Origin: an uncultured Prevotellaceae bacterium
Lineage (GTDB): Bacteria > Bacteroidota > Bacteroidia > Bacteroidales > Bacteroidaceae
DNA length: 38,695 nucleotides
Assembly: GCA_946622085.1 (NCBI GenBank)
Contig: CAMOPD010000003.1
Coordinates: forward strand, 1-38,695
Direction of reading: 5' to 3'
Part shown: piece after piece, positions 1-38,695 of the stretch
How positions within the stretch are numbered: the first letter of the stretch is position 1
Layout: every line of letters begins with the position of its first letter
Notes under the pieces: generated by a model
What the model saw: the letters and a program-made list of their open reading frames with translations, nothing else
The model's database searches: none
Told to the model about the DNA's origin: nothing
Position numbers and translations under genes: made by a program

Positions 1-52
1 CAAGACCTTCAGAACCGGAATCTGACGCTCTATTCAGCTAAGCTACGGGACC
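1..52 (-). tRNA. tRNA-Arg (CCG anticodon), 3' part cut off by the window start
   Basis: Reverse complement reads GGTCCCG-TA-GCTTAGCTGAATAGAGC-G-TCAGA-TTCCGGT-TCTGA-AGGTCTTG. Acceptor 5' strand, D arm and a 5-bp anticodon stem with a 7-nt loop carrying CCG are present; the T arm lies outside the window. Confidence 0.88.
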
Positions 53-63
53 GAATGCGGTTG

Positions 64-71
64 CAAAGGTA
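64..71 (-). promoter_or_regulatory. Bacteroidetes -7 box (TACCTTTG) for tRNA-Arg
   Basis: CAAAGGTA on + strand (TACCTTTG on -), 12 nt upstream of the tRNA 5' end. Confidence 0.6.
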
Positions 72-275
72 ATACAATAAATTGACAATTGGCAACTGAA
101 AACTGATTTTTTTCTCCTCTCAGTGAAAAAAAATCGACGCGCAATGGGCTGAAGCGAGAAAGACAAAGACAGACAGACAGCCCAAACGGATGCCCGTTTG
201 GTAAGCAAAACAACAATATTGATGACATTTTGATAAATAATTCCGATTTTTGCTTGCATATTAGCAATAAATGCG

Positions 276-283
276 TACCTTTG
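276..283 (+). promoter_or_regulatory. -7 box TACCTTTG upstream of asnA
   Basis: TACCTTTGCA 39 nt before ATG at 322. Confidence 0.6.
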
Positions 284-321
284 CAGCAATTTTAGTAACA
301 ATAGAGAAAAAGAGAAAAGGA

Positions 322-1359
322 ATGAGTAGACTAATTCGACCTATAGACTACGAACGCCTGCTTGACATACGGCAGACGGAACAAGGTATTAAGCAGATTA
401 AGGATTTCTTTCAGGCTAACCTCTCTACAGAATTGCGTCTGCGTCGCGTTACCGCACCGCTGTTTGTGTTGAAAGGATTGGGAATCAACGACGACCTGAA
501 CGGCGTGGAGCGTGCCGTGACGTTCCCCATCAAGGATCTTGGCGATGCCAAGGCCGAGGTGGTTCATTCTCTGGCCAAGTGGAAACGCCTGACGCTGGCC
601 GAGTATAACATCGAGCCCGGCTATGGCGTCTATGCCGACATGAATGCCATCCGTGCAGACGAAGAACTCGACAACCTGCACTCGCTCTACGTTGACCAGT
701 GGGACTGGGAGGCCGTCATCTCCCGTGAAGACCGCCATCTGGAGTTCCTCAAGCGGGTGGTGCGACGCATCTATGCAGCCATTCTGCGCACAGAATATCT
801 CACCTGCGAGACCTACAGCCAGATTAAGCCTTTCCTGCCGCGCGACATACATTTCATCCACAGCGAGGACTTGCTGGCACTCTATCCCGACAAGACCGTG
901 AAGGAACGCGAAGACCTCATTGCCAAGAAATACGGTGCCGTGTTCATCATCGGCATTGGTGGCAAGCTGGCCAACGGCGAGCCTCACGACGGGCGCGCCC
1001 CCGACTATGACGACTGGACCACGGAAACGGGCGAAGGCAAGCGCGGACTCAACGGCGACATCCTGATTTGGTATCCGGTGCTTGGCCGTTCGGTGGAGCT
1101 GTCATCCATGGGCATCCGTGTAGACAAGGAGGCCCTGCTGCGGCAGCTGAAGCTATCCGACAAAGAGGAGCGCAAGCAGCTCTATTTCCACCAGAAACTG
1201 CTCAACGACCAATTGCCGCTGAGCATTGGCGGCGGCATTGGCCAAAGTCGCCTGTGCATGGTACTGCTGCACAAAGCTCATGTGGGCGAAATCCAGGCCA
1301 GCATCTGGCCCGACGACATGATCAGGGAGTGCGAGCAGCTGGGAATGCCGCTCATCTGA
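322..1359 (+). CDS. asnA: Aspartate--ammonia ligase
   Basis: MSRLIRPIDYERLLDIRQTEQGIKQIKDFFQ... and C-terminal SIGGGIGQSRLCMVLLHKAHVGEIQASIWP, typical AsnA. The ORF-track start at 271 overlaps the promoter; ATG at 322 is preferred. Confidence 0.95.
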   Translation: MSRLIRPIDYERLLDIRQTEQGIKQIKDFFQANLSTELRLRRVTAPLFVLKGLGINDDLNGVERAVTFPIKDLGDAKAEVVHSLAKWKRLTLAEYNIEPGYGVYADMNAIRADEELDNLHSLYVDQWDWEAVISREDRHLEFLKRVVRRIYAAILRTEYLTCETYSQIKPFLPRDIHFIHSEDLLALYPDKTVKEREDLIAKKYGAVFIIGIGGKLANGEPHDGRAPDYDDWTTETGEGKRGLNGDILIWYPVLGRSVELSSMGIRVDKEALLRQLKLSDKEERKQLYFHQKLLNDQLPLSIGGGIGQSRLCMVLLHKAHVGEIQASIWPDDMIRECEQLGMPLI

Positions 1360-1380
1360 GACAGAGCTATCTGCAACCAT

Positions 1381-1437
1381 CAGGAAGGAGTTGAAAAAAT
1401 CGGCAACATTTCTGCCGGTTTCTTCAACTCCTTCCTG
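1381..1437. terminator. Bipartite long hairpin, bidirectional terminator between asnA and dnaX
   Basis: CAGGAAGGAGTTGAA (1381-1395) pairs perfectly with TTCAACTCCTTCCTG (1423-1437); inner stem CGGCA/TGCCG. Confidence 0.75.
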
Positions 1438-1461
1438 CGTTTTCTCCCCCGTGTCTTCGGG

Positions 1462-3216
1462 TCAGGTCAGCTCCAGCTTCAGCAGTTTGGAGAGTTTTTC
1501 CACTGACTGGTTTCTGGTTCTCATTTCCTCGAAAAGTTCTTTCCTGGAAAGCACTTTCTTCAATTCCGTCGCCTCTGCCACCCGCATGCTGAGCGTGATG
1601 TTTCCGTTGTGCAGGGCCTTGGCCAGCGTGGCCTTGATGCGCCCCTTGATGGCAGTCATTTGCTCTAAGAGAATCTGATTGTCCACCACCACCTCCACCT
1701 CGGGGAAGGTGCTGATGACGGGCATCATGTTTTTCATTCTCATCGACATGCCGGCCATTTGCTGCGGCATGCGCTGACACATGGCCAGCCATTCGCGTTG
1801 CAGTTCCTCATTGCCGAACTGCCGGTTTTCATCCTTATTCTCAATGACGGGTTCGGCCGCCGGGCCTCCGTTTCCGCCGGGCGTGCTGAGAATGGCCTTA
1901 AAAGTCATTCCGATGCTGCCCAGATTCACTCTCTTGGGTGCCGGTGTGGCTTTCTGCTCAGGCTCGGTTGTAGCCTGCCGTTGCTGCGTGGCCTGAGTGG
2001 GTCGCTGCAAGGGCTTTTCAGCAGCAGCCACCTGCCTGGCTGCCTTTGGCTGAACGTTGGCTACGAGTTTCTTAAACAGGGATTTCAGTCGCTTAGGGCT
2101 ACGCCCCGCGCCAGGAGCATCGTCCTCCTGAGTGATCTGCGCCACCTGGATGAGCGTCAGCTCCACCAGCAGCCGTTTGTTGGAGCTCTGCCGGTAGTTG
2201 ATGTCGCAGTCGTTCATGATTTTCAGCGCCTGATAGAGGAAGTTGGCGGGGCATTTCTGAGCCTGCACTTTGTATTTCTCGGCCTGCTGCTGGCTCACTT
2301 CGAGCAGCGGGATGGTCTGTGGGTCCTTGGCCATGAGCACATTGCGCACGTGGGAAGCCAGCCCGCCGACGAGATGGCCGCCGTCGAACCCCTTGTTGAT
2401 GATGTCGTTGAGCAGCACCATCACCTCGGCCACCTTATTGTCAAGACACAGGTCGACGATGCGGAAATAGTTCTCCGAGTCGAGCACGTTCAGGTCTTCA
2501 ATCACCTTGTCGTAGGTGATGTTGCCCTGGCAGAAGGATGCCGTCTGGTCGAAGATGCTCAGAGCGTCGCGCATGCCACCATCGGCCTTCTCGGCAATCA
2601 CGCTGAGCGCTTCCTCCTCATAGGCGATGCCCTCCTTCTGGGCCACCATCTTGAGGTGGTTGATGATGTTGGGCACCGTCATCCGCTCAAAGTCGTATAT
2701 CTGGCAGCGCGAGATGATGGTGGGCAGAATCTTGTGCTTCTCGGTGGTGGCCAGGATGAAGATGACGTGTGCCGGCGGCTCCTCGAGCGTCTTCAGGAAG
2801 GCGTTGAAGGCCTGCGACGACAACATGTGCACCTCGTCGATGATGAACACCTTGTAGCGGCCCACTTGCGGCGGAATGCGCGTCTGCTCCATGAGCGCCT
2901 TGATGTTCTCCACCGAGTTGTTGGATGCCGCGTCGAGTTCAAAGATGTTGTAAGACCGCTGCTCGTTGAATGCCTGGCAACTCTCGCAGTGGTTACAGGC
3001 CTCGCCGTCCTCCGTGGGAGACTGGCAGTTGATGGCCTTGGCAAAGATGCGTGCACAGGTGGTCTTGCCGACGCCTCGCGGACCGCAGAAGAGATAGGCG
3101 TGTGCCAGCTTTCCGCTCTTCACGGCGTTCTTCAGCGTGGTGGTCAGCGCCGACTGCCCCACCACCGAGTCGAACGACATGGGCCGGTATTTCCGTGCAG
3201 AAACAATGTATTCCAT
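1462..3216 (-). CDS. dnaX: DNA polymerase III subunit gamma/tau
   Basis: SARKYRPMSFDSVVGQSALTTTLKNAV, Walker A GPRGVGKT, Cys-rich zinc motif (CNHCESC), DEVHMLSSQAFNAFLKTLEEPP. Confidence 0.95.
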   Translation of the reverse strand: MEYIVSARKYRPMSFDSVVGQSALTTTLKNAVKSGKLAHAYLFCGPRGVGKTTCARIFAKAINCQSPTEDGEACNHCESCQAFNEQRSYNIFELDAASNNSVENIKALMEQTRIPPQVGRYKVFIIDEVHMLSSQAFNAFLKTLEEPPAHVIFILATTEKHKILPTIISRCQIYDFERMTVPNIINHLKMVAQKEGIAYEEEALSVIAEKADGGMRDALSIFDQTASFCQGNITYDKVIEDLNVLDSENYFRIVDLCLDNKVAEVMVLLNDIINKGFDGGHLVGGLASHVRNVLMAKDPQTIPLLEVSQQQAEKYKVQAQKCPANFLYQALKIMNDCDINYRQSSNKRLLVELTLIQVAQITQEDDAPGAGRSPKRLKSLFKKLVANVQPKAARQVAAAEKPLQRPTQATQQRQATTEPEQKATPAPKRVNLGSIGMTFKAILSTPGGNGGPAAEPVIENKDENRQFGNEELQREWLAMCQRMPQQMAGMSMRMKNMMPVISTFPEVEVVVDNQILLEQMTAIKGRIKATLAKALHNGNITLSMRVAEATELKKVLSRKELFEEMRTRNQSVEKLSKLLKLELT

Positions 3217-3279
3217 GTGATTATAATAGGCTTTTGTTATTTTATTTTTCGGAGTTCAAGGAGTCCCAGGTAGTTCGGC

Positions 3280-4209
3280 CTACACATTGTAGATGAGCCA
3301 CCCCATGTAGCCAAAGAACAAGACGAGCAGCAGCACGCCCTCCCAGCGCTCCAGCTTGTAGCGGGTGAAGGAGAACAGCCACACGAGCAGGATGCTCACC
3401 ATGAGCATGGCGATGTCTACGCGCGTGATGCCACTGAGCTGCATGGGGCAGATGAGCCCGGTGATGCCCAGTATCATGAGAATGTTGAACACGTTGCTAC
3501 CGAGCACGTTGCCAATGGCCAGGGCGCTGCGCCCCTTGCGCGCGGCCACCACGCTCGTGGCCAGTTCGGGCAGCGACGTGCCGCCGGCCACTACGGTCAG
3601 ACCGATGACGGCATCGCTCACGCCCATGGCAGCAGCCACATTCTTGGCTCCCTCCACAAAGACATTACTGCCCAGGATGAGGCATGCCAGGCCCAGGGCC
3701 ACGAAGCACACCGACTTCGTCACGCTGTAGTCTTTGTCGCTCTCGTGCTCCACCTCCGAGCCTCCACGCTTGCCCATCCGCACGGTGTAGACCATGAAGA
3801 TGACAAACAGGATGAAGAACACCAGGGCGTCGAGCCGCGAGATGTTGCTGTCGAGGCAGAACAGGGCCAGCAACACCGAGGCCACCACCGTGAAGGGGAT
3901 GTCCTTCTTCACCGTGCTCGGAGCTATGAGCATGGGCGAGATGAGCGCCGCCGAGCCGACGATGAGCATGGTGTTGAAGATATTGCTGCCCACCACGTTG
4001 CCCACGGCCAGGTCGGGCGTGCCCTTGAGGGCTGAAATAAGGCTGATGAACAGTTCGGGAGCCGACGTGCCGATGGCCACCACGGTGAGCCCGATGACGA
4101 TTTGGGGGATATTCATGCGCTGGGCCAGCGCCACGGCGCCGTCCGTCATGCGGTCGGCACCCCACAGTACCAAAGCGATACCTATTACAATAAAGACGAT
4201 GTTTAGCAT
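3280..4209 (-). CDS. Calcium/sodium antiporter (CaCA family, YrbG-like)
   Basis: Two inverted alpha repeats with GTSAPELFISL...GNVVGSNIFN and GGTSLPELATSV...GNVLGSNVFN. Start taken at MLNIVFIV because the ORF-track N-terminus overlaps the promoter region. Confidence 0.88.
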   Translation of the reverse strand: MLNIVFIVIGIALVLWGADRMTDGAVALAQRMNIPQIVIGLTVVAIGTSAPELFISLISALKGTPDLAVGNVVGSNIFNTMLIVGSAALISPMLIAPSTVKKDIPFTVVASVLLALFCLDSNISRLDALVFFILFVIFMVYTVRMGKRGGSEVEHESDKDYSVTKSVCFVALGLACLILGSNVFVEGAKNVAAAMGVSDAVIGLTVVAGGTSLPELATSVVAARKGRSALAIGNVLGSNVFNILMILGITGLICPMQLSGITRVDIAMLMVSILLVWLFSFTRYKLERWEGVLLLVLFFGYMGWLIYNV

Positions 4210-4233
4210 GTCAGTGTTTTCGTTAATCAGTTG

Positions 4234-4241
4234 CAAAGATA
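4234..4241 (-). promoter_or_regulatory. -7 box TATCTTTG upstream of the antiporter
   Basis: CAAAGATA on + strand, about 25 nt upstream of the start at 4209. Confidence 0.55.
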
Positions 4242-4250
4242 ACAAAAAAT

Positions 4251-4274
4251 CCCCGAATGCTCACGCACTCGGGG
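4251..4274 (-). terminator. Rho-independent terminator after hsp20
   Basis: CCCCGAaTGC-tcac-GCAcTCGGGG followed on the - strand by ATTTTTTGTT. Confidence 0.7.
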
Positions 4275-4385
4275 AAGAAAATCTAACAATCACACAAATA
4301 AATATCAAGCTTTATTCACCTATTGGAATAATTCCATGAAACAATCTTTCCACCTTATTATATATATACCTTTTCGCTCGGAGCC

Positions 4386-4814
4386 TTAGCCGATGTTGAT
4401 CTGGCGGGCCACCTTGACCTCCTCCTTCACAATCTTCGGCAGGTTGACGGTGAGCACACCGTCGGCCACGCTGGCTGCAATCTTCTCCTTGTCAACATCC
4501 TCAGGCAGGATGAGCGTCTGCTCGAACTTCGAATAAGAGAACTCGCGGCGCAGATAGCGTGCCTTGCGGTCTTCATCCTTCTTCTCCTGCTTGCTCTCCA
4601 TCTTGATGACAAGATTTCCTTCGTGATTGATGTTCACGTTGAAGTCTTCCTTTTTCATGCCCGGTGCGGCCAGCTCCACGCGGTATTCTTTCTCGTCTTC
4701 AAGCACGTTGATAGCCGGTGCAGTGGCATTGGCCTTCGGCATGAAGTCGGCATTGAACAAATCGTTGAACACTTCTGGTAACCAAGCATTTCTGTGCATT
4801 GTAGGATACATCAT
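4386..4814 (-). CDS. Hsp20/alpha-crystallin family small heat shock protein
   Basis: MMYPTMHRNAWLPEVFNDLFN...YRVELAAPGMKKEDFNVNINHEGNLVIKMESK...GVLTVNLPK; preceded by AGGAGGT. Confidence 0.93.
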   Translation of the reverse strand: MMYPTMHRNAWLPEVFNDLFNADFMPKANATAPAINVLEDEKEYRVELAAPGMKKEDFNVNINHEGNLVIKMESKQEKKDEDRKARYLRREFSYSKFEQTLILPEDVDKEKIAASVADGVLTVNLPKIVKEEVKVARQINIG

Positions 4815-5116
4815 AATCTTTACCTCCTGTTTTTCTTTTTTTATTATTAATTTGTTGTTTTGTTTTTGTTCTTTGCGGGTCTCGGCTCCTCGTTGGGGCT
4901 TCAGCCTTCACCCACACATATTGCAAGTAGTATACCAAACCAGCACAGCACGACAAACTGTCAAACCAGAGCGCCAAAATGTCATATTACGAGCCGCCTT
5001 CCAGACTTGATTACCCCATTCACCTGTCTTTCTTTTTACCTCTTTTCCCCTCTTAACATCTCATTGCGCTGTTTTCGGGTCGAAATCACGCAGCTCTCAA
5101 TGAGTGTTTGGCATGT

Positions 5117-5216
5117 TTGCTGTCTGTTGACTGGAGTCAACGCACCTGTTGACTTAAGTCAACGCACCTGTTGACTGGAGTCAACAGATCTATTGACTTA
5201 AGTCAACAGACAGCAA
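5117..5216 (+). repeat. 100-bp composite palindromic element, copy 1
   Basis: Four TTGACTNNAGTCAA palindromes at 5127, 5149, 5171 and 5193 (22-bp period), bounded by TTGCTGTCTG/CAGACAGCAA. Exact reverse complement of 32708-32807. Confidence 0.97.
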
Positions 5217-5247
5217 TCGGCCTGCTTGCCCATTGACAGCAGCCCGA

Positions 5248-5988
5248 TTACTTCCGATAGTAGGCCTTGGTTTCGCCTGCGAAGCGCAGCAGCAGGGAGT
5301 CTCGCCTAAGGGAGAGAATCTCTGCCGTATCGGAGATGCTCTCTTTGGAGCTGTCGCGCGACTCCTGGGTGAGTATCAGTTTGCCGTTGAAGAGATGCCA
5401 CTCGGTGTAGAACCTTGGCCGCGGATATTGCACGAGGCTTTGCCGGTTGCGCCGGGCGTCGCGAGTGCCGCTTATGAGTGGCTGGGCGGCATGGTTGCGC
5501 TTCAGCGTGAATCCATATTCTCGTGGCACCATGATCTTCCGCATGATGCTGTCGGGAATAGGCGGCAGCGAGTCCTTCATCGCGGAGTCTACGGCACGTC
5601 GCCTCAGCGTGGGCATCACCTGATAGGCCCACGTGCCTTTCAGCCGGTCGATATTGACTACGCACAGCGCCTCATGCCTGTTGTCGGGATTGAAGGCCAC
5701 GGCCAGGTTGTCGCCTATGCGGGGGCGGCCCAGCACGCGGCGTGCCAGCGTGGCCCGCAGGATGTCGATGGTGTCGGGGTCGCCGCCTTCCTCGCTGAGG
5801 AATACCAGTATGGAGTCGGTGCATCCCTCGCAGGCCATCCCGTAGACCATGGAGTCGCCAGGCAGGGCACTTGCGGTGCCTGGAGCGCCGTTTTCCCCGC
5901 CCTGGGGCTTTCTGTCGGCACATGCTGCGGCCAGCATCAAGGCGGCCAGTAGAACGAAAAGATTTCTCACATTGATGATGTTACGCAT
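5248..5988 (-). CDS. Predicted lipoprotein, function unknown, possible lipocalin-like C-terminus
   Basis: MRNIINVRNLFVLLAALMLAAACADRK signal with lipobox-like LAAAC; promoter just upstream. The C-terminal assignment is weak. Confidence 0.7.
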   Translation of the reverse strand: MRNIINVRNLFVLLAALMLAAACADRKPQGGENGAPGTASALPGDSMVYGMACEGCTDSILVFLSEEGGDPDTIDILRATLARRVLGRPRIGDNLAVAFNPDNRHEALCVVNIDRLKGTWAYQVMPTLRRRAVDSAMKDSLPPIPDSIMRKIMVPREYGFTLKRNHAAQPLISGTRDARRNRQSLVQYPRPRFYTEWHLFNGKLILTQESRDSSKESISDTAEILSLRRDSLLLRFAGETKAYYRK

Positions 5989-6007
5989 ACAGGTTCTGTT
6001 TTGTTTG

Positions 6008-6015
6008 CAAAGGTA
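6008..6015 (-). promoter_or_regulatory. -7 box TACCTTTG for the 5248-5988 lipoprotein
   Basis: CAAAGGTA on + strand, 20 nt upstream of the start. Confidence 0.55.
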
Positions 6016-6059
6016 TGAAAAAAAACGCCATAACTTATTGCGGAATTAAAAAAAATGCC

Positions 6060-6067
6060 TATTTTTG
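6060..6067 (+). promoter_or_regulatory. -7 box TATTTTTG upstream of the carboxyltransferase gene
   Basis: TATTTTTGCA about 70 nt before ATG at 6137. Confidence 0.5.
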
Positions 6068-6136
6068 CACCATGCACTGAAAAGTGTGCCATGAAGCGCT
6101 TATTATTCACACACTGTTATAACACAAATCTAAGGT

Positions 6137-7915
6137 ATGAAAAAGAAAATTCAATTCAGTCTTGTTTATCGAGACATGTGGCAGTCGTCTGGCAAGTTTC
6201 AACCGCGCAAGGACCAGTTGGAGCGCATAGCCCCCGTGATTATCGACATGGGAGTTTTCGACCGCGTGGAGACCAACGGCGGTGCTTTCGAGCAAGTGAA
6301 CCTGCTGGCTGGCGAGAACCCCAATGCGGCAGTACGCGCATTCTGCAAGCCTTTCAACGAAGTGGGCATCAAGACCCACATGCTCGACCGCGGTCTGAAC
6401 GCTTTGCGCATGTATCCCGTGCCCGACGACGTGCGCGAACTACAATATAAGGTGAAGCACGCTCAGGGAGTGGACATCCCCCGCATCTTCTGCGGACTAA
6501 ACGACGTGCGCAACATCATCCCTTCGGTGAAGTGGGCCAAGGCCGCGGGCATGACGCCACAGGCTACGCTCTGCATCACCACATCGCCAGTGCACACGGT
6601 GGAATACTACAGCAACATTGCCGACCAGGTGATTGAAGCCGGTGCCGAGGAGATCTGCTTGAAGGACATGGCCGGCATCGGACAGCCCGCCCTGCTCGGA
6701 GCGCTCACCAAGGCCATCAAGACCAAGCACCCGGAAGTCATCATACAGTATCACGGCCACTCTGGCCCCGGTCTCTCCATGGCCAGCATCCTGGAGGTGT
6801 GCAACAATGGCGCCGACGTCATCGACACCGCCATCGAACCGCTCTCGTGGGGAAAGGTGCACCCCGACATCATCAGCGTGCAGAGCATGCTCAAGAACGA
6901 AGGCTTCGAGGTGAAGGAAATCAACATGAAGGCCTATATGCAGGCCCGCTCGCTCACCCAGGAGTTCATCGACGACTGGCTGGGCTACTTCATCAATCCC
7001 GGCAACAAGCAAATGTCGTCGCTGCTGCTCGGATGCGGCCTGCCCGGCGGCATGATGGGCTCGATGATGGCCGACTTGGCTGGCATACACCACGTCATCA
7101 ACAACACGCTCAAGGCCAAGGGTGAGCCCGAACTCTCTACCGACGAGATGCTCGTGAAGCTCTTCGACGAGGTGGCCTACGTGTGGCCACGCGTGGGCTA
7201 TCCCCCACTGGTGACGCCGTTCTCGCAATATGTGAAGAACATCGCGCTGATGAACCTGCTCACACTGGCTCAGGGCAAGGGCCGCTTCGTCATGATGGAC
7301 GACTCGATGTGGGGCATGATTCTCGGCAAGAGCGGAAAGATTCCCGGAACCATCGACCCCGAGCTCGTGGAACTGGCCAAGAAGCAGGGCCGCGAATTCA
7401 CCGATGCCGACCCGCACACGCTCATCCCCAACGCCCTGGACGACTTCCGCAAGGAAATGGACGAGAACGGATGGGACTACGGACAAGACGACGAGGAACT
7501 CTACGAACTGGCCATGCACCCCGAGCAGTATCGCAACTTCAAGAGCGGACAGGCCAAGAAGAACTTCCTGGCCGACCTGCAGAAGGCCAAGGACGCCCGC
7601 ATGGGCTCCAAGCTCACACCCGAGCAGATCAGTGCCTTCAAGCACGCCAAGGCCGACGCCATCGTGGCTCCCGTCAAGGGTCAGCTCTACTGGGAGTTCA
7701 ACGGCGAGGGCGAATGCGCTCACACCGTGGAGCCATTCATCGGCAAGGAATACAAGGAAGGCGAGCCCTTCTGCTACATCCAGGCTCCCTGGGGCGAAAT
7801 CGTGAGCGTGCCGGCCGACTTGGGCGGAAAGCTGGTTGAGATAGATGCCAAGCAGGGCACCAAGGTGAACCGGGGCGACGTCATTGGCTATATTGAGCGC
7901 GACCACAAGGAATAA
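6137..7915 (+). CDS. OadA/PycB-like carboxyltransferase (oxaloacetate decarboxylase alpha or pyruvate carboxylase subunit B family), divergent
   Basis: TIM-barrel motifs YRDMWQSSGKFQ, EICLKDMAGIG, IIQYHGHSGPG, DVIDTAIEPLSWGKVHP; degenerate biotinyl-like C-terminal domain. Confidence 0.85.
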   Translation: MKKKIQFSLVYRDMWQSSGKFQPRKDQLERIAPVIIDMGVFDRVETNGGAFEQVNLLAGENPNAAVRAFCKPFNEVGIKTHMLDRGLNALRMYPVPDDVRELQYKVKHAQGVDIPRIFCGLNDVRNIIPSVKWAKAAGMTPQATLCITTSPVHTVEYYSNIADQVIEAGAEEICLKDMAGIGQPALLGALTKAIKTKHPEVIIQYHGHSGPGLSMASILEVCNNGADVIDTAIEPLSWGKVHPDIISVQSMLKNEGFEVKEINMKAYMQARSLTQEFIDDWLGYFINPGNKQMSSLLLGCGLPGGMMGSMMADLAGIHHVINNTLKAKGEPELSTDEMLVKLFDEVAYVWPRVGYPPLVTPFSQYVKNIALMNLLTLAQGKGRFVMMDDSMWGMILGKSGKIPGTIDPELVELAKKQGREFTDADPHTLIPNALDDFRKEMDENGWDYGQDDEELYELAMHPEQYRNFKSGQAKKNFLADLQKAKDARMGSKLTPEQISAFKHAKADAIVAPVKGQLYWEFNGEGECAHTVEPFIGKEYKEGEPFCYIQAPWGEIVSVPADLGGKLVEIDAKQGTKVNRGDVIGYIERDHKE

Positions 7916-7939
7916 GAATCCTCATAGACTACCACCAAG

Positions 7940-7979
7940 AATCCCAGGAACAGCTGCCAAGAAGAGCGTTCCTGGGATT
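7940..7979 (+). terminator. Rho-independent terminator
   Basis: AATCCCAGGAAC...GTTCCTGGGATT followed by TTTTC. Confidence 0.8.
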
Positions 7980-8082
7980 TTTTCTTCCCCAAAGCGCAGG
8001 AGGCTCCGGAACACGCCGACTACCCGGAAGGCCAGATGAAGAATTTGGCAGCTTTTTTCTTTGTCGTCACCATTTTAATCAT

Positions 8083-8090
8083 TACCTTTG
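8083..8090 (+). promoter_or_regulatory. -7 box TACCTTTG upstream of the HD-domain gene
   Basis: TACCTTTGCA 25 nt before ATG at 8115. Confidence 0.6.
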
Positions 8091-8114
8091 CAACATCAAA
8101 ATGAGAAAAGGAGC

Positions 8115-8657
8115 ATGATAAAGAACTATCAGCCAATCATCGACAAGTATTATCCCGAAGATAACGAGCTGCGCCACATCCTCATCACCCACAGCCGCAG
8201 CGTGGCCGACAAGGCCTTGAGCATAGCCAAGGCGCACCCGGAAATGCATCTCGACACCGAGTTTCTGGAAGAAGCGGCCATGCTCCACGACATCGGCGTC
8301 TTTCTCTGCCATGCCCCTGGCATCCAGTGCTTTGGCAACGAGCCCTACATCCGTCACGGCATGCTGGGAGCCCAACTGCTGCGACAGGAAGGACTGGCGC
8401 GCCATGCACGCGTGTGCGAACGCCACACCGGAGCAGGCATCTCGGCGGAAGAAATTGAGCGCCAGCAGCTGCCCCTGCCTCCCGGCGACTATCTGCCCGA
8501 GACGCTGGAAGAAAAGGCCATCTGCTTTGCCGACAAATTCTTCAGCAAGACACGGCTCGACCGCGAAAAGACGCTCGAACAGGCCACTGAAAGCCTGAAG
8601 AAATTTGGCAACGAGGGCGTGAAACGCTTTCTGCAATGGGCCGAAATGTTTAAGTAA
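8115..8657 (+). CDS. HD-domain phosphohydrolase-like protein
   Basis: H...AAMLHDIGVF...RHGMLGAQLLRQEGL...CERHTGAG, HDIG-type motif. ATG at 8115 preferred over the ORF-track start. Confidence 0.85.
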   Translation: MIKNYQPIIDKYYPEDNELRHILITHSRSVADKALSIAKAHPEMHLDTEFLEEAAMLHDIGVFLCHAPGIQCFGNEPYIRHGMLGAQLLRQEGLARHARVCERHTGAGISAEEIERQQLPLPPGDYLPETLEEKAICFADKFFSKTRLDREKTLEQATESLKKFGNEGVKRFLQWAEMFK

Positions 8658-8726
8658 ATCGGTGTTTGCTATTGTTAAATAAACCATAAAAACGGGCCTT
8701 TTGTGAGATATTAGGCATTTATTCCG

Positions 8727-8734
8727 TAATTTTG
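8727..8734 (+). promoter_or_regulatory. -7 box TAATTTTG upstream of the lptD-like gene
   Basis: TAATTTTGCA only 11 nt before ATG at 8746. Confidence 0.5.
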
Positions 8735-8745
8735 CACCTTGCAAA

Positions 8746-11646
8746 ATGAGAACGAAGTCTGTTATATTCATCTTGCTGTCGGTCGTTATCTTCATATTGG
8801 CCGATACGCACATGCCCTTTTCCCCGGAGAAAACATGGGGGAATAATGGCGACACCGTTCTCCATTTGCCCGACACTCCCGACACATTAAAACCCCAAAA
8901 CAGCGACCCTGCGGAGCCGAAGGACAGCACCTCAGACGCCCACTCTCCGGGCGAGATGCTGCCCGACAGCACTCTGCTGCCCGACACCCTGCTGGGCATG
9001 GACTCGCTGCAACGTGCCGTCTATCTGCACAACAAAGCCATCGACGACTCCATCAGCCTGGACAGCATGGCCCGCAACAAGAAAAACGGCATTGAGGCTC
9101 CGGTGGAATACGAAGCCGAGGACTCGCTCGTCTACGATGCCGCCTCCAAGCGAGTGTGGCTCTACGGCAAGTCGCACGTGAAGTATCAGAACATGGAGCT
9201 CAACAGCGAGAAGGTGAACATGAGCATGAACGACAACGTGGTTCATGCCACGGGTGTGGCCGACTCAACAGGTGCGCTGAGCGGACAGCCTGTGTTCCAG
9301 TGGGGCCAAGACACCTATGAGAACGACACCATTGCCTTCAACTTCAAAACCAAGAAGGGACTGATTACCAACGTCTACACGCAGCAGGAAGAAGGATATC
9401 TGACGAGCCAGAAAGCCAAGCGAAACGACGAGGGCGATATGTTCATTCAGCATGGCCGCTACACCACCTGCGAACTGCCCCACCCCGACTTCTACATCTC
9501 GTTGTCGCGCGCCAAGGTGCGTCCGGGCAAAGACGTGGTGTTCGGACCGGCCTATCTGGTGGTGTGCGATGTGCCGCTGCCGATAGCCATCCCCTACGGA
9601 TTCTTCCCCTTCACCAAGAGCTACAGCAGCGGTTTCATCATGCCCACCTATGGCGATGAGAGCGCCCGCGGATTCTATCTGCGCGACGGCGGCTACTATT
9701 TCGCCATCAGCGACAAGATGGACCTGAAACTCATCGGCGAAATCTACACCAAAGGCTCATGGGGCATCACCGCCACCACAAACTACAGAAAGCGCTACAG
9801 ATATAGCGGCAACTTCCTCTTCAGCTATCAGGACACGAAAAACGGCGATAAGGGCATGCCCGACTTCACCGAAGAGGAGAGCTTCAAGCTGCAGTGGAGC
9901 CATCGGCAAGACCAGAAGGCCAACCCCTTCAGCACGTTCTCGGCAAGCGTGAACTTCGCCACATCGAGCTTTGAGCGCAACAACCTGACGAGCATGTACA
10001 ACCCGCAGGCCATGACGCAGAGCACAAGAACGTCGAGCGTGAACTGGAGCACATCATTCTCGAGCATCGGACTGACGCTCAACAGCACCATGAACCTGAA
10101 CCAGAACATGCGCGACTCATCCATCAGCATGACGCTGCCCGACCTGAACATCTCGCTGAGCCGATTCTACCCCTTCAAGCGCAAACACGCTGCCGGAGCC
10201 GAGCGATGGTATGAGAAACTCTCCGTGAGCTATACCGGCCACTTCAGCAACTCCATCAACACCAAGGAAAGCGAGCTGATGCACACGAACATTATCAAAG
10301 ACTGGAAGAACGGCATGCAGCACCAGATTCCCATCAACGGCTCGTTCACGCTCTTCAACTACATCAATGTGAATCCCTCGTTCAACTTTACCGACCGCAT
10401 GTACACCAACAAGATTGTCAAGTCGTGGGACGAGGTGGGACAGCGCGAAGTGGCCGATACCATCTACGGTTTCAACAACGTCTACAACTGGAACCTCAGC
10501 ATGGGACTCTCCACCAAGCTCTATGGATTCTTCACTCCTTCGCGCAAGCTCTTCGGCGACAAGATTAGTGCCATTCGCCACGTCATCACCCCACAAGTGA
10601 ACTTCAGCTATGCGCCGGACTTCAGCGCCCAGCGCTATGGCTACTACAACACCTACCAGAAGACCGACGCCAACGGCAACGTGTCGCTCGTGCAATATTC
10701 ACCTTACGACGGCAGCCTCTACGGCGTGCCGGGCAAAGGGCGCACGGGAAGCATCTCTTTTGACGTGGGCAACAACGTGGAGATGAAAATAAAGACCGAC
10801 AAGGACACCACAGGATTCAAGAAAATCAGCATCATCGACGAACTCGGAGCCAGCATGTCGTACAACATGGCGGCCAAGGAGCGGCCTTGGAGCGACTTGA
10901 GCACCCGCATCCGACTGAAGCTCACCAAGAGCTACACGTTCAACATGAATGCCGTCTTCTCCACCTACGCCTACGACCTGGACGACGATGGCAAGCCCTA
11001 CATTGGCACCCACACCGAGTATAGCCGCGGACGCTTCGGACGCTTCCAGGGCATGTCGCAGAACCTCTCGTTCACGCTGAATCCCGAGACTTTCAAGAAA
11101 TGGTTCGGCAAAAAGGAGAAGGACGAGGACGAAGACAACGGCAACTCGTCGGACGACGATGACAGCGACACTGGCGTGGACACCAACATCGACGACGACA
11201 TGATGCGCGGACAGCGGGGAGCAAAGAAAGAGAATGCAGGACTGGCCGAAACCGACGGCGACGGATACATGACGTTCTCCATGCCCTGGAGCATCACTTT
11301 CGGCTATGGCATCACCATGCGCGAAAACACACAGGGGAAATTCAACACAAAAACCATGCGCTATCCCTACGGCTTCACCCAGACGCTCAACATGAGCGGC
11401 AACCTGAGACTCAGCGACGGATGGAACATTTCGTTCTCGAGCGGCTACGACTTCGAACACAAGGCTTTCTCGATGACTACGGCCTCACTGCAACGCGACC
11501 TGCACTGCTTCAACATGTCGTGCTCGGTGGTGCTGGCTCCCTATACCAGCTACAACTTCAGCTTCAGATGCAATGCCGCCACACTGACCGACGTGCTGAA
11601 ATACGACAAGAAGAGTGGCTATTCCAATGCCGTGCAGTGGTATTGA
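8746..11646 (+). CDS. LptD-like outer membrane LPS-assembly protein
   Basis: Signal sequence, OstA-like KRVWLYGKSHVKYQNMELNSEKVNMSMNDNVVHATGVADS, then a long beta-barrel with DFYISLSRAKVRPGKDVVFGPAYLVVCDVPLPIAIPYGFFPF; ends in an aromatic residue. Confidence 0.85.
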   Translation: MRTKSVIFILLSVVIFILADTHMPFSPEKTWGNNGDTVLHLPDTPDTLKPQNSDPAEPKDSTSDAHSPGEMLPDSTLLPDTLLGMDSLQRAVYLHNKAIDDSISLDSMARNKKNGIEAPVEYEAEDSLVYDAASKRVWLYGKSHVKYQNMELNSEKVNMSMNDNVVHATGVADSTGALSGQPVFQWGQDTYENDTIAFNFKTKKGLITNVYTQQEEGYLTSQKAKRNDEGDMFIQHGRYTTCELPHPDFYISLSRAKVRPGKDVVFGPAYLVVCDVPLPIAIPYGFFPFTKSYSSGFIMPTYGDESARGFYLRDGGYYFAISDKMDLKLIGEIYTKGSWGITATTNYRKRYRYSGNFLFSYQDTKNGDKGMPDFTEEESFKLQWSHRQDQKANPFSTFSASVNFATSSFERNNLTSMYNPQAMTQSTRTSSVNWSTSFSSIGLTLNSTMNLNQNMRDSSISMTLPDLNISLSRFYPFKRKHAAGAERWYEKLSVSYTGHFSNSINTKESELMHTNIIKDWKNGMQHQIPINGSFTLFNYINVNPSFNFTDRMYTNKIVKSWDEVGQREVADTIYGFNNVYNWNLSMGLSTKLYGFFTPSRKLFGDKISAIRHVITPQVNFSYAPDFSAQRYGYYNTYQKTDANGNVSLVQYSPYDGSLYGVPGKGRTGSISFDVGNNVEMKIKTDKDTTGFKKISIIDELGASMSYNMAAKERPWSDLSTRIRLKLTKSYTFNMNAVFSTYAYDLDDDGKPYIGTHTEYSRGRFGRFQGMSQNLSFTLNPETFKKWFGKKEKDEDEDNGNSSDDDDSDTGVDTNIDDDMMRGQRGAKKENAGLAETDGDGYMTFSMPWSITFGYGITMRENTQGKFNTKTMRYPYGFTQTLNMSGNLRLSDGWNISFSSGYDFEHKAFSMTTASLQRDLHCFNMSCSVVLAPYTSYNFSFRCNAATLTDVLKYDKKSGYSNAVQWY

Positions 11647-11700
11647 CAAGGCTTTTCGACATCCAGCCCCCCTGCAGATTCGCCACTGCATAGAAACAGC

Positions 11701-11766
11701 GAGCACGCTGCTCGATCGAAGCGAGCACGCCGCTCGCTTGGAGAGAGCACGCCGCTCGATCGACGA
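11701..11766. repeat. Three 22-bp tandem imperfect repeats, each with a GAGC-ACGCY-GCTC hairpin
   Basis: GAGCACGC starts at 11701, 11723 and 11745; intergenic between the lptD-like gene and 11906-14068. Confidence 0.9.
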
Positions 11767-11892
11767 AAGGAAGTAGGACGAGAATGCATGTCATGACTTT
11801 TCATAAACCGATTTCAACCTTTTTGAACCTTTTTCTTTGGTTGAACTCACGTTAATCTTCCATAATCTTTCGTGTTTCACAACAAATTTCCA

Positions 11893-11900
11893 TATCTTTG
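11893..11900 (+). promoter_or_regulatory. -7 box TATCTTTG abutting ATG at 11906
   Basis: CATATCTTTGCAAAGATG: only 5 nt between box and start codon. Confidence 0.6.
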
Positions 11901-11905
11901 CAAAG

Positions 11906-14068
11906 ATGAAACCTCGACTATCTATATTGCCGCTGATAGCGGCCTTGCTGATGAGCACTTTGCCAGGCAAGGCTGCTGAGGGGTCGGCACCCAAAAAAGA
12001 AAACAACACTGCCAACATCATCTCGGAGAAAGAACTGAAGCATCGCTCCATGGCGATGCTCGCACGGTTTATGGAATATGCCAAGAGCATCTATACCGAT
12101 GCAGGCGTCAACGCGCGGGGCGACTCGTGCGGCTACTTCAAGGCCTTGAAAGCCGGAGGCAGCGATGAAGACGGTGTTCGCACCAATGCCGACATAGCCA
12201 TGACGATGGCTTTTGTGGCTCGCTATGGCAAGGCCGATGGCGTGGACCTGCCCGCCGGGTTGACTGATGCCGACCTGCGCCGCATGGCCAAGCGCGCACT
12301 GACTTGGGCTTACAGCACCCATCGGGCCAATCAGCTGGTAGCCTGTGCCGATGGCAAGCACTGGGGAAGCCAGGGCGGCCAGTGGCAATGGGAGAGTTCG
12401 CTATGGGCCATGAGCGTAGCTTTGTGTGCCCACTTCCTGAACGCAGAGGGACCGATGGCAGAAAGCGTGAGAAAACTCATTGTGGCTGAAGCCGATGCGG
12501 AACTGGTGCGACAAGTGCCCACCAACTATCGCAACGACACCAAAGCCGAGGAGAACGGATGGGACGCCAACGTGCTGGCATGTGCTGTAGGCATGATGCC
12601 CAGCCACCCCCACTCCAAGCAATGGCGCGAAGCCATGTGCCGGTTTGGCTTCAACTGCTACACGGTGAAAGCCGACCAACAAGACACCACGATGGTGGCT
12701 GGCAGACACGCCAAAGACTGGTATGCAGGCGCAAACCTCTTCGACGACTTCACGCTGCAAAACCACAACTTTTTCCACACAAGCTATCAGAACGTAGTGA
12801 TGCAGGAACAGGCAGAAAGCATGGTTGTGGAAAAGCTGTTTGGGGGAGAGCCCACCACCGACATCTTCACCTGGCACTGGCAGGAAGTATGGAATGAGGT
12901 GTTGGCCCCCATGGCTCTTTGCGACGGCGAACTGGCCATGCCCAACGGCAACGACTGGAGTCTCTACTTAGGCGACCAGATGCCCGCCTACACAGCCATG
13001 GCTGCCTTCAAGCGCAATGGCGAAGCCCTGATGCTCGAAAGCCGTACACTCAGGCTAATAGAGGCACGCCAGGCCACCACTCCCAACGGCGCCTGGATGC
13101 TTCATGCTGACATAGGCCCACGGCGAATGGGCGTAACAGCCCACCGCGTGATGATGACATGGCTCATGCACGAACTCTTCTCTACCGCCGACCTGACGCC
13201 CGTCGGCTGGGAAACATTCCAGTACAACCATGCCAAGGCTAAAATCCTGCCGGCACAAAACATCATACGCTCTTTATCGGAAGAACGGTTCGTAAGTTTC
13301 TCGTGGAGCAACGGACTGAAAAACGCCAATTGCCTGATAGTGCCCAACCAAGCTGACGAACGGGCCAGAATCATTGTTCCCTACAGAAAGGGCGGAACAG
13401 GCAATCTGATTGGATATTACGGAAACGAGCCGTCGGAGCCAAGCGGCGAACTGAAGCTGGCAGGCAACACGCTGCAATGGATTGCCAGCGGACGAATGCT
13501 CGTAGGCGCAGGCAAGGCCCACCAGAATTTCGGCATTGCCGCCCTGCCCAGCAATGCGGTGGTGATGGTAGACGAACTGAAGGCGAGCTCGGCTGCCACG
13601 CTGGGCACCGACCGCGTGGGCATGCTGGCCATTTCTGTTGACCCTGTTTCCAAGCCTCAGCGCACACTCTACTGGGATGGCGGTTCCACTACGACCGACG
13701 GCTCAGAAATGGTGATAATGCCTTCGCGATGGGTGAACATTGACAACCAGATAGGCATCATCTCTCTGGACGAAAGGCCCATCATGGCCTTTGGCGACCG
13801 GGAACTCTGCAACTCCATCTATACCGCTAAGCTCTACCCGTCGTACGGAGAGAGCAGGGTGAGCACGCACGAGAATGACAACCGTCACCACCTTATTTAT
13901 TATATGAACGTGACTGCGGAGCAAACCGCACGACTCGCCCGAAAAGCCAGCGTGAAGACAAGCCCAGGCAAGAGCACCATGCACGTGGAAGACACCGACG
14001 GAAACAAATATCAGGTGGAAGCCAACCTCTCTGACCCAGACAAAAGAATTGTAACCAAAAAACTATAA
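11906..14068 (+). CDS. Secreted protein of unknown function, possibly (alpha/alpha)-barrel type
   Basis: Signal peptide MKPRLSILPLIAALLMSTLPGKAAEG followed by a 720-aa ORF with no stops; no confident family from memory. Confidence 0.75.
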   Translation: MKPRLSILPLIAALLMSTLPGKAAEGSAPKKENNTANIISEKELKHRSMAMLARFMEYAKSIYTDAGVNARGDSCGYFKALKAGGSDEDGVRTNADIAMTMAFVARYGKADGVDLPAGLTDADLRRMAKRALTWAYSTHRANQLVACADGKHWGSQGGQWQWESSLWAMSVALCAHFLNAEGPMAESVRKLIVAEADAELVRQVPTNYRNDTKAEENGWDANVLACAVGMMPSHPHSKQWREAMCRFGFNCYTVKADQQDTTMVAGRHAKDWYAGANLFDDFTLQNHNFFHTSYQNVVMQEQAESMVVEKLFGGEPTTDIFTWHWQEVWNEVLAPMALCDGELAMPNGNDWSLYLGDQMPAYTAMAAFKRNGEALMLESRTLRLIEARQATTPNGAWMLHADIGPRRMGVTAHRVMMTWLMHELFSTADLTPVGWETFQYNHAKAKILPAQNIIRSLSEERFVSFSWSNGLKNANCLIVPNQADERARIIVPYRKGGTGNLIGYYGNEPSEPSGELKLAGNTLQWIASGRMLVGAGKAHQNFGIAALPSNAVVMVDELKASSAATLGTDRVGMLAISVDPVSKPQRTLYWDGGSTTTDGSEMVIMPSRWVNIDNQIGIISLDERPIMAFGDRELCNSIYTAKLYPSYGESRVSTHENDNRHHLIYYMNVTAEQTARLARKASVKTSPGKSTMHVEDTDGNKYQVEANLSDPDKRIVTKKL

Positions 14069-14083
14069 CAACAAAAGAAAAAC

Positions 14084-15307
14084 ATGGATATTACCGAAAG
14101 ATTTCTTAATTACGTGAAGTTTGACACGCAATCAAGCGAAGACTCAGAGAGCGTGCCAAGTACATCAAAGCAACTGGTGTTTGCTGAATATCTGAAGAAA
14201 GAACTTGAAGACGAAGGATTCGATGACGTGGAAATGGACGAAAAAGGCTACATCTATGCCACACTAAAGGCCAACACCCGCAAGGAAATTCCCACCATCG
14301 GCTTTATCAGCCACTACGACACCAGCCCCGATTGCTCAGGAGAGAACGTGAAGCCGAGCATTGTGCGCAACTATGATGGTTCAGACATTGAGCTCTCGCC
14401 GGACATCGTGTCAAGCCCAAAGAAATTTCCTGAACTGCTTAGCCATGTGGGCGAAGACATCATCGTGACCGACGGAACCACGCTGCTCGGAGCCGACGAC
14501 AAGGCCGGCATCGCAGAAATCGTGCAAGCCATGTGCTACCTGCGCGACCACAAGGAAATCAAGCACGGCGATATCCGCATGGGATTCAATCCCGACGAGG
14601 AAATTGGCATGGGGGCTCACCACTTCGACGTGGAGAAGTTTGGATGCGAATGGGCCTACACCATGGATGGCGGCGACTTGGGCGACCTGGAATTCGAGAA
14701 CTTCAACGCCGCATCGGCCAAGATTTTCATCAAGGGCGTGAGCGTGCATCCTGGCTATGCCAAGGGCAAAATGATCAATGCCAACCGCCTGGCCGTGGAG
14801 TTTGCTTCCATGCTTCCTGCCGACCAGACCCCCGAAACCACCGAAGGCTATGAGGGATTCTATCATTTGCTGGGCATTGAGAGCAACATTGAGAACGCCC
14901 GTCTGAACTACATCATCCGCGATCACGACCGCGACCGCTTTGAAGACCGCAAGCTATTCATCGAACGCTGTGTGGAAAAGATGCAGAAAAAGTATGGTGA
15001 AGAGGCCATCAGATGTGAGGTGAAAGACCAATACTACAACATGAAGGAGAAAATAGACCCCAACATGCACGTCATCGACCTCGTACTCAAAGCCATGCAG
15101 GAATGCGACGTCCCCCCACGCGTGGAGCCCATCCGTGGAGGCACTGACGGCGCACAGCTCTCATTCAAGGGACTGCCATGCCCTAACATCTTCGCCGGCG
15201 GCGTGAATTTCCACGGCCCCTACGAATTCGTCAGCATACAAGTGATGGAGAAAGCCATGCAGGTGGTGGTGAAGATTTGCGAACTGACAGCCGCCTATAA
15301 CGACTAA
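14084..15307 (+). CDS. pepT: Peptidase T (tripeptide aminopeptidase)
   Basis: [88 protein letters not shown]. Confidence 0.96.
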
Positions 15308-15352
15308 ACCTTTGATTGACAGCAACAGAGCACACTCTTATCTAACAGGCAG

Positions 15353-17605
15353 ATGGCCGAACTTCCAACAATAATAAAGGACCTTGCACTGATTCTTGTC
15401 GTAGCAGGTGTTGTAACGCTCATTTTCAAGAAACTCAAGCAACCACTGGTGTTAGGCTATGTGGTGGCAGGATTCATGGTCTCTCCACACATGCCCTACA
15501 CCATGTCGGTAGTCGACACGGAGAACATTCACACATGGGCAGACATCGGCGTGATGTTCCTCCTGTTTTCCTTAGGACTCGACTTCTCGTTCAAGAAGAT
15601 TCTGAAGATGGGGGCTTCTCCAATCATCGCCACATGTACCATCGTGTTCTGTATGATGATGCTCGGCATCATGGTTGGGCATGCCTTCGGATGGGCCAAA
15701 ATGGACTGCATCTTCCTTGGCGGCATGCTCGCCATGTCGTCAACAACCATCATCTATAAGGCCTTCGACGACCTTGGTCTGCGGCAACAGCACTTTGCAG
15801 GACTTGTGATGAGTGTGCTCATTCTTGAAGACATTCTGGCCATTGTGATGATGGTGATGCTGGCGGCCATAGCCAGTGGCAACAATCCCGACGGCGGACA
15901 GATGCTCGGAAGCGTTGTGAAGATAGGCTTCTTCCTTGTGCTCTGGTTTGTGGTGGGCATCTTTGCCATTCCTCTGTTTCTGCGGCGTGTGCGCAAGTTG
16001 ATGAATAGCGAAGTGCTGCTCATCGTGTCGCTCGGACTTTGTTGCGCCATGGCCGTGCTGAGCACGAGCGTTGGCTTCAGTAGTGCCTTCGGTGCCTTTG
16101 TCATGGGAAGCATCCTGGCCGAAACCATTGAGGCGGAAAAAATCATCAAGCTCGTAGAGCCGGTGAAGAATCTCTTCGGAGCAATATTCTTTGTTTCGGT
16201 CGGCATGCTCGTCGACCCCAATATCCTCATAGCCTATGCTCTGCCCATCGTGGCACTGGTGATGACCATCCTTTTGGGCCAAGCCGTCTTCGGCTCTTTA
16301 GGGTTCATGCTGGCAGGTGAGTCGCTCAAATCGGCCATGAAGTGCGGATTCTCCATGGCTCAGATAGGCGAATTTTCGTTCATCATTGCCTCATTGGGCC
16401 TCTCGCTCGGCGTCATAGGCGATTTCCTCTATCCGGTGGTGGTGGCCGTATCAGTCATAACAACATTCCTCACACCTTACATGATACGGTTTGCCACACC
16501 GGCTTACAACCATCTGGAGCAGCACCTCTCGCCCAAATGGGTGCGCTCGCTCAACCATCTGAGCATGAGTCATCCCAACTCAACGGAACATGGACTCTGG
16601 CACAAGCTGCTCATCCAGATGGCAAGCAACACGCTCATCTATTCCATCCTCTCGGCAGCAGTCATTGCACTGATGTTCACCTTCTTCCTGCCCTTCATCC
16701 ACCAGGTGCTCCCAGGCAAAGAGATGCTCTGGTATGGCAATGCCATCACGGGGGTTGCTACCGTCCTGCTCATTTCACCCTTCCTCAGAGCCATGGTCAT
16801 GAAGAAGAACCACTCAGAAGAATTCAAAGCCCTTTGGCGCGAGAGCAACATCAACCACCTGCCGCTCATCTTCACCATCCTCGTTCGCATGGTCATTGCC
16901 ATGGGATTCATCTTCTACATCTGCCATCACCTTTCCCACTTCAGTCGTGCCATCATCATCACCATCGGCATTGTGGCCTTGATGACAATCATCTTCTCGC
17001 GGTGGATTAAGCATCGCAGCATCAAGCTGGAACGGCTCTTCATCCTGAACCTGCGGTCGCGCGACATTGAAGCCCAGGTGCATGGCCACAAACGCCCACT
17101 CTACGAAGGCCGTCTGCTCGACCGCGACATCCACATTGCCGACTTCGAGATTCCCACAGACTCGCAATGGTCGGGAATGACGCTTCGCGAGCTCAACCTG
17201 GGCAAGAAATACGGCATCCACGTGAGCAGCATCCTGCGAGCCGGACGGCGGTTCAACATACCCGACGGCAACGACCGCATCTTTCCGGGAGACACGCTGC
17301 AGGTGATTGGAAGCGACGACCAGCTGACCACCTTCAAGCATGCACTCGAAGAGGCTCTCTTTGAGGAGGACTATGAACTGGAGAAACGCGAGATGAAACT
17401 GCGTAGCATCGTCATTTCAGGCAACAGCCCCTTCGTTGGGCTCACCCTCCAGGAGAGTGGCATCCGCGACCAGTTCAACTGCATGGTGGTGGGCATTGAG
17501 GAAGGAAAAGAGAACCTCTCGCTGGTGAAGCCTTCCTACCGTTTCGAGAAAGGAGACATCATCTGGGTAGTGGGCGAAGAGGACAACCTGAACAAGCTGA
17601 AATAG
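15353..17605 (+). CDS. CPA2-family cation:proton antiporter with C-terminal TrkA_C-like domains
   Basis: KQPLVLGYVVAGFMVSPHMP...GVMFLLFSLGLDFSFKKILKMG, FSMAQIGEFSFIIASLGLSLG; two C-terminal RCK_C-like modules and no obvious nucleotide-binding TrkA_N. Confidence 0.88.
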   Translation: MAELPTIIKDLALILVVAGVVTLIFKKLKQPLVLGYVVAGFMVSPHMPYTMSVVDTENIHTWADIGVMFLLFSLGLDFSFKKILKMGASPIIATCTIVFCMMMLGIMVGHAFGWAKMDCIFLGGMLAMSSTTIIYKAFDDLGLRQQHFAGLVMSVLILEDILAIVMMVMLAAIASGNNPDGGQMLGSVVKIGFFLVLWFVVGIFAIPLFLRRVRKLMNSEVLLIVSLGLCCAMAVLSTSVGFSSAFGAFVMGSILAETIEAEKIIKLVEPVKNLFGAIFFVSVGMLVDPNILIAYALPIVALVMTILLGQAVFGSLGFMLAGESLKSAMKCGFSMAQIGEFSFIIASLGLSLGVIGDFLYPVVVAVSVITTFLTPYMIRFATPAYNHLEQHLSPKWVRSLNHLSMSHPNSTEHGLWHKLLIQMASNTLIYSILSAAVIALMFTFFLPFIHQVLPGKEMLWYGNAITGVATVLLISPFLRAMVMKKNHSEEFKALWRESNINHLPLIFTILVRMVIAMGFIFYICHHLSHFSRAIIITIGIVALMTIIFSRWIKHRSIKLERLFILNLRSRDIEAQVHGHKRPLYEGRLLDRDIHIADFEIPTDSQWSGMTLRELNLGKKYGIHVSSILRAGRRFNIPDGNDRIFPGDTLQVIGSDDQLTTFKHALEEALFEEDYELEKREMKLRSIVISGNSPFVGLTLQESGIRDQFNCMVVGIEEGKENLSLVKPSYRFEKGDIIWVVGEEDNLNKLK

Positions 17606-17710
17606 CCCCACGGGGAGTCTCTGTGCTCCAAAGGCAACTGCCAACACCACTTTTTTCAGGTTTTTAGCATAATTTTCCATTGACAATGGACGATTATCGG
17701 CTAAAAGTGT

Positions 17711-17718
17711 TACCTTTG
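17711..17718 (+). promoter_or_regulatory. -7 box TACCTTTG of the yhhQ-queF operon
   Basis: TACCTTTGCA; predicted start of transcription lies just upstream of the riboswitch. Confidence 0.6.
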
Positions 17719-17733
17719 CACCCGCAAAAAACA

Positions 17734-17769
17734 CAGGGGTACTTGCTCAACCCCCTTTAACAAAACAAG
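17734..17769 (+). promoter_or_regulatory. preQ1-I riboswitch aptamer
   Basis: CAGGGGTACTTGCTCAACCCCCTTTAACAAAACAAG: P1 AGGGG/CCCCU, AAC with the free C expected to pair preQ1, A-rich tail, and loop CUUG pairing with tail CAAG. Lies 3 nt before ATG of a YhhQ-family gene. Confidence 0.9.
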
Positions 17770-17772
17770 ACA

Positions 17773-18462
17773 ATGAAAAAGAAACAACCAACAGTGAGTG
17801 TGCTGTTCATGCTTTTCAGCATCCTCTTTTGTGTTTGCCTCATTGCGGCAAACCTCTTTGCAACAAAGCAGATTGCCCTTGGAAACATCAGCGTGACGGG
17901 AGGGCTCATCATTTTTCCCATTTCCTACATTGTGAACGACTGCGTGTGCGAAGTGTGGGGCTACAAGAAGACTCGACTGCTCATCTGGGTGGGCTTTGCC
18001 ATGAATTTCTTCTTTGTGCTCATGGGCGCATTGTGCGACCTCATACCCGCAGCCCCCTACTACACCAATACTGAGGGCTTCCATGGCGTATTCGGATTGG
18101 CTCCGCGCGTAGCCATGGCTTCGTTTTGCGCCTTCCTCGTGGGCTCGTTTCTCAATGCCTACGTGATGAGCCGCATGAAGATTGCCTCAAACGGCAACAA
18201 CTTCTCGGCACGCGCCATTTTGAGCACCATCGCAGGCGAAGGAGCCGACTCGCTCATCTTCTTTCCCCTCGCATTGGGAGGCGTAGTACCCACTGATGCC
18301 CTCATTCCTCTCATGCTCTGGCAAGTGGTACTCAAGACGGTCTACGAAGTCATTGCCCTGCCGCTCACCATCCGAGTGGTGAAGCTGCTCAAGGCCCACG
18401 AAGGCGAAGATGTGTATGACAACGGTATCAGCTACAACGTGCTGAACGTTCTAAGCATTTAA
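17773..18462 (+). CDS. yhhQ: Queuosine precursor transporter (YhhQ/VUT family)
   Basis: CLIAANLFATKQIALGNISVTGGLIIFPISYIVNDCVCEVWGYKKTR, typical YhhQ; preceded by a preQ1 riboswitch and followed by queF. Confidence 0.94.
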   Translation: MKKKQPTVSVLFMLFSILFCVCLIAANLFATKQIALGNISVTGGLIIFPISYIVNDCVCEVWGYKKTRLLIWVGFAMNFFFVLMGALCDLIPAAPYYTNTEGFHGVFGLAPRVAMASFCAFLVGSFLNAYVMSRMKIASNGNNFSARAILSTIAGEGADSLIFFPLALGGVVPTDALIPLMLWQVVLKTVYEVIALPLTIRVVKLLKAHEGEDVYDNGISYNVLNVLSI

Positions 18463-18474
18463 AAAAACAACAAT

Positions 18475-18936
18475 ATGGAAACAAGAAACCAGGAAGGGCT
18501 GCAAGCGTTAGGCAGGCAGACAACCTATAGCTCCGACTACAATCCGCAGGTGCTGGAGACATTCCACAACATGCATCCGGGAAACGACTATTGGGTGCAG
18601 TTCAACTGTCCCGAGTTCACCACGCTCTGCCCCATCACGGGGCAGCCCGACTTTGCCGAAATCAGAATTATGTACGTGCCCGATGAACTCATGGTGGAGA
18701 GCAAAAGCCTGAAGCTCTACCTCTTCAGCTTCCGCAACCACGGCGACTTCCACGAGGACTGCGTGAACATCATCATGAAAGACCTCATCCGGCTGATGCA
18801 ACCCAAATACATCGAAGTGGTGGGACTGTTCACTCCCCGCGGGGGCATCAGCATACATCCCTATGCCAACTATGGCAAGCCCGGCACCAAATACGAACAA
18901 TTGGCCGAGCACCGATTCATGAACCACAACATGTAG
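18475..18936 (+). CDS. queF: NADPH-dependent 7-cyano-7-deazaguanine reductase
   Basis: [56 protein letters not shown] and ARGGI-like [12 protein letters not shown]. Confidence 0.97.
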
Positions 18937-18957
18937 AGTGGTCTCCCCCCTCTTCGT

Positions 18958-19015
18958 CTTTCGGGGCTTTATTGTGCTGCTAATTCTCACAGCCAGCACA
19001 ATAAAGCCCCGAAAG
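18958..19015. terminator. 22-bp perfect-stem hairpin after queF
   Basis: CTTTCGGGGCTTTATTGTGCTG (18958-18979) and its exact reverse complement (18994-19015), 14-nt loop. Confidence 0.75.
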
Positions 19016-19053
19016 CATCGTTTTCTTTATAAATGCAAGAAAACATCTCACCC

Positions 19054-19737
19054 ATGAAGAAAATCCTCCTTTCACTCGTGATGCTGCTCCCGGCCATGCC
19101 GATGCTGGCACAATATCAGCGGGGCGACACGTTCCTCTATCCACGCATAGGCATCAACGTTGCCAACATGAGCGGCAACGACATCTTCTATATTGTAGAC
19201 CCGTTAGACTCGAAAGGCAAATCGGGGCTCACCGCCGGCCTTGAAGTGGAGCGGTTTGTGGCCAGCAGGCTGAGCCTGTCGCTCGGCGCTTTCTATTCCA
19301 ACGTGGGATGCCGTTACGACGACTTCGGCTATGTGGACACACAAAAGGCCATCTACGAAAACACAGAGAACAGCAAATGGAACGTCCACCAGCTGAGCAT
19401 GCCCCTCATGGCCAATTTCTACGTCACCGAGCATCTCGCCCTGAAGCTTGGCGTAGAGGGCAACTATCTGCTTTCGGCCAAGGTCACCAGCGACTTCACG
19501 CATGGACGCATAGAAGACATCAGTAAATACATTCCAGAAGAGCAACGCAGTGAATCGGAAGACATCACATCGGCCTTCCACAAAATGACCGTCTCCATAC
19601 CTGTAGGAGCCTCAATAGAATATAAACATGTGGTGCTTGATGCCCGCTACTACATGGGAATCACCAAGGCAACAAAGCTTTACGATTCATGCCACAGATG
19701 GTTTGCCCTGACCCTGGGCTACCAGCTGGAACTCTGA
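19054..19737 (+). CDS. Outer membrane beta-barrel protein (porin-like family)
   Basis: Signal MKKILLSLVMLLPAMPMLAQ; alternating strands YPRIGINVANMSG..., GLTAGLEVERFVASRLSLSLGAFYSNVG. Upstream in-frame start at 19033 also possible. Confidence 0.82.
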   Translation: MKKILLSLVMLLPAMPMLAQYQRGDTFLYPRIGINVANMSGNDIFYIVDPLDSKGKSGLTAGLEVERFVASRLSLSLGAFYSNVGCRYDDFGYVDTQKAIYENTENSKWNVHQLSMPLMANFYVTEHLALKLGVEGNYLLSAKVTSDFTHGRIEDISKYIPEEQRSESEDITSAFHKMTVSIPVGASIEYKHVVLDARYYMGITKATKLYDSCHRWFALTLGYQLEL

Positions 19738-19746
19738 ACCCCCGAA

Positions 19747-20436
19747 TTAACAAAGTGAACGGACGAAAAACCAGGCCACGGGAATGAGCAACGCGGGGAG
19801 CAGGTTGAGCGTCTTGCAGTCCTTCAACTGAAGCAGCGAGAGGCCGGAACCGGTGATAAGCAGCCCTCCCACGATGAGCAACTCGGCCATGAGCTCGTCG
19901 CTCACCGCACTGCTTGAGAGCATGGCAGCGAGATAGAAAAGTCCCTGCCAGCAGAAGAGCACTGGTGCGGCCAAAACCATGCCTATGCCATAGGTGGAAG
20001 CGAAGACCGTGGAAGAAACGAAGTCGAGCGTGGCGTTGGTGTAGAGAAACGTATTGTCGCCATTGAGCGCACTGATGACGGGGCCGAGCATCGAGAGCGG
20101 GCCAATGCAATAAAGGAGAATGGCCGTGGCCAGCCCGTCAGCCAGCCGGTTGCTGTCGCCTTGCCTGGAATGCCGGTCCACAAGACGCTTGAAGTGGCCG
20201 TCTATATCGAGCGCCGTGCCCACAACCCCTCCTATGGCCATGGCCACGATGAAGAGCACCGGCTGCTGGCTCCGGGGGAAATTCTGTATGGTGGCATTGA
20301 GGCCTATGGCGAGGCTCGCCAGTCCGAGAGCCGTGAAGAGAGCCTCCTTGTAGCGTTCCTTGATTCCGCGGTGGAGCACCGTGCCTACTATGCTGCCCAC
20401 GATGATGGTGGCAGTGTTGACAATCGTTCCGAGCAT
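19747..20436 (-). CDS. DUF554 family membrane protein
   Basis: MLGTIVNTATIIVGSIVGTVLHRGIKERYKEALFTALGLASLAIGL typical DUF554 N-terminus. Start moved downstream because the ORF-track start overlaps the promoter region. Confidence 0.88.
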   Translation of the reverse strand: MLGTIVNTATIIVGSIVGTVLHRGIKERYKEALFTALGLASLAIGLNATIQNFPRSQQPVLFIVAMAIGGVVGTALDIDGHFKRLVDRHSRQGDSNRLADGLATAILLYCIGPLSMLGPVISALNGDNTFLYTNATLDFVSSTVFASTYGIGMVLAAPVLFCWQGLFYLAAMLSSSAVSDELMAELLIVGGLLITGSGLSLLQLKDCKTLNLLPALLIPVAWFFVRSLC

Positions 20437-20466
20437 GGGGGAAATGTTTTGTGCTGAAAAATCGTG

Positions 20467-20474
20467 CAAATTTA
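20467..20474 (-). promoter_or_regulatory. -7 box TAAATTTG for the DUF554 gene
   Basis: CAAATTTA on + strand, 30 nt upstream of start 20436. Confidence 0.45.
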
Positions 20475-20517
20475 GCATTTTTCTTTCAAACCATCACATT
20501 TTGTGGAATAAAAAGCG

Positions 20518-20525
20518 TAATTTTG
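20518..20525 (+). promoter_or_regulatory. -7 box TAATTTTG for trpS
   Basis: TAATTTTGCA about 60 nt upstream of ATG at 20585. Confidence 0.5.
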
Positions 20526-20584
20526 CAACTCAAATTGAGTTGGAAACCAAAGAACAATAACACAACAAATAGAAACGAAAGAAA

Positions 20585-21673
20585 ATGGGAAAAGTGATTT
20601 TAACAGGCGACCGCCCCACCGGCAAGCTCCATTTGGGCCATTACGTGGGTTCGCTTCGCCGCCGTGTGGAATTGCAGAATGCGGGCAACTACGACCGCAT
20701 GTTTGTCTTCATGGCCGATGTGCAGGCACTGACAGACAACGCCGACAATCCTGAGAAATTGCGCCAGAGCATCATCCACGTGGCGCTCGACTGGCTCTCA
20801 GCAGGGCTCGACCCGAGCCGCTGCACACTCTTTGTGCAGAGCATGATTCCCGAGCTGGCCGAGCTGACCACCTATCTGATGAACCTTGTGTCGGTGAGTC
20901 GCGTGCAGCGCAATCCCACGGTGAAGACAGAAATCAAGATGCGCAATTTCGAGGCCAACATTCCGCTGGGCTTCTTCTGCTATCCCGTGTCGCAGGCTGC
21001 CGACATCACGCTCTTCAAGTCGACCACCGTGCCCGTGGGCGAAGACCAGGAGCCCATGCTCGAACTGACACGCGAACTGGTGCGCCGCTTCAACAACACT
21101 TATGGCGAGGTGCTCGTTGAGCCCAACATCATGCTGCCCGAGAACCAGACGGCACGCCGCCTGCCGGGTACCGACGGCAAGGAGAAAATGTCGAAGTCGC
21201 TGGGCAACTGCATCTATCTGAGCGACTCGGCCGACGAGGTGTGGCAGAAGGTGCGCTCCATGTACACCGACCCCACGCATATCAACCTGAACGACCCAGG
21301 CCACGTGGAGGGCAACGCCGTGTTCACCTATCTCGATGCCTTCTCGTGCGATCAGGACTTTGCCGACTTCTGGCCTGAATATCAGAATCTGGATGAGCTG
21401 AAAGACCACTACCGCCGGGGCGGACTGGGCGACATGAAGTGCAAGAAATTCCTCAATCAGGTGCTCAATAAATTTCTGGAGCCCATGCGCCAGCGCCGCG
21501 CCGAACTAGTGAAGGATATTCCCGAAATCTACAACATCCTGCGCCGCGGAACGGAAGAGGCGCGCGAAGTGGCCGCACAGACCATGAGCGAAGTGCGCCA
21601 TGCCATGCGCATCGACTATTTCGACGATGCCGACCTCATTCGGCAGCACATTGAAATGTTCAGCGGCAAATAA
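20585..21673 (+). CDS. trpS: Tryptophan--tRNA ligase
   Basis: [47 protein letters not shown]. Confidence 0.96.
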
Positions 21674-21689
21674 GCTGCACCCCGATAAG

Positions 21690-21740
21690 AAGGCGAGCCC
21701 CTCTCTGCTTCGTTTTTCGAAGCAGAGAGGGGTTCGCCTT
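21690..21740. terminator. 23-bp stem bidirectional terminator between trpS and gpx
   Basis: AAGGCGAGCCCCTCTCTGCTTCG-TTTTT-CGAAGCAGAGAGGGGTTCGCCTT; one G.T pair otherwise perfect. Confidence 0.88.
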
Positions 21741-21783
21741 TTGCTTTGCCGCCAGCAGTCATCTCCCCTGGCGAGAGGTGCTT

Positions 21784-22392
21784 TCAGAGCAGGGTCTCGA
21801 TGGCTGCCTTGACGTCGGCCATGCTCTCGGTGGGCTCAAAACGCCGTACGACGTTGCCTTTCCTGTCGACGAGGAACTTGGTGAAGTTCCACTTGACGTC
21901 GGGCTTCTCTGCATAGTTCTCGTCGCGCTTGAGCATCATCTGGTGCATCATGGAGCCCGTCTTGTCACTCTGGTCGAAGCCCTTGAAAGGCTGCTCCTTC
22001 TTGAGCAGCGTGAAGAGCGGCGACTCCTGCGGGCCATTGACGTCTATCTTGTCGAACTGGGGGAAGTGGATGTCGAAGTTGGCCGTGCAGAAGGAGTGGA
22101 TTTCTTCTATACTGCCAGGTGCCTGCTCGCCAAACTGGTTGCAGGGGAAGTCAAGGATTTCCAGGCCGCGGGAGGAAAACTCGGCATAGAGTGCTTCCAG
22201 TTCCTTATACTGAGGAGTGAATCCGCAGCGCGTGGCTGTGTTGACGATGAGCAACACCTTGCCCTTATACTGCCTGAGCGACACCTGTTCGCCTGCATCG
22301 TTCACCACTTTCACCTTGTAGATGTTGTTGCGTGCGCTCACGGTGAGCATGCTCACCGTGAAAAGCGCCACCAGTAATAATAATCTTTTCAT
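21784..22392 (-). CDS. Glutathione peroxidase family protein
   Basis: VNTATRCGFTPQYKELEALY, FPCNQFGEQAPGS, VKWNFTKFLVDRKGNVVRRFEPT. Confidence 0.93.
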   Translation of the reverse strand: MKRLLLLVALFTVSMLTVSARNNIYKVKVVNDAGEQVSLRQYKGKVLLIVNTATRCGFTPQYKELEALYAEFSSRGLEILDFPCNQFGEQAPGSIEEIHSFCTANFDIHFPQFDKIDVNGPQESPLFTLLKKEQPFKGFDQSDKTGSMMHQMMLKRDENYAEKPDVKWNFTKFLVDRKGNVVRRFEPTESMADVKAAIETLL

Positions 22393-23066
22393 GCGTTTTC
22401 CTTTGTTTTATGTATCTTTCCTAAATCGCTTTGTCTTTTTCCGCCCGGGCCTGCAGGCATCATGTAGCCGAATTCGTCGAAGCGCTCAAACCCCATCCGG
22501 CGCAATTGGCCGATGCTATCCTGTACGCCCGCGCGCGTGTTATAATAAGGAATGAGGGGAACCCTAACCACCACGTCGGCCGCCCTGCCCTGCTGGGCCA
22601 GCCACTCCAGGTTGCTCTTCACCAGCTGGTTGGATTGTCCCGTGTAGCGTTCATAAACGTCGTTGTTCATATCCTTCACGTCGACAATCCATTCATTCAC
22701 CACAGGCAGCAATGCCTCCAGATGATGGCATGCCACGTGGAGACTCGTCTCGAGCGTGATGCGCCAATCGTCGCCGCATAGCGCATGCAGCCGGGCAATG
22801 AAACGGCTCTGCAGGCACGGCTCTCCTCCGCCGAAAGTAACGCCTCCCCCCGTGGCAAGAAAGTAGATGTTGTCTACAGCCAGCTCCTCATAAAGCATCT
22901 CGGGAGAGACTCTGCGCCAAACGCCCTCCGGCCGCAGGCACTGCGGATTGAGGCAGTAGCGACACGACAACGGACAGCCATGGAAGGCCACCAGTGTGGT
23001 CACTCCCTGGCCGTCCGTTGCCAGTCGATGACGCTCAATGCCGATGAGCGGCGCCTCATTGCTCAT
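22389..23066 (-). CDS. Radical SAM glycyl-radical-enzyme activase-like protein
   Basis: GCPLSCRYCLNPQC (CxxxCxxC), GGGVTFGGGEPCLQ; PflA/NrdG-type activase fold. Overlaps neighbours by ATGA junctions. Confidence 0.85.
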   Translation of the reverse strand: MSNEAPLIGIERHRLATDGQGVTTLVAFHGCPLSCRYCLNPQCLRPEGVWRRVSPEMLYEELAVDNIYFLATGGGVTFGGGEPCLQSRFIARLHALCGDDWRITLETSLHVACHHLEALLPVVNEWIVDVKDMNNDVYERYTGQSNQLVKSNLEWLAQQGRAADVVVRVPLIPYYNTRAGVQDSIGQLRRMGFERFDEFGYMMPAGPGGKRQSDLGKIHKTKENA

Positions 23067-24142
23067 GATTCGCTGTCAGCATCCTTCTCGTCGGCCTTGC
23101 GGTCGTCTATATTGTCGCCCTCTGTGGGAGCCATTTCCTCTTCGAAGTCGGTGATTCCGGCCTTCACCAGGATGTTGTACCACGAGAGGAGCTTCTTGAT
23201 GTCGCTGTCGTGCACGCGGTCGCGGTCGAAATCGGGCAGCACCTGAGCAAAATACTCGCGCAGTTCCTTGCCCGAAGCCTTCTTGAATTTCAGCGAGCAC
23301 TCCTTGCCCTCCTCTTTGTCGCGGATGCTGGCCAGCACGGTCATGAGTGGCACGTCTTCAGCATCGGTATACATGGCGATGTCGGCCAGGCTCGTCACGC
23401 GGTCGGTGGCAAATGCCGGCATACGCTTATGTGTTTCGTCGAGCGCCTCGACGATGAGATTCGACTTACCTCTTGAAACAAGTTTGTAGAGTCCGGGTTT
23501 CCCGGCAATAGAGAGAATTGTCTGTACCATTTTGTTTTGTTGTTTTGCTTTTATTGGTTTTGAAAAGTTATTGTTTTGCTCTGCCGCCATCGAGGCCAGC
23601 ATGTGGTCAATTTGCTCGTTGATGGAGCGTTCCCCATCGTTCACTATCTCGTAGTCGCTCCGGCGCCGCGTCTCCTCCTGCGGCATCTGCCTGTGTATCC
23701 ACTCCAGCGCCTGCTGGCGGCTGATGCCGTCGCGTTGCATGATGCGGCTGATGCGCACCTCGAGAGGGGCGGTGACGCAGACCACATGGTCGAAGTGCAC
23801 CCGCTCAGAGAAAGCGCTTTCAAAGAGTATGGCGCTCTCGAGCCACTCATAGCCCGACAACAGGAAGTCTTTAGCTACGGCGGGATGCACCACGTCGTTG
23901 ACGGCTTGCTTGTTGCTCTCCGAGGCCAGCAGGAATCGGGCCAGAACGGGCTTGTTGAGCTCCTCGCCCGCATAGACATCAGAGCCCACGAGTGCTGTCA
24001 GCCCTCTGCGAATGGCGGCCGACGAGCGCATGAGCCTTTTGGCGGCACTGTCGCAATCGTAGACGCTGATGCCGCGTTTTTCCAGCTGTCGGCACAAGTA
24101 GCTTTTCCCGCTGCCTATGCCGCCCGTAATTGCCACCTTCAT
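23063..24142 (-). CDS. coaE: Dephospho-CoA kinase fused in frame to a DUF5606-like domain
   Basis: MKVAITGGIGSGKSYLCRQLEKRGISVYDCDSAAKRLM (CoaE P-loop), then after an A-rich linker MVQTILSIAGKPGLYKLVSRGKSNLIVEALDE. ATG at 24142 preferred; ORF track starts at a GTG at 24157. Confidence 0.85.
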   Translation of the reverse strand: MKVAITGGIGSGKSYLCRQLEKRGISVYDCDSAAKRLMRSSAAIRRGLTALVGSDVYAGEELNKPVLARFLLASESNKQAVNDVVHPAVAKDFLLSGYEWLESAILFESAFSERVHFDHVVCVTAPLEVRISRIMQRDGISRQQALEWIHRQMPQEETRRRSDYEIVNDGERSINEQIDHMLASMAAEQNNNFSKPIKAKQQNKMVQTILSIAGKPGLYKLVSRGKSNLIVEALDETHKRMPAFATDRVTSLADIAMYTDAEDVPLMTVLASIRDKEEGKECSLKFKKASGKELREYFAQVLPDFDRDRVHDSDIKKLLSWYNILVKAGITDFEEEMAPTEGDNIDDRKADEKDADSES

Positions 24143-24153
24143 ACCGTCGGAGC

Positions 24154-25137
24154 TCACTGTTGTTCAATCAGATAATCCACTTGCTCCACCACCGTGTGAG
24201 CCTTGGTCACTCCATGGGGGAAGGAACGCAGATAGATGTTGCATTTCTCCGACGGTTTGTCGGCCAGCTCATTGTAATCCACGATGACGCTGAAGTCCTC
24301 GGGCTTGATAGAGCGGAACATGCTTGCCCCGGTGACGAAGACCACCTTCACCCGCGCGGGAAATGTGCGCAGGATTTTGCCTTCGGGCATATTGATGGCC
24401 CTGATGGGCACTTCCACGCTTTCCTCGGTGAGGATGTCGGGATAGAAGGCCACCTTGATGACCTCGGGGTCGCACTTGACGCCCTTGATCTTTCTGAGTC
24501 CTATCTCGTGGACCACGGTGTCGGTGATGTTCTCCACCTGCAACGGCTCGGTGAACACATACTTCACGCTGTCGAGAATGTCCTGGGCTGCCAGGATGGT
24601 CACGCTGTCGGGCATGAAGACCGTCTTGGATATGTAGTAGCTCTGGCCGGGAGAAGCCTTCCCCAGCAGCCTCACAGGCACGCGCTTGCTGCTGCCGTCG
24701 TTGTAGTAGAACTCCAGTTTGTCGGGCCGCAAGGCGGTGATCTTCGACGAACTGAAGAGTTGCGAGTAGGCCATCTTCATCAGCTCCGTGCCGGGCACCA
24801 CCCCTTTTCCGTTGCCTCTGGCAAAGGTCTTGAAGTCGGCGGTCACCGTCTTCACCTTGTCGCCGTAGATATAGGAGAAGATGGTGTAGCCCTTGTCCTT
24901 CACGGTGACGCGGATGAAGTCGTCCGACTGTCCGTTGAGCACGTTGCCCTTGGTCACGTTCACCACGTCGACAGGTATTTGAATCTCCTTCTCGTAGGTT
25001 TCATTCAGCGTCATCATGAGCCAGAATGTGCCACTGAGCAGAAGGAAAAACAAAAAAATCAGAAACTCCTTGTTAGCCTTGCTCAGGAAGAAGTCTCTGA
25101 AGTGTTGCCAAAGGCCTTTTGTCCCGTTGTCTGTCAT
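24154..25137 (-). CDS. YbbR-like domain protein
   Basis: Single TM near the N-terminus (FLIFLFFLLLSGTFWLMM), then YbbR-like beta repeats; sits between yajC and coaE. Confidence 0.75.
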   Translation of the reverse strand: MTDNGTKGLWQHFRDFFLSKANKEFLIFLFFLLLSGTFWLMMTLNETYEKEIQIPVDVVNVTKGNVLNGQSDDFIRVTVKDKGYTIFSYIYGDKVKTVTADFKTFARGNGKGVVPGTELMKMAYSQLFSSSKITALRPDKLEFYYNDGSSKRVPVRLLGKASPGQSYYISKTVFMPDSVTILAAQDILDSVKYVFTEPLQVENITDTVVHEIGLRKIKGVKCDPEVIKVAFYPDILTEESVEVPIRAINMPEGKILRTFPARVKVVFVTGASMFRSIKPEDFSVIVDYNELADKPSEKCNIYLRSFPHGVTKAHTVVEQVDYLIEQQ

Positions 25138-25229
25138 GCGGTGCGAAGCATGGGGAGAGCGTGCGCGGAGGCAGGAATCATCATGCTGCTTCCCCGCTCC
25201 CCCCGGTGTTGTGAAAAATCTTCTTTCTC

Positions 25230-25562
25230 TTACTTCTGTGTGTTTGCCACGGCCGAGTCGGCAGCATCGGCAAAGACGTAGTTTTTGTCAACACGAATCA
25301 CCACGCCCTTGGCCACTTCCACCTCGATGACGTTGGCAGCCAGGTCGATGCGCTTCACGGTTCCGTGAACGCCGCCGCCGGTGATGATTTTAGTGCCTTC
25401 GGCGAGCGAGTTCTGAAACTCGCGTATCTTTTTCTGCCGCTGCTGTTGTGGACGAATCATGAAGAGCCACATGATGACAAACAGGGCTATAATCATGATC
25501 AGGGTTGGCATCATGCTGGGCTGCTGGGCGGCCTGAGCTGCCAAAAAGAATGTTGTACTCAT
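25230..25562 (-). CDS. yajC: Preprotein translocase subunit YajC
   Basis: PTLIMIIALFVIMWLFMIRPQQQRQKKIREFQNSLAEGTKIITGGGVHGTV. Confidence 0.95.
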   Translation of the reverse strand: MSTTFFLAAQAAQQPSMMPTLIMIIALFVIMWLFMIRPQQQRQKKIREFQNSLAEGTKIITGGGVHGTVKRIDLAANVIEVEVAKGVVIRVDKNYVFADAADSAVANTQK

Positions 25563-25623
25563 CTTGATGATTTACGTTTATTTTACTGATTTATTATGAT
25601 GTTTCGTTCACATGCCTGCATCT

Positions 25624-26607
25624 TCAGGCCTCGCTGCCCTCGCCGTCTTCATCGTCCGGGTGTCGGCGCGAGCGGGGAGCATCGATGCTCTTGAGCAGTC
25701 GGCCGCTATGGATGAGATGGCGCGCAATGGCATCGAGCATGCCGTTGATATAGCCGCCGCTCTTGGGCGTGCTGTATATCTTGGCCAGGTCCACATACTC
25801 GTTGATGGTGACGCTGACGGGAATGTTGGGGAAGGTCATCATCTCGGCCAGCGCTATCTGCATGATCACCACGTCCATGTAGGCCAGTCGCGAGAAGTCC
25901 CAGTTGCGGCTGGCCTCAGTCATGTAGCGCTGATACTGGTCGGCATTGAGAATGGTGGCACGGAAGAGCTTCCGCGCAAAGTCCTTGTCCTCTATGTCCT
26001 TGTATTCAGGCAGCAGTTCCTGGTTCTTGCCGTTTTTGGGGTCGAAGCGCTTGATGGTCTTGATGACAAACGTGTCCACCGTCTCCTTGTCGTCGTTCCA
26101 GTAAAGGCTTTTCTCCTCCAGCAGCGCGTCGAGGTCGGCATTGTCCTGAATGAGCGCCTTATAGAGCTTGCGCCACAGCTCGCGGTCGGCATCGTAGCTG
26201 TCGTCGTCGCTCTCCATGTAGTCCTGATAGATTTGGCTCTGGACCATTTGTCCGTAGAGTTTGCGCACAAACTCCACGTCGTTTTCCCACGTCTGCTTCT
26301 GGTTCTCCACGAAGTCGTTGAGCTGGCGGTTCTCCTCCACCTGCAGGGCGAACTTATTGTCGACAAACTTGCGCGAGGGCATGGCCGTTCCTTCGCGGGC
26401 TGCCCTCTGCTCAGCTATCTCCACGTGGCGGCGGGCCTCGCGCGTGATGGCCACGACGAGCAAGAGCAGATAGTTATACAGGTCGTATGCTTTCGAGAGG
26501 CTGAAAATCAGCTCCTTCTCAGCAGTGTCCATGTTCTTGTTACCGTTTTGATAGTATGCGTAGGTTAACTGAACGACTTTTATCCGAATTAATTCTCTGT
26601 TGATCAT
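25624..26607 (-). CDS. nusB: Transcription antitermination factor NusB (long Bacteroidetes form)
   Basis: MINRELIRIKVVQLTYAYYQNG... C-terminal LAYMDVVIMQIALAEMMTFPNIPVSVTINEYVDLAKIYSTPKSGGYINGMLDAI. Confidence 0.92.
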   Translation of the reverse strand: MINRELIRIKVVQLTYAYYQNGNKNMDTAEKELIFSLSKAYDLYNYLLLLVVAITREARRHVEIAEQRAAREGTAMPSRKFVDNKFALQVEENRQLNDFVENQKQTWENDVEFVRKLYGQMVQSQIYQDYMESDDDSYDADRELWRKLYKALIQDNADLDALLEEKSLYWNDDKETVDTFVIKTIKRFDPKNGKNQELLPEYKDIEDKDFARKLFRATILNADQYQRYMTEASRNWDFSRLAYMDVVIMQIALAEMMTFPNIPVSVTINEYVDLAKIYSTPKSGGYINGMLDAIARHLIHSGRLLKSIDAPRSRRHPDDEDGEGSEA

Positions 26608-26658
26608 TTCTCCAAATGTGTAGATTATCCGTGTTGTCTTCTTAATTTATTATATGTG

Positions 26659-26666
26659 CAAAGATA
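26659..26666 (-). promoter_or_regulatory. -7 box TATCTTTG for nusB
   Basis: CAAAGATA on + strand, about 52 nt upstream of nusB. Confidence 0.55.
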
Positions 26667-26982
26667 AGCAAAAAAGGTTTTTCCTGCAAGGATTAAACAC
26701 TATTTTGTATCGTTTTTTGTTTTTTTATTGCCCTCTCTCTGCGGTTTGTCGCCTGCAGCCCGTGCCCGCCCGTGGGCATGGGGTAGGAATCGGCCCGCCA
26801 ACGGAGGGGAATCGCCAGCGGGGAGCGATTCGCCTGCATGCAGGGACTTGGAGATTATTTCCTTTCCTTGAAGCGTGGATGATGAAACGTTCTTCTTATG
26901 CAGACGCCACACATATTTATATATATGCGCGGGAGAGTAGAAAAATGTGGGCAATTTATTTTCGTAATCCGAGAAAAAGTTG

Positions 26983-26990
26983 TACCTTTG
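26983..26990 (+). promoter_or_regulatory. -7 box TACCTTTG for the rplY operon
   Basis: TGTACCTTTGCC upstream of ATG 27122. Confidence 0.55.
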
Positions 26991-27121
26991 CCGCGCTTTT
27001 TCAGGCACATCCATAGCGATGTATGGGATTGGCCCCGGCCAATGACCCTCTCGTGTGATGGCGAATTAAGCATTTCAAGAAACCAAAACAGTAAAACTTA
27101 ATTTAGAGTAACACAAAGATT

Positions 27122-27721
27122 ATGAAAGAAATCAACGTAAAAGGACAAAAGAGAACAGACGTTGGCAAGAAAGCCACCAAGGAGTTAAGAAAACAAGGTC
27201 TCGTGCCCTGCAACCTCTACGGCGAGGCTAAGGGCGAGGACGGCCTGCCTCAGGCCGTGGCCTTCGCCATTCCGGCAGTAGACCTGCGCAAGGTGGTCTA
27301 CACGCCCCACGTCTATGTAGTGAATATTGAGCTCGAGGGCAAGCACCACGTGGCCATCATGAAGGAACTGCAGTTCCATCCCGTGACCGACCAGCTGCTC
27401 CACATCGACTTCTACGAGGTGAACGAGGAGAAGCCCATCACCATCGGCATTCCCGTGAAGCTCAACGGTCTGGCACAGGGTGTGCGCGACGGTGGACGCT
27501 TGAACCTCACCGTGCGCAAGATCAACGTCACTGCTCCCTACAAGCAGATTCCCGAAGTGCTCGACATCGACGTGACCAACCTCACCATCGGCAAGAGCAT
27601 CAAGGTGGGCGAACTGAAGTTCGAAGGCCTGGAGATGGCCACCAGCAAGGAAGTGGTGGTTTGCTCCATCAAGGCTACACGTAAGTCTAACGCTGCCGCT
27701 CAGACCGCCGAAGAGGAATAA
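27122..27721 (+). CDS. rplY: 50S ribosomal protein L25/general stress protein Ctc
   Basis: [34 protein letters not shown]...[25 protein letters not shown]. Confidence 0.95.
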
Positions 27722-28353
27722 TGGACAAATACTTGATTGTTGGCTTGGGCAATCCGGGCGCAGAATACGCCGATACCCGCCACAACACAGGATTCATGGT
27801 ATTGGACGCTTTTGCGAAGGCGTCCAATATTGTTTTTGAAGACCGCCGCTACGGATTCGTGGCCGAAACCACCATCAAGGGGCGCAAGGTGATTCTGCTC
27901 AAGCCCACCACCTATATGAACCTCAGCGGAAACGCCGTGCGCTACTGGCTCAACAAGGAGAACATCGACCAGGGACGGCTGCTCGTGGTGAGCGACGACG
28001 TGGCCCTGCCTTTGGGCGACTTCCGGCTGAAGGCCAGCGGCAGCAACGGGGGCCACAACGGCCTGGGCCACATCCAGCAGCTCATAGGACAGGATTACGC
28101 CCGACTGCGCATTGGCATCGGCAACGACTTTCCACGGGGCATGCAGGTAGACTGGGTACTGGGCAGCTATAGCGAGGCTGACATGCAGCAGCTGCAACCC
28201 ACCCTCAACCTGGCCACCGAAATCATCAGGAGCTTCGTGCTGGCCGGCATCGGCATCACCATGAACCAGTATAACAAGCTGGGCAAGAGAAAGGCACCGA
28301 AAGCTGAAAAGACGGCTACCGGCGAAGAGACGACAGAGGAGAAACAAGCATGA
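27721..28353 (+). CDS. pth: Peptidyl-tRNA hydrolase
   Basis: [26 protein letters not shown]...[15 protein letters not shown]...[17 protein letters not shown] overlap with rplY. Confidence 0.97.
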
Positions 28354-28784
28354 ACGAAACTGCCAGAACAGACAAATGGCTATGGGCAGCGCGCATCTTC
28401 AAGACGCGCTCCATAGCTGCCGACGCCTGCAAGAACGGACGCGTCAGCATCAACGGCGTGAACGTGAAGCCCAGCCGCCCGCTGAAGGCCGGCGAAGTGG
28501 TGAGCGTGAAGAAGCCGCCCATCACCTACTCGTTTCGCGTGCTGAAATGCATAGAGCAGCGCGTGGGCGCCAAACTGCTGCCGGAAATCTATGAGAACGT
28601 CACCGACCCGAAGCAGTATGAGCTGCTGGAGATGAGCCGCATCAGCGGATTCGTTGACCGCGCAAGGGGCACAGGACGCCCCACGAAGAAGGAGCGCCGC
28701 GCCATCGACCACTTTGTAGACCCTGCCCTCTTCGGCTTCGACGATGACGACGACATGTTTGACTACGATGACGACATTGAATAA
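28350..28784 (+). CDS. S4-domain RNA-binding protein (HslR-like, heat shock protein 15 family)
   Basis: [59 protein letters not shown] overlap with pth; acidic tail. Confidence 0.92.
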
Positions 28785-28806
28785 AAGCTTAATAGTTGAG
28801 AAAAAA

Positions 28807-29376
28807 ATGATAAACCTCGCCATTTTTGTTTCGGGCGGCGGAACCAACCTTGAGAACATCATCCGCCACTTTGCTCCCAACCCCGACGTGCGCATTGCCC
28901 TCGTGCTGAGCAACAGGGCCGACGCCTATGCGTTGGTGCGCGCCAAACGCCACCACGTGCCCAGCGTCGTCGTGCCGCGCGCTGACTTTGCCCGGGAAGA
29001 GATACTCATGCCGCTGATGAGGCAATACGACATCGACTTCATCGTGCTGGCGGGATTCCTGCTCATGGCTCCCGACTTCCTCATCGATGCCTATCCGCGG
29101 CGCATCATCAACATCCACCCCGCCCTGCTGCCCAAATACGGCGGCAAGGGCATGTATGGGCACCACGTGCACGAGGCCGTGAAGGCCGCCGGGGAGAAGG
29201 AAACGGGGATGACAGTGCACTACGTGAGCAACGTGTGCGACGGCGGAGAAATCATCGCCCAGTTTGCCACTCCCCTTTCGCCCGACGACACGCCCGACGA
29301 CATTGCCGCCAAGGAGCACGTGCTCGAACAGAAATATTTCCCACAAGTGATAGAACAGCTGCTCAACGAGCTGTAA
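28807..29376 (+). CDS. purN: Phosphoribosylglycinamide formyltransferase
   Basis: NLAIFVSGGGTNLENIIRHF...DFIVLAGFLLMAPDFLIDAYPRRIINIHPALLPKYGGKGMYGHHVHEAV. ATG at 28807 preferred. Confidence 0.96.
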   Translation: MINLAIFVSGGGTNLENIIRHFAPNPDVRIALVLSNRADAYALVRAKRHHVPSVVVPRADFAREEILMPLMRQYDIDFIVLAGFLLMAPDFLIDAYPRRIINIHPALLPKYGGKGMYGHHVHEAVKAAGEKETGMTVHYVSNVCDGGEIIAQFATPLSPDDTPDDIAAKEHVLEQKYFPQVIEQLLNEL

Positions 29377-29378
29377 GC

Positions 29379-29469
29379 GTTGTTTTTCGTGGGCGCGTGG
29401 GCGCAATAATAGTATCGAGCGCTCGGAACATATCTCGCACCTTCGCACCCACGCACCCACGTAAACAAC
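29379..29469. terminator. Long imperfect hairpin at the purN / outer membrane protein convergent junction
   Basis: GTTGTTTTTCGTGGGCGCGTGGGCGC vs GCACCCACGCACCCACGTAAACAAC; residual C/A positions become G.U on the - strand transcript. Confidence 0.6.
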
Positions 29470-29494
29470 ACCCCCAAAGATAAAGAGAGAGAGA

Positions 29495-29554
29495 AAGGCC
29501 GGACTCTGCTCTTCCGCCCCCAACATGGTGGGGCGAGAGAGAGAGTCCGGCCTT
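29495..29554. terminator. Bipartite hairpin at the same convergent junction
   Basis: AAGGCCGGACTCT/AGAGTCCGGCCTT (13 bp) outside, CGCCCC/GGGGCG inside. Confidence 0.75.
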
Positions 29555-29582
29555 AATGCGTATGCGGAATTCTTGTGTTGGT

Positions 29583-32561
29583 CTAATCGATCATCATGGG
29601 GCCGCCGAAGCCTCCGCGCGGACGACCGCCGCCAAAGCCTCCTCCTGGGCGTCCGCCACCAGGCCTGCCACCTCCCCAGCCGCCACGGCCGCCGGGTCCG
29701 CCAGGTCCGCCGAAGCCCTGTCCCTGGCCTTGCTTATGGCGCCCGCCAAAGGAGTTGAGCCGGTAGATGACGTGCAGCATGACGTAGGAGTTGATGGAGT
29801 TGTAGCGCGTTTCGCTGCTCATATCGGCGGTCACCGAATTGCTGATGTTGCTGCGGTTGTGCAGTATGTCGTAGAACTGCAGCGAGAGTGTCAGCGCATT
29901 GCCCTTGAGGAAACTCTGGCTTATCTGCGCGTTCCACACCAGCTCGTTGGTGTTCATGCTCCTGTCGTTGTAGCCGCGCCGGCTCTGGTTGTGCAGGTCG
30001 GTCGAGATGGACGTACCCCAGGGTGCAAAGATGTTGAGTGAGCCTCCGTAGGAGAACATCCACGTGTCGAGATTGTCGACGGCCTGCAGCAGGTTCTTCG
30101 AATGGTTGTAGTTGAACATGCCGTCGGCAGCAATCTCAAACCAGTCCTTGCGGAAGCTTGCCTGCAGACGGTCCATGATCATGTCGGAGCGCGTGGTGTT
30201 CACCACCGACTCCTTGCCCTGCGCCAGATAGTTCACGTTGTTGCTGTGGTTGAGCATGGCAAAGTTGTTCACGTTCCACACGCCGGCCGAATCGATGGAG
30301 AAGTTGTACATCATTCCCAGGGCGGCGTTCCAGTTGCCGTTGATGTTCTCCGGGCGGATGGTTTTCTGGCCCGTATCCCTGTCATAGTAGGTTTTGTTTC
30401 CTATGCTGTTGCGGGTGTTGTTGTAGTTGGCAAAGGTCATGATGCTCTGCTGATGGCTTTGAATATAGTTGTTGTAGCGCAGTTCAAAGCGGTTGGTGAA
30501 CGAAGGCTTCAGTCCCGGATTACCCATTCTGACGCTCATCGGATTGCTGTCGTCCACGATGTCGAGCAGGTCGGTCATCGACGGCTGCGACGTGGTGCCC
30601 CGATACTGTGCGCGCAGTTCGCTCATGGGGTTGAACTTGTAGCGGAAGTCGAGCGTGGGGGTGAGGTTCACCACGTTGCGCGTGGTGTCGGTGTGTATGC
30701 CCAGGTATTCCTGCTTGAAGTTGGTCTTCTGCGGTTGCAGCATGCCACCGATGTTGAGCTGATACTTCGTGTCGATGATGCGCAGCATCAGGTTCACCTC
30801 GTGAATGTAGTTGCTGTATTCAGAGAATCGGCTCAGGTCGTCGTCGAGATAGTTCTGCAGCGGATGGGTGAGCAGGCCGAGGAAGCTGTCCCATCCGCGA
30901 TACTTGAAGCCCAGACCGTCGAAGGCGCTGACGTTTCCGAAGTCGTAGGTAGAACGGTCGCTCTTGTTGTAGTTGTAGCGGAAGCGATAGCTCAGCTGCA
31001 GGAATCCGCCCTTGAAGATGGGCTCGCTGTAGGTGGTCAGCAGTGAGTAGCTCCAGGTCTTGGTGGGCGTGACGCTGTAGCGGTTGGTGTAGAACGTGGA
31101 GTCGTTGCCAAAGCGGTCTTGCTGCTGATAGAGCGTGGTGTGGGCCGACGAGAGGTTCTTGCCGTCGGTGTCGCTATAGCTGAAGTCGCCGCGCAGGGTG
31201 ACGTTGCGCCCCTTCTTGCCCAGCTTGCGGTTGTATTGCAGCATGGCTCCCGCCGACTTTCCGTCGCTGTAGCTGATGGAGCCGTTGTCGGCATTGTTCA
31301 CGAGCACGCCTTTCTCCTTGAGCGTGGTGAGCTGGCCCAGCGGGTCGTCTACGTAGAGATAGGGATTGTCGTTGAAGGTGGCCGAGGTGGACGTGTTGGT
31401 GCCGTCGCTCTTGGTGATGCGGAAGTTGGGTCGGAACATCACGTTCGTCATCGAGTCGGGCTTCCACTCCAGTCGCATCTGGGCGTTGAAGTTGGTGTTG
31501 CGACTGTTCTGCTGGGTGATGCTATTCTCATAGGAGACGTTGTTCAGATTGAATCTGCTCACCGACTGTATGGTGTGGGTGTCGTTGTCGCGTCGGTTCC
31601 AGCGCACGCTTCCGTCAATCTCCAGCTTGTCGGAGAGATGGTTGTAGTTCAGGGCGCCCATTTTGTGGGTGTTCAGTCCTTGCTGGCCGCCGAATCGTCC
31701 GCCGCCACCGCCGCCGGGGAATCCCTGGTTGCCCGTGTTGTTGGCATTGATGAAGGCCATGTAGCGGTCGCTGTCGGTGAAATAAGAGCCCATCAGTCTC
31801 AGGGCGTAGCGGTCGTGCGTGCCTATGCCGATGTCGTTGTTGGTGAATTTTCCGCGGTTCATGCCGGGCTTGATGCCGAAGTCGAGCACGGTCTCCTCCT
31901 CGCCGTCGTCAATGCCGGTGATGCGTGCCAGGTCGCTTTTCTCCTGATACGAGCGTATGTTGTTCACAATGTCAACGGGCAGATTCTTCAGCGCCGTCTC
32001 GGTGTCGCCGGTCATGAATTCCTTGCCGTCAACCTTGATTTTCTTCACTTCGCGGCCGTTGATGGTGATTTTCCCGTCGTCGCTCACCTGCGCTCCGGGG
32101 AGCTTCTTCACCAGCTCTTCCACCACCGAGCCTTCGGGTGTGCGATAGGCGGCTGCATTATATACAAAGGTGTCGGCCTTCACCGTCACCTTGGCGGCCG
32201 TTCCCGTGGCGGTGACGCCTTTCAGCATGATGGCGTCGGGCTGCATCGTCAGCGTGCCCATGCTGACATCCTTGCCGGCCGACACGGTGACACTTTTCAC
32301 CAGGTTCTTATATCCCACGCTGGTCATCTTCAGCAGATAGCGGCCTGTGGCGGGAGCTTCGAGCGAGAACACACCGTCTTCGTTGGACAATGCACCAACG
32401 ACGAAGGTGCTGTCGGTCTTCAACAACTGCACCGTCACCTGCATAACAGCTTCTTTCGTGTCATGATCTACTATTTTTCCAGAAATCTTTCTACCTTGAG
32501 CATGTGTCAACACCGACACAAACAAAAGTAACGCAAGCAAAATCCATTTATTAGAGCGCAT
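29583..32561 (-). CDS. TonB-dependent-receptor-like outer membrane protein with carboxypeptidase-regulatory-like N-terminal domain and Gly-rich C-terminal tail
   Basis: Signal MRSNKWILLALLLFVSVLTHAQ; ISGKIVDHDTKEAVMQVTVQLLKTD; plug-like GSVVEELVKKLPGAQVSDDGKITINGREVKKIKVDGKEFMTGD; long beta-barrel. Start moved from 32753 to 32561 because the extension reads through the repeat. Confidence 0.9.
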   Translation of the reverse strand: MRSNKWILLALLLFVSVLTHAQGRKISGKIVDHDTKEAVMQVTVQLLKTDSTFVVGALSNEDGVFSLEAPATGRYLLKMTSVGYKNLVKSVTVSAGKDVSMGTLTMQPDAIMLKGVTATGTAAKVTVKADTFVYNAAAYRTPEGSVVEELVKKLPGAQVSDDGKITINGREVKKIKVDGKEFMTGDTETALKNLPVDIVNNIRSYQEKSDLARITGIDDGEEETVLDFGIKPGMNRGKFTNNDIGIGTHDRYALRLMGSYFTDSDRYMAFINANNTGNQGFPGGGGGGRFGGQQGLNTHKMGALNYNHLSDKLEIDGSVRWNRRDNDTHTIQSVSRFNLNNVSYENSITQQNSRNTNFNAQMRLEWKPDSMTNVMFRPNFRITKSDGTNTSTSATFNDNPYLYVDDPLGQLTTLKEKGVLVNNADNGSISYSDGKSAGAMLQYNRKLGKKGRNVTLRGDFSYSDTDGKNLSSAHTTLYQQQDRFGNDSTFYTNRYSVTPTKTWSYSLLTTYSEPIFKGGFLQLSYRFRYNYNKSDRSTYDFGNVSAFDGLGFKYRGWDSFLGLLTHPLQNYLDDDLSRFSEYSNYIHEVNLMLRIIDTKYQLNIGGMLQPQKTNFKQEYLGIHTDTTRNVVNLTPTLDFRYKFNPMSELRAQYRGTTSQPSMTDLLDIVDDSNPMSVRMGNPGLKPSFTNRFELRYNNYIQSHQQSIMTFANYNNTRNSIGNKTYYDRDTGQKTIRPENINGNWNAALGMMYNFSIDSAGVWNVNNFAMLNHSNNVNYLAQGKESVVNTTRSDMIMDRLQASFRKDWFEIAADGMFNYNHSKNLLQAVDNLDTWMFSYGGSLNIFAPWGTSISTDLHNQSRRGYNDRSMNTNELVWNAQISQSFLKGNALTLSLQFYDILHNRSNISNSVTADMSSETRYNSINSYVMLHVIYRLNSFGGRHKQGQGQGFGGPGGPGGRGGWGGGRPGGGRPGGGFGGGRPRGGFGGPMMID

Positions 32562-32707
32562 AGAATGAATAAAAATAAATAATTGTGATTGTATATTTTC
32601 TCTTTTAGACGCTCTGAGTCCCACATGGTTTAACGGGGCAAGGAAAAAAATCGGGCGCCAGGGGGAGAACCGCCGAATGACGTGCCCGCAACCCGTAATC
32701 ACGCCAC

Positions 32708-32807
32708 TTGCTGTCTGTTGACTTAAGTCAATAGATCTGTTGACTCCAGTCAACAGGTGCGTTGACTTAAGTCAACAGGTGCGTTGACTCCAGTCAACAG
32801 ACAGCAA
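32708..32807 (-). repeat. 100-bp composite palindromic element, copy 2 (inverted relative to copy 1)
   Basis: Exact reverse complement of 5117-5216 over 100 bp; palindromes at 32718, 32740, 32762 and 32784. Confidence 0.97.
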
Positions 32808-32942
32808 ATGGCTTGATTAAGCCCTGCAAAGGGCGTCGTCTGACCCAGCAGAATGGCGAGTAACAGAGATGAAAACCGTGAGAATTGCGAGCCAGATGCC
32901 AAAGAAAATGGGTTTTCGTTTTGTGTTCCAATCAGTTATTCG

Positions 32943-32950
32943 TATCTTTG
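32943..32950 (+). promoter_or_regulatory. -7 box TATCTTTG for aroB
   Basis: CGTATCTTTGCAG about 70 nt upstream of ATG 33019. Confidence 0.6.
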
Positions 32951-33018
32951 CAGCCGAGAAAGATTGTAAAGGAAGGCTGCCATCCCCTGGGAGCAGCAGC
33001 GGAAACGTTAGTATTATT

Positions 33019-34074
33019 ATGAGTATGGAACAGAGAATTATTATTTCAAAAAACTTGCAACAGGAATTGGCCACGGCCATTTCCGAATGCGAGCACGACC
33101 GCTTGTTTGTGCTCGTAGACGAGACCACGCGCCAGGCGTGCTGGCCCCTGCTACGGCATTTCCTCTGTCTGAAGACCGCTGAACTCATCACCATCGGTGC
33201 TTCCGACACCAACAAGACGCTGCCAACCACAGCCCACGTGTGGCAGTCGCTCAGCCAAGGAGGAGCCACACGCCACTCGCTGCTCATCAATCTGGGCGGC
33301 GGCATGGTGACCGACCTGGGCGGTTTCGCGGCTTCTACGTTCAAGCGCGGCATCGACTTCATCAACATTCCCACCACGCTGCTGGCCATGGTCGACGCGA
33401 GTGTGGGGGGAAAAACCGGCATCAACTTCGAGGGACTGAAAAACGAAATCGGCGTGTTCAGCGAGCCCCGCTTCGTCATTCTCAGCACGCAGTTCCTGCA
33501 GACTCTCGACCATGAGAACCTCTGTTCAGGCTATGCCGAGATGCTGAAGCACGGACTGATAAGCAACGACACCATGTGGGCCGAGCTGCTCAACTTCAAC
33601 CTGGCCGAGCCCCACTTCGGCCAACTGCAGCAGATGGTGGCCGACTCAGTGAAAGTGAAGGAAAACATCGTGGAAGCCGACCCCCGCGAGAAGGGCATCA
33701 GAAAGGCACTCAACCTGGGCCATACCTTCGGACACGCCTTCGAGTCGATGGCCATGCGCCAGGGCCAGCCCGTGCTCCACGGCTATGCCGTGGCCTGGGG
33801 AATAGTATGCGAACTCTTTCTCAGTGCTGTCAAGACGGCTTTCCCCACTCAGCGCATGCGGCAGACCGTGGGATTCATCCGCCAGCACTATGGCCAACCG
33901 AACATCACGTGCGACGACTATCCCGAACTGCTTGAACTGATGCGCCACGACAAGAAGAACATCGGCAACAGCATCAACTTCACCCTGCTGGGCGATATTG
34001 GCGACATACGCATCAACCAGACAGCCACCGAAGAGGAAATAAAGGAAGCCCTCGACTTCATTCGCGAGGGATAA
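33019..34074 (+). CDS. aroB: 3-dehydroquinate synthase
   Basis: LINLGGGMVTDLGGFAASTFKRGIDFINIPTTLLAMVDASVGGKTGINFEGLKNEIGVF...LNLGHTFGHAFE. Start at MSMEQ. Confidence 0.96.
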   Translation: MSMEQRIIISKNLQQELATAISECEHDRLFVLVDETTRQACWPLLRHFLCLKTAELITIGASDTNKTLPTTAHVWQSLSQGGATRHSLLINLGGGMVTDLGGFAASTFKRGIDFINIPTTLLAMVDASVGGKTGINFEGLKNEIGVFSEPRFVILSTQFLQTLDHENLCSGYAEMLKHGLISNDTMWAELLNFNLAEPHFGQLQQMVADSVKVKENIVEADPREKGIRKALNLGHTFGHAFESMAMRQGQPVLHGYAVAWGIVCELFLSAVKTAFPTQRMRQTVGFIRQHYGQPNITCDDYPELLELMRHDKKNIGNSINFTLLGDIGDIRINQTATEEEIKEALDFIREG

Positions 34075-34113
34075 TTTCAGGAATACAAGTTTCTCACGTC
34101 AGAGAAGACAAGA

Positions 34114-34190
34114 AGTAAAGGGAGTATGCGTTTTTTGGGGTTCCGTATTCATGAACGAACGGAAAGCCCAAAACGCTTACTCCCTTTACT
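34114..34190. terminator. Very long bipartite hairpin between aroB and menE
   Basis: AGTAAAGGGAGTATGCGTTTT (34114) vs AAAACGCTTACTCCCTTTACT (ends 34190): 21 positions, one mismatch; inner TTGGG/CCCAA and TTCCGT/ACGGAA. Confidence 0.78.
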
Positions 34191-34192
34191 CC

Positions 34193-35158
34193 TTACTCCC
34201 CTCTCAATTTCTCCGCCATGCTTTCAGCTTCAGCTCTTGCAGGTTTGCCGGTGCCCGTCAGCGGAATGCTGCTGACGGTGAAGACGAGCCGTGGCTGCCA
34301 ATACCTGGGAAGCACCTGCCGACAGACGGCAGCTGCAGCGTTGGCATCATCCTCGGTGAGCAACACCACCACTTGGCCAAACTTGGCGTCACGCGCGCGC
34401 GTAATAATAAAAGGAAGGGGGAGATGGGGACGCAACAGCCGCTCCACCTCTTCGGCCTGTATCTTGATGCCCCCCGAACAAATCACGTTGTCGCGTCGCC
34501 CCAGGATGCGGAAGCGACGGCCGTCAATCTCGGCCATGTCATGGGTCAGCAGCGGTCCTTCGTGAACGGCAGGCGCATTGACAATGAGGCACTGATCGTC
34601 GGAAAGACTGACGTCCACGCCCTCGAAGGGGGTGTACCACTCGGTGGCCTGCTGCCCGTTGAGCCTACGCATGGCAATGTGTGAGAGCGTCTCGGTCATG
34701 CCATAGGTGCTCCAGATGTGGTTGGGAAGCGTCTGCAGTTCTGCAGCCAAGGCATCGTCGATGGCCCCGCCACCGATAATGAGATGGCGCACCTGCATGA
34801 GCCGCTCGCGCCCGGCCTCGTCGTGCAGCAGATTCCACACCTGCATGGGCACCATGGCAGCAAAGTCTACGTGGCCTTCCCAATGGGGAAGGCCGCTCGG
34901 CGCAATGGCCACGAGCCGCAGCCCCCAGGTGAGCGCCCTGACCACCATCATTTTTCCGGCTATATAGTCGAGCGGCATGCAGAGCAGGGCCGTGTCGCCC
35001 GCACGGAGCCCGAGAAAGGCGCACGTGATGCGTGCCGATGCCTCCATGCGCCGCTTCTCCACCCACATCGGCTTGGGCTGCCCCGTAGAGCCGCTGGTGC
35101 GTACCAGGACGTGGTCGCCAGGAGCATTCCACTCTTCAAGAAAATCCTCAAGCGTCAT
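34193..35158 (-). CDS. menE: o-succinylbenzoate--CoA ligase (AMP-forming)
   Basis: VRTSGSTGQPKPMWV (AMP-binding), STYGMTETLSHIA, GRRDNVICSGGIKIQAEEVE; follows menC. Start 35158 gives an ATGA overlap. Confidence 0.92.
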   Translation of the reverse strand: MTLEDFLEEWNAPGDHVLVRTSGSTGQPKPMWVEKRRMEASARITCAFLGLRAGDTALLCMPLDYIAGKMMVVRALTWGLRLVAIAPSGLPHWEGHVDFAAMVPMQVWNLLHDEAGRERLMQVRHLIIGGGAIDDALAAELQTLPNHIWSTYGMTETLSHIAMRRLNGQQATEWYTPFEGVDVSLSDDQCLIVNAPAVHEGPLLTHDMAEIDGRRFRILGRRDNVICSGGIKIQAEEVERLLRPHLPLPFIITRARDAKFGQVVVLLTEDDANAAAAVCRQVLPRYWQPRLVFTVSSIPLTGTGKPARAEAESMAEKLRGE

Positions 35159-36165
35159 CCCATCCACAGTTTGTCTCCGCGAACCTCGAGCGGCATGTCT
35201 ATATTGTCGGTGAACAGCTGTCCTGTGCCCAGGCCCTGAGGCATCGTCAGCCCGTCGCCATAGATGTCGGCACAGAGCTGGGCAATGGCATTGAGTCCCA
35301 CGTTGCTTTCCAGCGCTGAAGTAATCCATGAGCCAATGCCCATGTCGCGGGCAATGCTGACCCACTCACGCGTACCGGCCATGCCTCCATGCAGCGACGG
35401 CTTCAGAATGATGTAGGCTGGGCGTATGATGTTGAGCATCTGGCGCTTGGTGGGCGCATCGTTCACGCCGATGAGCTCCTCGTCGAGCGCAATGGGAAGG
35501 GGCGACTCGCGGCACAAATCGGCCATGTAGGCCCACAGGCCCTGACGGATGGGCTGCTCGATGGAGTGAATGTCATACTGCGAGAGCAATTCGAGCTTAT
35601 AGAGCGCTTCGTCAATGGGGAAGGCGCCGTTGGCATCGAGCCGCAGTTCCACCTCTTGGCGCGAGAAGCGCTGACGTATGCGCTTCACCAAGTCGAGTTC
35701 GCGGTCGAAGTCAATGGCTCCAATCTTCAGTTTCACGCAGCGGAAGCCCTGCTCCAGCTTCTGCTCCATGCGGCTGAGCATCTCCTCGTATGTGCCCATC
35801 CATACCAGTCCGTTGATGGGGATGCCCACCTCACCGCGGCTGAAGGCTGAGGGGAAAAGCTGCTGCCCGCGGTGCAGGCTCAGCATGGCCGTCTCCAGGC
35901 CAAAGAGCATGGAGGGATAGCGTCGCAGTTCTTCGCAGGGGATGCTGCCCGTGCGCTCCACCTCATCGCAGAAACGTCGCAGCACGTCGCCGTAGTTGGG
36001 AATGTCGTCGCAGCTGAGCTGGGGCAAGGGAGCACACTCCCCCACTCCCTGGGCCGGGCCCTCGCTTGCGTGCAGGAGCCATATTTTCCGCTCGGTGTAG
36101 ACTCCGCGGCTGGTGCCGGCGGGCTGGCGGAAGTGGAGCGTCCGCTCCTCAATGTCTATCGTCAT
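35155..36165 (-). CDS. menC: o-succinylbenzoate synthase (enolase superfamily)
   Basis: [27 protein letters not shown]...LRLDANGAF...SIEQPIRQG...[11 protein letters not shown]...[10 protein letters not shown]. Confidence 0.94.
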
Positions 36166-37019
36166 GGTATCTTGGGATATTGGTCAAAGTCGGGTTTGCG
36201 CTTCTCCAGGAAAGCCTTGCCGCCCTCCTGGGCCTCATCGAGGAAATAGTAGAGCATGGTGGCATCGCCGGCCAGCTGCTGAATGCCGGCCTGGCCGTCG
36301 AGCTCGGCGTTCAGTCCGGCCTTGATCATGCGCAGGGCAATGGGGCTGCGCTCCATCATCGTCTCGGCCCAGCCGACGCACTCGTCTTCAAGCTCTCCGA
36401 GCGGCACCACCTTGTTCACCATGCCCATCTGCTCGGCCTCACGGGCAGAATACTGCCGGCAGAGGAACCATATTTCGCGCGCCTTCTTCTGCCCCACGAT
36501 GCGGGCCAGATAGCTGCTGCCGAAGCCTGCGTCGAAGGAGCCCACCTTGGGTCCCGTCTGGCCGAAGATGGCATTCTCTGAGGCGATGGTGAGGTCGCAG
36601 ACCAGATGGAGCACGTGGCCGCCGCCGATGGCATAGCCGTTCACCATGGCAATGACGGGCTTGGGCAGGCGCCTAATCTGCATCTGCACGTCGAGCACGC
36701 TCAGCCTGGGCACGCCCTCCTCGTCGATGTAGCCGCCGCGCCCCTTCACGTGCATGTCGCCACCCGAACAGAAGGCGTGTTTCACCTCTTCCGGCCGCTT
36801 CCCCTCAGGCACGGGCGACATGGCGCCCGTGAGCAGCACCACGCGGATGCGGGCCAGCTCGCGGCAGAGGGCAAACGCCTGGCTCAGCTCCAGCGTGGTC
36901 TTCGGAGTGAAGGCGTTGCGATATTGCGGTCGGTTGATGGTAATCTTGGCTATGCCATTATACTCTTCGAAAAGAATCTCTTCGAACGTTCTGATGTTTT
37001 TCCATTCTCTTGTTGCCAT
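36162..37019 (-). CDS. menB: 1,4-dihydroxy-2-naphthoyl-CoA synthase
   Basis: [119 protein letters not shown]. Confidence 0.97.
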
Positions 37020-37043
37020 AAGTCTTTATTCTTCTTTTTTGCG

Positions 37044-37051
37044 CAAAGATA
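37044..37051 (-). promoter_or_regulatory. -7 box TATCTTTG for menBCE
   Basis: CAAAGATA on + strand, 25 nt upstream of menB. Confidence 0.6.
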
Positions 37052-37149
37052 ATACATTTTTATCGATTATTCTCCTTGCGCCGCTTCTTTCTTCCCCCGG
37101 CTGACGCAAAATAAGGAGAGGCAAACTTGCTTTATTGCCTTTTTTTTCA

Positions 37150-37157
37150 TATCTTTG
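37150..37157 (+). promoter_or_regulatory. -7 box TATCTTTG for the kinase fusion
   Basis: CATATCTTTGCAG upstream of ATG 37206. Confidence 0.6.
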
Positions 37158-37205
37158 CAGAAAACAAAACTACCATTATCCTTCACTTGTAATATCTTTT
37201 TTCCC

Positions 37206-38695
37206 ATGCTACAGATTCGCTGCAAGAACAACAACATCACAAAGAGCTTTCCCGAGGGGACTTCGCTGCTGGATGTCTATCAGGAATTTGCCGACGAGAT
37301 TAAGCTGCCCTATCCGGTGGTTTCGGCAAAAGTGAACAACACTTCGCAGGGCCTGAAGTTCAGGCTCTTCCAAAATCGCGACGTGGAGTTTATGGATGCT
37401 CGCGAAGGCAGCGGCCACCGCGTCTATGTGCGTTCGCTCTGCTTCGTGCTCTACAAGGCCACGCAAGACCTCTTTCCCGGCTCAAAGCTCTTCATTGAGC
37501 ACACCATCTCGCGGGGCTACTACTGCAACTTCAAGAAACGTGCCGGCGAAGCGCTCACCGAGGGCGACGTGGACAGCATACGGAAGCGCATGCAGGAGAT
37601 TGTGAACCTCGACATGCCCTTCCGCCGCAATGAGGCCACTACCGAGGAGGCCGTGCGCGTGTTTGCCGAACGGGGATTCACCGACAAAGTGAAGCTGCTC
37701 GAGACCAGCGGACAAATCTACAGCGACTACTACACGCTGGGCGACACGGCCGACTACTACTACGGCCCGCTGGTGCCTTCGGCCGGCTATCTGTCGGTCT
37801 GGGGCCTGGAGCCTTATCACGACGGCATGCTGCTGCGCGTGCCCGACTGGAACAATCCGTCGGTACTGGCCGAGAAAGTGGACATGCCCAAGACCTACGG
37901 CATGTTTGCCGAGAAAACTCGCTGGGACATTATCATGCGACTCTCCAACGCCGGCGACGTGAACAAGGCCATTCTGAAGGGACACGCCTCGGAACTCATC
38001 CAGGTGAGCGAGGCCCTGCAGGAGAAGAAGATTGTGCAGATTGCCGAGGAGATAGACCGCCGCTTCCGACAGGAGAAAGACCCCATCAGGCTGGTGCTCA
38101 TCACGGGGCCGTCGAGCTCGGGCAAGACCACTTTCTGCAAGCGACTGTCGGTGCAGCTGCTGGCATGCGGACTGCGCCCCTACTCCATCTCCACCGACGA
38201 CTACTTCGTCAATCGTGTCGACACGCCCAAGCTGCCCAATGGCGACTACGACTTCGACAACATAGAAGCCGTGGAATACAACTTGATGGAGGACCATCTT
38301 TCGCGCCTGATGAAGGGAGAACGCGTGGAAGTGCCCGAATATAACTTCGTCACAGGAAAGCGTGAATACAACGGCAAACGGGTGAAGCTCTCCAACGACA
38401 GCGTGCTCATCATCGAGGGCATTCACGCCCTGAACCCGCTGCTGACGCAGAAAATACCCGACTCGGCGAAGTTCAAGATCTATATCTCTGCCCTGACCAG
38501 CGTGTCGCTCGACGACCACAACTGGATTCCCGTGCGCGACAACCGACTGCTGCGCCGCATCATCCGCGACTACAACAAGGGGGCATTCACTGCCCAGCAG
38601 ACCATCAGCCAGTGGAAAAACGTGTGCGAAGCCGAAGACAAGTGGATATTCCCCTTCCAGGAGACGGCCGACGTGATGTTCAACTCGGCGCTCAA
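37206..38695 (+). CDS. Uridine/nucleoside kinase with N-terminal TGS/threonyl-tRNA-synthetase-like region; 3' end beyond window
   Basis: Manual translation from ATG 37206: MLQIRCKNNNITKSFPEGTSLLDVYQEFADEI..., Walker A VLITGPSSSGKTTFCKRLSVQL, STDDYFVNR, IIEGIHALNP. Open to the window end, so missing from the supplied ORF track. Confidence 0.92.
   Translation, partial: MLQIRCKNNNITKSFPEGTSLLDVYQEFADEIKLPYPVVSAKVNNTSQGLKFRLFQNRDVEFMDAREGSGHRVYVRSLCFVLYKATQDLFPGSKLFIEHTISRGYYCNFKKRAGEALTEGDVDSIRKRMQEIVNLDMPFRRNEATTEEAVRVFAERGFTDKVKLLETSGQIYSDYYTLGDTADYYYGPLVPSAGYLSVWGLEPYHDGMLLRVPDWNNPSVLAEKVDMPKTYGMFAEKTRWDIIMRLSNAGDVNKAILKGHASELIQVSEALQEKKIVQIAEEIDRRFRQEKDPIRLVLITGPSSSGKTTFCKRLSVQLLACGLRPYSISTDDYFVNRVDTPKLPNGDYDFDNIEAVEYNLMEDHLSRLMKGERVEVPEYNFVTGKREYNGKRVKLSNDSVLIIEGIHALNPLLTQKIPDSAKFKIYISALTSVSLDDHNWIPVRDNRLLRRIIRDYNKGAFTAQQTISQWKNVCEAEDKWIFPFQETADVMFNSAL

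Follow-up and report, generated by a model that had tools for sequence, protein, structure and literature searches.

HU-like proteins are usually regarded as binding DNA with little sequence preference. Sequence-specific proteins acting on dispersed palindromic chromosomal sites are exemplified by ParB-parS and MatP-matS, which are conserved over wide taxa and whose sites do not form phased arrays, and with RAYTs a cognate gene is accompanied by adjoining repeats. The REP/BIME elements associated with RAYTs are species-specific palindromic repeats present in many intergenic copies (PMC2817692, PMC3733652). The BrickBuilt MITE of Porphyromonas gingivalis is a multicopy, species-restricted and always intergenic element composed of 23-nt tandem units without spacers, with a defined leader, a tail and IS5-like terminal repeats; its description also mentions 22-nt tandem repeats in P. 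gingivalis strain W83 and never uses the word palindrome (PMC4596501).

Two inverted copies of a phased palindrome array

The window, i.e. the whole stretch of 38,695 nucleotides analysed, comes from the draft genome of an uncultured Prevotellaceae bacterium (G000; 2.13 Mb, 222 contigs, 73% complete). The initial annotation placed four TTGACTnnAGTCAA palindromes of 14 bp, separated by 8-bp spacers and therefore recurring every 22 bp, in each of two places. All eight sites were recovered at their coordinates with zero mismatches, and the spacers and the step agreed in both copies; none of 100 dinucleotide-preserving shuffles gave eight TTGACTnnAGTCAA matches, even with up to two mismatches tolerated. 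Over a 98-bp core that starts with TGCTGTCTG and ends with CAGACAGCA, the two copies are exact reverse complements of each other. The arrays and their surroundings in the window are:

4386-4814, minus strand: Hsp20 gene (PF00011), starting ~300 bp away from copy 1
5074-5117, plus strand: left flank of copy 1, weakly conserved among copies and itself in 22-bp register
5118-5215, plus strand: copy 1, 98-bp core with four TTGACTnnAGTCAA palindromes at 5127, 5149, 5171 and 5193 (centres GG, TA, GG, TA)
5216-5260, plus strand: right flank of copy 1, weakly conserved, overlapping the 3' end of the 5248-5988 gene
5248-5988, minus strand: gene for a lipocalin-like protein (PF12702), copy 1 lying 33 bp beyond its stop
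11666-11795, plus strand: third 22-bp-phased array, diverged, of GCGAGCACGCCGCTCG units, just after an LptD-like gene
29583-32570, minus strand: gene for an outer-membrane beta-barrel protein (PF14905), copy 2 lying in the divergent intergenic region
32709-32806, minus strand: copy 2, identical 98-bp core, inverted, with sites at 32718, 32740, 32762 and 32784
33019-34074, plus strand: aroB, 3-dehydroquinate synthase (PF01761, PF24621), on the opposite side of copy 2

Whole or partial, the 98-bp core occurs at 32 distinct places in G000, the window arrays being two of them. Six full copies are 100% identical despite differing flanks, and identity across a dozen copies is 97-100% in the core, again with differing flanks. 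Approximately 14 of the 32 places are at a contig end or within about 20 bp of one, indicating that the repeat also breaks the assembly. Contigs ending inside an array include C36, C51, C52, C85, C105, C112, C178 and C184, among others.

The alternation of GG and TA centres pointed out initially is present in both window copies but does not hold as a rule, because several G000 copies have the order GG GG TA TA (L028 and L031; L030, L032 and L033 on the other strand). Judging from the sequences compared, alternating centres are not essential, and what is conserved is GACTnnAGTC together with the 22-bp step. In every full copy printed, the centres of sites 1 and 4 are unlike, as are those of sites 2 and 3, so that the 98-bp core is never one perfect palindrome; this imperfect overall symmetry may protect it from palindrome-cutting repair.

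The GCGAGCACGCCGCTCG-unit array of the window is related to GTAAGCACGCCACTTACG elements, with around 40 matches in the genome, and this second family lies within a conserved element ~330 bp long. The ~330-bp elements of G000 at L324-L353 carry a TTTTGTAAAATAATTTCACAA-like sequence on either side, directly oriented, plus a CTGAAAATCAG palindrome. A CRISPR array is not supported, as the repeats are non-identical, the 8-12 bp spacers are common to the copies, and individual units may be inverted or of another type without loss of register.

Arrays occur across the genus with different motifs

A collection scan for three GACTnnAGTC at 22-bp spacing returned at least 105 stretches, mostly from Prevotella, Xylanibacter and other Bacteroidaceae; among the matches listed was one Verrucomicrobia MAG, with GACTnnAGTC arrays of up to 8 units. 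In relatives, the GACTnnAGTC core is kept and the outer TT..AA is not, while centre dinucleotides and outer arms vary freely, and the 22-bp periodicity extends to the flanks beyond the palindromes (0.37-0.38 vs ~0.25 at other lags). Likewise, three orthologous sets of arrays from different species retain GACT..AGTC and the spacing, with changes in centres, spacers and unit number. Conservation of the 22-bp spacing, the check proposed in the initial annotation, was thus found in other copies, in orthologous arrays and, as described below, genus-wide. Within orthologous arrays, an inter-palindrome spacer is apparently inverted in L114 (5943-6423) with respect to L081 (2480-2960) and L126 (1753-2233).

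Because GACTnnAGTC was widespread with free centres and arms, a motif-free lag scan was undertaken, using 88-bp windows with a self-match of at least 56% at lags 14 to 59. The DNA scanned was 400 kb of G141, 400 kb of G016, in which GACT arrays had not been detected, and, with the window included, 357 kb of the source genome. Lag 22 yielded 16, 14 and 17 arrays, respectively, and its double, lag 44, yielded 4, 6 and 3; the other lags gave 0 to 3 windows each in the three genomes. The array words differed by genome, being CCAGCCCCTGG in G141, TTGACGCAA/TTACACNGTGA in G016, and TTGACTnnAGTCAA plus GTAAGCACGCCACTTACG in the source genome. Ten of 20 further genomes of the genus (≤20 kb each) also contained arrays, 13 in all and nearly all with a different motif, and none was found in 273 kb sampled from 20 genomes belonging to other families of the order; N-runs were removed by eye in both of these scans. 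Almost every species has a palindromic motif of its own, at a 22-bp step.

The arrays are intergenic, with two of 55 inside predicted genes, and occupy codirectional (35), divergent (9) or convergent (5) settings. A role as terminators was rejected, since arrays occur in all three types of region. Dyad axes recur every 11 bp in the arrays, which is partly a consequence of the 22-bp periodicity itself. Searches of viral contigs and of plasmids gave no match, and lone 22-bp repeats in one Chloroflexi and one Thiotrichaceae genome were discounted as possibly chance tandem repeats.

Arrays are linked to genes for HU-winged-helix proteins

Clustering of the genes neighbouring arrays returned housekeeping genes and one HU-like cluster, which, together with a follow-up search, defined the gene class beside the arrays as HU-HIG, 'HU domain fused to wHTH' (PF18291); the linked proteins score 40.7-56.7 bits vs a gathering score of 26.2. 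In all ten loci with both features, including that of the source genome, a GACT array is directly 3' of the HU-HIG gene; in the source genome, this gene occupies positions 141-797 of contig C184, on the minus strand, with the array at the contig start. Xylanibacter brevis ATCC 19188, a cultured strain, carries GACTnnAGTC arrays next to its HU-winged-helix gene (locus L169). A strong homologue was present in seven GACT-array genomes (G000, G129, G134, G141, G186, G191 and G206; E 1e-41 to 1e-109) and absent from all 14 array-negative genomes in the homologue search.

Genus-wide, 31 of 49 HU-winged-helix loci had a 22-bp array within 600 bp, vs 1 of 58 control loci (p = 3.6e-13), and distant HU-HIG paralogues likewise had 22-bp arrays, with other motifs. 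Several of the remaining loci had arrays of 23 bp (L455, L458 and L414) or 21 bp (L468, L470, L473 and L475) beside the gene, and the four with 21 bp appear to form a single protein clade in which the array precedes the gene. Among the 28 loci measured, the array was 3' of the gene in 18 (at 4-185 bp) and 5' in 10 (at 60-434 bp). This gene class is rare in other families: among the other genomes sampled from the order, 3 of 77 contain it, which matches the lack of arrays in the samples of those families. Autoregulation or co-inheritance alone could also produce a linkage of genes and arrays.

The correspondence has exceptions. No strong homologue was found in G018, G035 and G160, whose GACT-type arrays are weaker; G031 and G033 have a strong homologue and no GACT array next to the gene; and the array adjoining the gene of G134 is GACCnnGGTC instead of GACTnnAGTC. 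No HU-winged-helix gene was found in G016 despite its many arrays, leaving its dominant motif without a candidate partner, nor was a partner gene of the second array family found in G000, a draft that is 73% complete. Two arrays of the dominant G016 motif (L437, 2034-2146 and 2760-2921) are downstream of a canonical 95-aa HU gene. In the Verrucomicrobia MAG (UBA3214), GCGACTCCAGTCGC forms numerous 22-bp-phased arrays of 5 to 8 units (L080, L085, L095, L138, L146 and others), and no HU-HIG partner was seen for them in the stretches fetched. Shorter HU-HIG genes (~150 aa) show little array linkage. Three G141 loci (L433, L436 and L442) contain similar HU-HIG genes of ~160 aa and share TATATAATATTATATA repeats at a distance of a few hundred bases, apparently as an element that has recently become multicopy.

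In the same 28 measured loci, selected without regard to motif, motif similarity tracked protein similarity (r = 0.45, p = 2e-4), a correlation that can arise from shared descent, and the array consensus was palindromic (0.60 vs 0.464 ± 0.010 for shuffled columns). An AlphaFold2 model of the linked protein predicts an HU-like fold followed by a C-terminal winged helix (mean pLDDT 82.5). Its best PDB matches with Foldseek were 4fmr, a putative DNA-binding protein of Bacteroides vulgatus, and then HU/IHF, plus the winged-helix repressor PagR.

A proposed role as operator arrays

We observed directly the arrays, their periodicity, the conservation of core and spacing, the gene linkage and the relation between protein and motif. 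From these we infer that HU-HIG proteins bind the arrays, cooperate, bend DNA and affect genes, and we consider it likely that the arrays are operator arrays for cooperative, sequence-specific HU-winged-helix (HU-HIG, PF18291) proteins. The candidate coat of the arrays is, probably, an HU protein with an extra DNA-reading domain. One dimer of such a protein (~200-250 aa, HU/IHF superfamily) would read one palindrome through its winged helices, and the HU parts would touch neighbouring dimers and bend the DNA, generating a phased nucleoprotein array. A 22-bp step would set adjacent dimers on nearly the same DNA face, and we propose that four or five of them could bind cooperatively for this reason; given the HU fold, some 90-110 bp of DNA would then probably be bent or wrapped. 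Each protein would have its own motif, often with an array copy beside its own gene, 3' in some clades and 5' in others, and the further copies across intergenic DNA would be regulatory or chromosome-organising sites. Because core copies are more alike than their flanks, homogenisation or movement of the core alone is likely. The suggestion of a cooperative regulator or nucleoid-protein array with sites on the same face, made in the initial annotation, is supported by the conserved 22-bp spacing and by a candidate protein of nucleoid type, but not in its identification of the regulator as CRP/FNR.

A more tentative reading is that the genus contains orthogonal, fast-evolving pairs, each formed by an HU-winged-helix protein and an adjoining array of its own motif, phased at 21 to 23 bp, which would seed copies over the chromosome; this would amount to sequence-specific chromatin whose specificity shifts by species. 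If true, sequence-specific bacterial chromatin would become directly testable, with a set of HU-winged-helix proteins and dozens of cognate phased arrays per genome, and natural orthogonal pairs of protein and site would become available in a genus that is dominant in gut and rumen. It would also raise the question of how the specificities of protein and site change together, and would explain many repeat-induced assembly breaks.

Alternative explanations

The arrays might instead be the bodies of non-autonomous, MITE-like mobile elements, as BrickBuilt, the nearest described element (PMC4596501), with the HU-type gene as a passenger or a preferred site. The many intergenic copies with nearly identical cores and differing flanks agree with this, as does the location of the second family inside a conserved ~330-bp repeat with its ~40 matches. 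Terminal inverted repeats are also present, given that the core ends are TGCTGTCTG and CAGACAGCA, although these are equally expected of an array of symmetric sites. However, no target-site duplication was seen on inspection of the copies by eye, nor was a transposase remnant seen. The best aroB relatives for a comparison of filled and empty sites were 74-77% identical at the protein level. Flanks diverge more than the core, unlike in a transposed unit, orthologous sites keep both core and spacing, and the linkage is strong and to a single gene class with a matching motif, which together make a MITE-like origin unlikely. Species-specific palindromes in many intergenic copies would also suit REP/BIME elements of a RAYT-type Y1 transposase. 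Nevertheless, Y1_Tnp was not found in five of ten array genomes (G000, G129, G186, G206 and G035, several of them incomplete drafts, G000 included) and is equally frequent in genomes without the GACTnnAGTC motif, so we find this origin hardly plausible.

On paper, TTGAC-N4-GTCAA looks like an FNR box, and the sites were initially compared with those of CRP/FNR-type regulators. The part resembling such boxes is, however, the one that is not conserved, because relatives keep GACTnnAGTC alone; moreover, unrelated palindromes occur at the same step in other species and the gene linked to the arrays encodes HU-HIG, leaving this attribution with scarcely any credibility. Structured RNA or single-strand hairpins, acting as RNA or as cruciforms, had been put forward as well, and an array can indeed be folded into one long hairpin, with 22 bp corresponding to two turns of an A-form helix. 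A hairpin function would be expected to make half-sites covary. In G141, however, the Y and R positions of the half-sites were independent (26, 9, 9, 5; p = 0.50). The pairs beside GACTnnAGTC (TG 80, CA 74, TA 69, CG 45) were more often non-complementary (T/G + C/A, 154) than complementary (T/A + C/G, 114). One position further out, complementary pairs were in excess (0.55 vs 0.34 expected), indicating that dyad symmetry is kept there in many units. The arrays, which occur in all gene orientations, showed no covariation of inner fold-backs, and Rfam gave no match in the window and, in seven 20-kb loci with arrays, none beyond tRNA and tmRNA. A function as RNA or cruciform is therefore very improbable; on balance, the half-site pattern is the one expected of a protein that binds double-stranded DNA as a dimer at degenerate half-sites.

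Comparison with known systems

No description of such arrays or of HU-HIG targets was found in the open-licence literature, subscription journals being outside the scope of the search, and the HU-HIG family descriptions consulted do not mention DNA target arrays. The arrays resemble BrickBuilt in their similar tandem unit length, intergenic location, multiple copies, restriction to species and occurrence in Bacteroidales, and the 23-nt period of BrickBuilt is inside the 21-23 bp range of the arrays linked to HU-winged-helix genes. What sets the present arrays apart from BrickBuilt as described is that each unit holds a palindrome, that the motif changes with the species and that they are linked to HU-HIG. 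With ParB-parS and MatP-matS they share dispersed palindromic sites and a sequence-specific protein, here a candidate, but differ from these systems in being 22-bp-phased and in having a motif per species. The likeness to REP/RAYT lies in species-specific intergenic palindromes and in a gene with adjoining repeats, whereas the gene linked here does not encode a transposase, the phasing is fixed at 22 bp and Y1 transposase is uncorrelated. We assign the arrays to no existing repeat family, and the linked protein is, by test, a member of the HU-HIG family (PF18291; e.g. BVU_2165, PDB 4fmr), with 4fmr as its best structural match.
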